DNA of 64,000 nucleotides from Pseudobutyrivibrio sp. (GTDB lineage Bacteria; Bacillota; Clostridia; Lachnospirales; Lachnospiraceae). The notes under the pieces were generated by a model, which was not told the origin of the DNA, made no database searches, and was given only the letters and a program-made list of their open reading frames with translations. The DNA is taken from NCBI RefSeq assembly GCF_015057185.1, contig NZ_SVEV01000021.1:1-64000 (forward strand). The letters are read 5' to 3'. Within the stretch, counting starts at the first letter, position 1. Each line of letters begins with the position of its first letter. Below are positions 1 through 64,000 of this stretch, piece by piece. The position numbers and the translations under genes were made by a program.

Positions 1-73
1 CAGCTATATACTTCCTTGTTACCTAGGCGTATTCGGGACTTTCACCCGTTGGAGCGCGCCCATGGCGCGCAAA
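1..73 (-). mobile_element. 5' end of a group II intron (partial, class C-like placement)
   Basis: Read on the minus strand, the sequence from about 73 down to 1 has a GCGCGCC-type start, then GGGTGAAAGTCCCGAA, which resembles domain I of bacterial group II introns as I remember them. It begins directly after an intrinsic terminator hairpin (78-105), the typical target of class C group II introns. The rest of the intron, including any reverse transcriptase ORF, would lie outside the window to the left. The exact first intron base is uncertain within a few positions. No covariance search was possible. Confidence 0.55.
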
Positions 74-77
74 CCAC

Positions 78-105
78 AAAAAGGATGGCACTAGGCCATC
101 CTTTT
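78..105 (-). terminator. Intrinsic terminator of the small membrane protein gene
   Basis: On the minus strand a GGATGGC/GCCATCC stem with a five-base loop is followed by TTTTTG. It sits just after the stop codon of the 70-residue ORF and immediately before the putative group II intron. Confidence 0.8.
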
Positions 106-117
106 AAACCCCCCTTG

Positions 118-330
118 CTACTGTAGAGCAAGTTCATCTGCAAATCTGATTAGTTCTCTTTCGACTCTATCATAATCAGAATCTACAAATCTATATAAAT
201 ATGCGTCACCAATAACGTTATCCTTTGGCTCCTCATAATAGAACTCTTCGTATTCGTCTGCTGTGTAGACGATAATTGCTAAACCAACAAGTGCAAAAAC
301 CATGTAACCAATAATAATCATCATTTTCAT
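118..330 (-). CDS. Small membrane protein, 70 aa, unknown function
   Basis: The ORF is preceded by a strong AGGAGG ribosome binding site seven bases before the ATG and followed by an intrinsic terminator, so it is very likely real. The first ~22 residues form one hydrophobic membrane segment (ending in ...AIIVYTADE). The remainder is acidic and polar, with a YEEFYYEEP stretch and no cysteines. I recognise no family. It is a separate unit from the upstream galT gene, with an 84-base gap holding a GCTCAAC/GTTGAGC hairpin and a plausible -10 (TATACT). A single-pass protein with a cytoplasmic or external acidic tail is the most that can be said. Confidence 0.6.
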   Translation of the reverse strand: MKMMIIIGYMVFALVGLAIIVYTADEYEEFYYEEPKDNVIGDAYLYRFVDSDYDRVERELIRFADELALQ

Positions 331-414
331 TTCCTCCTGCGTCCCCGCTCAACTGTTTTTGTTATTTGTTGAGCTAAGTATACGATAGGAAATATCACAA
401 AAGTATCACACGGT

Positions 415-1908
415 TTATAAAGTATTTACAAAGCGAAGGAACGCATCCATTCCCTCTGGTGTGTTCTTGTAAACACCAGCACATTCAAGGACTTGGCAGA
501 AAACCTTTCCAATCTCCTGCTGGAGAATTTCATTGACGTTGCTTTGATCAATCACATCATACTTTGTGCTAAAGGAGTCTACCCAGTCAGCATGCTTTGC
601 AAGAGCTTCGTTTGTACGAAGGTCCTTTTTGTTGACAATGTAGTCTGCAAGCTGTTCCATTTCTTGCTTGAGACGACTTGGCAATACTGCAAGTCCCATA
701 ACCTCAATAAGACCGATATTTTCCTTTTTGATGTGGTGTAAGTGCGCATGTGGATGATATACACCAAGTGGATGCTCCTCTGTTGTAATGTTGTTTCGAA
801 GAGCTAAATCTAATTCAAATAAGTCACCACGTTTTCTAGCAATTGGTGTTATTGTGTTATGCTTTTCTCCGTTTGTTTCAGCAAAAATAAATGCAGCTTC
901 GTCGGTATAACCACGCCATGCATTTAAAATGTGGTCTGCTAAATCAATGATTCTCTTTTCGTCCTTGCACTGAAGTCGAATAACTGAAAGCGGCCATTTA
1001 ACGATGCCTGCATGAACGTCCTCAAATCCCTTTACAGAAAACTCCTTTATGATAGGGGCCTTTTCCATTGCGAAGGTATAGTGTCCACCCTGGAAATGGT
1101 CATGACTAAGAATCGAACCACCAACAATTGGAAGGTCTGCATTACTTCCCAAGAAATAATGTGGGAAAAGTTTTACGAAGTCAAAAAGCTTTACGAATGT
1201 AGCTTTCTCAATTTTCATTGGCGTGTGCTGTCCATTAAATACGATGCAGTGCTCATTGTAGTAGACATATGGGCTGTACTGAAATCCCCAGCTGCTGTCG
1301 TTGATTGTAATAGGAATAATTCTGTGGTTCTCCCGGGCTGGATGATTTGTTCTTCCGGCATAGCCTTCGTTTTCCATGCAAAGCTGACACTTTGGATAAG
1401 CAGACTGCTTTGCATTTTTTGCTGCTGCGATGGCCTTAGGGTCTTTCTCTGGCTTTGAAAGGTTAATAGTGATATCAAGTGTTCCGTAGTCTGTCTCAGT
1501 AGTCCACTTTAAGTCCTTTTTCACTCTATATGTACGAATATAATCTGTGTTGCGGCTAAAATTGTAGAAATAGTCTGTAGCTGCCTCAGGTCCCTTTGAG
1601 TCATAAATCGAATTAAACTTATCAATTACCTGAGATGGTCTAGGGCAAAGGCAATTCATAAGCTTTGTATCAAACAAATCTCTGTAGGTAACGGAATCTT
1701 CGATGATTCCCTTTTTTACTGCTTCATCTAGTAAATCCTTTAATACATCCTCTAATACGATATTAGTCAAATCGCATTCTGGGTCAGTATATTCATCTTC
1801 ATTCATACATTCCAGAAGCAAGTTAGTTGTATAAATTCTCTCACACTCTGGTGTAATTCCTGTATCGATTCCGTATTGAACTAATTTCTTGATACTTTCT
1901 TGTAACAT
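415..1908 (-). CDS. galT: UDP-glucose--hexose-1-phosphate uridylyltransferase, class II
   Basis: Transfers UMP between UDP-glucose and galactose-1-phosphate in the Leloir pathway of galactose use, in the cytoplasm. At about 497 residues it fits the larger Firmicutes class II GalT family, not the ~350-residue enterobacterial type. Family-like motifs include SHDHFQGG near the middle and HPHAHLHH in the C-terminal third. I place the start at the ATG at 1908, because GGAGGGG lies a few bases upstream; the longer reading frame to 1929 would encode the ribosome binding site itself. It is monocistronic here: no galK or galE is adjacent. It is divergent from the hydrolase at 2021, so the 112-base gap should hold both promoters. 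Confidence 0.93.
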   Translation of the reverse strand: MLQESIKKLVQYGIDTGITPECERIYTTNLLLECMNEDEYTDPECDLTNIVLEDVLKDLLDEAVKKGIIEDSVTYRDLFDTKLMNCLCPRPSQVIDKFNSIYDSKGPEAATDYFYNFSRNTDYIRTYRVKKDLKWTTETDYGTLDITINLSKPEKDPKAIAAAKNAKQSAYPKCQLCMENEGYAGRTNHPARENHRIIPITINDSSWGFQYSPYVYYNEHCIVFNGQHTPMKIEKATFVKLFDFVKLFPHYFLGSNADLPIVGGSILSHDHFQGGHYTFAMEKAPIIKEFSVKGFEDVHAGIVKWPLSVIRLQCKDEKRIIDLADHILNAWRGYTDEAAFIFAETNGEKHNTITPIARKRGDLFELDLALRNNITTEEHPLGVYHPHAHLHHIKKENIGLIEVMGLAVLPSRLKQEMEQLADYIVNKKDLRTNEALAKHADWVDSFSTKYDVIDQSNVNEILQQEIGKVFCQVLECAGVYKNTPEGMDAFLRFVNTL

Positions 1909-2020
1909 AATCCCCTCCGCAAATAACAAAAAATCTTTTGGAAACTATTGTACAACTATTTAGTTTTTAACTTCAAGTATTCTTTATATTAAATTAGATA
2001 ATTAATGATATAATTGTCTC

Positions 2021-2764
2021 ATGAGTAAACGATTTAACAGACGTAGAATAGTAACCTGGATTATCATAATCTCGGTTTTTTTCTTAGGAACAAATAGAAT
2101 ATCTTCATATTTACATAATTACTATCACGCAACCTCAGAGGCTTTGGAATGCATTAGTTCACCGGCTGAAGGAATCACGGTAGATTATTTAGATAATGCC
2201 ATAGTTTTCAAGTCCGAAAATCCTACAGCTGGACTTATATTTTATCCAGGCGGTCTGGTGCAGACAGAAGCCTATGCACCTCTTATGGAGCAGCTGGCAC
2301 AGCAAAATATTATGTGTGTACTTGTAGAAATGCCTTATTACCTAGCTCTTTTTGACGCAAATGCAGCCAGAGGAATCCAAGCACAATTTCCAGAAATCAG
2401 TGATTGGTACATTGGTGGCCATAGCTTAGGCGGTGCCATGGCTTCACTTTATGCAGATAGGCACAAGGAAGAATATGAAGGTCTGATTTTGCTTGCAGCA
2501 TATTCCATGGTGGATTTGACTGATGGTGCGCCAGTTGATGTACTTACAATCAGAGGCTCTGAAGACGGCGTTTTAAATATGAAAAACTATAACAAGAATT
2601 TGTCTAATCTTCCTGCTGATTATACAGAAGTTATAATAGAAGGTGGTTGCCACGGATATTTCGGAGATTACGGAATGCAAGCAGGGGATGGGACACCTAC
2701 TATTACAGTCCAAGAACAAACTACTCAAACGGTAGATGCAATTCTCAATTTTATGAATAATTAG
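2021..2764 (+). CDS. Membrane-anchored alpha/beta hydrolase
   Basis: A 247-residue protein with a positively charged N-terminus followed by one membrane segment (about residues 10-27), so the catalytic domain is probably extracytoplasmic. The nucleophile elbow is GHSLGG (about residue 135), with a candidate acid in RGSEDGV and a candidate base in GGCHGYFG near the C-terminus, completing a Ser-Asp-His triad. This fits the small alpha/beta hydrolase group (Abhydrolase_5-like). Substrate unknown; an esterase or lipase role is inferred from the fold only. It is followed by a strong terminator and is not in an operon. Confidence 0.8.
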   Translation: MSKRFNRRRIVTWIIIISVFFLGTNRISSYLHNYYHATSEALECISSPAEGITVDYLDNAIVFKSENPTAGLIFYPGGLVQTEAYAPLMEQLAQQNIMCVLVEMPYYLALFDANAARGIQAQFPEISDWYIGGHSLGGAMASLYADRHKEEYEGLILLAAYSMVDLTDGAPVDVLTIRGSEDGVLNMKNYNKNLSNLPADYTEVIIEGGCHGYFGDYGMQAGDGTPTITVQEQTTQTVDAILNFMNN

Positions 2765-2769
2765 ATAAT

Positions 2770-2806
2770 AATAGCTCCAGAATCAAATTCTGGAGCTATT
2801 TTCTTT
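2770..2806 (+). terminator. Intrinsic terminator after the alpha/beta hydrolase
   Basis: A perfect 14-base stem (AATAGCTCCAGAAT and its complement) with a 3-base loop spans 2770-2800 and is followed by TTCTTTCT. It separates the hydrolase gene from the convergent GH5 gene. Confidence 0.85.
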
Positions 2807-3835
2807 CTATATAATATTTATTAGTTCTTTTATAACTGGCTTCATATGATCATCTACAAGGCCGAAATCCATTTCCTTATAGCTCCATGCAGCACGTCCA
2901 ATATTGAACTCATCAAAGCACTGACAAATATTTTTGTACCATTTTAAACTATCCTCTGGTGTAGCAAGATTGATAACACCAAATTCTCCACAATAAACAG
3001 GTACATTTCTCTCCTCAGCGATGCTTACTGCCTCAGCCAAAAGGTCACGGAAAAACTCTACGCCCATTACCGCATCCTGCTTGTATTTACTATAGTCTGC
3101 TACGTGCCCCTCAAGATTTCGGGCTGTATTCTCAGCATACTGACCATAGGTAACATCAAATGGCATTCTAAAGCTTTTGTCCATAGCCTCAATCCAATAT
3201 GCACCCTGATGTGTAAAAATAAGTGGCTCATAGCAGTGGAAATTATAAACAATATTCTCATCATATGGTTCCGCCAAAGCCTTCATTCCCTCTACGCTAT
3301 TGTTATAGTAGCCGCCAATAAGGATTTTAACATCTGGAGCAATTTTTCTGATTCGCTCAACGCATTTACGTGAAATCTCATTCCATTTTGGTCCATATGC
3401 TTTGTCTGTTACCTCATTTAATAATTCAAAAGCAAGTCTATCAGAATACTTTCCGAAACGCTTTGCGAATTCTTCCCATAAAAGATAAAATCTCTCCTGA
3501 TATTCTTCGTTATCAAAAAAGCCTGACTCAGCCTCGCCAAAGTCAAAGCTAAAGCCTGCTGTTTTGTGCAAATCAAGAATCATATTAAGACCATTCTTGC
3601 CTGCCCAATCAATTGCATTTTGAATGTACTTAAAACCCTCTTCCTTGTAGTCTCCAGCGCCTCTTTCTACTAATTCATAATCTACTGGAACCCTAAAGTG
3701 GTCCATTCCCCAGCTTTTTATTATCTCGATATCCTTTTCATGAATAAAATTATCATAGCGCTCCTTTGTGTGGTCACACTGGGATAACCAACCGCCCAAG
3801 TTTACACCATGAAGATATCCTTCGAATTTTCTCAT
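2807..3835 (-). CDS. Glycoside hydrolase family 5 (cytoplasmic beta-glucanase/cellulase-like)
   Basis: A 342-residue TIM-barrel glycosidase. The N-terminus carries GVNLGGWL, typical of GH5; LNEV gives the NE acid/base glutamate and YCGEFG gives the nucleophile glutamate. No signal peptide is present, so it probably acts inside the cell on imported beta-linked oligosaccharides. The start at 3835 is chosen because AAGGAG lies six bases upstream of that ATG; an in-frame ATG six codons earlier has no good site. Exact specificity (cello-, xyloglucan- or mannan-derived substrate) cannot be read from the sequence. Confidence 0.88.
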   Translation of the reverse strand: MRKFEGYLHGVNLGGWLSQCDHTKERYDNFIHEKDIEIIKSWGMDHFRVPVDYELVERGAGDYKEEGFKYIQNAIDWAGKNGLNMILDLHKTAGFSFDFGEAESGFFDNEEYQERFYLLWEEFAKRFGKYSDRLAFELLNEVTDKAYGPKWNEISRKCVERIRKIAPDVKILIGGYYNNSVEGMKALAEPYDENIVYNFHCYEPLIFTHQGAYWIEAMDKSFRMPFDVTYGQYAENTARNLEGHVADYSKYKQDAVMGVEFFRDLLAEAVSIAEERNVPVYCGEFGVINLATPEDSLKWYKNICQCFDEFNIGRAAWSYKEMDFGLVDDHMKPVIKELINII

Positions 3836-4114
3836 AATCTTCTCCTTATACAATAATATTCTTCCATAAATAATATTTGGATTTTTGCCCCTTGACTAAA
3901 TCAATATACCAAATTCTAATGGCCATAACTACCCTTTGAGCTTACGAAAATCTACGAAAATTCAAATTTTGTGAAATATCATTTATGAACAATTTGTGTA
4001 TATATGATGTTTCCTTGTTTCAGTTCACATTTCCTTTATATTTTGAGGCTATAGTGGGAAATGTCCACCGGCGTGGACGTAGGTGAATGAAGCTTTTGAA
4101 AGGAGCTATGGTAT

Positions 4115-5629
4115 ATGAAATTATTCAAGAGTCTTGCAAGCGTAACACTTGCCCTTACACTTGTAATTGCCTCACTTTTGGTGGAGCCAGCTTCTAGCGC
4201 TAAGGCTGCTAGCGGTGTCACAATCGGTGGCGTACTTATTCAAGGTTCTGATGTAGTTGTTGCTACAGCAGGATCATCTTCCTCAGATGATGGTTTATAT
4301 CATCTAGTTGTTTCTGATCCATATCAAACAGCACCAGAGGGCACTGATATCGCCCAGGCTACTGCTGGAGCTAATGCATCTTTTACTGTTCCTTTGAATA
4401 AAGATAGTGCAGATTCTGTTTTATATAAGAAGTTTACAGTATGTGTAATGTCAGGTGGTGCCTTAAAGGCCGTTTCAAACAGCATGTACATTACAAATCC
4501 AGAGGCTTGTGCCACATATGCACCAGCACGTATGGACTATGGAAAGAAAGGTATCCTTCCAGCTCTTGAAAAGAATATTGCAGACAAGAATCAGCCTGCA
4601 GCTCTTGGAGCAAAACAGGTTAACCTTAACATCCCACTTTCAATGATTGGCTCACTTTCAGGATACGATTATTCTGTTCGTAAATATAATTCACTTGGTA
4701 TTCAGGTTAACGTTATTATCCTTGCTGATATTAACTGCCCACAGGAATACTTTAATCCTTATTCTTATGATGGCCTTGGTGCTCATAACTATTATGGTCT
4801 TAATGCTAAGACAGCAGAAGGTTGCCAAACACTTGCAAACGCAGCTTCATTCTTAGCAAGCCATTATTCAGGCTCACAGGGCTACGGCCAGGTTGATAAC
4901 TTTATTATTGGTAATGAGGTTAATGCTTGGTGGCTTTGGAACTACATGAACTGCGGTTCTAATGATATTTTCATGAGAGAATACTACAATGCTTTCCGCA
5001 TTATGTATAACGGAATTAAGTCACAGAATGCAACTGCAAATGTTTACACATGTATCGACCATCAGTGGGCACGCGCAGAAGCTTCATACTATATTTCAGG
5101 AAAAGAGTTCCTTACAAAATTAAACAATAATATTAAGAGCGAAGGTAACGTGGATTGGAGAGTTGCAGTTCACCCTTACAACGCACCTCTTTATGCTCCA
5201 CGTGCATGGGAAACATCATCTAATGTTTCTCACAGCCAGAGTTCACCATATGTAACGATGGCAAATATCGATGTTTTAACAGACTTTATGTGCAACTCAG
5301 ATATGCTTTCTCCTACAGGAGCAGTTCGTACCGTTAAGGTTTCTGAGGTTGGATATATCAGCCACGAGGGTGAACAGCTTCAGGCTGCATCACTTGTATA
5401 CGCATATCTTGTAGCTGAAAATAACAGCCATATCGACGGCATTATCGTAACAAGAGAATTAGAGCATGCTGCAGAATTGGCACAGGGATTATCATACGGA
5501 TTATGTAATGTAGATGGTTCTCCAAAATTAGGATACACATTCTATCAGAATGCAGCTGATCCAGCTACAATTGCTGAGGCAAGCGCTTACGCAGGTGTTG
5601 ATTTAACAACATTGATTACTCCTAGATAA
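4115..5629 (+). CDS. Secreted glycosidase-like protein (DUF5722-like), copy 1
   Basis: 504 residues with a clear signal peptide (basic MKLFK, hydrophobic core, small residues near SSAKAAS at ~30). Residues ~35-115 look like a beta-sandwich module; the remainder resembles a clan GH-A TIM barrel, with IIGNEVNAWW supplying an Asn-Glu pair (candidate acid/base) and KVSEVGY a later Glu (candidate nucleophile). It resembles what I remember as DUF5722, whose biochemistry I do not know. There is no LPXTG or repeat anchor, so it is probably released. GAAAGGAG precedes the ATG. It has its own terminator and a close paralogue immediately downstream. Confidence 0.75.
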   Translation: MKLFKSLASVTLALTLVIASLLVEPASSAKAASGVTIGGVLIQGSDVVVATAGSSSSDDGLYHLVVSDPYQTAPEGTDIAQATAGANASFTVPLNKDSADSVLYKKFTVCVMSGGALKAVSNSMYITNPEACATYAPARMDYGKKGILPALEKNIADKNQPAALGAKQVNLNIPLSMIGSLSGYDYSVRKYNSLGIQVNVIILADINCPQEYFNPYSYDGLGAHNYYGLNAKTAEGCQTLANAASFLASHYSGSQGYGQVDNFIIGNEVNAWWLWNYMNCGSNDIFMREYYNAFRIMYNGIKSQNATANVYTCIDHQWARAEASYYISGKEFLTKLNNNIKSEGNVDWRVAVHPYNAPLYAPRAWETSSNVSHSQSSPYVTMANIDVLTDFMCNSDMLSPTGAVRTVKVSEVGYISHEGEQLQAASLVYAYLVAENNSHIDGIIVTRELEHAAELAQGLSYGLCNVDGSPKLGYTFYQNAADPATIAEASAYAGVDLTTLITPR

Positions 5630-5648
5630 TGATTTGCTAAGTACATTT

Positions 5649-5679
5649 AATGGCTCGCATACATTCTATGCGAGCCATT
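5649..5679 (+). terminator. Intrinsic terminator between the two secreted paralogues
   Basis: A 13-base stem AATGGCTCGCATA with its complement and a short loop, followed by ATTAATT. It implies that the second paralogue has its own promoter in 5680-5800. Confidence 0.75.
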
Positions 5680-5816
5680 ATTAATTAAATCGTGAATAAA
5701 GTTATATTGTGAAAAAATACAGAAATGTCTATATTTTTTGTAATTTTCATGATATAGTATGTTTTGTCAAATATATGAACGTACACAATTAAATAATTGA
5801 AAGGACTATGGTAATT

Positions 5817-7382
5817 ATGAAATTTTTACACAAGCTCGCAAGCGTAGCTCTTGCTTTAACACTTGCTGTTAGTGCTTTCGCTGCAGTTCCTAGCATGGAT
5901 GCTGAGGCAGCTGGCGCAGTTACAATCGGCAGTGTTCTTATTCAGGGTTCAGATGTAGTTATCGCTACTGCAGGCTCTACTTCTTCAGATGATGGTTTAT
6001 ATCATCTTGTTGCTTCTGATGTAAATCAAACAGCTCCAACTGGTACTGATGTTGCTCAGGTTGCTGCTTCTGCAGGCGCAACATTCACTGTTCCTCTTAA
6101 CAAGGGCGCAGCTGATTCAATGCTTTTCAAAAAGTTTACAGTATGTGTAATGTCAGGCGGCGCATTAAAGCCAGCTTCTAACAGCATGTTTATTACAAAC
6201 CCAGAGGCATGCGCTACAGTTTCTGCTAACAGAATGGATATCTCAAAGAAGGGTGTTCTCCCAGCTCTTGAGACATGGATGGCAAGCAAGAACCAGCCTA
6301 GAGATTTAGGCTGCTCACAGGTAACACTTACTCTTCCACTTTCATGGATTACAGGTGGTTCTGGTGTTCCTTATAACTACAATGGTAAAACTTATAACTT
6401 TGAGACAGCTAGACTTTCAGGATACGATTTCTCTCTTAGAAAGTACAATGCTCAGGGTTGCCAGGTTTCAGTAATCATCGTAGTTGACCAGGGCGCAGAT
6501 GGCAACTTCATCAGCCCTTACTCATATGATGGACTTGGCGCACACAACTATTATGGATTAAATGCAACAACAACTGAGGGTGTTGAAATGCTCGGTGCTG
6601 CTGCTTCATTCCTTGCAAATCGTTGGACAGGCCGTGGCTTCGGTCAGGTAGATAACTTCATCATCGGTAATGAGGTTAATGCTTATTGGATGTGGAACTA
6701 CATGAACTGTGGTTCAAACGAAGTATTCGTTAACGAGTACGCTAATGCATTCCGTGTAATGTACAATGGTATTAAGTCAGAAAACGCTTCTGCTAATGTT
6801 TACACTTGTATCGATCACCAGTGGGCACGTGCTGAGGCTTCTTACTACATGAGCGGTAAGGGATTCCTTACATCATTCAACTCAAAGATTAGAAGCGAGG
6901 GTAACATCGACTGGAGAGTTGCTGCTCACCCATACAGCGCTACACTTACAGATCCATGCGCTTGGAGCGGTGCTAACGCGCCACACAGCCAGAGTGCTGC
7001 ATATGTAACAATGTACAACTTAGATGTCCTTACAGACTTACTTTCAACTTCTGAATTCCTTTCACCATCAGGTGCAGTTAGAACTGTTAAGGTTTCAGAG
7101 CTTGGTTACACAAGCCTTGGTGGCGAAGAGATTCAGGCTGCATCTATCGTATACGCATACATGGTTGCAATGAACAACAGCCACGTTGACGGATTTATTC
7201 TTTCAAGAGAATCTGATCACGCTGATGAGGTAGCACAGGGTCTTGCATACGGTATTTGTAACGCAGACGGTTCAAAGAAGCTTGCATACTCATGGTACCA
7301 GAGTGTAGACAATCCAAACACAATTGCACAGGCTAGTGCCGTTGCAGGTGTTGATTTAAATACACTTATTACACCTAGATAA
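5817..7382 (+). CDS. Secreted glycosidase-like protein (DUF5722-like), copy 2
   Basis: A 521-residue tandem paralogue of the gene at 4115, collinear and very similar throughout. It has a signal peptide (MKFLHKLASVALALTLAVSA), the same GNEVNAYW Asn-Glu site and the same KVSELGY candidate nucleophile. Compared with copy 1 it carries an extra ~20-residue segment around ITGGSGVPYNYNGKTYNF, close to the start of the barrel domain. I choose the ATG at 5817 by analogy with copy 1; an in-frame ATG at 5808 is only about 3 bases from GAAAGGA. Codon use favours C-ending codons such as AAC and TAC more than copy 1 does, suggesting high expression. Confidence 0.75.
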   Translation: MKFLHKLASVALALTLAVSAFAAVPSMDAEAAGAVTIGSVLIQGSDVVIATAGSTSSDDGLYHLVASDVNQTAPTGTDVAQVAASAGATFTVPLNKGAADSMLFKKFTVCVMSGGALKPASNSMFITNPEACATVSANRMDISKKGVLPALETWMASKNQPRDLGCSQVTLTLPLSWITGGSGVPYNYNGKTYNFETARLSGYDFSLRKYNAQGCQVSVIIVVDQGADGNFISPYSYDGLGAHNYYGLNATTTEGVEMLGAAASFLANRWTGRGFGQVDNFIIGNEVNAYWMWNYMNCGSNEVFVNEYANAFRVMYNGIKSENASANVYTCIDHQWARAEASYYMSGKGFLTSFNSKIRSEGNIDWRVAAHPYSATLTDPCAWSGANAPHSQSAAYVTMYNLDVLTDLLSTSEFLSPSGAVRTVKVSELGYTSLGGEEIQAASIVYAYMVAMNNSHVDGFILSRESDHADEVAQGLAYGICNADGSKKLAYSWYQSVDNPNTIAQASAVAGVDLNTLITPR

Positions 7383-7400
7383 TTTCATCGACAAAATAAC

Positions 7401-7432
7401 AATAGCCATCTAGCAACTGCTAGATGGCTATT
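7401..7432 (+). terminator. Intrinsic terminator after copy 2
   Basis: A perfect 15-base stem (AATAGCCATCTAGCA and complement) with a 2-base loop, lying between convergent genes. A short AT-rich tail follows. Confidence 0.75.
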
Positions 7433-7445
7433 ATATATTTAGTAT

Positions 7446-9161
7446 TTATTTAAAAAGTCTCCAAGCTGGCACATCAACTACGCCGTGTGTAGTTATACGT
7501 AATTCAGGAATAACTGGAAGTGCAGTAAAGCTAAGCGTCATAAATGGATCAATTCCTCTATTAACGCCAAACTCGTATGCTGTTTTATTAACATTTTCTA
7601 GGGCCGTTTTAGCTGAAAGTGCATCAGTTTCGCTCATTAAGCCCGCCACTGGCAGAGCATATGATGCTTTTACTTCTCCATCTGCATAAACAATCATTCC
7701 GCCGCCTATATTTTTGAGCTCGTTAATAGCCTGAGCAATTTCTTCTTCACTAGCTCCAATAGCTATTATATTGTGAGCGTCATGGGCAACAGAAGTTGCA
7801 ATTGCACCTTTCTTTAAGCCATATCCTTTGATGAAGCCCATTCCAATATGCCCTGTGTTTTTGTGTCTTTCTACTACAACAGCCTTTAAAATATCCTGTT
7901 CCACATCAATCTTTGATGCCAAGCCTTCTCTGGTAGTATACAGCTGCTCATTTACCAAACCAAGAATAGGAAGCTCATCATTAGATTTAAGCATCCCAGT
8001 AGTAACAACAGGCATATTAAATGTATTGTGAGATTTGTCTATTAATTCCTTAGATATATTGCTCTTACAATTGTTATCTAAATACTCATCTGTAAGCTCT
8101 ATACCACTTTTATAAACACCGTCAATATCTACTGTATTTACATCATTTACAACAATGAAATCAGCCAGAAAACCTGGAGATATAGCGCCTCTATCTCTAA
8201 GTCCAAAATAGGTTCCTGCAGAATAGGAAGCCATTTTATAAGCTACAACAGGATCAACCCCAAGCTTAATTGCTTTTCTAACAATATTATCAATATGCCC
8301 CTCGGACATAATGTCATTAATATGCATGTCATCAGTACAGAACATACTTCTAGAGCTATATGGCTCCTTACAAAGCCCGATAAGTGATTCTAGGTTTTTT
8401 CCAGCTGTACCCTCTCGAATCATTATCCAAATACCCACGCCCATTTTCTCAATTGCTTCATCAAATGTTGTACATTCATGGTCAGACAATACACCTGCTG
8501 CAATGTAGCTCATCAATTGAGTCCCTTCTATCATAGGGGCATGGCCGTCAATCATTTTATCATTTTGTATTGCTGAAAAAGTTTTGTCTAAAACATCCTT
8601 GCGTCTGGTGACAACACCATTTACATCCATAAGCTCCGCAATTCCATAGACCCTTTCATCCTCATAAAATGGTTCCATGTCCTCAGCAAGAATTTGAGCT
8701 CCAGGCTCGTCAAACTTGCAAGATGGTACGCAGGATGGAAGCATGAATAAAATGTCCATTGGAAGTCCTTCAGAGGCTTCTAGCATGTATTTCACGCCAT
8801 CTACGCCCATCACATTGGCTATCTCGTGTGGGTCTGTAAGAATAGCTGTTGTACCGTGCTTTAAAGCTTCTTTGGCAAATATGGCAGGCACCACGGTTGT
8901 GCTCTCAATATGAATGTGAGCATCTATAAATCCTGGCACAACAGTTTTACCGGTCATATCAATTTCCTTTTCGCCTTGATATTCACCGATTCCTGCAAAG
9001 CTGCCATGAGAAATTGCAATATCTCCCTGTCTAAACTTATTGGTAAAGACATCTAGATAAGTAGCATTTTTAAGAACAAGCCCAGCCTTAACGTGGCCTG
9101 CTGCTACCTGCAAAAATTCTTCATACTCACCTCTCGACATTTTTCTCTGTTGATAACGCAT
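7446..9161 (-). CDS. ade: Adenine deaminase
   Basis: Converts adenine to hypoxanthine and ammonia in purine salvage, using a divalent metal centre in an amidohydrolase TIM barrel. At 571 residues it has the normal length for the bacterial AdeC family. Visible motifs are GFIDAHIHIES (metal-binding HxH), DPHEIANV and CTDDMH. AGGAG lies six bases before the ATG. It is the last gene of a unit with hypB and a small unknown ORF (9-base gap). The pairing with a metal-insertion GTPase gene is odd and noted as a finding. Confidence 0.93.
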   Translation of the reverse strand: MRYQQRKMSRGEYEEFLQVAAGHVKAGLVLKNATYLDVFTNKFRQGDIAISHGSFAGIGEYQGEKEIDMTGKTVVPGFIDAHIHIESTTVVPAIFAKEALKHGTTAILTDPHEIANVMGVDGVKYMLEASEGLPMDILFMLPSCVPSCKFDEPGAQILAEDMEPFYEDERVYGIAELMDVNGVVTRRKDVLDKTFSAIQNDKMIDGHAPMIEGTQLMSYIAAGVLSDHECTTFDEAIEKMGVGIWIMIREGTAGKNLESLIGLCKEPYSSRSMFCTDDMHINDIMSEGHIDNIVRKAIKLGVDPVVAYKMASYSAGTYFGLRDRGAISPGFLADFIVVNDVNTVDIDGVYKSGIELTDEYLDNNCKSNISKELIDKSHNTFNMPVVTTGMLKSNDELPILGLVNEQLYTTREGLASKIDVEQDILKAVVVERHKNTGHIGMGFIKGYGLKKGAIATSVAHDAHNIIAIGASEEEIAQAINELKNIGGGMIVYADGEVKASYALPVAGLMSETDALSAKTALENVNKTAYEFGVNRGIDPFMTLSFTALPVIPELRITTHGVVDVPAWRLFK

Positions 9162-9170
9162 TTAAATCTC

Positions 9171-9431
9171 CTACATTTTAAAAAAAGCCGAAAAAATATC
9201 TATGCCAGATGCCATCTTCTTTAATGCTCCAAGATTGTCCTGCATGTATTTTTCCAGCTCTTGAACCTCAATAACCGCAAAACCGCTATTATTAATTATT
9301 TTACATTCAGGGATGCGCCCCTCAGCACTGCGAACTCCATCAGAAAAGGCGACAAATGCATACTTCTGCCCTTTATCATTTTGGCAAACGGCAGAAACAG
9401 ACATATTCAATTCGCCCTTGTTCTCTTTCAT
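9171..9431 (-). CDS. Small conserved-looking protein, 86 aa, unknown
   Basis: Located between hypB and ade, 14 bases after hypB and 9 before ade, so almost certainly co-transcribed. GGAGGGG directly before the ATG at 9431 sets the start; the frame extends upstream to 9485, but that would overlap hypB. The sequence looks like a short alpha/beta protein (CQNDKGQKYAFVAFSDGVRS, then an EVQELEKYM helix) with two cysteines. It is not HypA: it has no CxxC zinc-binding pairs. I recognise no family. Confidence 0.6.
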   Translation of the reverse strand: MKENKGELNMSVSAVCQNDKGQKYAFVAFSDGVRSAEGRIPECKIINNSGFAVIEVQELEKYMQDNLGALKKMASGIDIFSAFFKM

Positions 9432-9445
9432 AACCCCTCCAATTA

Positions 9446-10120
9446 TTAGTTCTGCTTTACTGCAACAATCTCCTCCTCGAACCAAGCAACAACTTCATCT
9501 AAGCCCTCGCCTGTTTTACCACTAACAAAGAAAATCTTTGCATTTGGATTGAGCTTCAAGATACGCTCTGTAACCTTTTCCTTACTGAAATCAAAATACT
9601 CTAAAGTATCAATCTTGTTTATCAAAACAACATCACTGATTTCAAACATCAAAGGATATTTAAGTGGTTTATCATCACCCTCAGGAACCGACAAAAGCAT
9701 AAGATTTTTATTGGCACCAACATCAAACTCTGCTGGGCATACAAGATTGCCAATATTCTCTAAGATAAGCAAATCCAAATCTGTAGTATCATACTCAATT
9801 AATGCACGACTAGTCATGTCAGCATCAATATGGCAAAGCCCCATATTATGAATCTGAATGGACTCGACGCCTGTGGCATCAGCAACTCTCTGGGCATCGA
9901 TACTAGTCTCAATATCAACGTCCATCTCTCCAATCTTATATTTGTCCTTCATTCTATTGATAATTGCAGAAAGTGTAGTAGTCTTTCCTGAACCTGGACC
10001 AGACATTACATTAACAAAAAATGTACCCTGCTTTTTCATCTGCTCTCTAATGGCAGCGGCAGCAGCCTCATTTTCTGCAAATACACTCTCACCTATCTCA
10101 ATTACTTTTACTTCACTCAT
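9446..10120 (-). CDS. hypB: Nickel-insertion GTPase HypB
   Basis: A 224-residue P-loop GTPase that, in known systems, delivers Ni(II) to [NiFe] hydrogenase or urease together with HypA. The G1 motif is GPGSGKTT (about residue 43). LCHIDADM and GNLVCPAEFD supply the conserved Cys-His and Cys metal ligands of the G domain, and INKID is the G4-type NKxD motif. The N-terminal Cys/His-rich extension of some HypBs is absent. No hypA or hydrogenase gene is in the window; the next operon upstream is a nickel/peptide-type ABC importer. A -10 at 10184-10189 may drive it. Confidence 0.88.
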   Translation of the reverse strand: MSEVKVIEIGESVFAENEAAAAAIREQMKKQGTFFVNVMSGPGSGKTTTLSAIINRMKDKYKIGEMDVDIETSIDAQRVADATGVESIQIHNMGLCHIDADMTSRALIEYDTTDLDLLILENIGNLVCPAEFDVGANKNLMLLSVPEGDDKPLKYPLMFEISDVVLINKIDTLEYFDFSKEKVTERILKLNPNAKIFFVSGKTGEGLDEVVAWFEEEIVAVKQN

Positions 10121-10183
10121 TATTTATAACTCCTATAATTCGTCGACATGCTCCGCCGACCTCATTAATAATCCTCACTTTTT

Positions 10184-10189
10184 ATTATA
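10184..10189 (-). promoter_or_regulatory. Candidate -10 element for the hypB operon
   Basis: TATAAT on the minus strand, about 64 bases before the hypB ATG and downstream of the sRNA terminator. A good -35 is not obvious at 17 bases, so this is tentative. Confidence 0.4.
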
Positions 10190-10265
10190 ATCTATACTCG
10201 CTACAAAATGCCACCAATTAATCTATCGTCTTCATATGCAACCATATCCATATTGCAGAGAAGTT

Positions 10266-10373
10266 AAAAAAAGCCGGTGCAAAATGCATCGGCTGGAAGT
10301 TCGGGGAGTGCGACCAAAGTTACCCTTGGTCGCTGAGTTATGAAAAATTTGGTATTAGCTTTTCGCTAGTACG
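10266..10373 (-). ncRNA. Candidate ~108-nt small RNA with a UCCCC single-stranded motif
   Basis: On the minus strand a promoter (-35 TTGCGA at 10403-10408, 17-base spacer, -10 TATATT at 10380-10385) precedes a transcript starting near 10373. The transcript contains a strong hairpin GCGACCAAGGGTAACTTTGGTCGC, then an unpaired ACTCCCCGAACTTCC, then a GC-rich terminator stem (GCCGATGCA/TGCACCGGC) with seven Ts at 10266-10272. There is no convincing ORF. UCCCC between two hairpins is the arrangement of Firmicutes sRNAs that pair with Shine-Dalgarno sequences. A leader/attenuator of hypB is the alternative, but 145 bases and a separate -10 lie between. Confidence 0.5.
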
Positions 10374-10391
10374 TGTTACAATATATCATTT

Positions 10392-10405
10392 TGAAAACGG
10401 TTTCG
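10392..10405 (+). promoter_or_regulatory. Catabolite-responsive element (cre) inside the sRNA promoter
   Basis: TGAAAACGGTTTCG matches 13 of 14 positions of the classic cre consensus TGWAANCGNTNWCA, as I recall it. It lies within the -35/-10 spacer and -35 of the candidate sRNA promoter, a position where CcpA binding would repress. Confidence 0.6.
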
Positions 10406-10460
10406 CAACAGCATTTTTCAAATTTTTTTGTATTTTTTTGTATTCTGATTTCCACTCTTT

Positions 10461-11219
10461 TTATTTTGTTGCAGTAATACTAAACATTCTGTCTGGAATG
10501 TAAAATTTGTCGTGTTCTACGAATATTCTAGAGCCAAAATCTGTGTCCGTATTTACGTTATTGAAACCAATTTCGTCCAAAATTTTAGCATCCCAATCTG
10601 GGCGATTAAGCATACTGATTGTCAGCATATGATAGATGTCGTGACATTCATCCTTTAATGCATCATCGATTTGACTGTGAGCAAGATTCTCAGGGCTCTT
10701 TAGATTGTGTGCCCCCTTAGCATATTCAGCGTCAAAATTGATGAGCTTGCCACCCTTTTTCAACAGTTTGTACCAACTTTTGTAGGCATCATCAGGGTGA
10801 GGCAGTGTCCATGTGAGGTTTCGAGTAATGACGACATCAAAGGATTCTGGCTCAAAATCAGGATTCTCTCCATCACCAATTAGAGCCTTAGCATTGTCGT
10901 CTATACCGTAAATGCCAATCATTTCGTTGGCTTTTGAAACCATTTCCTCTGTTAAATCTATTCCTGTAATCTTGTGACCAAGTCTGCCTAGAATAACCTC
11001 AAAATAGCCTGTGCCGCAGCCTACATCTAATATATTAAGAGCTTTGCCCTCTGGTAAAAGCTTTGATATTTCCTTTACCCAACGCTCAGACTTTGTGCTT
11101 TCGATTTCATCATGTCGTAGTTCAAAAAAGCTATCTGCACGCTTGGTCCAATAGCTTTCAACTTTTTCTTTTATATTGTCAGCCTCATCCTCGAAAGCTA
11201 TATAGTGTAACTCACCCAT
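10461..11219 (-). CDS. Class I SAM-dependent methyltransferase
   Basis: A 252-residue protein with a Rossmann-type methyltransferase domain: LDVGCGTGYFE is motif I, GIDLTEEM the following acidic strand, and VITRNLTWTLPHP the motif IV region. It is the last gene of the ABC importer operon, 20 bases after a paralogous methyltransferase that shares the RNLTW signature. The substrate is unknown. Association with a nickel/peptide-type importer suggests it may modify the imported ligand or a metal chelator, which is inference only. Another possibility is an unrelated housekeeping methylation. Confidence 0.8.
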   Translation of the reverse strand: MGELHYIAFEDEADNIKEKVESYWTKRADSFFELRHDEIESTKSERWVKEISKLLPEGKALNILDVGCGTGYFEVILGRLGHKITGIDLTEEMVSKANEMIGIYGIDDNAKALIGDGENPDFEPESFDVVITRNLTWTLPHPDDAYKSWYKLLKKGGKLINFDAEYAKGAHNLKSPENLAHSQIDDALKDECHDIYHMLTISMLNRPDWDAKILDEIGFNNVNTDTDFGSRIFVEHDKFYIPDRMFSITATK

Positions 11220-11239
11220 TATTAATTATTCCTGTCTAT

Positions 11240-12016
11240 TTATACTTTTATAAATTTCACCATAAACATTGGTGTGGATCTATAATTTATTTTTTCTTTT
11301 TCTGAGTAGAGGACACTCCCGATATCCTCTATGTACTCTACTGCTCCCTCATTTTGCTCCTGCAGAAAATTGACATCCCATGCTGGTCGATTTCTTTTTG
11401 TCATAGGAAGCGTCATGGCAATCGCTTCCATTTTGTCAAAGTCATTGCCTATATTGTAATCACCAAGCCCATGCTCAGCAACATTCAAACGGTCCTGATT
11501 GTATTCCTCAAGCTTGTCTTCGTCTACTAAATATGAATACCAATTTGCATCAAATACAAGCATTATTCCTTTTGGTTTCAAAAGTGAAATCCACTGTCTA
11601 TAGGTCTCCTCTGGTTGTGCCAGGTTCCAGGTAAGATTTCTTGAGAAAACTACATCAAAGGATTCCTTTTCAAACCTTGGAGACAGTGCGTCTCCTTGGA
11701 CGAAAGCTATACTGTCAGCAAGGCTTCCTGCATTACTTCTAGCCTCTGACAGCATCGACTCCGAGAAATCATAGGCAGTAACCTGATAACCGGCCTCAGC
11801 CAATATGATGGAAATAAATCCAGGTCCTGCACCAACATCTAATATTTTAATTTCAGATGGTGTTTTATCTGGAAAAGCATCATTTATTGTTTTACTTAAA
11901 AAAGACGTCCAATTATCCCGTTGGACGCCTGCTAATTCTTCTTTATTAACCTCTGAATAACCAGAGGCTCTATTCTGCCAGTAAAGGTAATTATCCTTGT
12001 TATTTTCCGTAATCAT
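11240..12016 (-). CDS. Class I SAM-dependent methyltransferase, paralogue
   Basis: 258 residues; motif I is LDVGAGPGFIS, followed by YDFSESM and VVFSRNLTWNLAQPEE. It is collinear with the gene at 10461 and clearly a paralogue, so the operon carries a duplicated, diverged methyltransferase. It begins 42 bases downstream of the second ATPase gene. Both proteins are soluble and lack signal peptides, so the reaction is cytoplasmic. Function within the importer operon is unknown. Confidence 0.8.
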   Translation of the reverse strand: MITENNKDNYLYWQNRASGYSEVNKEELAGVQRDNWTSFLSKTINDAFPDKTPSEIKILDVGAGPGFISIILAEAGYQVTAYDFSESMLSEARSNAGSLADSIAFVQGDALSPRFEKESFDVVFSRNLTWNLAQPEETYRQWISLLKPKGIMLVFDANWYSYLVDEDKLEEYNQDRLNVAEHGLGDYNIGNDFDKMEAIAMTLPMTKRNRPAWDVNFLQEQNEGAVEYIEDIGSVLYSEKEKINYRSTPMFMVKFIKV

Positions 12017-12058
12017 AGCTCAAAGTATACCACATACCATCCATTTCCCAAACCACAG

Positions 12059-12814
12059 TTAAAGCACCGAGTCCAATAAGAGCTTAGTATATTCGGCTTG
12101 AGGATTATTTATGATATAATCTGGCTCTCCTTCTTCAACTATTTTACCATTGTATAACACAATCACTCTATCACAAAACATTTGCACTAAGGCAAGGTTA
12201 TGGGAAATGAATATTATGCTTAGATTTTGCTTGTTTTTTAATTCTACAAGCAAATCAATAATCTGCCTTTGAACAGTAACATCAAGTGAGCTAGTGGCTT
12301 CGTCGCAGATTAGAATCTCAGGCTGTACCGCCAAGGCTCTTGCAATTGCTGCTCTCTGACACTGGCCGCCACTTACACTGGCTGGTGTCTTTGCGGCAAA
12401 ATCTGCTGTCAGTCCGCACATTTCAAGAAGCTCTACCACTCTTTTTTCTATTTCCTGTTTTGAATAGCCTCTGTTTTTAAGAGGCTCAGCAATACCATCA
12501 CCAAGTGTCTTTCTAGGATCAAAGGATTCGGCCGGATTTTGAAATACCATCTGAATCTTGCTGTATAAATCAAGGGGGTTCTTTTTTAGGGTCTTTAAAT
12601 CATTATCGTATATACGAATCTCCCCACGATCTGGAGCGATAAGTCCCATTAACAATCTAGCAATAGTGCTTTTTCCACTACCAGACTCTCCAACTAGCCC
12701 CAAGGTTTCACCCTGGTTCAATACAAAGGATACCTCCCTAACGGCTGCTGTTTTGTCGTTTTTTCTAGTTGTAAAAGTTTTACTTAAATTGCTTACTTTA
12801 ATAATTTCTTTCAC
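12059..12814 (-). CDS. Oligopeptide/nickel ABC transporter ATP-binding protein (second ATPase, DppF/NikE-like)
   Basis: A 251-residue ABC ATPase with Walker A GESGSGKST, signature VSGGQCQRAAIA and Walker B ILICDEATSSLD. Energises import with the partner ATPase encoded 9 bases upstream. It lacks the C-terminal extension of many DppF proteins, which favours the shorter NikE-like type. Part of the run permease-permease-binding protein-ATPase-ATPase. Confidence 0.88.
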   Translation of the reverse strand: MKEIIKVSNLSKTFTTRKNDKTAAVREVSFVLNQGETLGLVGESGSGKSTIARLLMGLIAPDRGEIRIYDNDLKTLKKNPLDLYSKIQMVFQNPAESFDPRKTLGDGIAEPLKNRGYSKQEIEKRVVELLEMCGLTADFAAKTPASVSGGQCQRAAIARALAVQPEILICDEATSSLDVTVQRQIIDLLVELKNKQNLSIIFISHNLALVQMFCDRVIVLYNGKIVEEGEPDYIINNPQAEYTKLLLDSVL

Positions 12815-12823
12815 AAGCTTCTC

Positions 12824-13606
12824 CTACTTTTTATTCAATCTAGGAACGCACGATAACAACAATTTGGTGTATTCATGCTTAGGGGTGTTTAAAACATCCC
12901 TGGCAACGCCATATTCAACAGAATAACCGTCCTTCAAAACAAGTATTTTGTCAGCCATGGCAGACACTACCCCTATATCGTGGGTAACAATAATAATGGC
13001 AGTATTAAAAATCTCACGTAAGCTTAAAAGCTCCTGAACCACCTGCTTTTGAACTGCCACATCCAATGCACTTGTAGGCTCATCCGCCAATAACACAGAA
13101 GGCTCCGTAAGCATTGACATAGCAATCCCTATTCGCTGATTCATCCCCCCAGAAAGCTCAAATGGATGACTATTCCATATTTTCTCAGGGTCATGAAAAT
13201 TAAGTCTATTAAATAAATCTAGAGCCTTGGCTTTCGCCTCTGATTTGTTGATTTTGGCATGAGCTGCCATGCTCTCCAAAATCTGGGAACCGATAGTTCT
13301 TATTGGAGAAAGGGAATCCTTGGAATCCTGAAAAATCATTCCAATCTCAGCGCCTCTGATTTGACGCATTTCCCTCTCAGAAAGACTCAAAAGATTTTCA
13401 CCCCTATAGTTAATGTTGCCTTTTGATACTACACCATCATTTAATAAACCAAGGATAGATTTGATAGCGGTAGTTTTACCGCTACCAGACTCTCCTACGA
13501 GACCAAGGATTTCTCCCTCCATTAGAGAAAAGCTTATGTCATGGAGAACTTCTCCATTTTCATATGATATATCAACTGAATCAAAGGCAAGAATTTCTTT
13601 GGCCAT
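12824..13606 (-). CDS. Oligopeptide/nickel ABC transporter ATP-binding protein (first ATPase, DppD/NikD-like)
   Basis: A 260-residue ABC ATPase with Walker A GESGSGKTT, signature LSGGMNQRIGIA and Walker B VLLADEPTSALD. It lacks the ~60-residue C-terminal iron-sulfur-type tail seen in many DppD/OppD proteins, so it is closer in size to NikD. It lies 15 bases after the binding-protein gene and 9 before the second ATPase. Confidence 0.88.
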   Translation of the reverse strand: MAKEILAFDSVDISYENGEVLHDISFSLMEGEILGLVGESGSGKTTAIKSILGLLNDGVVSKGNINYRGENLLSLSEREMRQIRGAEIGMIFQDSKDSLSPIRTIGSQILESMAAHAKINKSEAKAKALDLFNRLNFHDPEKIWNSHPFELSGGMNQRIGIAMSMLTEPSVLLADEPTSALDVAVQKQVVQELLSLREIFNTAIIIVTHDIGVVSAMADKILVLKDGYSVEYGVARDVLNTPKHEYTKLLLSCVPRLNKK

Positions 13607-13621
13607 ACTTTAAATTATCTC

Positions 13622-15181
13622 CTACTGCACATCCAAATCTGCTGTAAATTCATAGTAGTCACATGGATGAGCTTCAAGTCCTGTAACATTTGACTTTGAA
13701 ATCATGCTCATACGAAGGAATGAACAGAATACAAATGCATTGTCATCAAGAATCTGCTGCTGCATATTTATTGCTATATCGCTTCTGGCATCAATGTCCA
13801 AAGTACTATTCATTTCATCAGCAAGTGCCTGTATTTCATCACTATGATAACCACCACGATTCTTTGTTGAATCATCCAAGCAATGTGTTGCAAAGAAATA
13901 CATTGGATCACCAATACCACATGTAACAAATGCAGCTGCATATACATCCCAAGCGCTAGGGTCTGCAACAATTGTTCCATGGTCAGCTGTAATATTTAAC
14001 TGAACATCGAATCCAATATTCTTAAGTGTAGACTGAGCACTCTCTGCTAAAAGAGGAAGCTCCTGACGGCTAGGATAGCTAATCCATCTGATTGTAAGTG
14101 TCTGACCATCCTTTTCACGGATTCCATCTCCATCAGTATCAAACCATCCTGCTTCTTCAAGGACTGCCTTTGCGCCTTCTGGGTCGTAGCCTTCTGTGCT
14201 AACAGCATCTCCACCGAAGGAATAATTATCTGGAAAGGCTCCGATTCCTACTGTTCCATAGCCATTTAATAACGTATTTACGAATCCTTCTTTATCGATT
14301 CCCATTGCAAATGCTTTTCTAACAGCATCATCTGCCATTACTGATGACTGGTAATTCATCTGACAGTAGAAAGCTCTACTTGTTGATGTGCTTGAGAATG
14401 TGTAGGCATCATTTTCAAAAAGAGGATATGAAGCGTAAGCCATTCCGTATGCTGCATCAATATCTCCATTTTGAAGGGCTAGAGCAAGTGTATCTCCATC
14501 TGAGATTGTGAGAACTGTTATCTCATCAAGCTTAACATCTCCATCCCAGTAATTTTCATTTTTTGCTAAATTCAAATGATCGTCAGTTACCAACTCAGTG
14601 CAAACAAATGGGCCAGTACCAACAACGATACCGTCAGCATTTCCTGCTTCTACATCAATGATGCAGCCATATGGATCACAAAGGTAATTTATAAGTGTTG
14701 GCTTTGGTGTTTGTGTCTTAATTGTAAGAGTCTGTCCATCTGCCTCAATAGAATCAATAGCTAAATCTCCTGCTGCGCGTTCATGTTTAGCCACCAAGTC
14801 CTCTATGCAAGCCTTTACTGCTGCTGCATCGCAAGCCTTACCATTGGAGAATGTAACACCATCCTTGATTACAACCTTCCATGTGAGTTCATCAACGTTC
14901 TCGTAACTTTCTGCAATCCATGGCTCTAATTCCATGTTGTCATTAAATTTAAAAAGTGTTTCTCCAACACCGTAGCGAATACATGGCCATCCACAATATG
15001 TGTCATGTGGATCAATGTTAGCCTCTTCGTTTTCTGCGTTAAAGGTAGTATCTCCAAATACTAGAGTTTTCTCTCCAGTTGAAGCACTATCAGCATCCTT
15101 TGAAGCTCCACAGCCTGTAAATGCAGTAGCTCCTAAGGTCATTGCCATAAGCAATGCTAAAAATCTCTTAGTACATTTCAT
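13622..15181 (-). CDS. Nickel/peptide-type ABC solute-binding lipoprotein
   Basis: A 519-residue family 5 solute-binding protein (DppA/NikA type). The N-terminus is a lipoprotein signal (MKCTKRFLALLMAMTLG, then TGCGAS with the lipidated Cys). The mature N-terminus has NIDPHDTYCGWPC and RYGVGETLFKF, the family's characteristic region. I start at 15181 because AAGGAG is eight bases upstream of that ATG; the longer frame to 15232 would overlap the permease gene. Ligand unknown: the gene set resembles NikABCDE and hypB is nearby, so nickel or a nickel chelate is the favoured guess; a peptide is the alternative. Confidence 0.85.
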   Translation of the reverse strand: MKCTKRFLALLMAMTLGATAFTGCGASKDADSASTGEKTLVFGDTTFNAENEEANIDPHDTYCGWPCIRYGVGETLFKFNDNMELEPWIAESYENVDELTWKVVIKDGVTFSNGKACDAAAVKACIEDLVAKHERAAGDLAIDSIEADGQTLTIKTQTPKPTLINYLCDPYGCIIDVEAGNADGIVVGTGPFVCTELVTDDHLNLAKNENYWDGDVKLDEITVLTISDGDTLALALQNGDIDAAYGMAYASYPLFENDAYTFSSTSTSRAFYCQMNYQSSVMADDAVRKAFAMGIDKEGFVNTLLNGYGTVGIGAFPDNYSFGGDAVSTEGYDPEGAKAVLEEAGWFDTDGDGIREKDGQTLTIRWISYPSRQELPLLAESAQSTLKNIGFDVQLNITADHGTIVADPSAWDVYAAAFVTCGIGDPMYFFATHCLDDSTKNRGGYHSDEIQALADEMNSTLDIDARSDIAINMQQQILDDNAFVFCSFLRMSMISKSNVTGLEAHPCDYYEFTADLDVQ

Positions 15182-15206
15182 ATTATTCATACTCCTTAAA
15201 AATGTA

Positions 15207-16055
15207 TTACGATAAATGGTGCTTTGACGCAAAATAGTCTCTCACCGAATCGCCAAATAAATTAAAAATAACTACTGAAACAAATATAGCAAAACCAGGT
15301 GATAGCACCACCCAGGGATAAGTCTGAAGCATACTTCTACCATTTGATATCATGCTTCCCCACTCTGCTAATGGTGGCTGCGCGCCCAAACCTAAAAACG
15401 AAAGGCCTGCCAGCTCCATCATCATTGTTCCAATATCAAGCATGGCGGTAACAAGAACTGGACCAAAAATATTAGGCAATATATGTCTAATCATTATTTG
15501 TCCTGGTTTATCTCCTGCCAATATTGCGGCTTGGATAAAGGTAGAATTCTTTACAGAAAGAGTCTGGCTTCTAGCTACTCTTGAATACTTTGGCCAGCTA
15601 ATTACAGCCAAGGCGATTACCGCATTGGCCACACCGCCACCAAGCAGTGCTGCAATAGCAAGTGCGAAAACCAATCCCGGAAAAGCCAAAAAGAAATCTG
15701 ATATTCTCATAACTATTCCATCTATTAATCCGCCCATATAGCCGCAAATCACCCCCACAAAGGTTCCAAAAACAGATATGGTAATAACTAGCAGCAAGGT
15801 TGTTAATATACTTAATTTAGCCCCCACAAGGACTCTAGAGAACAAATCTCTACCATAAGCATCTGTTCCCATAATATGAAGGGCGTCTGGTGCTTTATAG
15901 GCCATACTCAAATCCTGTTCATATGGGTCAAATGGACATAGCCTCTCAGCAAAGATTGCAATTAATACTAGGACAAGTACTGCTATCGCATATACGATAA
16001 TCCTTACTTTTGCATTCTTATATTTTCTCTGAAGGGATTTAATCTTTCTAGTCAT
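15207..16055 (-). CDS. ABC transporter permease (DppC/NikC-like)
   Basis: A 282-residue inner-membrane permease with an N-terminal transmembrane segment, the conserved GTDAYGRDLFSRV motif after it, and the cytoplasmic EAA-type loop near AAILAGDKPGQIMIRHILPN. GGAGGG eight bases before the ATG at 16055 sets the start, giving an 8-base overlap with the preceding permease gene and so translational coupling. Confidence 0.88.
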   Translation of the reverse strand: MTRKIKSLQRKYKNAKVRIIVYAIAVLVLVLIAIFAERLCPFDPYEQDLSMAYKAPDALHIMGTDAYGRDLFSRVLVGAKLSILTTLLLVITISVFGTFVGVICGYMGGLIDGIVMRISDFFLAFPGLVFALAIAALLGGGVANAVIALAVISWPKYSRVARSQTLSVKNSTFIQAAILAGDKPGQIMIRHILPNIFGPVLVTAMLDIGTMMMELAGLSFLGLGAQPPLAEWGSMISNGRSMLQTYPWVVLSPGFAIFVSVVIFNLFGDSVRDYFASKHHLS

Positions 16056-16992
16056 TACTACAGCCCTCCAGTCTAATTCTTGGATCAAGCACTCTATAGA
16101 GCAAATCAGTGATTAAATTTACAAGAACATAAATAATCGCCATCCACATTACATAGGCTTGTATTATTGGATAATCTCTCATATTAATTGCATCTACGGC
16201 AAGCTTTCCAACTCCATCCCACATAAAGATAGATTCCACAATGGCTGTTCCACCAAGCAAGCTACCAATTGATAATGCAAGCAAAGTGATTATGGTTACA
16301 AGAGATTCTCGCAGAACGCTTTTCCAAAGAACTACCGAGAATTTTATTCCTCTTGCTTTGGCACCCATTACGTAGCCCTTATTTAGTTCTTCTAAAACTG
16401 TTGCCCTAACCTGGCGTAAATATTTTGCGCTCATTGCTATAGCTAAGGTCAATGTAGGCATTGCAACGCTTTCCCAGCTCATTTCCCTTGAAATAATAGG
16501 AAATGCCCCAAGCTTTATTCCCAAAACATACATAAGCACAAGTGCTACAAAAAAGTTTGGTAAGCTATTTCCTATAAAGCTTAGAAATCGGATTATGTAA
16601 TCTAAAATTTTATTTTTTTGAACAGCAGCTATGATTCCAAGAGGTATGGAAATAATCACCGTTAAAACAATTGAAGTAAAGGTCAAAAACAATGTGGCCG
16701 GCAATTTAGAAGTGAAGGTTGAAAAAACCTCCTTGCCCGATACGTAGCTCACGCCCATGTCACCATGGAGCATATTGGAAAGCCAGACGCCATACTGAGT
16801 CAGAAATGGTTTGTCTAAACCTAATTCTATCTTTGCCGCCTGCAGCTGAGTCTCTGTAACTACTTGACCTGTATTTAACATTTTCTGCTCAACTACATCT
16901 GAGCCTGCCAATCGCATCATGGCAAATGAGAGAAATGTAATTGCAAACAATAATGGAATTAATTGAAGAATTCGTTTGATAATATATTTCAA
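16048..16992 (-). CDS. ABC transporter permease (DppB/NikB-like)
   Basis: A 314-residue, six-helix permease and the first gene of the importer operon. The start codon is TTG (16990-16992) with AAGGGG upstream. The long periplasmic loop after helix 1 contains LGLDKPFLTQYGVWL, typical of the DppB/NikB family, and the EAA-type loop is near GYVMGAKARGIK. Promoter elements and a flanking inverted repeat lie at 16999-17073. Confidence 0.88.
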   Translation of the reverse strand: MKYIIKRILQLIPLLFAITFLSFAMMRLAGSDVVEQKMLNTGQVVTETQLQAAKIELGLDKPFLTQYGVWLSNMLHGDMGVSYVSGKEVFSTFTSKLPATLFLTFTSIVLTVIISIPLGIIAAVQKNKILDYIIRFLSFIGNSLPNFFVALVLMYVLGIKLGAFPIISREMSWESVAMPTLTLAIAMSAKYLRQVRATVLEELNKGYVMGAKARGIKFSVVLWKSVLRESLVTIITLLALSIGSLLGGTAIVESIFMWDGVGKLAVDAINMRDYPIIQAYVMWMAIIYVLVNLITDLLYRVLDPRIRLEGCSND

Positions 16993-16998
16993 AAAAGA

Positions 16999-17073
16999 AT
17001 ACCCCTTAAGTCTTTGTTAACTAGTCAATTATATTAAGTAATCCAACTAATTACAATAAACTTAAGGGGGTAT
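16999..17073 (-). promoter_or_regulatory. Promoter of the ABC importer operon framed by an inverted repeat
   Basis: On the minus strand a -35 TTGTAA (17051-17056), 17-base spacer and -10 TATAAT (17028-17033) stand upstream of the TTG start. ATACCCCTTAAG (16999-17010) and its complement CTTAAGGGGGTAT (17061-17073) flank the promoter; the near arm includes the ribosome binding site. The arms could be paired operator half-sites for a metal-sensing or other repressor; that is inference. Confidence 0.5.
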
Positions 17074-17138
17074 ATATCATTCTAAAAGAGCATATTGATA
17101 TTCCAAAAGGGAATATTAAGCAGTAATATAGTTATCCT

Positions 17139-17282
17139 TTAGTGACATCCACAGCTTCCGCCACAATGACCACAGTCACCGCCACAAGCAGGGTGCTCAC
17201 CACGTTTATGCGCCTTCACCATAGAACGAATAATTCCGCCTACGATTGCAACCAATATAAGTACTACTATAAATGTTCCCAT
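17139..17282 (-). CDS. FeoB-associated Cys-rich small membrane protein
   Basis: A 47-residue protein: one hydrophobic segment (FIVVLILVAIVGGIIRSM) followed by a basic stretch and a Cys/Gly/His-rich tail (ACGGDCGHCGGSCGCH, five cysteines). This matches the small FeoB-associated Cys-rich membrane proteins found downstream of feoB in Clostridia (virus attachment p12-like family, from memory). It is probably part of Fe(II) uptake at the membrane, perhaps handling iron on the cytoplasmic face. It follows feoB by about 240 bases, which hold two palindromic repeats. GAGG precedes the ATG. Confidence 0.8.
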   Translation of the reverse strand: MGTFIVVLILVAIVGGIIRSMVKAHKRGEHPACGGDCGHCGGSCGCH

Positions 17283-17297
17283 ATGTACCTCATCTCC

Positions 17298-17381
17298 GTC
17301 GGTTACGTTCTCAAGCCTTAGTGTTTCCTCATTCAGCTAAAATGCCTCATTCAGAAACCTAAGAGCTTGATAACTACCGAC
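17298..17381 (+). repeat. Imperfect palindromic repeat A in the feo operon
   Basis: Arms beginning GTCGGTTACG and ending CTACCGAC pair over most of 84 bases (TCAAGC-CTTAG-GTTTC against GAAAC-CTAAG-GCTTGA) around a loop with AGCTAAAATGCCTC. Read in the opposite orientation it is clearly related to repeat B at 17413-17522. It lies directly upstream of the ribosome binding site of the Cys-rich gene. Confidence 0.65.
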
Positions 17382-17412
17382 TCACCTAATTGTGCCACAT
17401 ATTGTAGCAATC

Positions 17413-17522
17413 TTTTTAAATCATAGCTGGTAGGTAACAAGCTATTTATATTCTCAAGCGAGACATTTTAGTCGAGCGGAGAATATTAAATGCTTGTAAC
17501 CGTAACCAGCTTAATATTTAAA
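17413..17522 (-). repeat. Imperfect palindromic repeat B in the feo operon
   Basis: Nested complementary segments (TTTAAAT, AGCTGGT, AACAAGC, TATTCTC) form a long stem around a loop that reads GACTAAAATGTCTC on the minus strand. Loop and arm order match repeat A, in inverted orientation. It starts at the feoB stop codon. Neither a U-tail nor an ORF is evident, so a simple terminator is unlikely. Confidence 0.65.
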
Positions 17523-17523
17523 A

Positions 17524-19899
17524 CTACTTGTTGTACTTATCCTTGCGGAATAATCCGTAAAGAAGTACACAGATTGCAGCGATTCCGAAGATTGTTCCGA
17601 ATGTGAAGCCTTCGCCTGTGAATACCTTACCTACCTGGTATACGATAAGTCCGATTACCCATGCGAATCCACACTGGTATCCGATTGCTGTCCAGAACCA
17701 CTTTGTATTGTTCATTTCACGCTTGATTGCACCCATAGCAGCGAAGCAAGGAGCGCAAAGAAGGTTGAATGCTAAGAATGCAAAACCTGAAGCTGATGTA
17801 AATGCATTAGCCATTGTCTCATATACATCACCAGCTGCACCGTAGATAATAGCAAGTGTACCTACGATATTTTCCTTTGCAACAAGACCTGTGATAGAAG
17901 CAACTGTTGCTTCCCAATCGCCAAATCCAAGTGGGATGAAAATCCATGAAAGACATCTACCAAGTGTAGCAAGGATTGAATGATCAATCTGGTCTTCCTC
18001 GAGCATTGTAAATGCTCCATCAACAACACCAAAGAATGTACAGAACCAAACTACGATTGTTGAAAGTAAAATAATTGTACCAGCTTTTTTGATGAATGAC
18101 CATCCACGCTCCCACATACTGCGGAGAACATTACCAACTGTTGGCCAGTGGTATGCTGGAAGCTCCATAACGAATGGTGCTGGATCCCCGGCGAATAGCT
18201 TTGTCTTCTTTAACATGATACCTGAAACAATTATTGAGAATATTCCAAGAAAGTATGCTGAAGGTGCAACCCATGAAGCTCCACCGAAAATAGCACCTGC
18301 AACCATTGCGATAAATGGAAGCTTAGCTCCACATGGAATAAATGTTGTTGTCATGATTGTCATCTTGCGGTCTCTATCATTCTCGATAGTACGTGATGCC
18401 ATGATACCAGGAACACCACAACCTGTACCGATAAGCATTGGAATGAATGACTTACCAGAAAGACCAAACTTTCTAAAGATACGGTCCATGATGAATGCAA
18501 CACGTGCCATGTAACCGCATGCCTCAAGGAATGCAAGGAAGATGAATAAGATGAGCATCTGTGGAACGAATCCAAGTACTGCACCAACACCTGCTACGAT
18601 ACCATCAAGGATAAGTCCCTTAACTACATCGTTGCAATTGATTGCATCAAGGCCTGCCTCGATGAATACCGGAATACCAGGAATCCATACACCGTAATCG
18701 GCTGGGTCTGGCTCTTCGTTAGACTCTACATACTCTAATGCTGCAGCATAATCTTCAAGTGATGCTGTCTCGTAATCAACAGCAGCTGTCTCTTCATCCT
18801 CTACAGGATACTCGAAATCACCTGTTGGCTCTGTGCCATTTTCCTCAACATAGAGGTCATAACCATCAACAATAAGCTGATTTGCAGTAAACTCATCTGC
18901 TGCATCTGCGTAATCACTAGATCCGATAGCGAATAAATGCCATCCATCACCAAACACACCATCATTTGCCCAGTCTGTAGCCCATGTACCAACTGTTGTA
19001 ACAGAAATATAATATACAAGCCACATAACTACTGCAAAGATTGGAAGAGCAAGCCATCTGTTTGTAACAACTTTATCAATCTTATCAGAAGTTGTCATTC
19101 CCTTAGCTGCCTTCTTAACACAACCATTGATAATTGTTCCAATGTAGTTGTATCTTTCGCCTGTGATGATTGACTCTGCATCATCATCAAGCTCTTTTTC
19201 ACATGAAGCAATATCCTGCTCAATATGATTGATTACATCTGATGAAAGACCAAGCTTTTCCTGAATCTTTTCATCACGCTCGAACAACTTGATAGAGTAC
19301 CATCTCTGAACATTCTCATCATCGATGCTATGTAAACAAAGCTCCTCAATATGAGCAAGTGCATGCTCAACTGAGCCATTGAATCTATGCTTTGGAGACT
19401 GTGGATTTGCTTCCTTAGCAACCTTTACTGCAGCATCAACAATTTCCTTAAGGCCTCTATTTTTAAGAGCTGAAATTTCGATAACTGGAACACCAATCTC
19501 CTCTGAAAGCTTCTTTGTATTAATCTTATCGCCATTCTTTTCAACAACATCCATCATGTTGATAGCGATAACAACAGGGATACCAAGTTCTACAACCTGT
19601 GTTGTAAGATAAAGGTTTCTCTCAAGGTTAGTACCATCAATAACGTTGATGATCGCCTCTGGCTTCTCATCGATGAGGTAATTACGAGATACAACCTCCT
19701 CTAATGTATATGGTGAAAGTGAATAGATACCAGGAAGGTCCACGATTTTAACTTCCTTGTCACCCTTATATTTTCCTTCTTTATACTCTACAGTAACACC
19801 TGGCCAGTTACCTACGAACTGGTTAGAACCTGTGAGCGCATTGAATAATGTTGTTTTACCGCAGTTTGGGTTACCTGCTAACGCAATACGAATTCCCAC
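17524..19899 (-). CDS. feoB: Ferrous iron transport protein B
   Basis: A 791-residue Fe(II) transporter. The N-terminal G domain has GNPNCGKTT (G1), DLPGIYS (G3) and NMMD (G4 region). A helical GDI-type domain follows (~170-270), then the Gate-motif membrane core with paired GFVPQ and GTGCGVPG regions. An unusually long acidic extracytoplasmic insertion follows the first transmembrane helix (about residues 300-410, rich in D, E, Y and A). It is the main gene of a feoA-feoA-feoB-Cys-rich operon and is probably under iron-responsive control through the dyads at 20420-20488. Confidence 0.95.
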   Translation of the reverse strand: MGIRIALAGNPNCGKTTLFNALTGSNQFVGNWPGVTVEYKEGKYKGDKEVKIVDLPGIYSLSPYTLEEVVSRNYLIDEKPEAIINVIDGTNLERNLYLTTQVVELGIPVVIAINMMDVVEKNGDKINTKKLSEEIGVPVIEISALKNRGLKEIVDAAVKVAKEANPQSPKHRFNGSVEHALAHIEELCLHSIDDENVQRWYSIKLFERDEKIQEKLGLSSDVINHIEQDIASCEKELDDDAESIITGERYNYIGTIINGCVKKAAKGMTTSDKIDKVVTNRWLALPIFAVVMWLVYYISVTTVGTWATDWANDGVFGDGWHLFAIGSSDYADAADEFTANQLIVDGYDLYVEENGTEPTGDFEYPVEDEETAAVDYETASLEDYAAALEYVESNEEPDPADYGVWIPGIPVFIEAGLDAINCNDVVKGLILDGIVAGVGAVLGFVPQMLILFIFLAFLEACGYMARVAFIMDRIFRKFGLSGKSFIPMLIGTGCGVPGIMASRTIENDRDRKMTIMTTTFIPCGAKLPFIAMVAGAIFGGASWVAPSAYFLGIFSIIVSGIMLKKTKLFAGDPAPFVMELPAYHWPTVGNVLRSMWERGWSFIKKAGTIILLSTIVVWFCTFFGVVDGAFTMLEEDQIDHSILATLGRCLSWIFIPLGFGDWEATVASITGLVAKENIVGTLAIIYGAAGDVYETMANAFTSASGFAFLAFNLLCAPCFAAMGAIKREMNNTKWFWTAIGYQCGFAWVIGLIVYQVGKVFTGEGFTFGTIFGIAAICVLLYGLFRKDKYNK

Positions 19900-19921
19900 T
19901 TCTCTGTCCTCCTACTATTTC

Positions 19922-20140
19922 TTATTGAACTTCAATCATCTCAGCATCAGCCTTGCGTACTGAGAGTTCATAGCCTCTAACTGTAATTTCTACTGGATCT
20001 CCAAGTGGAGCAACCTTGCGCACGTAAATCTCTACGCCCTTAGTGATACCCATGTCCATAATTCTGCGCTTTACTGCGCCTTCTCCGCCAATTTTGACAA
20101 CCTTGACAGTCTCACCAGTTTTAACATCTTTAAGTGTCAT
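19922..20140 (-). CDS. feoA: Ferrous iron transport protein A
   Basis: A 72-residue SH3-like FeoA domain protein (KTGETVKVVKIGG, RRIMDMGITKG, APLGDPVEITVRGYELSVRKADAEMI). It modulates FeoB at the membrane. It is 22 bases upstream of feoB and 38 bases downstream of a second feoA, and has the family's usual length. Confidence 0.92.
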   Translation of the reverse strand: MTLKDVKTGETVKVVKIGGEGAVKRRIMDMGITKGVEIYVRKVAPLGDPVEITVRGYELSVRKADAEMIEVQ

Positions 20141-20178
20141 ATCTTCTCTCCTTTTTCTTCAACAAAAAAGTTGATGTA

Positions 20179-20391
20179 TTAAATAAAAATCTTTTGAGCA
20201 AGCTGTTTATCCACAGCAACTCTAGATTCTTTAACGTTTACAATGAGATTTCCGCCAATCTCACTTACAACCGTAACGTATCCGCCAGGTACAAACCCCA
20301 GCTCCTGCAAATGGCGTTTAACTTCTTCGTTACCACCAATTCGCTTAATCATTTGTTCTACGCCTGTTGGCGCTACAACTAATGGCATCAT
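20179..20391 (-). CDS. feoA: Second FeoA-domain protein
   Basis: A 70-residue FeoA paralogue and first gene of the operon (KRIGGNEEVKRHLQELGFVPGG, then a NLIVNVKESRVAVD strand pair). It is diverged from the downstream FeoA. Two separate FeoA subunits are common in clostridial Feo systems. AAGGAAG precedes the ATG. Confidence 0.88.
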   Translation of the reverse strand: MMPLVVAPTGVEQMIKRIGGNEEVKRHLQELGFVPGGYVTVVSEIGGNLIVNVKESRVAVDKQLAQKIFI

Positions 20392-20419
20392 ATATACTTC
20401 CTTTTACATGTAAAAAATT

Positions 20420-20435
20420 TTTAGATAATTCTAAC
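20420..20435 (-). promoter_or_regulatory. Feo operator dyad, site 2
   Basis: TTTAGA-N4-TCTAAC (plus strand), the same motif as the site at 20473-20488, 29 bases upstream of the first feoA. Likely bound by an iron-responsive repressor of the DtxR/MntR type; regulator identity is inference. Confidence 0.5.
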
Positions 20436-20472
20436 AGTTGTGTCGAATTTTAGTTACATTCGCATAATTTAT

Positions 20473-20488
20473 GTTAGACTTCTCTAAC
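20473..20488 (-). promoter_or_regulatory. Feo operator dyad, site 1
   Basis: A perfect inverted repeat GTTAGA-N4-TCTAAC. It overlaps a plausible promoter (TTGTTA-like -35, TTATGC-like -10). Two dyads of the same motif with centres 53 bases apart suggest cooperative repression of the Feo operon. Confidence 0.55.
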
Positions 20489-20560
20489 AACCTAAACTAC
20501 TATAGCATTATTTAACTCAAGTTTCAAGAGACTAACTAAAGTTTTTTATGATAATTTCAC

Positions 20561-20592
20561 AAAAAAAGAGGCACTGTTTCTACAGCACCTCT
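20561..20592 (-). terminator. Intrinsic terminator of the carbamate kinase gene
   Basis: On the minus strand AGAGGTGCTGT/CAGTGCCTCT forms the stem, followed by seven Ts. Confidence 0.85.
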
Positions 20593-20604
20593 AACCATCT
20601 TTTA

Positions 20605-21537
20605 TTACTTTCCAATCATCGTACCAGTCTGACCACCAACTGCGTTGCCAGCATCTGATAGTTTTGTAATCAGTACCTTACGGATTGCTGAATCGCCAAT
20701 ATAATCAATGGCAGCCTGAATCTTTGGAGCCATATCTGTGGCACCAAACTCACCAGCTGCAAGCATCTTCTTAGCCTCAGCAACTGAAATATAATCAAGT
20801 GGCTCCTGATTTTCTTTGCCAAAGTTCTTACAAACCTTTGACACAGAAGTAAGGATAACCAACATATCTGCATCAACCTCTGATGCGAGAAGTCCAGCAG
20901 CAGTATCTTTCTCTACTACAGCCGAAGCTCCCTTTAGCTTATTATCCTGAGTAAGCACTGGAATACCGCCACCACCAGCTGCAATAACAACCTGGTCTGC
21001 ATCACAAAGCGCTCTGATAGCATCAATCTCTACAATCTCCATAGGCTTTGGAGCAGCTACGATTCTACGGAATCCGCCCTCAACCTGAACTGTATGATTT
21101 CCTTTTGCTTCTTCAGCCTCGGCCTCCTGAGCATTCATAACTCGGCCAATAATTTTTGTTGGTTTATAAAAAGCCTCATCATAAGGGTCAACTGTAACCT
21201 GGGTAAGCACTGTAGAAACAGGCTTATAAATGCCTCTACCTACAAGCTCCGAACGAATAGCCTGCTGTAAATCATATCCAATATAGCCCTGACTCATTGC
21301 CGAACAAACTGACATAGGAGTAGGTGTATAATCCGGATGATTCTGATAAAACTCAGAAAGTGCAGTATGAATCATACCAACCTGTGGTCCATTACTATGT
21401 GTGATAACCACCTGATAATCCTGCTGAATAAACTCAGCCACTGCAACAGCTGTACGCTTTGTAGCGTTCCACTGCTCCAATACTGTAGTACCAAGTGCGT
21501 CATGTCCTAATGCAATAACAATTCTCTTCTTACCCAT
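20605..21537 (-). CDS. arcC: Carbamate kinase
   Basis: A 310-residue amino-acid-kinase-family enzyme that makes ATP from carbamoyl phosphate. Motifs include IVIALGHDALG at the N-terminus (GHDAL where many members have GGNAL), ITHSNGPQVG, AAGGGGIPV, EKDTAAGLLA and the C-terminal ITKLSDAG. It has the normal length. It is not next to arcA/arcB, so it may serve another carbamoyl-phosphate route such as agmatine or allantoin/purine breakdown; this is inference. It lies 13 bases after a VanZ-like gene and may share its transcript. Confidence 0.93.
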   Translation of the reverse strand: MGKKRIVIALGHDALGTTVLEQWNATKRTAVAVAEFIQQDYQVVITHSNGPQVGMIHTALSEFYQNHPDYTPTPMSVCSAMSQGYIGYDLQQAIRSELVGRGIYKPVSTVLTQVTVDPYDEAFYKPTKIIGRVMNAQEAEAEEAKGNHTVQVEGGFRRIVAAPKPMEIVEIDAIRALCDADQVVIAAGGGGIPVLTQDNKLKGASAVVEKDTAAGLLASEVDADMLVILTSVSKVCKNFGKENQEPLDYISVAEAKKMLAAGEFGATDMAPKIQAAIDYIGDSAIRKVLITKLSDAGNAVGGQTGTMIGK

Positions 21538-21550
21538 GTGATGCCTCCCT

Positions 21551-22000
21551 TTAGTAGCGTTTTCTGCCTCTTTTATTATTAACTATTGCCAGAATAATAA
21601 GTGCCCCCAAAGCTACTCCAGCAAAGTCAATCCACATGTCTCTAATCTCTCCTGAGCGTCCCACAACAAAAAGCTGAATAGTCTCATCTATAAACGACAC
21701 AAACAACCCAACAAACGTAGGAACCGCAAACTTATTAAACGGACCATAAATATCATCAGACAAATCCGAACAAAGCAATGCGCCCAAAATTAAATACTCC
21801 AAAAAATGAGCCGTCTTCCTAACAATAAACATGCCATTTTCACTGCTCAACAAAAACGGAAAAATCTTCCCGAGCAACTCAAGAAATCTGCCGCTCTCAC
21901 CTTCCGAAACCACTGCCGGTTGCAAGCTGTGCCCCCAAATCACACACAACCACAGTAAAATAATAATTCTAAGTACTATTCTCTTCTTATTCATGCTCAT
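21551..22000 (-). CDS. VanZ-like membrane protein
   Basis: A roughly 150-residue protein with four hydrophobic segments and the VanZ-family pattern: IWGHSLQPA after helix 1, RKTAHFLEYLILGALL in helix 2, FVSFIDETIQLFVVGRSGEIRDMWIDFAG before the last helix. Function of stand-alone VanZ-like proteins is not settled. The start is uncertain: the ATG at 22000 lacks a clear Shine-Dalgarno, and the reading frame stays open upstream. The first ~15 codons lie inside the arm of the giant palindrome at 21953-22744. Its coding strand is unusually G/T-rich. Confidence 0.75.
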   Translation of the reverse strand: MSMNKKRIVLRIIILLWLCVIWGHSLQPAVVSEGESGRFLELLGKIFPFLLSSENGMFIVRKTAHFLEYLILGALLCSDLSDDIYGPFNKFAVPTFVGLFVSFIDETIQLFVVGRSGEIRDMWIDFAGVALGALIILAIVNNKRGRKRY

Positions 22001-22744
22001 TATTGTAGCATATTCACACCCCCATGGGGACACAATTTGCCACATTTTCTATTATTTGCCATCCGGCACCCTTCGCCCCGCCCGTCCAGGGCCTTCCACC
22101 CCTTCATATACACAATTTCGCGAATATTTCAGTTTTCCAATACGCAAAAGGGAGCATCCCGCATGTGTCTTTCTATGGATGAACTATTTTGAAAAATGTA
22201 TTTATACTGGGCGGACATACTAGTATATCCCAATTGGTACAACTCAGGTCTCAAGGGGGAATCGGGCTCATGTTACGTTCGCTAAGAAAAATTAAAAAGC
22301 AGGTTTTGTAGATTTAGACACCGTGCTTTATACGACATCGTGTCGCGTGTCGCACTTGCGCCGCCGTCCTAGCGGCGCATGCCTAAATCTTACAAAACCT
22401 GCTTTTATTTTTCTAAGCTCACTCCAAAATCGCCCAATTCCCCCTGAGCCTGAGTTGTACTAGTTTAGTTTTATTTTGTCCGCCCATTAAATACATTTTG
22501 CAAAATTGTACAGACATGAGAAAGACACATGCTAATAAAAGATGCGATTCTTTGCGTATTAGGAAAACGAAATATTCTTGCGAAGTGTATATGAAGGGGT
22601 GGAAGGCCCTGGACGGGCGGGGCGAAGGGTGCCGGATGACGTTGGGAGAGAAAATGTGGCAAAGGGTGGCAATGCAGAGGTGTGAATATGCTACAAAAAA
22701 GAGGACCTCATAAGTGAGATCCTCTTAGAATTATTATTTTACTG
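21953..22744. repeat. Giant imperfect palindrome, copy 1 (~0.8 kb)
   Basis: The two halves are inverted repeats about a centre near 22350. Perfect or near-perfect arm segments include a 21-base block at 21953-21973 / 22724-22744, a ~50-base block starting CCGGCACCCTTCGCCCCG at about 22072 and its complement ending about 22647, and GCAGGTTTTGTA (22299-22310) with its complement (22391-22402). The apex, 22319-22383, contains smaller hairpins (CGACATCGTGTCG, GCGCCGC/GCGGCGC). Conserved unpaired segments interrupt the arms. The outermost arms include vanZ codons and the htrA stop codon. It holds no credible gene. Confidence 0.85.
22695..22726 (-). terminator. Intrinsic terminator of htrA
   Basis: On the minus strand AAGAGGATCTCA/TGAGGTCCTCTT forms a stem followed by TTTTTT. 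It lies within the outer right arm of the giant palindrome and is not mirrored in the left arm. Confidence 0.85.
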
Positions 22745-24049
22745 GTCTGTGTCGAGTTTGTGGGTCAGCGTGACTTTTACGGTTTCTTCTTTGTAGTCAG
22801 CGTCATGCTTGGCCACGGTGATTTCTACGGTTGTGCCAGCGGATGTGTATTGCATGATGTTGTTGAGTGTGTTGAAGGATGTGACGGCGCGTCCGTTGAA
22901 GCCTGTGATTACGTCTTCAGCTTCGATTCCGGCTGCTTCAGCGCCTGAGCCTTCGATTACTTGTTTGATGTATACGCCAACTGGAATGTCGTATGCTTCA
23001 GATGTTTCAGTTGATACATCGAATCCTACGATGCCGAGGTAGCCGGCGTCCTCATCTGATACAACATCATTGTCAATCATTTGCTGGATGATGTCCCAAG
23101 CGTATGAGATTGGGATTGCGTAGCCCATACCTTCGACTGTAGTGTCAGAAAGTTTTGCTGATACAATTCCGATTACTTCGCCCTTGACGTTTAAAAGTGC
23201 TCCACCAGAGTTACCTGGGTTTACGGCTGCATCTGTCTGAATCAAGGAATTAGTAACTACGTTACCATCGCTGTCTGTGATAGATACTTCTCTGTCTAAT
23301 GCAGAAATGATACCTGTTGTAACTGATGTGCCGTAGCCCATTGCGTTACCGATTACAATGGCTGCTTCACCAACTACGCTGTTGTCTGAATCTCCAAGTG
23401 TGGCTACCTTTATTGCTGATAATGTTTCCTTAGGAATATCATCAACTTTTACCGATACAACGGCTAAGTCACATGAAGAATCTGTTCCTTTGATTTCACC
23501 CTCTACTGATTCTCCATCATTGAATGTGATGGTAAGGTCCTGTGAACCAGTAACTACGTGATTGTTGGTTGCAATGTAAATGTAGTCCTCATCCTGAGAG
23601 ATGATGATTCCGGAACCTGCAGAGGTCTGCTCCTCTTGGTATGGTCCGAACCATGTCTGATACTCAGTTAGACTGACATTTGTAACCTGAACGATTGCTG
23701 GCAATACGCTGTCTGCAACCTTTGATACATCTGTGGAAATGATGGTTGATTCAGTAGTAGATGAAGCAGTTGTGGCAGTTACATTGTCTAATATGTCTGA
23801 TGCTAATTCTTCACTGGCAGTCTCTTCTGCTGCACTTTCAGATGAGTTAGCAAAATATTTATTTGACACAAGTACCACCGACTGGAAGGATATTCCAGCC
23901 ACTAATCCAAATACTAGTGCTATCAACGCCGCGCGACCTAGCTTCGCAGGGAAATCTCTGTTTTTTTTAGGTTTACGAGGCTGTCTACCATCATCATATG
24001 GTGTCCACTGATAGTATGATTCACTTTGATTGTTGTTAAAATCACTCAT
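22739..24049 (-). CDS. HtrA/DegP-like membrane-anchored serine protease
   Basis: 436 residues: a cytoplasmic polar N-terminus, one transmembrane segment (~residues 35-57), a Ser/Thr-rich linker, a trypsin-like protease domain and one C-terminal PDZ domain. Catalytic residues are visible as NNHVV (His), SSCDLAVV (Asp) and NPGNSGGALL (Ser). It handles misfolded or envelope proteins outside the membrane. GGAGG lies eight bases before the ATG. The gene sits 65 bases after glmS. Near its 3' end the coding strand becomes C-rich, and its stop codon is inside the palindrome arm. Confidence 0.93.
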   Translation of the reverse strand: MSDFNNNQSESYYQWTPYDDGRQPRKPKKNRDFPAKLGRAALIALVFGLVAGISFQSVVLVSNKYFANSSESAAEETASEELASDILDNVTATTASSTTESTIISTDVSKVADSVLPAIVQVTNVSLTEYQTWFGPYQEEQTSAGSGIIISQDEDYIYIATNNHVVTGSQDLTITFNDGESVEGEIKGTDSSCDLAVVSVKVDDIPKETLSAIKVATLGDSDNSVVGEAAIVIGNAMGYGTSVTTGIISALDREVSITDSDGNVVTNSLIQTDAAVNPGNSGGALLNVKGEVIGIVSAKLSDTTVEGMGYAIPISYAWDIIQQMIDNDVVSDEDAGYLGIVGFDVSTETSEAYDIPVGVYIKQVIEGSGAEAAGIEAEDVITGFNGRAVTSFNTLNNIMQYTSAGTTVEITVAKHDADYKEETVKVTLTHKLDTDQ

Positions 24050-24114
24050 ATAAACGCCTCCATTTGTTATTCTGAGGGTAGTTTAGTCCCCCAATGTGAC
24101 GGTTAAGTGACGAA

Positions 24115-25947
24115 TTATTCAACAGTTACTGATTTTGCTAAGTTTCTTGGATGATCTACATCATAGCCTTTTCCAACAGAAACATAGTAGCCAAATAACT
24201 GAAGTGGAATAATTGCAAGAGAGTTAGTAAAGTACTTGTTTGTCTGTGGAATGTACATTACATAATCTGCAATTTCTTCGATATCTTCGTGTCCAACTGT
24301 AGTAACAGCAAGAATGAATGCTCCACGAGTCTTGCATTCTACTACGTTAGAAATTGTCTTTGCATAAATATTTTCCTGTGTGGCAACTGCACCTACAAGT
24401 GTGCCATCTTCGATAAGAGAAATAGTGCCGTGCTTGAGCTCACCTGCAGCATATGCCTCTGAGTGAATGTATGAAATCTCCTTGAGCTTTAATGAGCCTT
24501 CCATTGCGATGGCGTAGTCAATACCTCTACCAATGAAGAATACGTCCTTTGCTGCAACGAATCTGTTAGCGAACTTCTGGATACGCTCTTTATTTCCAAG
24601 GAGCATCTCGATCTGCTCTGGAAGCTTCTTAAGATCTGAAATAAGCTCCTTCATCTCGTCAGCTGAAAGTAATCCTCTTACGTCTGCAAACTTCATCGCA
24701 AGTAAGTAGAAGGCAATAAGCTGTGCTGAGTAAGCCTTTGTAGTAGCAACTGAAATCTCAGGACCAGCCCATGTGTACATAACCTTTTCAGCCTCACGAG
24801 CGATTGAAGAACCTACAACGTTAACAATTGCAAGAGTCATGTTGCCCATAGCGCGAGCCATACGAACAGCTTCCTTTGTATCAGCTGTCTCACCTGACTG
24901 CGAAACGGCGATAACAAGCTCGTTCTCCTGAAGGATTGGATTACGATATCTAAACTCTGAAGCGATGTCTACCTCTACTGGGATACGAGCCATCTCTTCA
25001 AATACATATTTAGCTGTAACACCTGTGTGGTAAGCACTACCACATGCTACGATACGGATACGAGAGATTGCTTTAATCTCTTCGTCTGTCATACCAAGCT
25101 CTTCAATATCTACAGTGTTGTTTTTGATACGTGGATTTAATGTATCACGAACAGTCTTTGGCTCCTCGTGAATTTCCTTGATCATAAAGTGGTCATAGCC
25201 ACCCTTTTCTGCTGCATCAACATCCCAATCGATAGTCTTTGACTGCTTCTCGATTGGCTGACCATCAACATCAAAGAACTCAATAGCGTCCTCTGTAAGT
25301 CTAGCGATTTCCTCGTTCTCGATGAAATAAACTTCACGAGTATATTTCAGAACTGCAGGCACGTCAGATGCGATTAAGTTACCATCCTTGCCTAGGCCAA
25401 CAATAAGTGGGCTATCCTTACGTACAGAGTAAATCTGATCTGGATAATCAGCAAAGATAATACCAAGTGCATAAGCACCCTCTACACGGTGCATAACCTT
25501 TGTTACACATGTAAGTGGGTCGTTGCCCTGCTTGTAGTAATAATCAAGTAAGTGAGCTACAACCTCTGTATCAGTCTCAGACTTGAATGTGTAGCCACGT
25601 CCAATAAGCTTTTCTTTGAGCTTTGCGTAGTTCTCGATAATACCATTGTGAACTACTGCGATTGTCTCTTCCTCATTAAGATGTGGGTGAGCGTTTACTT
25701 CGCTAGGCTCACCGTGAGTAGCCCAACGTGTATGACCGATACCGATTGTACCCTTCATGCTCTCGCCATCATGAGTTTTCTCGCTGAGAAGACGAAGACG
25801 TCCCTTAGCCTTCTCAAATTCTATTTTCTCTCCGTCAAAAACTGCCATTCCGGCAGAATCATATCCTCTATATTCAAGCTTGCTAAGTCCATCAAGCAAA
25901 ATAGGCGCTGCCTGTGACTTTCCTACATAACCAACTATTCCACACAT
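24115..25947 (-). CDS. glmS: Glutamine--fructose-6-phosphate aminotransferase (isomerizing)
   Basis: A 610-residue enzyme making glucosamine-6-phosphate, the first step of UDP-GlcNAc and cell wall synthesis. MCGIVGYVG exposes Cys2, the glutaminase nucleophile; two SIS domains follow, with VSQSGETADT and the C-terminal HPRNLAKSVTVE. The 134 bases upstream are too short and lack any recognisable glmS ribozyme. GAAAGGA precedes the ATG. Confidence 0.96.
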   Translation of the reverse strand: MCGIVGYVGKSQAAPILLDGLSKLEYRGYDSAGMAVFDGEKIEFEKAKGRLRLLSEKTHDGESMKGTIGIGHTRWATHGEPSEVNAHPHLNEEETIAVVHNGIIENYAKLKEKLIGRGYTFKSETDTEVVAHLLDYYYKQGNDPLTCVTKVMHRVEGAYALGIIFADYPDQIYSVRKDSPLIVGLGKDGNLIASDVPAVLKYTREVYFIENEEIARLTEDAIEFFDVDGQPIEKQSKTIDWDVDAAEKGGYDHFMIKEIHEEPKTVRDTLNPRIKNNTVDIEELGMTDEEIKAISRIRIVACGSAYHTGVTAKYVFEEMARIPVEVDIASEFRYRNPILQENELVIAVSQSGETADTKEAVRMARAMGNMTLAIVNVVGSSIAREAEKVMYTWAGPEISVATTKAYSAQLIAFYLLAMKFADVRGLLSADEMKELISDLKKLPEQIEMLLGNKERIQKFANRFVAAKDVFFIGRGIDYAIAMEGSLKLKEISYIHSEAYAAGELKHGTISLIEDGTLVGAVATQENIYAKTISNVVECKTRGAFILAVTTVGHEDIEEIADYVMYIPQTNKYFTNSLAIIPLQLFGYYVSVGKGYDVDHPRNLAKSVTVE

Positions 25948-26018
25948 ATATAATTATCCTTTCAGTGTTATTATCATGATTTATATATAAACCATATGAT
26001 TTTACTACGAAATATATA

Positions 26019-26058
26019 AAAAGTAAAATCTCCCCATAAAATATCAATTCATGGGGAG
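26019..26058 (-). terminator. Intrinsic terminator of the LCP gene
   Basis: CTCCCCAT/ATGGGGAG stem on the minus strand followed by ATTTTACTTTTT. It separates the LCP gene from glmS. Confidence 0.65.
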
Positions 26059-26081
26059 AAAAATCTTGAACTATTTAATTA

Positions 26082-27575
26082 TCAATCAGATTCCTGATTT
26101 ACTGTTGCACTGCCTTCGCTTGTACCTGTATCATTTTGAATCTTGTCGCTGATAGCATCTACTGCATCAGTTGTATCGTAATCAGTCTGATCATATAAGT
26201 ACTCGTGAAGCTTTGTAACGTTGGTTGTAAGTGTACATGGAACAACTAAGCTTCCCTTGCTACCATAGGTTCCAGTAGTCAAGTCAAATGGGAATCCTGT
26301 AGAATCCACAATTGAGTAATCTGCAACTGATGAAGCCATTGAAATAATCTGTGTAGATGACAAGCTAGTTGAGATTGATGGGAATACATCATCTGTAATC
26401 TTGTTAAGTGTAGCTATGTCAGCCTTCTTAGCTTTTTCAATGATTAGCTTTACAACTAAACGCTGATTTTCAGCTCTCTCATAATCGTTGTTAACTGCGT
26501 ATCTGTTTCGGCAATAACCAACTACCTGAGCACCATTTAATGTGTATGTACCTGGTGAATCAAAATAGCAATCGCTCATTTTGAATCCATCTTCTTCATT
26601 TGGATAGTAATCAAGTACATTTTCTACTTCGGCAATGTATCCGGCAAGTGCATTTTGATTTGTCTTTGGGTTGTCTGTGTTAATCATCTTTGATGTGATT
26701 TCAAGCTCTAATCCGCCCAAATCATCTACGATAGTAGCAAGCGCATAGAAGTCTACTGCAACGTACGCATCAATGGAAATATCAAGGTTCTCATTGAGCA
26801 TGTTACATGCTGATTCTGCGCCTCCAGCATTGTATGCATAATTACACTTTCTATATTTATCACTTGTAACCTTGAGGTAAGTATCACGCTGTACTGAAAC
26901 AAGCTTAACCTCTTTGGTGTCGTTATTGATTGCGGCAATCATGATGGTATCAGAATTACCAGAATCTGTATTTCCTGAAGAACGGTTGTCAACACCAAAT
27001 AAAGCTATGGTGGTGTAGTTGCTCAAGAGCTCTACTGTCTCTTCATCCAAGTCGTTAGTCTCAGCTTCATATTTCATGCCTGAGTTAATCTTATCAACCT
27101 TGTTCCAAAGGAAGAATACAAGCAACAATACTAAGATAATAACTATCTCAACTACAATGATAGCTGTTCTTGCTTTCTTCTTTTTGTTTTTCTTGCCACC
27201 CTTTCTACCAGATGGTTTTCTAGATGAAGATGAAGGTCTTCTATGTGAACCACCCTTAGATGATTTGTGTTTTGATGAGCTACCACGTCTAACTCCTGGT
27301 GCGCTAGCTGAGTGTGGCGCTGCTGAGCGCGAACGAGATGCTGATCTAGAAGCTGACTGAGATGCAGTTCTTCTAGGCTGTCCCTCATAAGACTCTGAGC
27401 CATACTCATACATATCAATATCATCCAATGAAAGATCGTAGCTAACACGATTGTTGTTTGATTCATACCCAGCTCTGCTACGTGTCTGCCCATTATTACT
27501 GCGATTTGTAGAACCTGTAGAACGCCCTCTAGTTCTACCGCTCATTCTCAAATCGTAATCTTCAAAATTACTCAT
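26082..27575 (-). CDS. LytR-CpsA-Psr (LCP) family cell wall polymer ligase
   Basis: About 497 residues. A long cytoplasmic region rich in Ser, Arg and Lys (ending with a KKGGKKNKKKKAR patch near residue 140) precedes one transmembrane helix and an extracellular LCP domain (GVDNRSSG, DTIMIAAINND, VQRDTYL, YCRNRYAVNNDYERAENQR). LCP enzymes attach undecaprenyl-linked polymers to peptidoglycan, which fits the polysaccharide genes upstream. The start at 27575 uses GGAG 12 bases upstream; the frame could begin at a TTG six codons earlier. A 147-base gap separates it from the glycan operon. Confidence 0.9.
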   Translation of the reverse strand: MSNFEDYDLRMSGRTRGRSTGSTNRSNNGQTRSRAGYESNNNRVSYDLSLDDIDMYEYGSESYEGQPRRTASQSASRSASRSRSAAPHSASAPGVRRGSSSKHKSSKGGSHRRPSSSSRKPSGRKGGKKNKKKKARTAIIVVEIVIILVLLLVFFLWNKVDKINSGMKYEAETNDLDEETVELLSNYTTIALFGVDNRSSGNTDSGNSDTIMIAAINNDTKEVKLVSVQRDTYLKVTSDKYRKCNYAYNAGGAESACNMLNENLDISIDAYVAVDFYALATIVDDLGGLELEITSKMINTDNPKTNQNALAGYIAEVENVLDYYPNEEDGFKMSDCYFDSPGTYTLNGAQVVGYCRNRYAVNNDYERAENQRLVVKLIIEKAKKADIATLNKITDDVFPSISTSLSSTQIISMASSVADYSIVDSTGFPFDLTTGTYGSKGSLVVPCTLTTNVTKLHEYLYDQTDYDTTDAVDAISDKIQNDTGTSEGSATVNQESD

Positions 27576-27722
27576 TTTAATAATTGTCTCCAATCTCTAG
27601 GTTAAAAATAGTAATACTGATTTAGTCTACTCTATAGTTTCAAACATTGTCAAGGATATCGTAATATTTCTGTCATATTTACTAAAATATTAGCAATTAT
27701 TTTTAGGAAAGGGTCTTTACTC

Positions 27723-29081
27723 CTAGTTTCCCTCAGATTCCATTCCAGGTAATATGTAATTTTCCACACCTATTGGGAGATTTTTATTGTAAAAACCATC
27801 TCCATTACCAATTAATTCCCCATGCTTATTCATAAGGTACTCATGAGATTCTGCTAAGCTAGTGTTATCTTTATTTTTGTATCTGGCAATACACTTGGGG
27901 ATGACAATAGTTCTGTAGCCTCTCTCTTTGGCCCTGAGGCAAAAATCTAGCATAGCATCTCTGCCTGACAGGTTCTTATCAAAACCATGGAGCATCCTAT
28001 AAACCTTGGCATCAATCATGCAGCAACCACTGTCCACCATAGATACATCTCTTGGCATACTGCCTAACCCCTCGTAGGTCTCTCTAAAAATCCTCTGTCC
28101 ATGAAAAGCAGGATACTGAATGCCATCTTCATCATATATATATCCCACATTATCTATAGTAAAACCACGGCCTATAAACCTAACACCCACCACGGCTACA
28201 TCAGGCTGATTTAAATAGGCATACATTCTTTTGGCATTATTTCTGGTAAATAACTTTACATTTTCATCCTTAAGGAACATATAGTCCCCGGAAAATCTTC
28301 TAAAGCTATTTTCATCATATTCAATGTGCCATTTTCTTAAATTAGGATCCACTCGGCCCTGACAGTTTACTCCAGAACGTTTTAAATAAGAAACTGCAAG
28401 AGCCATATGTTCATTACAATAGTAACGTTCCTCTGCTCTTATCTCCTTGGTCTTTGGCCTGTTGTCTATTCTTTTGTGATATAAAAGTGCGGGTATGTGC
28501 TGAATTTTTTCTTTTTTAAATGTTGCTCTAAGAAGATATTCATACATATAGGCAGTTTTTGCTTTTTCGTTAAACTCACCTAATCTCCTGTACATGCTAA
28601 CTGGCAAACAAATAAAATCACCAATATAGTTTGTCTGCAAAAGAAGTTCTTTATTAAAATCGCTTTTAAAATGTGGATTCATTCTGTCGAGACCAACAAT
28701 CTCGTCCGAATCTGTATAGATAATGGAATCAAAATCCTCTTCAGAATTTATCATCTCATTAAAAGAGCTGAGAGTCTTGGCACTAAGTCTGTCATGTTGA
28801 CCTAGATATACCAAATAATTACCCTCAGCAAAATGAGCGCCAATGTTATACGCATAGGCGCCTCCAGATTTCTTTTTAAGTCTTCTGTAATGAACCTTAT
28901 CAACAATGTCTGGGAAGAATTCCTTAATTGTCAACTCGATTGCATTAGAAGGATTATTGTCTAAGATATAAAGTTCAAATTCGCGATATTCCTGTTCGTC
29001 GATGGATTCAAGACAATCCTTGAACTGGTCCATGTCTGTGTCATTTGTCCATACGACTAAAGTAAAATATGCATCTGCCAC
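27723..29081 (-). CDS. Glycosyltransferase family 2-like protein
   Basis: 452 residues with an N-terminal GT-A domain (FELYILDNNPS, GAHFAEGNYLVYLGQHD as the DxD-like region, YTDSDEI) and a C-terminal portion with GCCMIDAKVYR and a DAMLDFCLRAKERGYR segment similar to polymer-synthesis GT2 enzymes. Start codon GTG overlaps the stop of the sugar transferase gene by one base (TAGTG), so translation is coupled. It likely adds a sugar to the lipid-linked intermediate made by that enzyme. No transmembrane segment is evident. Confidence 0.85.
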   Translation of the reverse strand: MADAYFTLVVWTNDTDMDQFKDCLESIDEQEYREFELYILDNNPSNAIELTIKEFFPDIVDKVHYRRLKKKSGGAYAYNIGAHFAEGNYLVYLGQHDRLSAKTLSSFNEMINSEEDFDSIIYTDSDEIVGLDRMNPHFKSDFNKELLLQTNYIGDFICLPVSMYRRLGEFNEKAKTAYMYEYLLRATFKKEKIQHIPALLYHKRIDNRPKTKEIRAEERYYCNEHMALAVSYLKRSGVNCQGRVDPNLRKWHIEYDENSFRRFSGDYMFLKDENVKLFTRNNAKRMYAYLNQPDVAVVGVRFIGRGFTIDNVGYIYDEDGIQYPAFHGQRIFRETYEGLGSMPRDVSMVDSGCCMIDAKVYRMLHGFDKNLSGRDAMLDFCLRAKERGYRTIVIPKCIARYKNKDNTSLAESHEYLMNKHGELIGNGDGFYNKNLPIGVENYILPGMESEGN

Positions 29082-30505
29082 TATTTCGAGCCCTTTCCGC
29101 CAAAAACAACAGCTATAGTTTTGAATAATAGTTTTATATCAAGTCCAAGTGACCAATTAGATATGTACTCTGTATCCAATGCCACTACTTTTTCAAAATC
29201 TTTTATGTCACTGCGACCACTTACCTGCCACATTCCTGTAAGACCTGGTTTGATAGAAAGTCTCGCCTTGTGGTGAAGTGCATATCTCTCATATTCGTCC
29301 TCAAGTGGTGGTCTAGTTCCAACCAGTGACATCTGTCCCATTAATACATTCCAGAACTGTGGCAGCTCATCGATAGAATATTTTCTAAGGAAATGTCCAA
29401 TTGGAATAATTCTAGGATCATTTTCCATTTTGAACATATTGCCTTGAATCTCATTCTGAGCCATTAATTCTTTTTTACGTTCTTCAGCATCCATATACAT
29501 GGTTCTGAATTTGTAAAATTTGAATCTACGACCGTTTTTGCCGATTCTAGTCTGAGTAAAAAATACTGGTCCTGGGGACTGTATTTTGATTATTGGGGCA
29601 AAAATAATAAATGCTATAAAAGCAAACACAAGACCTACTAATGCTCCCACAATGTCCATAAGACGTTTTAGGAATGCCTGTCTGTTGTTGGCGATATGCA
29701 TACTTGTTGTCAAAACAACATAATCCCCGTAGGTCTCCATTATTCTATTAGGCATAAGATTGTTGGTGTGAATGAGGGACATGTGAACTGTAAGTCCCTG
29801 TTCAACTAATCTACCTGCCAAGCTCTCTTCGCTAGCTCTAGTATTTCCATCAAGGAAAACCTCATCAACAACATTAGTTCTCAAATATTCAAACAATGTA
29901 TCTGCCGAAGCAATAACTGGAATTCCTTGGATTTCCTGGCCTGTCATATCCACGTCAACAACAGCAACGCCCTCAACCTTGAACTCTGTGTATGGGCTAT
30001 GGGCAATTTCTGAGAGACAGTGGTCAACTGTAGTGGACTCTGCAACTACAATCATTGACGATTTATTAACATCAAGAAGCTTTCTGCGTCTAATGAATCG
30101 TTTCCATATAACACGGAACAAATAGGTAAACACTACCATACCTACTGCAGAATAGCCAATAGCTTCTCGTGAGTAGTAGTATGATGTCTTGTTGGCATAC
30201 ATGTAAATGAATATGCCTAAGAAATTAACAAGACAGTGCCAAATCGTCGAGGTTATTTCCTGATATTTAGTTCGTCGCAAAATGCCAGTATAGGTCTCTG
30301 TGAAAAGTACTCCTGTCAAATCAATGAATGGCAGAATTTTTGCCAAGCCCTGATAAAGGTTGTACCACTCAAAGCGATCCAGGAAGATAATACTTCCGTC
30401 GAACTTAAGGTAAACACCCACGAATAATGCAAGCTCGGCAGCAATCATATCTAGTATTATAAAATCCAGATGCTTGACCCATGAACGTTTTTTCTTTCTA
30501 TACAC
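29081..30505 (-). CDS. Undecaprenyl-phosphate sugar phosphotransferase (WbaP/WcaJ-like)
   Basis: 474 residues that start glycan assembly by moving a sugar-1-phosphate to undecaprenyl phosphate. Four or five N-terminal membrane helices (~20-130), a central nucleotide-binding-like region, another helix (~285-310), and the catalytic bacterial sugar transferase domain: KFYKFRTMYMDAEERK, SIDELPQFWNVLMGQMSLVGTRPP and KPGLTGMWQVSGRSD. Start codon is GTG with GGGAGA upstream. It is in the operon acyltransferase-GT2-UDPGP-this gene-GT2. The sugar (hexose or HexNAc) cannot be told. Confidence 0.92.
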   Translation of the reverse strand: MYRKKKRSWVKHLDFIILDMIAAELALFVGVYLKFDGSIIFLDRFEWYNLYQGLAKILPFIDLTGVLFTETYTGILRRTKYQEITSTIWHCLVNFLGIFIYMYANKTSYYYSREAIGYSAVGMVVFTYLFRVIWKRFIRRRKLLDVNKSSMIVVAESTTVDHCLSEIAHSPYTEFKVEGVAVVDVDMTGQEIQGIPVIASADTLFEYLRTNVVDEVFLDGNTRASEESLAGRLVEQGLTVHMSLIHTNNLMPNRIMETYGDYVVLTTSMHIANNRQAFLKRLMDIVGALVGLVFAFIAFIIFAPIIKIQSPGPVFFTQTRIGKNGRRFKFYKFRTMYMDAEERKKELMAQNEIQGNMFKMENDPRIIPIGHFLRKYSIDELPQFWNVLMGQMSLVGTRPPLEDEYERYALHHKARLSIKPGLTGMWQVSGRSDIKDFEKVVALDTEYISNWSLGLDIKLLFKTIAVVFGGKGSK

Positions 30506-30544
30506 GATTTTCTCCCTTAAACTATGGGCACTAGCCCATTAAGT

Positions 30545-31771
30545 TTAGAGTGTTACTCCGTTTTTCTTGAGTAATTCTTTTGCACTGTCTACAGAATCAA
30601 CACCGTGAAGATTCTTAATTGGTGCAAACTCTCTCACTCTGTCAACTTCGAATGCAAGATTGCTATCCATCATGTGAACCATATCAAGCACTAAAAGTTC
30701 AAATTTGTATCCGTTTGGTTGTTCAGGAGAAACCTTGTTGCCCTCTGCATCAATATGAGCAATCTTTTTCTCCACCACGTGAACAAGCATATTATTGTTA
30801 ACAATCTCATCTAGCTTTTCAAGTGAGAACAAATAATTAAGGATAACGCCATATTTGTAAAGAAGGCTACCATCCTCCGCTTTTGCCTCTGCCATTTCAT
30901 CAGACATCTCGTAGTACTCTACGATAGAAGGCTTTCCGTCCTCTAAGCAAAGAAGTCCCATTTTCTCCTGTGGGTCAACTTTACGAACAACCTTTGAGCC
31001 TGCCTGGAAGCCACCAGCAATTGTAGCACCAACAAAAACAGGATCAGCGATTCTCTGGCAAACATTATCAACAGCAAAAATGTTAATCCACTTAACACCC
31101 TTTGCCTTTAAGTCTTTGTCAAGACCTGCCTTTACCATAGATGCATACCAGCCACCGTTTCCATTAGGAGATGTTGCAAGACGTCCCTTTTCCTCAAGAA
31201 GAAGCTTGCCATCGTAATCAACAGCACATGCCATATCCTGAATGAAGTACTGAACATACTCTGGGTTGTATCCAAAATAATCATGCTCCTCAAAGAAAGA
31301 TCTGGTAGTCTGATCATTTTTTTCACTTGTCATAATATAGAGGGGAATAAAGCAGCCTGCCTGTTTAACCACATCCATAAGATTGTTAATAAGACACTGG
31401 AAAATATAGAGCTCTCTAGTCTCGCCAACATTAAAGCATCCTTTTGGCAAATCAAAGCCAAGACGTGTGCCCATTCCACCAGCAAGAAGAACTGCAGCAA
31501 CCTCACCCTTTTTGAGTGCTTCAAGTCCTACAGCCTCGAACTCATCATGTCTCTTTTCAATCTCTGATATCTCTACAGCAGGAGGAACGGAAAACTCTCC
31601 ACGTTTAGCAGAATCTCCGCCTCCAATTAACTTAAAATCAGACCAGTTGATATTCTCAATCTGGTTAAGAAGTTCTTTTTGATTTTCTGCAGTAAGCTCA
31701 TCAAAATACTTCATGACGTGCTCCTGCTTGTTTTCCCTCAATACATTAATAGCTTGCTCTTTAGTAAACAT
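30545..31771 (-). CDS. UDP-sugar pyrophosphorylase (UDPGP family)
   Basis: 408 residues of the eukaryote-like UDPGP family (not GalU). LLAGGMGTRLGFDLPKGCFN is the nucleotide-binding loop; SPNGNGGWY and VDNVCQRIADP line the active site as in UDP-GlcNAc pyrophosphorylases. It makes a UDP-activated sugar from UTP and a sugar-1-phosphate, UDP-GlcNAc or UDP-glucose/galactose being most likely, for the surrounding glycosyltransferases. Located mid-operon. Confidence 0.88.
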   Translation of the reverse strand: MFTKEQAINVLRENKQEHVMKYFDELTAENQKELLNQIENINWSDFKLIGGGDSAKRGEFSVPPAVEISEIEKRHDEFEAVGLEALKKGEVAAVLLAGGMGTRLGFDLPKGCFNVGETRELYIFQCLINNLMDVVKQAGCFIPLYIMTSEKNDQTTRSFFEEHDYFGYNPEYVQYFIQDMACAVDYDGKLLLEEKGRLATSPNGNGGWYASMVKAGLDKDLKAKGVKWINIFAVDNVCQRIADPVFVGATIAGGFQAGSKVVRKVDPQEKMGLLCLEDGKPSIVEYYEMSDEMAEAKAEDGSLLYKYGVILNYLFSLEKLDEIVNNNMLVHVVEKKIAHIDAEGNKVSPEQPNGYKFELLVLDMVHMMDSNLAFEVDRVREFAPIKNLHGVDSVDSAKELLKKNGVTL

Positions 31772-31787
31772 TATAAATTATTCTCCT

Positions 31788-33638
31788 TTACTTATCTAGC
31801 TTAAATGAATAATCAAAGGCCTTTAGCGAAAGATTAGGATTGTAGTATGGGTCCCCCTTGTCCAAAACTGACTTCCATTTAGACATAAAATAATTTGTCT
31901 CCGCTTCTAAACGACCTTTTTTCGTAGAATCATTATTATCTAATCCACGACTCAGCGATTCTAAATGATACCATTCTGAAAACGGATTGTAAACGCATAG
32001 AAGTTTCTTCTCTCTAAGCTTCAAGCAGTAATCAACATCGTTAAATGCCACTGCCAATCCCTCATCAAAGCCTCCAACACTGAGGAAATCCTCTTTGGAG
32101 GTAAGCAGGCATGCTCCAGTAACCGCCGATAAATCCTGCACACAGGTGCTTCGATAAAAATATCCAACCTGCTCGCGACCGCTACCTAAGAACTGAGAAT
32201 TTGCAACTCCGCCGAGTCCCAAAATAAGTCCTGCATGTTGAACGGTATTATTGCCATAGTACAATCTGGCACCAACGGCGCCTACATCACTACGTCTCAC
32301 AAATCCCATCATCTCTGAAATGGAATCTGGATTTATCATTCTTGTATCATTATTTAATAGGAGTATATACTCTCCATTTGCTTTGTGTACACCATAATTA
32401 ACAAGAGCAGAGAAATTAAAATTACCTCTGGTGCTTGGGTGTTCTTTGGTGTAATCATATACCTTTGCATTGATATCACTTCTAAGCTCTAGTTCTCTGT
32501 AATATCCACAAAGCTCTGGGTCATTTGAATTGTTTTCCACAATTACAAACTCAATATTATTATATTCGTTTTTATCAATAATGCTATCTATGCACTGCTG
32601 TAAATCTCTCAGGTGATTCATGTTTGGAATCACGATTGAAACAAGAGGATTGCCCGGCCAATTATATCTGGTACGGTAATAGCCCAAGTGAGTATCCAGC
32701 TCAACTGTGGCAGGAATGCCAAGTCGATTGTAATGCTCCTCCACAGCTCTTCTGCCATTTTCATATGCATACATTTTGGCCTCTGGATGGTCTGCTGTAG
32801 AAGCAGGATGTGTTCTCCAGTGGTAAAGGACCCTAGGGATATGATAAATATTGGTGCACTTTTCAAGGACACGTAAATCAAAATCATGATCCTGGGCTCC
32901 ATCAAACTCTGATTTGATGCCTCCACTGGCCTTTACTATATCTGCACGAACTACAAATAAATGGGTGATATAGTTATGGCTACAAAGTAAATCAATATTG
33001 AAATCAGATTTAAAATGAGGAAGGAAATATTCCTTGCCCTCCATATCGATTTTGTCCTCGTCTGAATAGAGAGCCTCAATAGTAGGATCCTCATTCAAAG
33101 CCTTTGCTATATAAAACATGGCATCAGCAGTAATCAAATCATCATGATCCGTAAATCCGATATAATCTCCTGTAGCCAATTCCAAAGCTGCGTTGGTATT
33201 TCCTGCAATACCTGTATTATCTGTAAGCTTTTTGTAGATGATTCTATCGTCCCATTGACCACCAGTTGCCTTTTTAATAATATCCTCAAGTCCGTCCTTT
33301 GGGCTGCCATCTCCCAGGCAAAGCTGCCAGTGTGGATATGTCTGACCTGTAAATGATTTGATTAATTCTGTAAGGAAATACTCTGGTGTGTTGTAAAGAG
33401 GAATGACAATGCTGATAACAGGATTGTATTCAAAGTGAGTATTTCTCTGAGCATCTAGCTCTTCTTTTGTAACTGGGTGTGCCTTTAAAAACTGTCTGTA
33501 GCTATAATGCTCCTGGTCATGGCCCATGGCCTTGCGGATAGTTTTAGCAACGGTTTTCTTTATTCCATAATGCTGTAAATAAAGAAGCCCCTTTTCTATT
33601 TTACTTGTTGGTTCTTTGTATTGTTTTATTTCACTCAT
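31788..33638 (-). CDS. Two-domain family 2 glycosyltransferase
   Basis: 616 residues containing two GT-A domains in tandem. The first begins ISIVIPLYNTPEYFL and has DHDDLI and YSDEDKI; the second begins VSIVIPNMNHLRDL, has LLLNNDTRMI and ends with the GGFDEGLAVAFNDVDYCLKLRE signature. This two-domain arrangement is common in rhamnan- or O-antigen-type polymer synthesis. No transmembrane segments, so it is cytoplasmic or peripheral. Six bases after the acyltransferase gene and 17 before UDPGP. Confidence 0.88.
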   Translation of the reverse strand: MSEIKQYKEPTSKIEKGLLYLQHYGIKKTVAKTIRKAMGHDQEHYSYRQFLKAHPVTKEELDAQRNTHFEYNPVISIVIPLYNTPEYFLTELIKSFTGQTYPHWQLCLGDGSPKDGLEDIIKKATGGQWDDRIIYKKLTDNTGIAGNTNAALELATGDYIGFTDHDDLITADAMFYIAKALNEDPTIEALYSDEDKIDMEGKEYFLPHFKSDFNIDLLCSHNYITHLFVVRADIVKASGGIKSEFDGAQDHDFDLRVLEKCTNIYHIPRVLYHWRTHPASTADHPEAKMYAYENGRRAVEEHYNRLGIPATVELDTHLGYYRTRYNWPGNPLVSIVIPNMNHLRDLQQCIDSIIDKNEYNNIEFVIVENNSNDPELCGYYRELELRSDINAKVYDYTKEHPSTRGNFNFSALVNYGVHKANGEYILLLNNDTRMINPDSISEMMGFVRRSDVGAVGARLYYGNNTVQHAGLILGLGGVANSQFLGSGREQVGYFYRSTCVQDLSAVTGACLLTSKEDFLSVGGFDEGLAVAFNDVDYCLKLREKKLLCVYNPFSEWYHLESLSRGLDNNDSTKKGRLEAETNYFMSKWKSVLDKGDPYYNPNLSLKAFDYSFKLDK

Positions 33639-33643
33639 TGTCT

Positions 33644-34708
33644 CTATTTCAACTTTAATAATTGTTTTTCGAAGCAGTGCCAGCTGATAAATGCAAGTGG
33701 GATAACTATGAGGAGTGATACTCCCAAGTTAACATAAGGGTCCATGTGAAGGACCTGATATCCATCAGGGCTCTTGCCCATAACATCAATCACTCGCTGC
33801 TGTACGAAAAACGATAAAATATATACTCCATAAGAAATATCGCCGAACTTGTTATAGTATTTGGAAATCCAAAAATAACTAAATCCGACATACATAATAA
33901 TATACGCACCAAATATCGTAAATGCGATTTCAAAATCAGCAAAGTAAACTGTAGCGAAAAGACCTACGATTGCCACAAGTAACAGCTTCCAAGACATAAT
34001 AATTTTGTCTCTGAAAATGTAATATGCAGAGCCTACCTGAAACTCTAAGGTAAGGCGTCCCACATTGGCCATGACGCTATTTGGTGTATGAAGTCCGTAG
34101 CATGCCACAAGGTACAAGGCCAAGGAGATTCCGATACATGCAAAAATTGATTTTTTATATTTTTTAACTAGTGGTACAAGGGCTATTACTAAAAAGTAAC
34201 ATGCCACCTCATAGGCCAAGGTCCATATACTTCCATTTGAGCTTTGATTAATATGGAAAGCAAACACTCCCGGAAGTCTATTGGAAGATGATAAAAAAAT
34301 CAAATTCAAAAGATATGTAGTTACATGCCCAGTTTTGTCTCCTGCGTAGTAATCCGCTGTAGAGAGTGTGGAAAACATAGGACCAAATATAAATGCTGTA
34401 GACAAAATAAAAAGTGCTAATAGCGGCCAGATTCTAAGGAATCTTGCTTTGAAATATTTCCCTAGGCTACTGCTTCGTTCATAGCTTCGGTAAATAAGAA
34501 AGCCGCTAATAACAAAAAATATATCAACTCCAACCTGACCTGACAGGGCTTTGTGGAAGGTGAGTGTGTACATCAAGTCCTCCTCCAGGTTGGCCTGACA
34601 AAGTGCAAATGAATGCATGTACATGACCATCAAAGCTCCCACCAGCCTCACAAGGTTGAGATTATTATCTCTACCATGAGATATTTTTTCTAATGTATTA
34701 TTTCCCAT
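33644..34708 (-). CDS. Acyltransferase family 3 membrane protein
   Basis: About 354 residues with some ten membrane helices. The opening NLVRLVGALMVMYMHSFAL (conserved His) and the GVDIFFVISGFLIYRSYE region are typical of acyltransferase 3 / OafA-type proteins that O-acetylate surface glycans. The start at 34708 has AAGGA eight bases upstream; the frame stays open to 34765. First gene of the glycan operon, divergent from the LTA-synthase-like gene. Confidence 0.9.
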   Translation of the reverse strand: MGNNTLEKISHGRDNNLNLVRLVGALMVMYMHSFALCQANLEEDLMYTLTFHKALSGQVGVDIFFVISGFLIYRSYERSSSLGKYFKARFLRIWPLLALFILSTAFIFGPMFSTLSTADYYAGDKTGHVTTYLLNLIFLSSSNRLPGVFAFHINQSSNGSIWTLAYEVACYFLVIALVPLVKKYKKSIFACIGISLALYLVACYGLHTPNSVMANVGRLTLEFQVGSAYYIFRDKIIMSWKLLLVAIVGLFATVYFADFEIAFTIFGAYIIMYVGFSYFWISKYYNKFGDISYGVYILSFFVQQRVIDVMGKSPDGYQVLHMDPYVNLGVSLLIVIPLAFISWHCFEKQLLKLK

Positions 34709-34823
34709 TAAAATGTTCCTTATGTTAAGTCTTTTTAACTGATTCATTTTATCATATAGCCACATCTGTTACAAATTGATATAATCTTTTTGATTTTTAT
34801 TGTTTTAAAAGGGGGATCAAGCC

Positions 34824-36446
34824 TTGTCAAAATTCATCAAAGAAAAAGAGTCCCGCAGGACTCTTCTTACAATAATAAAGTTTGTTTTTGCTATTGTACT
34901 CACCCTACTCAGCTACACAACCACGAAGGATGTCACCTATTTGATAGTGGGGCTTCCTGAGCTATTGCTGATTTTTGTAATCTACAACCTACTTGTGGAT
35001 ACAAAAGTCATTTTTAGATTGATAGCAGACCTTTTGTTTTTCATTTATGTAGCCCAAATGCTTGTGCTTTATTTTGGAAACAGCTACGTTACGCTAACCA
35101 TGCTAAAGAATGTACAATTCCTCAAGGACCTAGGTGGACGCGCCGTTGCCTATATATTAGGAACAGCTCTTGTACTTGCCATTGTTTTTATGCCTGGCAA
35201 GCGCATTATAAACAAGGTGAACAAGAAAATCCTAATTATTCCTATGGTGATACTTCTTATTTTAGAAATTGGAATTCATGGGGCATACAAAAGATACAGT
35301 CCTGTGCAAAGCTTTGGTACCATATTTGCCAGCGAAATTCGCTACCAGCAGGTAAAGCGTGCTCAGGTCAATCCAGAGCTCGCCCTTGAAACCTACTACA
35401 AGGCATCTCTTGATGATGCCATTGCAAAGCCTGATGACCTTCCAGAAAATCCAAACATAATCATGATTTTCACCGAAGGCTTATCCTACAACATCATTGA
35501 AGATGAGCGAAGCATAATGCCAAACTTGGCAGCATTCGAAGAAGAATCACTAACATTTAAAAACTACTACAACCACACCTTCCCAACACTTCGTGGTGTT
35601 CAGGGACAGCTATACAGTGGCTACAAGCTAGATGACAATGAAGTTGGAAACAACCTCATCTCAATTCAAAGCATACTCGCCAATGAAGGTTACAACACCT
35701 CATTCATCAATGTAGAACCATTTAACGACATATTCAATGAATACTGCGACAACCTTGGATTTGAGAATATCATCACCGATCCCGAAAACGTACATGGTGA
35801 AGCAGATGGCATGACCGACAGTGAAGCCTACCGCTTACTAATGGATTCCGCCACTGAGCTTTCTCAAGGCGATGAACCATTCTTCCTAAGCATATACACC
35901 TTTGGAACACACGTATCCTTCGATACACCTGACAGCAATTGCGTTTTCGAAAACGGCTCCAACGAAGTGCTAAACCGCTTCTACTACTTAGATGCCTACC
36001 TAGGTCAATTCCTCGAAGAGTTCAAAGCATCCGAATTAGCCGACAACACAATCATCGTATTTACAACGGATCACGCCACATACGCTGACCAAAAATACTC
36101 CAACGCATTCCCTGACTACAGAAGAGATTGCACTGACGTGGATACCATTCCACTATTCATCTACTACAAAGGAATCGACCACCAGGAAATAGACGTCAAC
36201 GGCAAAAACTCACTTTGCCTCGCCCCTACCATCCTGGACTACCTAGACATCGACTCCGAAAACTACTTCCTTGGCACCAGCCTCTTCGACGCCAAGGCAA
36301 GCACCGACTTCGACAGCACCTTCTACGATGCCTCATACCTGGTCTCAACCAAGGACTGCAGCATCCGCTACCTAGAAGACCTGGAGGTAGACGACTTCCT
36401 CAGCCAGGTGCTCTCCTACTACACAGCCCTCGAAGCCGACCGCTAA
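34824..36446 (+). CDS. LTA synthase-like phosphoglycerol transferase (sulfatase fold)
   Basis: 540 residues: four or five N-terminal membrane helices (~1-160) and an extracellular sulfatase-fold domain. IFTEGLSYNII carries the metal-binding Glu, NHTFPTLRGVQGQLYSG the nucleophilic Thr, and FTTDHATYAD the metal-binding Asp-His pair. The family adds glycerol phosphate or related groups to lipid anchors or surface polymers. Start is TTG with AAGGGGGAT upstream. Codon use shifts along the gene: the 5' third is typical, while the last ~250 codons use mostly C-ending codons. The final ~30 codons match, inverted, the 3' end of the convergent M15 gene. Confidence 0.88.
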   Translation: MSKFIKEKESRRTLLTIIKFVFAIVLTLLSYTTTKDVTYLIVGLPELLLIFVIYNLLVDTKVIFRLIADLLFFIYVAQMLVLYFGNSYVTLTMLKNVQFLKDLGGRAVAYILGTALVLAIVFMPGKRIINKVNKKILIIPMVILLILEIGIHGAYKRYSPVQSFGTIFASEIRYQQVKRAQVNPELALETYYKASLDDAIAKPDDLPENPNIIMIFTEGLSYNIIEDERSIMPNLAAFEEESLTFKNYYNHTFPTLRGVQGQLYSGYKLDDNEVGNNLISIQSILANEGYNTSFINVEPFNDIFNEYCDNLGFENIITDPENVHGEADGMTDSEAYRLLMDSATELSQGDEPFFLSIYTFGTHVSFDTPDSNCVFENGSNEVLNRFYYLDAYLGQFLEEFKASELADNTIIVFTTDHATYADQKYSNAFPDYRRDCTDVDTIPLFIYYKGIDHQEIDVNGKNSLCLAPTILDYLDIDSENYFLGTSLFDAKASTDFDSTFYDASYLVSTKDCSIRYLEDLEVDDFLSQVLSYYTALEADR

Positions 36447-37175
36447 TCTCTGTGGTCTCTCCACTTTAGGGCACCACCCACCCTTCTTGGGTCCGGGGCT
36501 TGCCACCCTTGTAAACACAGTTTTGCGAATATTTGAGTTTTCCAATATGCAAAAGTGAGCATCCCGCATGTGTCTTTCTATGGATGAACTATTTTGAAAA
36601 GTGTTTTCTTACTAGGTGGACACTGCAGATATATTAGCTGTGCATCTCAGGGCTCAGGGGACTTGGGCTCATGTTACGTTTGCTAAGAAAATTTAAAAAA
36701 CAGGATTATCATATATTGGCACCGTGCTTTATACGACATCGTGTCGCGTGTCGCACTTGCGCCGCCATCCTAGCGGCGCATGCCAATATATTGATAATCC
36801 TGTTTTTAATTTTCTAAGCGCACTCCAAAATCGCGCCAAGTTCCCCTGAGCCTGAAATGCACAATTATTTATAGTTTTTTGTGTGTCCACCTAAAGAAAA
36901 CAGCTTTTCAAAATTGTACAGACATGAGAAAGACACATGCCAATAAAAGATGCGAGTCTTTGCATATTAGGAAAACCAAATATTCTTGCAAAGTGTCTAC
37001 AAGGGTGGCAAGCCCCGGACCTGGAAGGGTGGGTGGTGTAGTTAATCCAAGGACCACAGAGGTTAGCCCGCGGTTGCTTGCGAGACCTGTTAGTCGAAGG
37101 AGAGCACCAAGGCTTGTTGCCGTAACTTGGCTGCCTACTGCAGGGACTTTTCGAAGTGCTGGTAGTCCTTGGATG
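36345..37175. repeat. Giant imperfect palindrome, copy 2 (~0.8 kb)
   Basis: Inverted halves about a centre near 36752. Paired blocks include CAGGATTATC (36701-36710) with its complement (36793-36802), the GC-rich CCACCCACCCTTC block near 36475 with its complement near 37030, CTCTGTGGTC (36448-36457) with 37052-37061, GGTGCTCTCC (36407-36416) with 37099-37108, and CCAAGGACT (36349-36357) with 37164-37172. The apex (36720-36784) differs from copy 1 by one base in 65. The outer arms are the 3' coding ends of two convergent genes. Small ORFs inside are not credible genes. Confidence 0.85.
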
Positions 37176-37902
37176 AGCGCCAGCTGCCGCCCCATTCGAA
37201 GCCGTGGGCGATGAAGAGCTGGTAGGCAAGGTCGTTTTCGTCGATTTTGTGGTCGAAGTCCTGGGTGCGGTCAACGTAGGCAGTGCTGTTGGCCGGTTCT
37301 ACGTTGAGGCGTCCGTTGACGGTTTTTACGTATGGGTTGTACAGTGGGTTGATGTCTATTGCTAGGCCGTAGCCGTGGTTGGAAACCGTTGTGCTGTGGC
37401 TAATGAATCTAAAGTTGAAGGCAGAGGAATTGTTATCTGCCATGGATTTTTCATCGTCGGCATCGTATTCATCAACTAGTTTGATTTTTTCAATTTGGTA
37501 GCCAGCATCGTAGAGCTGTCTGAAGATGTCCAGTAAATCGTCGGCGATGGCTTCGTTGCAAATGATTTCGCCTTCGTGGGTTTCACCATCAAAGCCTACG
37601 TGTAAAACATGCAGGTATCGTAAATCCGATAATGGGACAGTGCAATTGTCCTTGTAGGATTTTCCTTTTATTCTGGCGAAGATTTCGCTGTTCTCGTCGA
37701 ATTCTAAGGCGTAGAATTCTTCATCTACGTTTATTTCATTTGCTTCCGCTGTAGTCATAGTTGATTCTCCCTGTGTTTTAGTGCTCGCTGTAGTTGTATT
37801 TGCTGTAGTGGTTTCTGTTACCTGCGCTGCGGCTGAACTTTCTCCACAACCTTGGCATGCCAAAAGTGTAATTATCAACAATGCATATATCTTTTTCGAC
37901 AT
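37135..37902 (-). CDS. M15-family peptidoglycan peptidase, lipoprotein
   Basis: 255 residues; lipoprotein signal MSKKIYALLIITLLACQGCG, Thr-rich linker, then an M15-type zinc peptidase domain. NHGYGLAIDINPLYNP gives the His...Asp zinc ligands and DYQHFE the final His. M15 enzymes are D,D-carboxypeptidases or L-Ala-D-Glu peptidases; this short C-terminal domain is closest to the M15C/CwlK kind, from memory. Toward the 3' end the coding strand becomes C-rich and matches, inverted, the end of the LTA-synthase-like gene. Confidence 0.85.
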   Translation of the reverse strand: MSKKIYALLIITLLACQGCGESSAAAQVTETTTANTTTASTKTQGESTMTTAEANEINVDEEFYALEFDENSEIFARIKGKSYKDNCTVPLSDLRYLHVLHVGFDGETHEGEIICNEAIADDLLDIFRQLYDAGYQIEKIKLVDEYDADDEKSMADNNSSAFNFRFISHSTTVSNHGYGLAIDINPLYNPYVKTVNGRLNVEPANSTAYVDRTQDFDHKIDENDLAYQLFIAHGFEWGGSWRSSKDYQHFEKSLQ

Positions 37903-38028
37903 TTATCGTTCCTCTTATTTTCAATTAATTATTACCTGGTCAACATATATTTACTATAGCATAATACGGATTGTATTTCTCGTAAATAGGCGTATAATGA
38001 CAACTGTCCATTAAAAGGAGGCTACATC

Positions 38029-38823
38029 ATGACAATGACTTATGAAGAATATTTTAATCACTATTTTCAAATGCCAGGCTTTTTGTTGTTTATTGGCTTG
38101 GCTGCAATAATTCTACTTTTGATATATGGGGTGTTCTTTGTTTACGCGAAGTCTACCAATAAAAATAAACTTGAGATTGGGCATGAATTTTACTCATTAT
38201 CAGAGCGTCTCTACGAGCTGATTTTTTCTGGCGGATCCATTATTGGTTTTATGGCAGTTTATTACCTTATTAATAGATTTGTCACTACTGGAGATTTCAG
38301 AGTTTTTTGGGATGCCTATAAGGATTATTTGCTCCTGGCGCTAATGATTATTTCTATTATTTTTAATAGTATTTGGGACCATGTTTTTGTAAGATTGCAG
38401 CACCTTGATCATGATGACAAGGCTTCTATCAGACTAACAGGCATGCTTTACATGATATTGATTTTTGCATACATCAAATTCATCTATGAAGACAATAACT
38501 ATGATATGTTTATCACATATTTTTTGACCCTCATGATTGGTCGATTTGTTTACTTTGACGCAAGCTTTGGAGACTTCCTTAATTGTATCAAAAACGCTGC
38601 TAAGAATATTCCAATCATGATAATCGGGTTATGCTATCTAGGTATTATGTGTTTCTATGGATATAGTACCGAGTACCTTTTAAAGCATAATGGTGTAATT
38701 ACAAATATATTTTTCACCCATATTTTTATTTCCGTTGTAATCCTATTTTTACAATGGGTACCAGGTTTGCTAATAAAAAAGTTCATAATTAACAAAAAAG
38801 ATTCAGTGGCTGTCAGACGATAG
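38029..38823 (+). CDS. Integral membrane protein, unknown function
   Basis: 264 residues with seven or so hydrophobic segments, starting with one at ~15-40. AAGGAGG lies seven bases before the ATG, so the gene is convincing. Charged loops contain GHEFYSLSERLYEL and YFDASFGDFLNCIKN, but I recognise no transporter or enzyme signature. Divergent from the M15 gene and convergent with the kinase gene, sharing a terminator that overlaps its own stop codon. Confidence 0.65.
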   Translation: MTMTYEEYFNHYFQMPGFLLFIGLAAIILLLIYGVFFVYAKSTNKNKLEIGHEFYSLSERLYELIFSGGSIIGFMAVYYLINRFVTTGDFRVFWDAYKDYLLLALMIISIIFNSIWDHVFVRLQHLDHDDKASIRLTGMLYMILIFAYIKFIYEDNNYDMFITYFLTLMIGRFVYFDASFGDFLNCIKNAAKNIPIMIIGLCYLGIMCFYGYSTEYLLKHNGVITNIFFTHIFISVVILFLQWVPGLLIKKFIINKKDSVAVRR

Positions 38824-38839
38824 CCACTGAATCTTTTTT
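38794..38839. terminator. Bidirectional intrinsic terminator
   Basis: AAAAAAGATTCAGTGGCT and its exact complement with a 10-base loop, A-run on the left and T-run on the right, so it can work in both directions. It includes the stop codon of the membrane protein and ends at the stop of the kinase gene. Confidence 0.88.
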
Positions 38840-39428
38840 ACCACATTATTTTAAGTGCATCTGCACCTAAATTAAACTTCTTGAAATAGGCTTCTTCCTT
38901 TGGAATCCATTTATCATTGAAATCCTTTAGCTGCTCTATTCCATTCCTCTTAATAATATTTTTCTGCTGAGTGTCAGCATCAATATCTGTCACAACCTTT
39001 AAATCGTAAATATCTCCAAAATAAGGATGATGGCTATAGGAGCCCTCAATAATATTCACTCTTTTAGGCTGAATAATTGTACTTTCTTTTAAGCTCATGC
39101 TGTGGCAGTCAAAGGGTTGATAGACTATTTGCTTTCCTGCGAGAATAGGGTCCACAACAGTTTCCTTGAAACGCTCATAATCCACATTGCCACCCACCTC
39201 TGCCAAACGCTCCTCAGTCCTTTGGGATGCTCTCAAGAAAAAGTCATCCATATGGAATAAATTGCAATCAAACACATCTGTCAAGTAGAAGCCAAGTGTT
39301 GTTTTGCCGCTGGCGCAGCGTCCATCGATGCCCACAATTATCCTATCAGAATCTGTATTTTCTATTAAGTCCTTTAACGCACTGACCACCGGTGCAAATC
39401 TATGCTTACAATGTTCTTTCAGCTCCAT
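38838..39428 (-). CDS. Uridine kinase-like P-loop kinase
   Basis: A 196-residue P-loop NTPase: IVGIDGRCASGKTTLGFYL is the Walker A region, HMDDFFLRA a DxD-type substrate loop, IIEGSYSHHPYF follows. The uridine kinase/phosphoribulokinase superfamily includes many small-molecule kinases. Its start codon overlaps the stop of the ECF S-component gene, so the two are co-translated; it likely phosphorylates the imported vitamin or nucleoside-like compound and so traps it. Ligand not determinable. Confidence 0.78.
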   Translation of the reverse strand: MELKEHCKHRFAPVVSALKDLIENTDSDRIIVGIDGRCASGKTTLGFYLTDVFDCNLFHMDDFFLRASQRTEERLAEVGGNVDYERFKETVVDPILAGKQIVYQPFDCHSMSLKESTIIQPKRVNIIEGSYSHHPYFGDIYDLKVVTDIDADTQQKNIIKRNGIEQLKDFNDKWIPKEEAYFKKFNLGADALKIMW

Positions 39429-39976
39429 TAAATGCTTTCCTCTCCCGCAAAGGTAATTTGGGCATATTCCTTTACTCTATCAACAATTGTAGGGATGATA
39501 ATTAACTGAATCAGTATTCCTGGTATCGCATTTACGAATCCTGCTGTAACAAACTGCTGCACTGTAAAATCCATTCCAAGAAAATGGTAGATTACCGTTG
39601 CAGCCAAGCCCCAAACAATGCGTCCTACTATCATAGAAATAATCAGCGAAACATATAAATTCAAAATAGAGTACTTCATTTTTCTAATAAGCAATCCTGA
39701 CACTAATCCATAGGTTGCCAACTCAAATGCCATGCATGCGGCATTTGGTAAAAGCGCAGGCATTCCAAATAGCATTCCTCTAAATATAGGAGTAATAAAA
39801 CCAATAATCAAGCCATAAGGGGCTCCACAAATAAAGCCGCAAAGCAAAATTGGGATATGCATTGGACATAACATATTTCCTATTGCTGGAATCTGCATTG
39901 TCACAAAAGGAAGCACCAATCCAATACCTAAAAATAGCCCTGCAAGCACTATATTTTTAACATTAAACTTCTTCAA
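39428..39976 (-). CDS. ECF transporter substrate-binding (S) component
   Basis: 182 residues with six hydrophobic segments, the S-component layout (FLGIGLVLPFVTMQIPAIG, then MHIPILLCGFICGAPYGLIIGF). S-components capture vitamins or related micronutrients and use a shared energising module encoded elsewhere. The start is TTG with GGAGGAG upstream; the nearer ATG is out of frame. Coupled to the kinase gene. Ligand unknown. Confidence 0.82.
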   Translation of the reverse strand: MKKFNVKNIVLAGLFLGIGLVLPFVTMQIPAIGNMLCPMHIPILLCGFICGAPYGLIIGFITPIFRGMLFGMPALLPNAACMAFELATYGLVSGLLIRKMKYSILNLYVSLIISMIVGRIVWGLAATVIYHFLGMDFTVQQFVTAGFVNAIPGILIQLIIIPTIVDRVKEYAQITFAGEESI

Positions 39977-40040
39977 TTCATCTCCTCCAATACCATTTAT
40001 AGCTAAAGCTAAATATAGTCATTATTATATTTAAAACCAC

Positions 40041-40070
40041 AAAAAAGGGAACCCTTTTTCAAGGATTCCC
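40041..40070 (-). terminator. Intrinsic terminator of the PTS/GH1 operon
   Basis: GGGAATCCTTG.../AAGGGTTCCC stem on the minus strand followed by TTTTTT, just after the EIIBC gene. Confidence 0.85.
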
Positions 40071-40087
40071 AATTAAATTTTGCTTAA

Positions 40088-41500
40088 TTATTTTCCTAAC
40101 TCAGCTGCATCAAGTTTACCCTGTCTAGCGTATACGCCAAAGAGGATGAATGTTGCGATGAATGAAACAACCATTGCGATACCTGTACCGATGCAAGCAT
40201 TTACAAGGTTCATCATGCCTTCGCCACCAATGTATGCTGGAAGTACAAGAAGTCCTGGAGAACCTGCTGCATATCTAGCTGTCTTTGTGATTCCAAGGAA
40301 AAGACCTCCTGCGAAGCCACCAACCATAGCACCAATAAGTGGATAGATAAATTTAAGGTTGATACCGTAAAGTACTGGCTCAGTGATACCAAGAACACCT
40401 GTAAGACCAGCTGATGCTGCAAGCTCCTTTGTTGCCTTGTTCTTTGAGCGAACTGATACTGCGAAACCTGCTGCACCCTGAGCAACGTTTGATGCTAACA
40501 TACCAGGTCCAACTACTGTATCAAAGCCTGCTGTTGCAAGGTTGTTGATACCGATTGGAATAAGACCATAGTGTGTACCTGTCATAACAAGAAGTGGTGA
40601 AAGTGTACCAACAAGTGTTGGAACTGCCCATGCTGCATGTGCATCAAGCCATGTAAAGAATGCTGCGATTCCATTACCAACCCATGTACCGATAGGTCCA
40701 AGTAATGCGAGTGTCACAATTCCTGAAACGAAAAGAGAAACAACAGGAACTGAGAAGAACTTGATTGCCTTTGGAGAAATCTTGTTCATGAATCTCTCAA
40801 CATATGACATGAACCAAACACCTAAAATAATAGGAATAACTGATGAGCTGTACGATGCTGGAGTGATAGGAATACCAAACATTGCGATACCTGTTCCAGC
40901 TGCCTTAGCCTCAGTAACCATTGTGATAAATGATGGATAGATTAATAATCCGCCAAGTGCCATTGCTACGTACTGATTGCACTTGAATCTCTTTGCTGTA
41001 CTAGCTCCAAGAAGAACTGGTAAGAAATAGAATGGTGCATCAGCCATTGCACTTAAAAGAGCATATGTCTGTGTTGTGTTATCAAGTACGTGAAGGGCAA
41101 CAAAAAGTGCCATTAAAGCCTTTACCAAACCACCTGCTGTAATAGCTGGAATGATAGGCTGGAAGATACTAGCTACAAACTCAAGAGCTTGGCTAAGCTT
41201 TGACTGATCCTTTTTAGGTGCATCAGTATCCTCTACCTGCTCCTTGCTTTCGAATTTACCAAGAGTAACTACCTCCTGATAAACCTCTGCAACATCAGGA
41301 CCGATTACAACCTGATACTGTCCGCCTGCCTGAATTACAGACATGATACCTGGTGTATTTTTAAGAGCCTCTGTGTTTGCCTTTGAATCATCCTTTAGTG
41401 TGAATCTAAGGCGTGTAGCACAGTGAAGTGCCTGATTAACGTTTTCTCTGCCGCCAATATTTTCAATTATTGTAGCAGCAAGTGCCTCGAATTTTCCCAT
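40088..41500 (-). CDS. PTS EIIBC, beta-glucoside family
   Basis: About 470 residues: an N-terminal EIIB domain with the phosphorylated Cys in ALHCATRLRFTLKD, then a ten-helix EIIC. No EIIA domain is fused, so an EIIA from elsewhere must serve. GGAGG eight bases upstream sets the ATG at 41500. It imports and phosphorylates a beta-glucoside (or related disaccharide), which the GH1 enzyme encoded 24 bases upstream cleaves. Controlled by the divergent LacI regulator. Confidence 0.92.
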   Translation of the reverse strand: MGKFEALAATIIENIGGRENVNQALHCATRLRFTLKDDSKANTEALKNTPGIMSVIQAGGQYQVVIGPDVAEVYQEVVTLGKFESKEQVEDTDAPKKDQSKLSQALEFVASIFQPIIPAITAGGLVKALMALFVALHVLDNTTQTYALLSAMADAPFYFLPVLLGASTAKRFKCNQYVAMALGGLLIYPSFITMVTEAKAAGTGIAMFGIPITPASYSSSVIPIILGVWFMSYVERFMNKISPKAIKFFSVPVVSLFVSGIVTLALLGPIGTWVGNGIAAFFTWLDAHAAWAVPTLVGTLSPLLVMTGTHYGLIPIGINNLATAGFDTVVGPGMLASNVAQGAAGFAVSVRSKNKATKELAASAGLTGVLGITEPVLYGINLKFIYPLIGAMVGGFAGGLFLGITKTARYAAGSPGLLVLPAYIGGEGMMNLVNACIGTGIAMVVSFIATFILFGVYARQGKLDAAELGK

Positions 41501-41524
41501 TGTGATATCCTCCCATATCATTAA

Positions 41525-43036
<1,512 letters not shown>

Positions 43037-43130
43037 TCATACAATTGGTTTATCAAGTCTAAATTGGGCGGTTGTTGCACTTTCGTTAAACCTCTACAAT
43101 TTAGATATAGGCTTTTTGTTACAATTTAAT

Positions 43131-43144
43131 ATGTAACGTTACAT
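43131..43144. promoter_or_regulatory. LacI-type operator O2
   Basis: The same exact palindrome ATGTAACGTTACAT, 143 bases from O1 and 40 bases before the lacI-type gene, next to its likely promoter (TATTATATAT region follows). The pair suggests looping and autoregulation. Confidence 0.85.
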
Positions 43145-43184
43145 AAAATATGGTATTATATATATCAGAAAGGGGATTTACAAA

Positions 43185-44210
43185 ATGGCAAAAAGAAAAG
43201 ATGTTAATGTGAAGTTAATTGCAGAGAAATGTGGCGTAAGCACAGCTACTATTTCACGTGTATTAAATGCTGATTCCAAAGTATCTGAGGCTACCCGTCA
43301 AAAGGTAATGGATACTCTTAAGGAATTGAATTATAAAATACCTGAGAAAACAGGAAAGACATATAAAAAGATTGCTGTTATCACTAGAGTCAGCCACCAG
43401 GACTATTATGTGAGCCTTGTGCATGAGATTAATAAGTACATGGCAGGTCTTGGTTATGAGGTTATTTCTCTCAGTCAGGAAAATGCCCTGCGCACTTTGC
43501 CTGAGCTTTTAGAAACAGCCTACAGCTCTAATATTGCCGGTGTGATTATCGTAAGTGCGGATTACTCTTCTATAAAAAATAATCTCATGCCTTCTATCCC
43601 ACATGTATGGATTGATTGCAACGATAATCCTGAGGATGTTCTAGATGTTTGCACTGTTGAGAGCGACCACTATATTTCCGGTCGTTTGGCTGCCCATGCG
43701 CTTTTTAATCAGAATTGTAGAAAGCCTATTATCATTACCGGCAACAATCCTAGCCGCAGAAGTGAAGAACGCAAAAACGGCTTCTTCGATGAATTCAAAG
43801 AAGCCGGTATTACATTAGATAGTGAAAATATTATTGAGGTTCAAACTGGAACTGATGGTTTTACAGTTACAAGGGAAACTGTACGTTATGCTATCGCAAA
43901 GGGCATGGATTTCGATAGCATTTTTGCAATCAGTGATTGGCGCGCGCTCGGTGCCTACACTGGGGTAATCACCATGGGCAAAAGAGTTCCTGAAGATATT
44001 CGTATAATCGGATTCGATGGTCTGTCTCTTGCCTGCAAAACTGTTGGCATAACAAGCATCCAGCAGAACACTCCAAGATTAGCCCAGTGCTCCTGCGATC
44101 AATTGTTAAAGCTAATTGCAGGAGAGGATGTTGAGGATAAACACATAGTTATTCCTACTGGCATCCTACAGGGGCAGACCTTACCTGAACCAGGGATAAT
44201 GGCGCAGTAG
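43185..44210 (+). CDS. LacI-family transcriptional regulator
   Basis: 341 residues: N-terminal helix-turn-helix (NVKLIAEKCGVSTATISRVLNA), hinge helix, periplasmic-binding-protein-like sensor domain. Divergent from the PTS/GH1 operon with two copies of one perfect palindrome between, so it almost certainly controls that operon and itself. The inducer is presumably a phosphorylated sugar from the PTS. Confidence 0.92.
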   Translation: MAKRKDVNVKLIAEKCGVSTATISRVLNADSKVSEATRQKVMDTLKELNYKIPEKTGKTYKKIAVITRVSHQDYYVSLVHEINKYMAGLGYEVISLSQENALRTLPELLETAYSSNIAGVIIVSADYSSIKNNLMPSIPHVWIDCNDNPEDVLDVCTVESDHYISGRLAAHALFNQNCRKPIIITGNNPSRRSEERKNGFFDEFKEAGITLDSENIIEVQTGTDGFTVTRETVRYAIAKGMDFDSIFAISDWRALGAYTGVITMGKRVPEDIRIIGFDGLSLACKTVGITSIQQNTPRLAQCSCDQLLKLIAGEDVEDKHIVIPTGILQGQTLPEPGIMAQ

Positions 44211-44263
44211 ATGGGTTAGAATTGAGGGATGCTTAATGCATCCCTCGTGAATGAAAAAGAAAT

Positions 44264-45721
44264 TTATGAAACTATTTTTTCAACAGTATGCATTGCCCAA
44301 GTAATCATTTTTTCAGCATCTATTTCATCAACCCAGCCATCCCTTTTTTGTGCTTCGACCATAGCTTTAAACTTTGTTAGATAAGACTCCTTTGAGTCAT
44401 ACTCTTTTAAAAATTGCTCTTTTGTAAAAAGTATGAGTTTTCCGCTTATTCCTTCAGGGTCTTCTGGATTCGAAGCTATATATGTGCCTATTGGCACATC
44501 CAAAAATGGTGTTCTAAACCCACCTAAAGCATTTCCATGAGAATCACGTTTAAGATCATTCTCAGACCTTTCAATTACTCCTATTTCTTCTGGCGCTTGT
44601 CCTGTGACTGCCCATTGGTGAAGTTTTTCAAGTATACCACATATATAAAATTCGGTTGGAAAATCATTTATTCCGTGTAAGAGCTTTTCGTCTAGATTTG
44701 GCATTTTTGCGCCTGTTTTTTCTATCTCTTCTACTGCTGTAAGTACAGGACAAATGATATCTGTATGTGGTGCTCCAGGAATTTCATAATATCTGCACTT
44801 GTTATTAGCTGTATCTGAGTTTGGAATTCTTACATTCATAAGATTTCCATCGAGGAAATAGTTAAACAAATACAAATCAGCCTCACTCGATATGCATATA
44901 TAAGGTGTTTTGATTGGCTTCATATCTCTAAGAAATAATCTTAGTGGTCCCATTGTATCTTCTTGACGTATACTTCTTTCAACCAATGCTCCTACGATAT
45001 TTAGATATCCATCTATGATACATTGATCAGCATTTATATATTCATCAAAATTGCTGGCAAATGTATTTAAGTATGCTCCACTTTGACTCTGACCAGTTAA
45101 ATATAGCTCTTCAATTTGATAACCTTTAAAACAAGGATTGCTATTTGTTTTTATTGCTGTTGCCACTTGTGCTATCATATCCCAAATCAGCCCCTCTTCT
45201 GTTCCTGGGAGTGTTGCTGATTTTGAAATCGTTGGCATAGGAACAGGTTCATGACTTGGAAAACATAGAGTTTTATACCTGTCATAATCAAAGTTTTTTA
45301 AACTTTGTACGTTTACAGGTTTGCTTGTTATTCCAACATACCCATGTCCATGTGTCATGCACCATAAATAGTTTCGGTGCCATAAATCTTCTATATCATA
45401 TCCTTGTGTGGCATTTAAAATATCAAAATAAACCCTGCCCGAAAAGTCTTTAACATTTGCAGGTTTACGGACCAATATCCTTGTTTTATATTCAAGTGGA
45501 CTTCCGTCGATAATAACATTTCTATTTTCGTCTACATCATAAACATTAGCTGATCCACTTACAAAATATTCCTCTTCTAAATAGCCATAGTTTCTAACAT
45601 CAAGAGGGACTCTCGCATGCATCATATCACAGAATGGATGAGAGTTTTCTGAAACAGGAATTGGTCCTTCTATCTCAGGAATCTTATGCATATCTGATAT
45701 AATCAAATTCTTGTTATCCAT
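44264..45721 (-). CDS. Alpha/beta hydrolase, esterase-like (Abhydrolase_10-like)
   Basis: 485 residues without a signal peptide. LTGQSQSGAYLN is the nucleophile elbow; a late PGAPHTDII supplies a candidate His. It resembles the alpha/beta hydrolase domain family I know as Abhydrolase_10. It is the last gene of the sugar ABC operon, 15 bases after the ATPase gene, suggesting it removes an acyl or ester group from the imported carbohydrate. Substrate unknown. Confidence 0.75.
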   Translation of the reverse strand: MDNKNLIISDMHKIPEIEGPIPVSENSHPFCDMMHARVPLDVRNYGYLEEEYFVSGSANVYDVDENRNVIIDGSPLEYKTRILVRKPANVKDFSGRVYFDILNATQGYDIEDLWHRNYLWCMTHGHGYVGITSKPVNVQSLKNFDYDRYKTLCFPSHEPVPMPTISKSATLPGTEEGLIWDMIAQVATAIKTNSNPCFKGYQIEELYLTGQSQSGAYLNTFASNFDEYINADQCIIDGYLNIVGALVERSIRQEDTMGPLRLFLRDMKPIKTPYICISSEADLYLFNYFLDGNLMNVRIPNSDTANNKCRYYEIPGAPHTDIICPVLTAVEEIEKTGAKMPNLDEKLLHGINDFPTEFYICGILEKLHQWAVTGQAPEEIGVIERSENDLKRDSHGNALGGFRTPFLDVPIGTYIASNPEDPEGISGKLILFTKEQFLKEYDSKESYLTKFKAMVEAQKRDGWVDEIDAEKMITWAMHTVEKIVS

Positions 45722-45736
45722 CGTGTCACTCCTCTG

Positions 45737-47254
45737 TTATTGTTGAATTGCTGATCGCATAACAGCTTCTTCTGATATTTCACTTTTATTAAATTCTCCA
45801 GTGATATGACCATTGCTGATAACCAATACTCTATCGCTAATTGAAATTAGTTCCGGCATATCAGAAGATACCATAACTATAGATACACCCTGTTCAACTA
45901 ATTCACCTAGAAACGAATAGATTTCAGCTTTAGCACCTACATCTACACCTTTAGTTGGTTCATCAATGAATAAAATATGAGGATTCTTTAGAAGCCATTT
46001 TGCTAAAACAACTTTTTGTTGGTTTCCTCCCGAGAGATTGTTTATCATCGTATGAATCGAAGGAGCTTTGATTCTTAGCCTATCGAATATAGTCTTGCAG
46101 TTTTCATTTTCTTTTTTCTCGTCAATGAATAATCCACGCATAGGTATATCCTTTAGACTTGGCAAATACATGTTGTCACGTATGGAGAGCATCCACACAA
46201 AACCGTTTAGTTTACGCTCTTCTGTCACGTATCCTATACCAGCATTAATAGCATCTGCAGGTTTTCTTATCTCTGTTTCTTTCCCATTAATAAATACCTG
46301 CTTATCTACTCCTGATACGAGTGAACCAAAAATTGCACTTAATATTTCACTTCTTCCAGCACCAACTAAACCGCCAATACCAAGTATTTCACCTTTTCTC
46401 AGATCAAAAGAAATATTGTCGATTATCTTCTTGTTCTTAATTGTTGGATGAGGAATACTAAGATTTTTTACAGAAAGGACCGTATCACCTATCTCTGTTG
46501 TAATCTTTGGATATAGATTACTAACTTTACGTCCAACCATTTCTTCAATAAGTGTGTCTTCTTCTACCTCATCAATATTTCTACAAGAAATACATTGACC
46601 ATCTCTAAGGACTAATACCCTATCACAGATTCTATATATCTCTTCCAATTTATGAGAAATATAAATACATGAAACACCTTTATCTCTGAGTTCATTAAGA
46701 ATAGTCATCATCTGCTCTACTTCAGAATTTGTTAAAGCAGAAGTAGGCTCATCAAGCACAAGGATTGTTGGTTCATTAATTAGTGTTCTCATTAATGCAA
46801 TCATTTGCATCTGTCCGCTGTTTAATGAAGCTATTCTATCAGTAGCTTTGGCGTTTATATTTACCTTTTTTAGTATTTCATCTGTTTTCCTATACAATTC
46901 CTTAAAATCTACTATACGACCTTTTCCAGGTAGATTTCCTAAATAGAGATTCTCTGCGATACTAGAGCCTAGAACCATGTTTATTTCCTGATATATCATT
47001 TCTATGCCAAGGCTTTTAGCTACATTTACATCTGTAAGTTTTACATTTTTTCCTTCATAGAAAATCTCACCTTCATATGTTCCATGAGGGTATGTTCCAC
47101 TTAATATCTTCATAAGAGTAGATTTGCCGGCACCATTTTCTCCACATATACCTAGTATCTCACCCTTTTTAAGATTCATAGTAACATCACTAAGCGCAGT
47201 TACTCCGGGAAACTTCTTTGTAACATGATTCATTTCTAGCAAATATTGTTCCAT
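45737..47254 (-). CDS. Sugar ABC transporter ATP-binding protein (RbsA/MglA-like)
   Basis: 505 residues with two fused ABC domains. The first has Walker A GENGAGKST, signature LNSGQMQMIAL and DEPTSALT; the second has a degenerate GLVGAGRSE loop with LSGGNQQKVVLAKWL, as in RbsA/MglA. GGAGGTAAAC before the ATG at 47254 sets the start. Works with one permease and one binding protein. Confidence 0.92.
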   Translation of the reverse strand: MEQYLLEMNHVTKKFPGVTALSDVTMNLKKGEILGICGENGAGKSTLMKILSGTYPHGTYEGEIFYEGKNVKLTDVNVAKSLGIEMIYQEINMVLGSSIAENLYLGNLPGKGRIVDFKELYRKTDEILKKVNINAKATDRIASLNSGQMQMIALMRTLINEPTILVLDEPTSALTNSEVEQMMTILNELRDKGVSCIYISHKLEEIYRICDRVLVLRDGQCISCRNIDEVEEDTLIEEMVGRKVSNLYPKITTEIGDTVLSVKNLSIPHPTIKNKKIIDNISFDLRKGEILGIGGLVGAGRSEILSAIFGSLVSGVDKQVFINGKETEIRKPADAINAGIGYVTEERKLNGFVWMLSIRDNMYLPSLKDIPMRGLFIDEKKENENCKTIFDRLRIKAPSIHTMINNLSGGNQQKVVLAKWLLKNPHILFIDEPTKGVDVGAKAEIYSFLGELVEQGVSIVMVSSDMPELISISDRVLVISNGHITGEFNKSEISEEAVMRSAIQQ

Positions 47255-47274
47255 GTTTACCTCCATTCCCCAAC

Positions 47275-48240
47275 TTATACTTTGTTGAATAACATCTGTC
47301 TATATTTATCAATAGCTACTGAAATAAGAAGAATGATACCGAAAATTAAATTCTGCCAGAAGCTATCTATTCTCATAAGAACAAGACCATTGCTAATAAC
47401 AGCAAGTAAAAGACAGCCAAGAATACTTCCAAGTACTGAACCTGAACCACCAAAGAGACTTGTACCACCTATGATTACCGCTGCCATAACAGTAAGTTCT
47501 GTACCAGCACCTGATGTAGACTGTGCACTTGCAAAACGAGATGCCATAAGTATTCCTACAAGTGCTGCAAATACAGATACAAGTACATGTACTTCTCTAC
47601 GTCTCTTTTTTACAGGGATACCAGAAAGTCTAGCGGTTTCTGGATTTCCACCAACTGCAAATAGAGAATGTCCATACTTTGTTTTTGATAAAACAAATTG
47701 GAAAATAACTGCAATAATAAGAGCAATTACAATCGTAATATATATCTTTCCAAATATACGAGCCTGACCAAAGCTCTTGAATAATGGAGTTGCACCATTA
47801 ACAGACATGCCTTTTGTTGTAATAGATACAATTCCATTTACGACATACTCAATACCTAAGGTAACAATCAAAGCTGGAAGTTCGCAGTCAACAATAATCC
47901 ATGCTTTAAATACTCCCACTGCTGCTCCTGATAATAATCCAAGCAGAATACAAACTATAAGTGGCAAACCTGCCTTCATTGCGAACATTGTGCAAACGCC
48001 ACCTAATGCTGTAACAGCACCTATTGATAAATCCATGTCAGCACAAATAAGCAAAAATGTTAATGGAGCACCTACTATTAGGTAGAAACTTGTTGTTCTA
48101 AAAATGTCAATAACATTATCAAATGCTATAAAACTAGGATTAATGATTGTTGTAACAATACACATTAAAACTAAAGGAAGTAATGTTCCTATTTCATTTT
48201 TCGATGCAAGATACTGAATTATATTTTTTTTCTTATCCAT
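47275..48240 (-). CDS. Sugar ABC transporter permease (RbsC-like)
   Basis: 321 residues, eight to ten helices, BPD_transp_2-type permease. The GNPETARLSGIPVKK loop contacts the ATPase; GGTSLFGGSGSVLGSI is the conserved C-terminal motif. Second gene of the operon, separated from the binding-protein gene by a hairpin. Confidence 0.92.
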   Translation of the reverse strand: MDKKKNIIQYLASKNEIGTLLPLVLMCIVTTIINPSFIAFDNVIDIFRTTSFYLIVGAPLTFLLICADMDLSIGAVTALGGVCTMFAMKAGLPLIVCILLGLLSGAAVGVFKAWIIVDCELPALIVTLGIEYVVNGIVSITTKGMSVNGATPLFKSFGQARIFGKIYITIVIALIIAVIFQFVLSKTKYGHSLFAVGGNPETARLSGIPVKKRRREVHVLVSVFAALVGILMASRFASAQSTSGAGTELTVMAAVIIGGTSLFGGSGSVLGSILGCLLLAVISNGLVLMRIDSFWQNLIFGIILLISVAIDKYRQMLFNKV

Positions 48241-48261
48241 TATTTTTCCTCTTCTTTTTAT

Positions 48262-48297
48262 AAAAGGCTGAACAGATAAACACCTGCTCAGCCTCTA
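48262..48297 (-). terminator. Intercistronic hairpin/partial terminator after the sugar-binding protein gene
   Basis: GGCTGAGCAG/CTGTTCAGCC on the minus strand followed by TTTTAT. It probably limits read-through so that the binding protein is made in excess of permease and ATPase. Confidence 0.6.
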
Positions 48298-48306
48298 AAA
48301 TACATA

Positions 48307-49347
48307 TTAAAGACCTCTAGATTTTAATAAGTCGAGATGTTCTTGAACACCATCTGCATCAATAACTATTGTTCCAGAGTCATTATCAAACTCAGGTGTC
48401 TTGCCATCCTTAATATCCTTAATGAAATAAACTGCCTGATAGCCCATCTTGTAGAAATCCTGAGCTATTGTGCAATCAAGAACACCATTTGAAACATAAT
48501 CTAGAATTTCTTCAGAATCATCGATACCGATTGTAATAAGCTTATCCTGAAGACCTTCGCTCTCTACATAGTTAGCAATACCTGGGCATCCATAGCCATC
48601 CTGGCTTACTACTACATTTAAATCTGGATATGCTTTCAATAAAGCTGCTAGCTTATCTGATGCTTCTGTTGCGTCTGAATTACATTCTTCCTGAATTAAA
48701 GTTGCATCAGGATATTTCGCCTTAATTGTTTCGCAGAAAGCTTCGTACTGAAGGTTCTGTGTTTCTGTCTGCAATGTTGTTTGGATGTAGCAAGCTGTAA
48801 CATGATCAAATGATGAATACTTTGCATCTTCAAGATATTTTAAAACTGTTTCACCCTGAGTCTTGCCCATGTTTACTGGATCTGTTCCAATCCAACAATC
48901 CTGTAATTCTGGTGTTGTATATGTATTACATGTAACTACTGGAATACCTGCATCTCTTGCTTTTCCTAAAACATCAGATGCTTGATCTGAATCAAGAATT
49001 ACAGTAATGATACCATCAGCATTATTGGTAACAGCCGTATCCAAAAGATCAATTACACCAGTAGTATCATTTGCTGATGTTGGTGATGTATACTGACCAG
49101 TCCAACCAAGTTCTGCTAAAGCATCTTCAAATCCTTTTTGAGCGTTTCCCCATGCAACGCCACCGGTAACGATACTTACAAACATGATATCTTGAGAGTC
49201 CCCAGATGCTTCTGTGCCAGCAGTACTAGAACTAGATTCTCCTGTGTTTGCATCATCTCCTGTGTTTGCATCATCTCCCGTTGCCCCACAACCAACAGAA
49301 AGAGCCATTAATGTCGACATCATAAGTGCCAATAATTTTTTCTTCAT
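48307..49347 (-). CDS. Sugar ABC transporter substrate-binding lipoprotein (RbsB-like)
   Basis: 346 residues. Lipoprotein signal with VGCGAT (lipidated Cys ~20), a low-complexity linker carrying an exact tandem GDDANT-GDDANT repeat, then a two-lobed periplasmic-binding domain (SIVTGGVAWGNAQKGFEDAL, TTGVIDLLDTAVTNNADGIITV). First gene of the operon. Substrate not determinable; regulated by the divergent LacI-type gene. Confidence 0.9.
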   Translation of the reverse strand: MKKKLLALMMSTLMALSVGCGATGDDANTGDDANTGESSSSTAGTEASGDSQDIMFVSIVTGGVAWGNAQKGFEDALAELGWTGQYTSPTSANDTTGVIDLLDTAVTNNADGIITVILDSDQASDVLGKARDAGIPVVTCNTYTTPELQDCWIGTDPVNMGKTQGETVLKYLEDAKYSSFDHVTACYIQTTLQTETQNLQYEAFCETIKAKYPDATLIQEECNSDATEASDKLAALLKAYPDLNVVVSQDGYGCPGIANYVESEGLQDKLITIGIDDSEEILDYVSNGVLDCTIAQDFYKMGYQAVYFIKDIKDGKTPEFDNDSGTIVIDADGVQEHLDLLKSRGL

Positions 49348-49383
49348 ACTTCTCCTCCTTAGTTTTCCTCTCTATGCTCTACC

Positions 49384-49395
49384 GAGCACGTGCTC
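49384..49395. promoter_or_regulatory. LacI-type operator for the sugar ABC operon, site 1
   Basis: A perfect 12-base palindrome GAGCACGTGCTC, 37 bases before the binding-protein gene's start codon. Confidence 0.75.
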
Positions 49396-49515
49396 TTTTC
49401 TAAAAAGTAACATTGTGACGTGTTAATTGCAAGACTATTTATACAAAATTTATTAATTTGTGGTATTTTACAATTATATTTTATAATTTTTGTCAATACT
49501 TACATATTGATTTCC

Positions 49516-49527
49516 GGTCACGTGCTC
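49516..49527. promoter_or_regulatory. LacI-type operator, site 2
   Basis: GGTCACGTGCTC, 10 of 12 matches to site 1, 132 bases away and upstream of the regulator gene. Two sites in a divergent region fit LacI-family control with autoregulation. Confidence 0.65.
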
Positions 49528-49605
49528 ATTTATATTAAAAATTGATAAGTATTAATCTTTACAGTAAACTAGTGACAAAATAACAACTTATTGGGGGAGA
49601 AATCA

Positions 49606-50628
49606 TTGATAACACAAAGTAAAATCGCTGAACTAGCTGGAGTATCAAGATCAACAGTAGAACGAGTTCTAAATAATAGAGGGGACGTCAATGAAGAGAC
49701 TAGAAAAAGAATACTTGAAATTGCCCAAAAACATGATTATCAGCCAAATCGTGCTGGTCAAACGCTTGTTATTCGCCAAAAAAATATAACCATTGGTTGT
49801 ATTATCATTGAAGCAGACAATCCATTTTATGCAGAGCTTAATAAAGGTATTGAAGAAAAGGCAAAAGAATTCCAGACATATGGAATAAAGGTTATTGTCC
49901 GTAAAGCACCTTTTGCAGCTGAAGCACAGATTAAAGAAATAGATTACCTTTTGGAACAGAATATAAATGCTTTGGTTATCCAACCAATAGTTAATGCTCC
50001 TGTAACAGATAAAATAAAATCATTGGAAGAAAAAGGTATTCCTGTAGTTACTATGAATACAGATATACCAGATCATGATTCTCAATTTTGCTATGTGGGA
50101 AACGATTTTTATCTATGTGGCAAGACTGCAGCTAATCTCATGACTTTGTTTACAGGTGGTAAATGTACTATTGGTATCATCACAGGATTTGCTGATGCTA
50201 AATCGCACTACGATCGTATTGATGGATTTAAAGATTACATCAAGGATTACCCAGATATGAAAGTAATTGATGTCGTTGAAAATCAAGATGATGACTTAGA
50301 ATCATATCACATCACAAAAGAGTTGATAGAAAAGCATCCTGAAATAGATGCTATCTTTATCGTTGCAGGTGGTGTATATGGAGCTGGACGAGCAATCAAA
50401 TCTTTTTCCAATAGACATTTTAAAACCATTTCATTTGATGAAATGCCAGAAACAAGAAAACTTGTAAAGGACGGAACAATATTAGCTACTATATGTCAAC
50501 AGCCTGTAAGACAAGGTGAATTGGCAATGTCTGTACTCTTCGACTATTTTGTAGATGGAAAGAAACCAGACGATAATCGTGTTTACACTGATATTCAAAT
50601 CAAAGTGGCTGCAAACATAGATCAATAA
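49606..50628 (+). CDS. LacI-family transcriptional regulator (sugar ABC operon)
   Basis: 340 residues; helix-turn-helix SKIAELAGVSRSTVERVLNNRG followed by a periplasmic-binding-like sensor domain. ERVLN replaces the more usual SRVLN at the recognition helix. Start is TTG at 49606, with GGGGGAG seven bases upstream; the frame to 49591 would encode that site. Divergent from the ABC operon it should control. Confidence 0.9.
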   Translation: MITQSKIAELAGVSRSTVERVLNNRGDVNEETRKRILEIAQKHDYQPNRAGQTLVIRQKNITIGCIIIEADNPFYAELNKGIEEKAKEFQTYGIKVIVRKAPFAAEAQIKEIDYLLEQNINALVIQPIVNAPVTDKIKSLEEKGIPVVTMNTDIPDHDSQFCYVGNDFYLCGKTAANLMTLFTGGKCTIGIITGFADAKSHYDRIDGFKDYIKDYPDMKVIDVVENQDDDLESYHITKELIEKHPEIDAIFIVAGGVYGAGRAIKSFSNRHFKTISFDEMPETRKLVKDGTILATICQQPVRQGELAMSVLFDYFVDGKKPDDNRVYTDIQIKVAANIDQ

Positions 50629-50728
50629 TAATGATAATTTCATAATAGTTTTACTTGCGGCACTTATCCTTATAGGAACTAATGCATTTGCTGTTTAATA
50701 AATCTTTTGCCGTTATAATCCTTTTACA

Positions 50729-50764
50729 AGAAGAACGCGATATCATTTGATACCGCGTTCTTCA
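50729..50764 (-). terminator. Intrinsic terminator of the 70-residue ORF
   Basis: GAACGCGGTATCA/TGATATCGCGTTC stem on the minus strand with a TTCTTCTTG tail; it may also serve the convergent regulator gene. Confidence 0.6.
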
Positions 50765-50795
50765 AAATAATAGGGATTATTTAAATTTCTTAGTT

Positions 50796-51008
50796 TTAAT
50801 GAAATAGCCCTCCGGCAATATCCTTAATCTCTTTCATGTCAATTTTACCGTCAGCTAAGGCTTCTTTTACCTTCTTAACATCAGCCTCATCGACCTTTAC
50901 ACCAGCTTTGTCTAATAGCGCTCTTGCCTGTTTAACATCTGCAGACTTAAGCTTGTCTAAAAGATCCTTGTTACCTGCTACCTTAGTAATAATATCCTTT
51001 ACATCCAT
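50796..51008 (-). CDS. Small helical protein, 70 aa, unknown
   Basis: A charged, Lys/Asp/Ala-rich, all-helical sequence (KDLLDKLKSADVKQARALLDKAG ends helix 2; GLFH at the C-terminus). GGGGG-type ribosome binding site before the ATG and a terminator after it support expression. The helical layout and the terminal GG-like GGLFH faintly recall Nif11-type leader peptides, but no maturation enzyme is nearby. Similar small proteins are common in Clostridia without a known role. Confidence 0.6.
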   Translation of the reverse strand: MDVKDIITKVAGNKDLLDKLKSADVKQARALLDKAGVKVDEADVKKVKEALADGKIDMKEIKDIAGGLFH

Positions 51009-51046
51009 TTCAAAACCCCCTTTTTTATAAGTTGTTATTAATATTA

Positions 51047-51517
51047 TTAGTAAGCAAGATATTCAACATCAGCTGCAAGTTCAGGGAACTGCTCTCTTAT
51101 CTCTTGCTTTTCAACTAATCTAAACCCTTCATAAGTGAAGTTTGGTGTTGTGGCACAGGATACAAAAGTGAAGCTATCTGGTTCAAGATTTTCTGCAGCA
51201 AAGATTGCTCCTTTTGGAATAAGAACCATTGCGTGTTGTCCGTTTTCTACATCATTTCCAAAAAGAAGCTCTTCCCTTCCATTTTCTGTAAGCATTGTGA
51301 CTTTCATCCCACATCCTTCATGGAAGTACCAAATCTCGTCGCAATCAATCTGATGAAAATGAGAAATTTCTCCTTTATCTAGTAAGAAGTAGATACTACC
51401 TGCAAGTGGTCTACCTTCCTTTTCAAAAGGGGCTGTATATACATCAACAAACCATCCACCTTCAGGATGTTTTTCAAGGTTATATTTTTTCTTAAGTATG
51501 TCTGCTCTTTTTTGCAT
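51047..51517 (-). CDS. Cupin protein (DUF985/Cupin_5-like)
   Basis: 156 residues of small cupin type (HPEGGWFVDVY, DEIWYFHEGCGMKVTML, GQHAMVLIPKGAIF, VSCATTPNFTYEGFRLV). The family has the cupin barrel and unknown substrates. AAAGGAG precedes the ATG; its start overlaps the upstream membrane-protein gene by 26 bases. Last gene of a five-gene run on the minus strand. Confidence 0.82.
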   Translation of the reverse strand: MQKRADILKKKYNLEKHPEGGWFVDVYTAPFEKEGRPLAGSIYFLLDKGEISHFHQIDCDEIWYFHEGCGMKVTMLTENGREELLFGNDVENGQHAMVLIPKGAIFAAENLEPDSFTFVSCATTPNFTYEGFRLVEKQEIREQFPELAADVEYLAY

Positions 51518-52214
51518 TACTTTCTCCTTTCCTCTTGGGATTATGTTTACATAAATCTACACCTTGTAAGCCGGTCATCTCATTATAGAATCTGTCCCAT
51601 GGTCCAAAACCACTCATGTCCATGGAAGCCAGTTTGTTTCCATCTTTATCCCAGAAAACAAATTTTCCATAAAAGGTGCCTTTTTTTCCAATATAGTAAT
51701 CTATTTTACTAATATCCTCTTTGTTAAAGAAGATTTTTTTCTTATTCCATCTAATAAAGCAGTATTCTTTTCGCGGTTTTATTACCACAAACTTGTTTCG
51801 AAATATATCTTGCTGAATATATTCATAGTTTTCAATGCCAATCTTTCGTGGGTAATCTCCAATAATAATATGGTGAATCTTTGATGATATTACTTCAAGA
51901 ATTTGCTCTTTCTTTTCACTTGGCCAAGAAAATATAATCAATGCAACAGAGCAAAGAAACAATAGGATAAAGAAAATTCCTAGTATTATTGTGAACCATA
52001 TACGAGTGTAAAAGCAAAAATAAGCCAGTATAGGAAAGATTATAGAACCAGGCACAAAAAGAAATGGAGTTAGATAGTCTTCACCAAGTATTTTATATAC
52101 TAACCAGAAATATAGATTTATAACTACTGTTATCAAAATTAATGACAATGCTAAGATGACAGCATCTTCAAGCAACATCATTATTATATTGTTAATTGTA
52201 TCTTCTGTATTCAA
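51492..52214 (-). CDS. Membrane protein of unknown function, 240 aa
   Basis: Three hydrophobic segments in the first ~105 residues, then a soluble C-terminal region (YEYIQQDIFRNKFVVIKP, KIDYYIGKKGTFYGKFVFWDKDG) with a beta-rich, PH-like appearance. I do not recognise a family. It sits 20 bases after a zinc-ribbon gene and overlaps the cupin gene; the set looks co-transcribed. Confidence 0.55.
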   Translation of the reverse strand: MNTEDTINNIIMMLLEDAVILALSLILITVVINLYFWLVYKILGEDYLTPFLFVPGSIIFPILAYFCFYTRIWFTIILGIFFILLFLCSVALIIFSWPSEKKEQILEVISSKIHHIIIGDYPRKIGIENYEYIQQDIFRNKFVVIKPRKEYCFIRWNKKKIFFNKEDISKIDYYIGKKGTFYGKFVFWDKDGNKLASMDMSGFGPWDRFYNEMTGLQGVDLCKHNPKRKGESNAKKSRHT

Positions 52215-52234
52215 AGCATTTCTTCCAATCTATT

Positions 52235-52603
52235 TTAGAATTTAGTGCCACATTTAGGGCAAAAATCAAAGTCTTCAGATGTCTCGTAGCCACAGTTATT
52301 GCAATGCTTAAAGAACCCTCTAGACTGGCCTACTTTGGTGAGATTTTGAGGCTTTATTTGCAAGTCTTCTCCTGAAGCTATTCTTCTACCTATTTCAGGA
52401 TCAAGTTCGTATACACTGCCACAGCAGCTCATCTGAACATAATATCTTTTATTCCATTTAAAAGTTGGGATAAAGAAAAGAGATAGAACTGTATAGAGCA
52501 TGAAGACCTGATATCTTCCATATTTTCCGCAGTTATCACAGATGACAGTCTGGCTAAAGTCGAAGTCTTTGCGACCATCTGTTATTCCCATAATAAAAAA
52601 CAT
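52235..52603 (-). CDS. Zinc-ribbon protein, 122 aa
   Basis: Two zinc-binding elements: CDNCGKYGRY near the N-terminus and a C-terminal ribbon CNNCGYETSEDFDFCPKCG. A hydrophobic stretch (YTVLSLFFIPTFKW) between could be membrane-associated. Fits the zinc-ribbon (DZR/zinc_ribbon-type) small proteins; function unknown. Confidence 0.6.
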   Translation of the reverse strand: MFFIMGITDGRKDFDFSQTVICDNCGKYGRYQVFMLYTVLSLFFIPTFKWNKRYYVQMSCCGSVYELDPEIGRRIASGEDLQIKPQNLTKVGQSRGFFKHCNNCGYETSEDFDFCPKCGTKF

Positions 52604-52606
52604 AAC

Positions 52607-52915
52607 TTATTCTTCCTCGTTGTTATCAAATATTCCAGCTTGTCTGTAGTTGTTCCAAGCTGCGTTGTATCCTTCGGTTGCTTTTTTATCCATAATTTGC
52701 TTCCGCTCTGTAAGTATGGCCAACATTTCATCCGTGATTTCTTCAATCGGTAAATGGTCATAATGAGATAAGTAAGTCAGCATTCTATCAGCAGTATAAT
52801 CTGTGTTAAGATTATCTGTTATCAGAGTGGCAAACTGCTCAGGGTATCCATCCTGAATGAGCGTATTATATAGTTCTAAACTAAGTTGCGATTTTTCTCT
52901 AGCATAAAAATCCAT
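52607..52915 (-). CDS. Hypothetical protein, 102 aa
   Basis: An acidic, helical protein (QDGYPEQFATLITDNLNTDYTA; ends in FDNNEEE) with no recognised motif. Three bases upstream of the zinc-ribbon gene and 10 after the acetyltransferase gene, so very likely part of the same operon. Confidence 0.55.
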   Translation of the reverse strand: MDFYAREKSQLSLELYNTLIQDGYPEQFATLITDNLNTDYTADRMLTYLSHYDHLPIEEITDEMLAILTERKQIMDKKATEGYNAAWNNYRQAGIFDNNEEE

Positions 52916-52925
52916 TAGTCTGCTC

Positions 52926-53489
52926 CTAATTTAATCTCCTGATATTTTTATTGAACTTATCTTCTGGTAGGAAGCTCTTATAGAATCTTTCATATAGATT
53001 CCATACCTCATCCTTATCTTTAAAATGGGTCTTTCCCGCTTCAAGAATGATATATTTCACACCAAAGCAATTTACACGAAGACCTGTATCTTTGCAGCTG
53101 TTACGAACATAAAAATTAAGACGTCGTGTTTGAAGAGATTTTTGAGCTTCATCTTCTGTATATGCAGGATCTTCTACTTCTCCAAAGATTCTATTTGCGG
53201 TTTCAAGCTGCTCATCTATGATTGTAAGAAGGTTAGCTCCGATACCTTTATTTCTAAACTCTGGGAAAATAGCTATGTAATCTATGAGGTAGTTGTTATC
53301 AAGCTTTACCATAAAGGTATAGCCTACCATTGTGTCTTCATCAAAAAGTCCAAAAGAATCGTAGAAACCATCTTCTACTGCTTTTAGAATCATGTTTAAT
53401 GGCTTTAATTCATCCTTTGGAAAGTCAATTATCATATGCTCTTGATAGAGTTTTGATATTTCTTTCGAATCTAGTAGTTTAAGTCGCAT
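52926..53489 (-). CDS. GNAT-family N-acetyltransferase
   Basis: 187 residues. FPEFRNKGIGANLLTIIDEQL is the acetyl-CoA-binding R/Q-x-x-G-x-G/A loop, with the usual preceding strands (YTFMVKLDNNYLIDYIAIF). AAGGA seven bases before the ATG at 53489 sets the start. The acceptor substrate is unknown. First gene of the five-gene run. Confidence 0.8.
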   Translation of the reverse strand: MRLKLLDSKEISKLYQEHMIIDFPKDELKPLNMILKAVEDGFYDSFGLFDEDTMVGYTFMVKLDNNYLIDYIAIFPEFRNKGIGANLLTIIDEQLETANRIFGEVEDPAYTEDEAQKSLQTRRLNFYVRNSCKDTGLRVNCFGVKYIILEAGKTHFKDKDEVWNLYERFYKSFLPEDKFNKNIRRLN

Positions 53490-53711
53490 TATTATTTCCT
53501 TATATCTCCTATTCAACTTCTGCAAAGGCAACATTAAGCTTGCGAAATTTTTGTCTAAGATTTGCTGAGGCTATCAAATCACTGTTTCCACGTATTCATC
53601 ACTTCGTCTATAGTATACAACTATATTGAGCAAAATAATTCAAAGAAAAATTAGAAATATAGAAAAACTTTATCCAAAAGCTCTGATTCTTCAGGAAGCA
53701 TATACTGGAAC

Positions 53712-53785
53712 AAAAAATAGCGTTTTCTGAGATAATATCAGTGTTCCCAAAAGGTTCTCTGATATTCTAGAAAACGCTATTTTTT
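53712..53785. terminator. Long inverted repeat, bidirectional terminator-like
   Basis: AAAAAATAGCGTTTTCT and its complement, extended by ATATCAG/CTGATAT, form a stem of more than 24 base pairs around a ~17-base loop, with A- and T-runs outside. It lies in the ~360-base gap between the GNAT gene and the metallo-beta-lactamase pseudogene and would terminate transcription of the latter. Nothing else is evident in that gap. Confidence 0.7.
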
Positions 53786-53852
53786 AGAAGTAAAGATGTT
53801 GTTCTCTTGGGAGCCTTTTTTCACATAAAATATCCTTGTTGGTGTATAACGT

Positions 53853-54725
53853 TTATCTAGTTGCATCAAGTACAATTGCGGCAAAACCAGGCTTGCCAAA
53901 ATCAGCCATGGTCATATCATCTATAACGCATGCGCGTATTTCTGGTAACTCTTCTTCTATTTCCAAAATCGGAGCACTGAAAGGCTCACCTTTTTCAAAT
54001 GATGCTTCAACTGCTGCTCTACGATATAGCTTTAAATCCTCCAATGTCATGTAATTCGGATTGTGCCCACCATATATTCTTTTAGGCTCTAATGATATAG
54101 CCTTGTCTAGACCCTGCAAATATGTTTTTCTATCTGTTGAATCCTTATCAAATAACCATATAAAAAAACTAAAAGCATCTCCACAATATAGCCAGCCTTC
54201 TTCCTTATAATAAAAAGACATCCCGCCTTTTGTATGTCCTGGAGTTTTTATAGTTTCGATTGTAATTTTACCTAAATCAAAAACTTTTCCATCTTCAAGT
54301 GGAATTAGTTTGCCCTCTGTTTGAGTTAAATAATATTCTCTATTAAAATCTTCGGGCAAAATATTGGAACGTGTTTTTGTAATATAATCCAGTTTATCTG
54401 ACATATCTTGCACAGTAAAGTTTCTTTGCTTTTTGCTATTATGTCGTCTACATAAATTCATATCATCCATAGATAAATAAATAGGCTCGCTAAACTGACA
54501 ATTACCGGCTGTATGATCCACATGACCGTGTGTGCATACAATTATCAGAGGTTTATCTGTGATACTACGAATAGTAGAATGTAAGTCTCAAATACCATAA
54601 GTTGTATCTATGAGCATTGCTTTTCTATCTCCAACAAGTAGCTCACAAAAAACGCCTTCGCGACTTGTTATTCTATAAGCTCTTTTAGATAGTTTATCTA
54701 TCTGATAGAAATCTTTCCTCTTCAT
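53853..54725 (-). pseudogene. Metallo-beta-lactamase-fold hydrolase with an in-frame TGA
   Basis: From an ATG at 54725 (GGGGGA upstream) the frame reads a metallo-beta-lactamase N-terminus, then TGA at 54588-54590 (codon 46, in the context TYGI-stop-DLHS), then continues in frame with THGHVDHTAG (zinc-binding HxHxDH), GHTKGGMSFY, LYCGDAF and GGHNPNY to the end. A single base change (for example GGA to TGA) would explain it. The downstream ORF from 54521 starts inside the zinc motif and would lack its first His residues. Recent inactivation, a sequencing error or recoding are the options. Confidence 0.8.
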
Positions 54726-54832
54726 TTCATTTTCCCCCAACATCATTTTATGTTGGTATTTTAGCACTAGCTATTCATCAAATATCCGACTTATTTTATC
54801 GTCTTTTATGCTTATTTTGAACTACTTTTTCT

Positions 54833-54860
54833 TTGACATATTCTAATAACATGTTAAAAT
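54833..54860 (+). promoter_or_regulatory. Promoter of the AbiE-type pair
   Basis: -35 TTGACA (54833-54838), 16-base spacer, -10 TAAAAT (54855-54860), about 50 bases before the antitoxin start. Confidence 0.6.
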
Positions 54861-54910
54861 AGACTTAACGAATTATATTATATTTTTCAGATTGTTAAGG
54901 CGGTGATGAT

Positions 54911-55537
54911 ATGATATACAACTACATAAAATATAAATATAAAGAAGGTGAGCCAATCTTCTTCTCAGATATATATGATGGCACCATTTCAAAGCCAGCC
55001 CTTACCCAGCAGCTATCAACGCTATGCAAAAAGGGGTTACTTGTTAAGTATGATAACGGCATTTATTATATTCCAAAGAAAACCAGGCTTAAATCAGCAG
55101 TTGGACCAACAGCAGATACCGTTGCAAAATATAGGTTTATAGTCAAGAATGGAAAGGTTGATGGATTCTATACTGGAAATACCTTTGCAAATCAAATTGG
55201 CATCTCTGCCCAAGTTCCTCATGTGGTTGAGATAGTAAGTAATAACACTAACTCAGCCCCTAGAGATGTTATCATTGGTAACAGAAAATTTAATGTAAAA
55301 AAACCACTTACAGCCATCACTGATAAAAACGTATACATATTGCAAATGCTGTACCTATTGTCGGATTTAGACTCATATTTAGATTATGATTATGAAGAAG
55401 CCAGACAATGCTTTTTGAAATTTATTGAATCACATAACATAAAAAGAAGCGATGTGGATGAATATATAAGAAAGTTTCCACTCACAGCATTCAAATTTTA
55501 TTATGAATTGAGGTTGGACAATGTACTTGCACAATGA
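54911..55537 (+). CDS. AbiEi-like antitoxin / DUF6088-type transcriptional regulator
   Basis: 208 residues: an N-terminal winged-helix-like region (SDIYDGTISKPALTQQLSTLCKKGLLVKYDNGIYYIP) and a C-terminal domain (AVGPTADTVAKYRF, GFYTGNTFANQIGI). This fits the AbiEi antitoxin group of type IV toxin-antitoxin systems, which repress their own promoter. The 3' end overlaps the toxin gene by 17 bases, the expected antitoxin-toxin order. Confidence 0.8.
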   Translation: MIYNYIKYKYKEGEPIFFSDIYDGTISKPALTQQLSTLCKKGLLVKYDNGIYYIPKKTRLKSAVGPTADTVAKYRFIVKNGKVDGFYTGNTFANQIGISAQVPHVVEIVSNNTNSAPRDVIIGNRKFNVKKPLTAITDKNVYILQMLYLLSDLDSYLDYDYEEARQCFLKFIESHNIKRSDVDEYIRKFPLTAFKFYYELRLDNVLAQ

Positions 55538-56423
55538 TAAAGAATTATTTGGTGATATCATCGCCCTTACTGCAGAAAAGATGGGGCAAGCCCAAGATAT
55601 CATAGAGAAGGATTACTATGTCACAATTATCCTTAAGGAGCTCTCTTCATGTGATTATCCTATCTGCTTTAAAGGCGGCACTTCTCTTTCAAAGGCCTTT
55701 GGCGTAATAGATCGTTTTTCAGAAGATATTGATATTACATTCACTGAGCATTTAGGAAAAAGCAGACGAAAGAATCTTAAGTATGATATCTTGAAATCCA
55801 TTGCAGATAAGTTAGGATTTACAATAGCAAACTGGGATTCTATTGAAAGTAATAAAGATTACAATCACTACGATTTTGCATATAGCTCCATAGTAGATAA
55901 TCCTTTTTTAACTACATATGTAAAGCTGGAAACTGCCCTAATGTCTTATGCTTTTCCAACCGAAGAGAGAATGATAGGAAACTATATCTATGAAGCTTTA
56001 AAAGATGATGAACCTGAATTAATTGAAGAGTATAATCTTCTGCCATTTCCTATGCAGGTGCAATCTTTAGAGCGAACATTGATTGATAAGCTGTTTGCTT
56101 TATGTGACTACTACATTCAAAACAAAGCTGCAAGAAACTCACGCCATCTATATGATATTTATAAGCTTGGACGGCAAGTTGCAGTAGATGAAAATTTCAA
56201 ATCTCTTGTCAATGAGGTTCGTAATCATAGATTAGAAATAAAAGATAATGCAGCTCCTTCTGCCGAACCTAGCGTAGATATAGCTGCCACAATCAAAGAA
56301 TTTTGTGATAAAGATTTCTACAAAAATGATTACGAGCGTACCACCAGAAATCTCATATCTGATGAGATTTCATATCAAGATGTGAAGGCATTTATAATGG
56401 AGTTTACAAAAGATATTTTTTAA
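55521..56423 (+). CDS. AbiEii-like nucleotidyltransferase toxin
   Basis: 300 residues. FKGGTSLSKAF, then DRFSEDIDITF, is the GS...DxD nucleotidyltransferase core of AbiEii/AbiGii toxins; QSLERTLIDKLFALCDYY and RNSRHLYDIYKL continue the family pattern. In known systems the toxin transfers nucleotides to tRNA or other targets and gives phage-induced abortive infection. Translationally coupled to the antitoxin gene. Confidence 0.86.
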   Translation: MYLHNDKELFGDIIALTAEKMGQAQDIIEKDYYVTIILKELSSCDYPICFKGGTSLSKAFGVIDRFSEDIDITFTEHLGKSRRKNLKYDILKSIADKLGFTIANWDSIESNKDYNHYDFAYSSIVDNPFLTTYVKLETALMSYAFPTEERMIGNYIYEALKDDEPELIEEYNLLPFPMQVQSLERTLIDKLFALCDYYIQNKAARNSRHLYDIYKLGRQVAVDENFKSLVNEVRNHRLEIKDNAAPSAEPSVDIAATIKEFCDKDFYKNDYERTTRNLISDEISYQDVKAFIMEFTKDIF

Positions 56424-56446
56424 TGGTCCTGCGAGCCCTTTTTAAA

Positions 56447-56478
56447 AATCGTCCTCGGATTGAGGACGATTTTCTTTT
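56447..56478 (+). terminator. Intrinsic terminator after the AbiE-type pair
   Basis: AATCGTCCTC/GAGGACGATT stem with a short loop, followed by TTCTTTT. Confidence 0.85.
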
Positions 56479-56522
56479 GCCTAAATTTTAGAAATCCCAC
56501 ACATCCGTTCAGTATAATCATA

Positions 56523-56733
56523 CCTGCATTCTTTAAAATAATGTCAGATTATACAACATTTTCCACATGACCTCTTATCGATTCTCTTCTTCCGTTGTAA
56601 CCAAAACATAATTCTACTCATAGATTCCCTTTCAACGTCTTAGTTCTTTATCTGATTAAAAATCTACTCCTCACCTTGGTTATAAATCAGACATCTAAAA
56701 AGGCACCTAGTCAGAAGACTAGATGCCGTGATT
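56523..56733. repeat. 211-base direct repeat, left copy
   Basis: Nearly identical (about seven differences by eye) and equal in length to 61054-61264. Contains a terminator hairpin (GGCACCTAGTC/GACTAGATGCC) and, on the minus strand, a truncated copy of a small Cys-rich ORF. The two copies bracket the NERD and metallophosphoesterase genes. Confidence 0.85.
56544..56621 (-). pseudogene. Truncated small Cys-rich peptide (left repeat copy)
   Basis: 25 codons, MSRIMFWLQRKKRIDKRSCG followed by KCCII and TGA. The intact-looking copy at 61036-61152 has TGT at this position and continues. Apart from this, differences between the copies in the coding stretch are synonymous (AGA/AGG, ATC/ATA). Confidence 0.4.
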
Positions 56734-56853
56734 CTTTGCAGTTTACGAACTTCCGATTTTCCTATATCGCGCAGTTAGTTCTTTTATTAAATCTTGAAAG
56801 GGAAATCAAATAATGCAACAATAATTATATTGATATATCAATGGAGGCGTGTC

Positions 56854-57579
56854 ATGAATCTAATCATTATGTGGGTCTTAATAATTCTTATCTTTATGGT
56901 TTATCATGCTATAAAAATTGAAGCTTTCAATGCCAGCTCTTACCATAGATCAACTGGAAAAACCTATTTTCAAGTAATTTTTGATAAAGGATTAAAAGGT
57001 GAATATCTTACATACAAAGAACTAAGATTTATAGAAAAAGATGGTAACATGTTCCTTTTCAATGTATATCTTCCAAAGAAATCAAACAACCAAGAGACAA
57101 CAGAAATCGACGTAATTGCCGTCACCCATTATGGCCTAATGGTCTTTGAAAGTAAAAACTATGGTGGATGGATATTTGGTGATGAAAATTCTGCTAAGTG
57201 GTGTCAATCACTACCCGCAACAAAAGGTGCCAAAAGCCAAAAAGAGTATTTCTTTAATCCAATCAATCAAAATAAAGGACATATTTCTGCTTTAAATCAG
57301 CTGTTGGAAGACAAGGGCATAAATGTACCTTATTGGAATGTAATCGTCTTTTCAGAACACTGTGAATTAAAGAAAATATCAATTACCAGCCCAAATATCT
57401 CCGTTGTAAAAAGGAACGATATTCATAAAGCTATAAAGAAGATTAATACTCTTGGCTCTCCTGTAGTTAGTGATGTAGATATCCTAAGAATATACGAAAA
57501 CCTTTATCCATATTCTCAGGTTTCTGATGAAGTAAAGACAAAACATATAGAGGATATAAAGAATAGGGTTAAGAAATGA
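56854..57579 (+). CDS. NERD-domain (nuclease-related) membrane-anchored protein
   Basis: 241 residues: an N-terminal transmembrane helix (MNLIIMWVLIILIFMVY) and a NERD domain with TTEIDVIAVTHYGLMVFESKNYGG, the D...ExK core shared with restriction-like nucleases, followed by NPINQNKGHISAL. GGAGG six bases before the ATG at 56854 sets the start. The role is unknown; NERD proteins are sometimes part of defence or plasmid loci. Its neighbour is the convergent metallophosphoesterase gene, and both lie between direct repeats. Confidence 0.82.
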   Translation: MNLIIMWVLIILIFMVYHAIKIEAFNASSYHRSTGKTYFQVIFDKGLKGEYLTYKELRFIEKDGNMFLFNVYLPKKSNNQETTEIDVIAVTHYGLMVFESKNYGGWIFGDENSAKWCQSLPATKGAKSQKEYFFNPINQNKGHISALNQLLEDKGINVPYWNVIVFSEHCELKKISITSPNISVVKRNDIHKAIKKINTLGSPVVSDVDILRIYENLYPYSQVSDEVKTKHIEDIKNRVKK

Positions 57580-57593
57580 GATTTCTCCTTGTT

Positions 57594-57642
57594 AAAAAAA
57601 TAGTCAGTGAAATGAGAATTCCCATACTCACTGACTATTTTT
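57594..57642. terminator. Bidirectional intrinsic terminator
   Basis: AAAAAAATAGTCAGTGA...TCACTGACTATTTTT between the convergent NERD and metallophosphoesterase genes. Confidence 0.85.
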
Positions 57643-57643
57643 G

Positions 57644-60600
57644 CTAATCTTCAATTAAATGTTGACTAATAAGATTTTCATCAGGCCATGTCGTCAAGAT
57701 GCCCTTATTAACTCGTTGCATCTTCTTGATTTTTCTTGAATCTTTGTAGATATCTGTTTCATAATATGGTATTGGCACTAAATCAATTTCTGTATTATTT
57801 TTCACTACAAGTGCATTCTCTTTATTGCTTTCGATAAGTTTAACATAATTTCCATATAATGATGGACACTCAGCTTTAAGCAAAGATGGTATGTTTTTGT
57901 AAACTAATTTGTTAACCATACTTGACGCCCAGTATGCTGTAATCGTTAAATCGTTTCTATTAACATATATATGGTTGTTATAATCAATATCTATAATTGT
58001 TCCATGTATGAATCCGCTTCCACCAATATCTTTAATCTGATTAGCAATCTTATTTTGTATGGCACTATACTTATCCAAAGGCTTTCTAACTATACTTATT
58101 ACCTCATCCATATGATTATAATAATATCCCAAATCCTCATCTAACATAGTAGATAATTGCCCCCCATTAAGTAAAAATAGTCCTGTTCTTCTTGAAAAAT
58201 TATCTCGACCATAAAACATGAAGCAATAGTAATTGTTTTTCTTTAACATGTAATATTGGCCTTCTCTATTACAATTCATTTGAATGTTCTTAGCTCTATA
58301 AAAGTCTCTATATTGATCTATTGTGATTTCATGAATATTGTCATCATAATCAGAAAACCAATCAAATTCCTTGTCTATATAAAATTTCTTTAGGAATGGC
58401 TGTGGAGAGTTATAGCCAATCTGATTATCAGCATAAATTCTTATACCATCTTCATCCCAAAAATAGTTTTTATGATTATGTCCATTTATATACACTACAT
58501 CATTTTTATAATCACCATTAGTCCAATCCTGTTTTGGCATATGAGATAACACTATAAGATTTCTATCCCTAGCTGCTTCACATACCTTTTCATATATCAT
58601 TTCAAATTTTAAAGATTCTTGTTTTTCTTCGGAACGAGACAAAACGGTTCTATAAATCCCATTATTTGCATTAAAATCCTCGTTAAGACCAGAAAAACCT
58701 ATTCCTCCATAAAAAACTAATCGGGCATCTTTTAATTCTTTTCTAAGCTCCTCCACTGACATAGCCATTATCTCAGCCTCATCTATTTCATGTTGAACAT
58801 CATTAATGGACTCATACATAATGCCATTCTGCAAAAACCGAAAACCATGTTTTTCTATGGTCTTGCGATATTTATTAATAATGTCAGATAGTGGCATCTT
58901 TTCTAGGCCCCATAACTCATGATTTCCTAAAATAAATATAACATCTGATTTTGAATAAGATGGCACTGATATGGAAAGTCTCTCTATAAATCTTTCAAAT
59001 ACACTATAGTCTGAAGCAATATCTCCACCAAGGACTAAATAACCTCGAAAATCCGACAAACTTTCAGTGACTTCACTGATAACAAAATTACAATCAATCT
59101 CTGTCTTACAAGCTCTATTTTCAAACATATGTAATAAATGAATATCTGAAATATAAGCAATTTCTATGTAATCAGATCTTTCATCCAGAGATAAAACTAA
59201 TTCGTTTTTATTACTTAAAACAATACCCGTTTCTTCTTCATTTTTGTTTGTTTGTACAAATGAGAATTCCGACATTGATGGCATGTTTAACGTTGCGTAT
59301 TGAATATTGAATTTATCGCAAAAATTACTTTGTAATACCGTATTATTTATATTTAGATCTATAATACTCTGTAGATTAACAAGGTTAGGACATAGTGAAA
59401 AATCTGCATTTGATAAATCTCCATTTAGGAAATAAACAAAGTCTCCAAAATAATCGAATGAATGCTGCCTATGATTAAATAAACCAAGCCCCTCCCATGA
59501 TTCACTCACCTTAAAATATCCATTATCATATTTTTTAGTAACCTCGTATTTAAACTTGTCAGTAGTAATGGTTTCTACATCAGGAATCTCTTTTGGTAAT
59601 ATTGTATCTGCATCCGTTTTGTATTTTCCAAAATCAATATGATTCAACCTTGTCTCTGACAAATCGCATCCTGACAAATCATTATTTAGGAACTCTGTGA
59701 ATTCATCAAATGAAAAAAATACATCGAATATACGGATATGACCATCATTATTTCCATATGAAATCGTTCTTTTTGCTGTGTAGAAATGGGTATTTGAAGA
59801 AAATCCACCTCTGGTTCCTGGGAGAAAATTCGATACTAAATGATCTTGCTCAGAATTATCAGTCTCATTATCAAGATTACGCAATTTATCTAATAAAGCC
59901 TTAAATCTTCTTTTTCTCTTTGCAAATGTATTTGCTGAAAAATAAAAATTATGTTTATCAAAAACAACTGCGTCATTAATCTTTTCGGTGTCGTAGTGAC
60001 CAAATAAAGGTTCTATATCTGATAACTCATACCATCCAGAAGAATTATATGTGTTTATTAAATACTCAAAGATAATATCCGGATTTCTCTTTATAACAAG
60101 AGCGTTTACTGTATCAGCATACTCTTTAAATTTGGATTTTGAATACTTTTTATAAACATCTGTATAAGCTTCTAGTGTTTTGCAATCACATAATCTATCA
60201 ACCCACTTTAAAATATTCTTCTTGTTTTTTTCCCCATCTTGATAAGCTTTATCCTCAAGAAAAAACTTATCTTTAAAGTATTCATCAATTTTAAAACTGT
60301 CGATAGTGTCATCTATAAAATGCGTATTTGCCAGTTTGCTAATATCTAGATTATATGTATTAACAATAACATCGCTAAAAGTGAATTGATAATAGCTGGA
60401 GTTATTATAAATATCCCCTTGTAAGAAAGCATAAAATTCCTCAAATGTTTCAAATACATATTTTTTTTCAGAATACCTATCTTCCTTTAAATCAAGAAGC
60501 AATTTTTCAATGACAAAAAAATTATTGTTAATTACGTCATATCCGCGTCTATCCCAGAATCTCGTTTTTGCTTTACGCTCTGCCAAAATAAATCTGTCGT

Positions 60601-60688
60601 CTAATTTAACATCTTCTGGAATTCTTCCGCGAGTAATATCACCATTTTTAAGTTGTGAAATATACCTATCCATTTCTTTTTTTGTCAT
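57644..60688 (-). CDS. Very large calcineurin-like metallophosphoesterase with N-terminal repeats
   Basis: About 1014 residues. The central domain (~515-750) has the full metallophosphoesterase set: ISDIHLLH (DxH), LGGDIASDY (GDxxxD), LGNHELWG (GNHE), LSHMPKQ and INGHNHKN (GHxH). The N-terminal half contains three similar blocks with an F-x-FLxxDLSxxDxS core (LQGDIYNN, FLNNDLSGCDLSET, FLNGDLSNADFSL), each preceded by a basic, aromatic stretch; the C-terminal ~200 residues are unassigned. GAGGA before the ATG at 60688 sets the start. No signal peptide. Possibly a nucleic-acid or nucleotide phosphatase; its place beside AbiE and NERD genes suggests, but does not show, a defence role. Confidence 0.75.
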   Translation of the reverse strand: MTKKEMDRYISQLKNGDITRGRIPEDVKLDDRFILAERKAKTRFWDRRGYDVINNNFFVIEKLLLDLKEDRYSEKKYVFETFEEFYAFLQGDIYNNSSYYQFTFSDVIVNTYNLDISKLANTHFIDDTIDSFKIDEYFKDKFFLEDKAYQDGEKNKKNILKWVDRLCDCKTLEAYTDVYKKYSKSKFKEYADTVNALVIKRNPDIIFEYLINTYNSSGWYELSDIEPLFGHYDTEKINDAVVFDKHNFYFSANTFAKRKRRFKALLDKLRNLDNETDNSEQDHLVSNFLPGTRGGFSSNTHFYTAKRTISYGNNDGHIRIFDVFFSFDEFTEFLNNDLSGCDLSETRLNHIDFGKYKTDADTILPKEIPDVETITTDKFKYEVTKKYDNGYFKVSESWEGLGLFNHRQHSFDYFGDFVYFLNGDLSNADFSLCPNLVNLQSIIDLNINNTVLQSNFCDKFNIQYATLNMPSMSEFSFVQTNKNEEETGIVLSNKNELVLSLDERSDYIEIAYISDIHLLHMFENRACKTEIDCNFVISEVTESLSDFRGYLVLGGDIASDYSVFERFIERLSISVPSYSKSDVIFILGNHELWGLEKMPLSDIINKYRKTIEKHGFRFLQNGIMYESINDVQHEIDEAEIMAMSVEELRKELKDARLVFYGGIGFSGLNEDFNANNGIYRTVLSRSEEKQESLKFEMIYEKVCEAARDRNLIVLSHMPKQDWTNGDYKNDVVYINGHNHKNYFWDEDGIRIYADNQIGYNSPQPFLKKFYIDKEFDWFSDYDDNIHEITIDQYRDFYRAKNIQMNCNREGQYYMLKKNNYYCFMFYGRDNFSRRTGLFLLNGGQLSTMLDEDLGYYYNHMDEVISIVRKPLDKYSAIQNKIANQIKDIGGSGFIHGTIIDIDYNNHIYVNRNDLTITAYWASSMVNKLVYKNIPSLLKAECPSLYGNYVKLIESNKENALVVKNNTEIDLVPIPYYETDIYKDSRKIKKMQRVNKGILTTWPDENLISQHLIED

Positions 60689-61035
60689 AGCTGTTTTCCT
60701 CACTCATAAGGTAAATCTTACAATTAATTTTACTATAGCATAAATTCAGGCATAGTTGCCAAAGCTCCATATACCTCTACATTTTAGTTATACGTCAAAT
60801 TCGTGAAATAATTATCACTGGAACTGATTTCTTTCTTCAGGTTTCCATACAAAAAAATACAATCCTTTAAGTTGGTCTCAACGCATTGTATTTTCTAGTA
60901 TTATCGATATTTCATTTTAGATTTTTAAAAAAACGCCGTTCACACTTTGGCACGAAAAGTTCATGAACAATTTCATCACCCGGATAAATGGACAAAATTA
61001 TCGGATAGATATGCTTCGCTGAGTACTTAAATACT

Positions 61036-61152
61036 TCAAAAAATACCATCATTCCTGCATTCTTCAAAATAAGGACAGATTATACAACATTTTCCACATG
61101 ACCTCTTATCTATCCTCTTCTTCCGTTGTAACCAAAACATAATTCTACTCAT
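61036..61152 (-). CDS. Candidate small Cys-rich protein, 38 aa
   Basis: ATG with GAAAGGG five bases upstream; MSRIMFWLQRKKRIDKRSCG then KCCIICPYFEECRNDGIF. Five cysteines in a CxxCCxxC...C pattern suggest metal binding. The frame is conserved between the two 211-base repeats, with synonymous differences, but the other copy stops after KCCII. It lies just after the terminator of the PTS/GH1 operon. I recognise no family. Confidence 0.45.
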   Translation of the reverse strand: MSRIMFWLQRKKRIDKRSCGKCCIICPYFEECRNDGIF

Positions 61153-61264
61153 AGATTCCCTTTCAACGTCTTAGTTCTTTATCTGATTAAAAATCTACTC
61201 CTCACCTTGGTTATAAATCGGACTTCTAAAAAGGCACCTAGTCAGAAGACTAGATGCCGTGATT
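61054..61264. repeat. 211-base direct repeat, right copy
   Basis: Partner of 56523-56733. Its hairpin (GGCATCTAGTC/GACTAGGTGCC with TTTTT on the minus strand) probably terminates the PTS/GH1 operon, so this copy is likely the ancestral one. The adjoining 60704-61035 holds a weak AATACAAT/ATTGTATT hairpin at about 60853-60894 and no recognisable gene. Confidence 0.85.
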
Positions 61265-61332
61265 GCCGTGATATGTGAGGTAAACTTTGCAAATGCTATT
61301 TTGTTGTTTTTAATATTTCATTTGTACTTTGT

Positions 61333-62715
61333 CTACTTAGCTAAAGCTTTTTTGCCTAAAACATATGTAGCTAAGAATGATAAGACAAGTGCAATTACCA
61401 TTACCACCATTGAAATTACTAAGTTACCCATTGTTCCATCTGGATTGATATAAGCTGCAAATGAGATGAAACCTGGTGTTGAAATAACATACTGAGTCAT
61501 TCCAAATAATCCACCAATAAAGCCAGCGATTCCACCACCAATCATGGCGCCAATTAATGGATATCTCTTAGTAAATAATACACCATAAACACCTGGTTCT
61601 GTGATACCGCACAATGCAGTTAAACCTGCACCAAAACTAACAGAGCGATCATTTACATCTTTTGCTATAAGAGCTACTGCAAGACATGCTCCACCTACAG
61701 CCACATTTGCTGGTGCCATACCTGCACAGATAAGTGGGTCTGAGCCTACTTCTGCTAAAAGCGCAAATACGATTGGATACATAGCATTATTCATTCCAAA
61801 GAATACAAGCCATGGTGTTCCAAGACCGATTATTGCAACTGCAACCATTGGTGCTGCCTGATAAATTGCATATACTGCACTTGCTAATGCAGAACCTACC
61901 CATCCACCAATAGGTCCTAGGACAATAAGAGTAACTGGTACTGTGATAAGCATTGTTAATAATGGCACTACAATAGTTCTAAGGAATACCGGCATATGTC
62001 TCTGCAAGAACTTATAAACAACAGACATAAACAGACATCCAAGGATAACTGGAAATACCGTTGAATTATATGCAACAGTTGTTATTGGTATACCAAGGAA
62101 ATCAAGCCCTTCTGCTCCGTTGATTGAACTAAAGAGAAGAATTGCGCCTAAGAAAGCTCCTAGATATCCATTTGACTTAAGTCTTGTTGCTGCAGAAAAA
62201 CCTACAAATACTGGAAGTGAATAGAATGCTGCCTGATTAATTGCTGACAATACTATATATGTTCCAGATTCGGTTGAAATTCCTGCAAATGTTGTTAATA
62301 GTGCAAGTACTGCACCTGTAAGACCTCCTGCAACAAGTACTGGAATTACAGGTGAGAATGTACCACCAATAAATGATAATATCGCATTTACGATATTTCC
62401 CTTTTGTGCTGATGCATCTGCTTTCAATGCTGCATCATCTTGAATTTCTCCAGATGCCTTGATATCGGTCTTGTTCTGGAATACTTCATAAAGACTAGGT
62501 ACATCTTGTCCTATAACAAATTGGTATTCACCATTTTGTTCTATAAGGTTTAGTACACCCTCAATACTCTTGGCACTATCCTTATTTAATTTAGAACCAT
62601 CACGTAACTGTAATCGTAGTCTTGTCATACAATGAGATACGTTTACAATATTACTTTCTCCACCACATGCTGAAATAATGTCCGCTGCAATTTTAGCATA
62701 GTCTTTCTTAGCCAT
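61333..62715 (-). CDS. PTS EIIBC, beta-glucoside/sucrose family (second locus)
   Basis: 460 residues: EIIB with the phosphorylated Cys in VSHCMTRLRLQLRD and a membrane EIIC domain, no EIIA. Related to, but clearly diverged from, the EIIBC at 40088. AAGGGGG precedes the ATG. It follows the GH1 gene by 19 bases, the same GH1-then-EIIBC order as the first locus. No regulator is visible in the window. Confidence 0.9.
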   Translation of the reverse strand: MAKKDYAKIAADIISACGGESNIVNVSHCMTRLRLQLRDGSKLNKDSAKSIEGVLNLIEQNGEYQFVIGQDVPSLYEVFQNKTDIKASGEIQDDAALKADASAQKGNIVNAILSFIGGTFSPVIPVLVAGGLTGAVLALLTTFAGISTESGTYIVLSAINQAAFYSLPVFVGFSAATRLKSNGYLGAFLGAILLFSSINGAEGLDFLGIPITTVAYNSTVFPVILGCLFMSVVYKFLQRHMPVFLRTIVVPLLTMLITVPVTLIVLGPIGGWVGSALASAVYAIYQAAPMVAVAIIGLGTPWLVFFGMNNAMYPIVFALLAEVGSDPLICAGMAPANVAVGGACLAVALIAKDVNDRSVSFGAGLTALCGITEPGVYGVLFTKRYPLIGAMIGGGIAGFIGGLFGMTQYVISTPGFISFAAYINPDGTMGNLVISMVVMVIALVLSFLATYVLGKKALAK

Positions 62716-62734
62716 ATTATCCCCCTTTACTTAA

Positions 62735-64000
62735 TTAGCCTCGTTTTTCCTTCTCTAATTCATTTTCACTTACTCGTGTAAAGTCTCTCCACTCAGTCAT
62801 ATCTTTACCCCATTCTTGTCCGTTAGACTTAATGAGTTTTGAGTACCAATAATATGAATCCTTCTTATATCTCTTAAGGTCTCTTAAATCATCATCAGTA
62901 CGGTTTACAAATACAAGACCATATCTCTTTGCCATTCCGTTTCCTGTTGAAAGCAAATCAGTGAAGCTCCATGGATTGAATCCAAAGATTTCAACACCAT
63001 CTTCTATAGCAAGACCTAAATTATAAATGTAATCTCTTAAATAGTCGATTCTATAATCATCATGAATTTCACCATTTTCATCTAAGTCCTCATGAGCACC
63101 AAATCCAGCCTCTGTGATAACCATTGGAAGATGATAATGATCCCATAAATATCTAAGTGAATATCTCATAGAAACACCATCAATGTGCCAATCCCAATCT
63201 GTTGTAGCTACATATGGGTTTCTATCAAGAGCATATTCTCCTGGAAGATTTGGATAGACAAATTCTCCCTTTCTTCCATATTTATTTAATCCAATAAGCT
63301 GTGTATATGATGGATCTGGAGCTTTTCCAACATCACTTCTATAGCAGTTAACAGCTATGAAATCAATTGGAGCCTTTTCAATAAGTTCCATATCACCAGG
63401 ACGAATATCTGGGTCAATATCATTCTCTTCCCAGTACTTCTTAATGAATCCACTATACTCACGGAATACATATAAGTCATCCCATACCTTCTGTGTAAGC
63501 TCCTCTGCATTCATTGCAGCAATCTGATCCTCTGGTCTAGCACTCATTGGATAAATAGGAACATAACCAGGAACAGGACCAATCTTTCCATCCTCTACTA
63601 TCTCATGGCAAGCAATAACTGCTTTAGCATGGCATAAGTTCATGATGTGGTTTACCTGCCACTTTTCTTTGAACCAATCTTTGCATCCCTTAGATACTCC
63701 AAGCCAATCGCCATACACAATCTGCATGTTTTGCTCATTGATTGAAAGCCAATATTTTACTCTATCTCCAAAGTTTTCAAAGCATGTTCTGCAATAGAAA
63801 TCAAACTCATCAATGATGTCTCTGTTATGCCAACCACCGAATTTCTCATCTACCCATATTGGCATATCATAATGATAAAGAGTAACTATAGGCTCAATAC
63901 CTGCTGCCTTTAATTCGTCAATTAATGTGTTGTAGAATGCGATACCTTCAGGATTAACCTTTCTATCAGGACCAGGAATGATACGTGACCATGATAACGA
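62735..64000 (-). CDS. 6-phospho-beta-glucosidase, GH1 (5' end beyond window)
   Basis: The frame stays open to the window edge; the part beyond residue M at 63865 reads on as LSWSRIIPGPDRK and VTLYHYDMPIWV, so the true start lies to the right. SINEQNM carries the acid/base Glu and VITEAGFGAHED the nucleophile Glu; TEAGFG replaces the commoner TENGxG. The late STGNGMAKRYGLVF region fits phospho-sugar-type GH1 enzymes. Partner of the EIIBC encoded downstream. Confidence 0.88.
   Translation of the reverse strand, partial: SLSWSRIIPGPDRKVNPEGIAFYNTLIDELKAAGIEPIVTLYHYDMPIWVDEKFGGWHNRDIIDEFDFYCRTCFENFGDRVKYWLSINEQNMQIVYGDWLGVSKGCKDWFKEKWQVNHIMNLCHAKAVIACHEIVEDGKIGPVPGYVPIYPMSARPEDQIAAMNAEELTQKVWDDLYVFREYSGFIKKYWEENDIDPDIRPGDMELIEKAPIDFIAVNCYRSDVGKAPDPSYTQLIGLNKYGRKGEFVYPNLPGEYALDRNPYVATTDWDWHIDGVSMRYSLRYLWDHYHLPMVITEAGFGAHEDLDENGEIHDDYRIDYLRDYIYNLGLAIEDGVEIFGFNPWSFTDLLSTGNGMAKRYGLVFVNRTDDDLRDLKRYKKDSYYWYSKLIKSNGQEWGKDMTEWRDFTRVSENELEKEKRG

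Follow-up and report, generated by a model that had tools for sequence, protein, structure and literature searches.

The two giant palindromes of the window, by which we mean the whole stretch of 64,000 nucleotides of Pseudobutyrivibrio sp. DNA analyzed here, are copies of a dispersed repeat that probably (about 60%, in our estimate) combines a core selected as RNA with arms kept complementary by arm-to-arm copying of DNA. Such an intergenic repeat would have two layers, a TwoAYGGAY apex with its core and the long outer arms around them.

Both palindromes, described at ~0.8 kb by a first-pass annotation, are real (Table 1), and chance is excluded by the outer-arm scores, which ranged from 48.5 to 100 in the 21 complete copies of this genome against a cross-copy background with a median of 11.6 and a maximum of 26.8. 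The S1 arms (54 nt) and the outermost S4 arms (21 nt) of copy 1 are 100% complementary. Copy 2 proved well supported over a shorter span than claimed: its arms are 97% complementary at 36490-36518/36993-37021 and 94% at 36442-36457/37052-37067, and the outermost pair, which falls within two ORFs, is weak (36344-36357/37164-37177, 14 nt, 93%). The 65-base apices do differ at one base, and the matched stem changes reported between the copies (GGTTTTGTA/TACAAAACC in copy 1, GGATTATC/GATAATCC in copy 2) are present. A 42-base left segment described as shared and poorly paired is indeed shared but only partly unpaired, as its GCATGTGTCTTTCT pairs 14/14 in both copies.

Table 1 Features of the two palindromes and their neighboring genes, in window positions.
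Feature	Position	Strand	Details
Copy 1, whole palindrome	21953..22744	.	Inverted-repeat arms
Copy 1 apex, TwoAYGGAY RNA RF01731	22270..22429	-	61.7 bits, E 8.2e-08
Copy 1 core, sequence common to other own-genome copies	22117..22584	-	Approximate limits, from alignment
Copy 1 stem S1, left arm; GC-rich and specific to this locus	22060..22113	.	Pairs with right arm
Copy 1 stem S1, right arm	22585..22638	.	Pairs with left arm
Copy 1 stem S2, left arm	22036..22050	.	
Copy 1 stem S2, right arm	22649..22663	.	
Copy 1 stem S3, vanZ side, directly 5' of vanZ (minus strand)	22003..22020	.	
Copy 1 stem S3, inverted partner adjoining htrA terminator	22679..22696	.	
Copy 1 stem S4, within vanZ codons (LRIIILL)	21953..21973	.	
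Copy 1 stem S4, spanning stop codon of HtrA-like gene	22724..22744	.	
Terminator-like hairpin with T run, 3' of HtrA-like gene	22695..22726	-	Stem 22726-22699
VanZ-like gene adjoining copy 1	21551..21995	-	PF04892; ORF extends to 22045 in the list, relatives suggest a start near 21995
HtrA-like protease gene adjoining copy 1	22739..24049	-	PF13365 and PDZ families
Copy 2, well-supported palindrome	about 36407..37108	.	Inverted-repeat arms
Copy 2 apex, TwoAYGGAY RNA RF01731	36671..36830	-	63.6 bits, E 3e-08
Copy 2 core	36520..36992	-	Approximate limits
Copy 2 stem S1, left arm	36472..36518	.	Pairs with right arm
Copy 2 stem S1, right arm	36993..37038	.	Pairs with left arm
Copy 2 stem S2, spanning stop codon of sulfatase-family gene	36442..36457	.	
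Copy 2 stem S2, partner arm	37052..37067	.	
Copy 2 stem S3, within 3' coding end of sulfatase-family gene	36407..36422	.	88% complementary
Copy 2 stem S3, partner arm	37093..37108	.	
Sulfatase-domain protein gene, convergent neighbor of copy 2	34824..36446	+	PF00884
D-Ala-D-Ala carboxypeptidase (M15) gene, convergent neighbor of copy 2	37135..37902	-	PF13539

The first-pass annotation could match the structure to no named RNA. However, the apices of both copies are TwoAYGGAY RNA (Rfam RF01731) on the minus strand, above the gathering cut-off of 43 bits, although the Rfam covariance model (168 positions) spans just the tip of a palindrome of 0.6-0.9 kb. Like the family, both carry a GGA loop: GGA is present in the first apical loop of all 22 own copies scored (of 23). 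The second apical loop of both window copies is CACGATG, without GGA, and the own-genome copies, in which the loop finder missed this second loop, lack GGA there. GGA occurred in both loops in nine of the 12 copies scored from the 40 loci fetched in G021, a congener with 49 copies; the finder scored 19/66 loci elsewhere in the genus. The 2010 discovery paper rates TwoAYGGAY as "probably" an RNA and considers a cis-regulatory role improbable (PMC2864571); no known function appeared in the papers found here.

This genome carries 23 RF01731 copies; in the 24 congeners sampled, the number ranges from 0 to 49. A search of relatives showed that the apex also occurs beyond this assembly: the family was found in 24/41 genomes and in 65/397 Lachnospiraceae genomes (six candidates scored per genome), and it is present across many gut and rumen bacteria. 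The 21 own copies that are not interrupted by the end of a contig form palindromes of ~0.6-0.9 kb and, by a rough ORF rule, lie between convergent (8) or tandem (13) but never divergent genes. No match to positions 22120-22580 was found in plasmid and phage collections, and the four ORFs overlapping the two palindromes (95-130 aa) gave no Pfam match.

The core is common to the copies, whereas outside it the arms of one copy show little relation to those of another; within each copy they match, and the outer arms are palindromic in 21/21 complete own copies. Their layout is regular: in 16/20 copies, the end of S1 lies 45-57 positions from the core, and next come a less-paired segment (0.63) and S2 (0.86; Wilcoxon p 0.003). 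S1 also keeps some residual similarity between copies (mean 9.47, versus 7.66 in mononucleotide shuffles).

Isolated unique mismatches were then compared between zones with limits fixed across species, in loci scoring at least 80 (data from 100/129 loci). G.U exceeded A.C in the core (43 versus 21, p 0.008) but not in S1 (32 versus 37) or in the outer arms (14 versus 21), and the core differed from the arms as a whole (43:21 versus 46:58, Fisher p = 0.004). The proposal of a selected RNA structure is partly supported: it holds for the apex and core, with their Rfam family, compensated pairs and G.U excess on the RNA strand, and not for the outer arms, which lack that excess, overlap genes and have an S1 that can be rewritten on both sides. 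This signature fits arm-to-arm conversion, which the first-pass annotation had named beforehand as speaking against its structured-RNA reading.

To follow how arms change, 12 orthologous pairs were compared, and the alignments L001/L052 and L021/L037, which had the wrong orientation, were left out of the analysis; three pairs (L205/L296, L205/L211 and L211/L296) were dropped, as their palindromes are only ~74 nt deep, and L105/L208 was kept for S1 despite a non-orthologous left flank (identity 0.383). In six of the nine informative pairs, conservation of S1 was about that of the flanks; in the other three, S1 had diverged far beyond the flanks although both copies are still palindromic. Matched arm changes at low flank divergence are clear in G018/G041, two fragmented drafts and the sole pair with mostly matched changes by column count. 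With identities of 0.968/0.979 in the flanks and 0.982 in the core, their S1 zone (x175-225) is only 0.48-0.59 identical, and of the columns that pair in G018, 15 differ on both sides yet remain paired, one differs on both sides without pairing and five differ on one side. The picture is mixed in the other two pairs. G004 and G008 (flanks 0.915/0.881, x175-250 0.26-0.56) are each palindromic alone and their outer stems coincide with terminator-like hairpins; 19 two-sided columns without pairing stand against 14 with pairing, the former because the blocks align poorly. G012/G016 showed 11 one-sided versus four matched changes and five two-sided changes without pairing. In L028/L029, the element is inverted (97.8% over 579 bp) between collinear flanks; since both drafts are fragmented, this orientation may be an assembly choice.

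At both window copies, the outer stems run into the flanking gene ends. In copy 1, the TATGCTACAA part of S3 is promoter-like and resembles sequence 5' of vanZ in relatives, whereas the remainder of S3 does not; as the best match in relatives has 5-8 mismatches/18, a host origin of S3 is weakly supported. A promoter search in and near copy 1 gave two consensus matches, both on the plus strand, where 1.8 were expected. The last six bases of the S4 arm in vanZ, TTACTG, are complementary to CAGTAA, with which htrA ends; TTACTG was found at this vanZ segment in none of the nine relatives with a readable segment (12 examined), and CAGTAAAATA is the htrA end in 2/12. A search of the genome for the source of S1, made for copy 1 alone among the own copies (22040-22120), returned only itself and its partner arm.

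Empty sites were found for both copies. In 14/28 relatives, only 41-198 bp separate the matches to htrA and vanZ, which leaves no room for the element; G004 (710 bp) and G009 (~1 kb) carry other sequence there, and the remainder comprises G016 (1.86 kb), G001 and G042 (where the match is split or partial) and nine relatives with no vanZ match in the fetched stretch. For copy 2, 24 relatives have the carboxypeptidase gene; in one of them, L182, the gene pair is the same and 12 bp separate its two stop codons. Such orthologous sites, some occupied and others empty, would fit a mobile element, though the empty ones may reflect loss instead of gain. Judged by SbcD, loss of SbcCD does not appear to be required: the SbcD model scored above its cut-off in only 3/29 genus genomes (G019, G002 and G015), and these, like G011 with a split SbcD, still carry 8-10 copies each.

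Like REP/BIME and MITE-like elements, the repeat is dispersed, intergenic and palindromic, with overlapping ORFs outside any Pfam family; unlike REP/BIME, its arms differ per locus and its copy-rich host G021 has no Y1 transposase. REP elements are also far shorter than the repeat studied here. IS elements can target REPs (PMC1525189). One IS110 was seen inserted in a TwoAYGGAY apex. A systematic partnership with IS110 was rejected, only one of 30 IS110-relative loci, the starting copy L325, being flanked by TwoAYGGAY.

In the reading that we prefer, selection on a minus-strand RNA, presumably transcribed, would keep the pairs of the apex and core, and replication or repair would template one arm (S1, S2 and beyond) on the other by template switching in the folded strand. 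Mutations in one arm would be transferred to the opposite arm, blocks could be altered in both arms together, and the palindrome could take in host sequence from its rim (gene ends and upstream regions). Two papers on template-switch (quasipalindrome) mutations report homogenized arms and multi-base matched changes (PMC8794818) and spacer inversion as a product, with long inverted repeats cited (PMC8604942); arm homogenization and matched changes have a likeness here, and L028/L029 is a candidate case of spacer inversion. The cases in those papers are RNA hairpins and short repeats in yeast genes, unlike the far longer arms at dozens of sites per genome of one bacterial repeat family. The fixed order of S1, less-paired segment and S2 is not expected from blind arm copying alone, and template switching by itself supplies no new sequence, such as the new block in G041. 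A bolder version, a self-extending, palindromic, mobile gene for a CsrA-binding RNA, amplified to dozens of copies in the form of a giant DNA hairpin with arms that are rewritten together and progressively absorb flanking promoters, terminators and coding ends, is tentative and on balance doubtful.

Other explanations account for parts of these data. If the whole 0.6-0.9 kb hairpin were one RNA selected along its full stem, with arms differing by ordinary compensatory substitution, it would explain the matched arm changes, the RNA-level signals of the core and the less-paired segment that most copies have at much the same distance from it. We consider this quite unlikely given the lack of G.U excess in S1 and the outer arms, the stems extending into coding sequence, and G018/G041, where about half of the S1 positions differ, mostly in matched fashion, between flanks differing by 2-3%. 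An active DNA-hairpin element, building matched arms upon insertion through an enzyme that prefers gene 3' ends, agrees with the range in copy number, the empty sites at both copies, the lack of divergent contexts and the regular length of S1. Y1 transposase, the sole enzyme family tested, was nevertheless rejected as a general mobilizer, occurring in 10/29 genus genomes and not in G021; in G018/G041, S1 changed between core and flanks that are still orthologous, which makes re-insertion unnecessary, and this alternative seems unlikely.

Insertion into pre-existing host palindromes would make the arms locus-specific and could account for the terminator-like hairpins in G004/G008. We rejected it as very improbable, because the empty sites (14 relatives for copy 1, one for copy 2) hold no GC-rich palindrome by inspection; the similar S1 length and the residual similarity between copies also argue against it. 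Finally, short-read assembly might have made or homogenized the arms, as contigs do end within elements and many comparison genomes are metagenome bins. However, palindromic copies are also present in the assemblies G002 (three contigs) and G011 (two contigs), so an artefact is not a general explanation; with arms specific to each locus and a copy 1 S1 found at its own site only, we give it hardly any weight.

TwoAYGGAY was put forward as a CsrA-binding RNA in an earlier study (PMC4333381), and its GGA loop makes the apex RNA a candidate CsrA ligand. This host encodes CsrA (PF02599, E 6.1e-26), as do 62/65 Lachnospiraceae genomes with RF01731 versus 148/332 without (p = 4e-16, a value that ignores phylogeny and motility). 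A GGA-bearing hairpin loop and co-occurrence with CsrA recall the CsrA-sequestering RNAs CsrB, CsrC, RsmX, RsmY and RsmZ; the difference is that a copy in this genome has one apical GGA loop.

These results add comparative support to the proposal of TwoAYGGAY as a candidate CsrA-binding RNA. A selected RNA structure is usually demonstrated by covariation, yet the arms described here covary strongly without a G.U signature, and comparing G.U with A.C by strand could be a useful general check on covariation. The many copies of the repeat offer natural replicates in which to measure copying between the arms of very long bacterial palindromes and, if the self-extending palindrome were borne out, apparent covariation on a large scale would arise in this family without selection on RNA pairing.

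Both giant palindromes reported in the first-pass annotation are present in the window, and although that annotation could match them to no named RNA, the TwoAYGGAY RNA (RF01731) was identified at both apices on the minus strand. The apex search that it proposed, run across 41 related genomes, matched RF01731 in 24. All 24 were among the 25 sampled from the same genus, the own genome counted; the 16 drawn from other families of the order gave no match. When the draw was widened within Lachnospiraceae, with six candidates scored per genome, 65 of 397 genomes (58 of 334 genera) matched. The own genome (G000; 3.25 Mb, 62 contigs), probably a Pseudobutyrivibrio to judge by its closest HtrA relatives, carries 23 apices, and copy number in the genus extends from 0 in the single-contig genome G009 to 49 in G021, all counts being lower bounds because contig ends often fall inside elements and weak matches were filtered. 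The copies are giant palindromic repeats whose tip is an established RNA family; no description of such repeats was found in the open-licence literature. In other genera, pairs of RF01731 matches lie within ~1 kb on opposite strands (G428:C1, G081:C123, G408:C152, G052:C47 and C33).

Palindrome copies and neighbouring features discussed in the text
Feature	Location	Context
Copy 1	window 21953-22744	between vanZ-like and HtrA-like genes
Copy 2	window ~36407-37108	between sulfatase-family and carboxypeptidase genes
Partial SbcD-like match	G000:C11:18009-18302	adjoins TwoAYGGAY element L001
IS110-family element	L302:1095-2684 (G005)	splits TwoAYGGAY apex; 402-aa transposase, PF01548 + PF02371

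By alignment, the 23 own-genome copies have a core of roughly 460 nt in common, and one of them, L004, carries an extra ~120 nt with hairpin-like repeats in the left arm of this core. The palindrome extends past the core in all 21 complete own-genome copies, whose outer arms score 48.5-100; scores across different copies reach 26.8 at most. The first outer stem, S1, is nearly perfectly paired and has a 3′ arm with 49% G. In 16 of 20 copies its end lies 45-57 positions away from the core. Outward of S1 follow a less-paired stretch, a second stem (S2) and further short stems. Compared with mononucleotide shuffles, S1 is weakly similar between copies, the S2 word GGGCAAG occurs in 5 of 22 (0.22 expected), and beyond ~90 nt no similarity clearly exceeds the shuffles. 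In other genera, the outer arms of 9 of the 12 fetched apices outscore all 132 mismatched controls. Outer arms score at least 80 at 33 of the 39 G021 loci tested and below 40 at five, so intact arms are not universal; these five (L057, L059, L079, L085 and L091), with weak or lost arms, are possible decay products.

Under a rough ORF rule, the 21 complete own-genome copies lie between convergent (8) or tandem (13) genes, and none between divergent genes. At the copy 1 site, the gap between the htrA and vanZ matches measures 41-198 bp in 14 of 28 relatives; it contains terminator-like hairpins, and the element would not fit. Directly upstream of vanZ in the window is a stretch that recurs next to the htrA terminator, inverted and without mismatch over 18 nt; only its promoter-like part resembles relatives (5-8 mismatches/18). 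A 21-nt perfect inverted partner of the htrA stop-codon region lies inside vanZ, where the codons read LRIIILL; TTACTG was found at this segment in none of the nine relatives in which it is readable (12 examined), and CAGTAAAATA was found at the htrA end in 2 of 12. For copy 2, the coding end of the sulfatase-family gene has an inverted partner across the palindrome; of 24 relatives with the carboxypeptidase gene, the fetched stretch includes the partner gene in one, where 12 bp separate the stops. In G004 and G008, the terminator-like hairpins of both sides have inverted sequence in common.

The TwoAYGGAY loops have been proposed as CsrA sites (PMC4333381). Across the same 397 genomes, CsrA (PF02599) was matched in 62 of 65 with RF01731, compared with 148 of the 332 that lack it (odds ratio of 25.7 at p = 4e-16, relatedness and motility uncontrolled); the exceptions are G211, G362 and G401, of which G362 is a single contig. 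GGA is present in the first loop of all 22 scored own copies. In other genomes a minority of loci could be scored; among these, the first loop has GGA in 12 of 12 from G021, 18 of 19 from the remaining congeners and 10 of 12 from outside the genus. Both window copies have a degenerate second loop.

Twelve orthologous pairs were compared, nine with deep palindromes. In six of these nine, S1 roughly matches flank conservation; in three, the S1 zone falls far below it. G018/G041 have identities of 0.968/0.979 in the flanks, 0.982 in the core and 0.48-0.59 in the S1 zone (x175-225 in comparison coordinates); 15 changes are matched, 1 is two-sided but unmatched and 5 are confined to one side. G004/G008, whose contigs measure 0.7-0.9 Mb, have flanks at 0.915/0.881 and x175-250 at 0.26-0.56, each copy being palindromic on its own (column count: 14 two-sided pairing, 19 two-sided non-pairing, 7 one-sided). 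G012/G016 show 4 matched, 5 two-sided unmatched and 11 one-sided changes. The G008/G022 pair, and with less clarity G002/G022, retains its arms but differs in the core, as expected if copies exchange cores. At some orthologous sites the element is reversed relative to its flanks. Single cases in G018, G041 and G005 carry assembly risk because these genomes are fragmented.

In E. coli, long palindromes are a target of SbcCD. The SbcD model scored above cut-off in only 3 of 29 genus genomes; in most others a protein of ~364-371 aa matches it only in part. A partial match also adjoins a TwoAYGGAY element in G018:C81, G041:C60 and G005:C239, apparently at the same site as in G000. L201 and L293, orthologous to L302, are without the IS110 insertion.

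The first-pass annotation read the conserved bulges and covarying stems as what a selected structure would show. If pairing is kept as RNA, a single change should be tolerated more often as G.U than as A.C, whereas DNA complementarity alone predicts equality. Unique isolated mismatches (data from 100 of 129 loci) gave G.U:A.C ratios of 43:21 for the core, 32:37 for S1 and 14:21 for the zone beyond S1 (core versus arms, p = 0.004); a strand-biased mutation rate should move all zones alike. With 20 apices aligned, 12 from other genera, 15 of 19 predicted pairs showed a two-sided change keeping pairing. The selected-structure reading is supported for the core but not for the arms. Template switching, in which one arm of a folded strand serves as template for the other, is described as homogenising arms, producing multi-base matched changes and being able to invert the spacer (PMC8794818; PMC8604942). 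Here it would copy either arm onto the other and so account for most observations, while leaving the source of new S1 sequence and the regular S1 length unexplained. In our view, held with moderate confidence, copying at the DNA level is the best explanation of the covariation in the arms.
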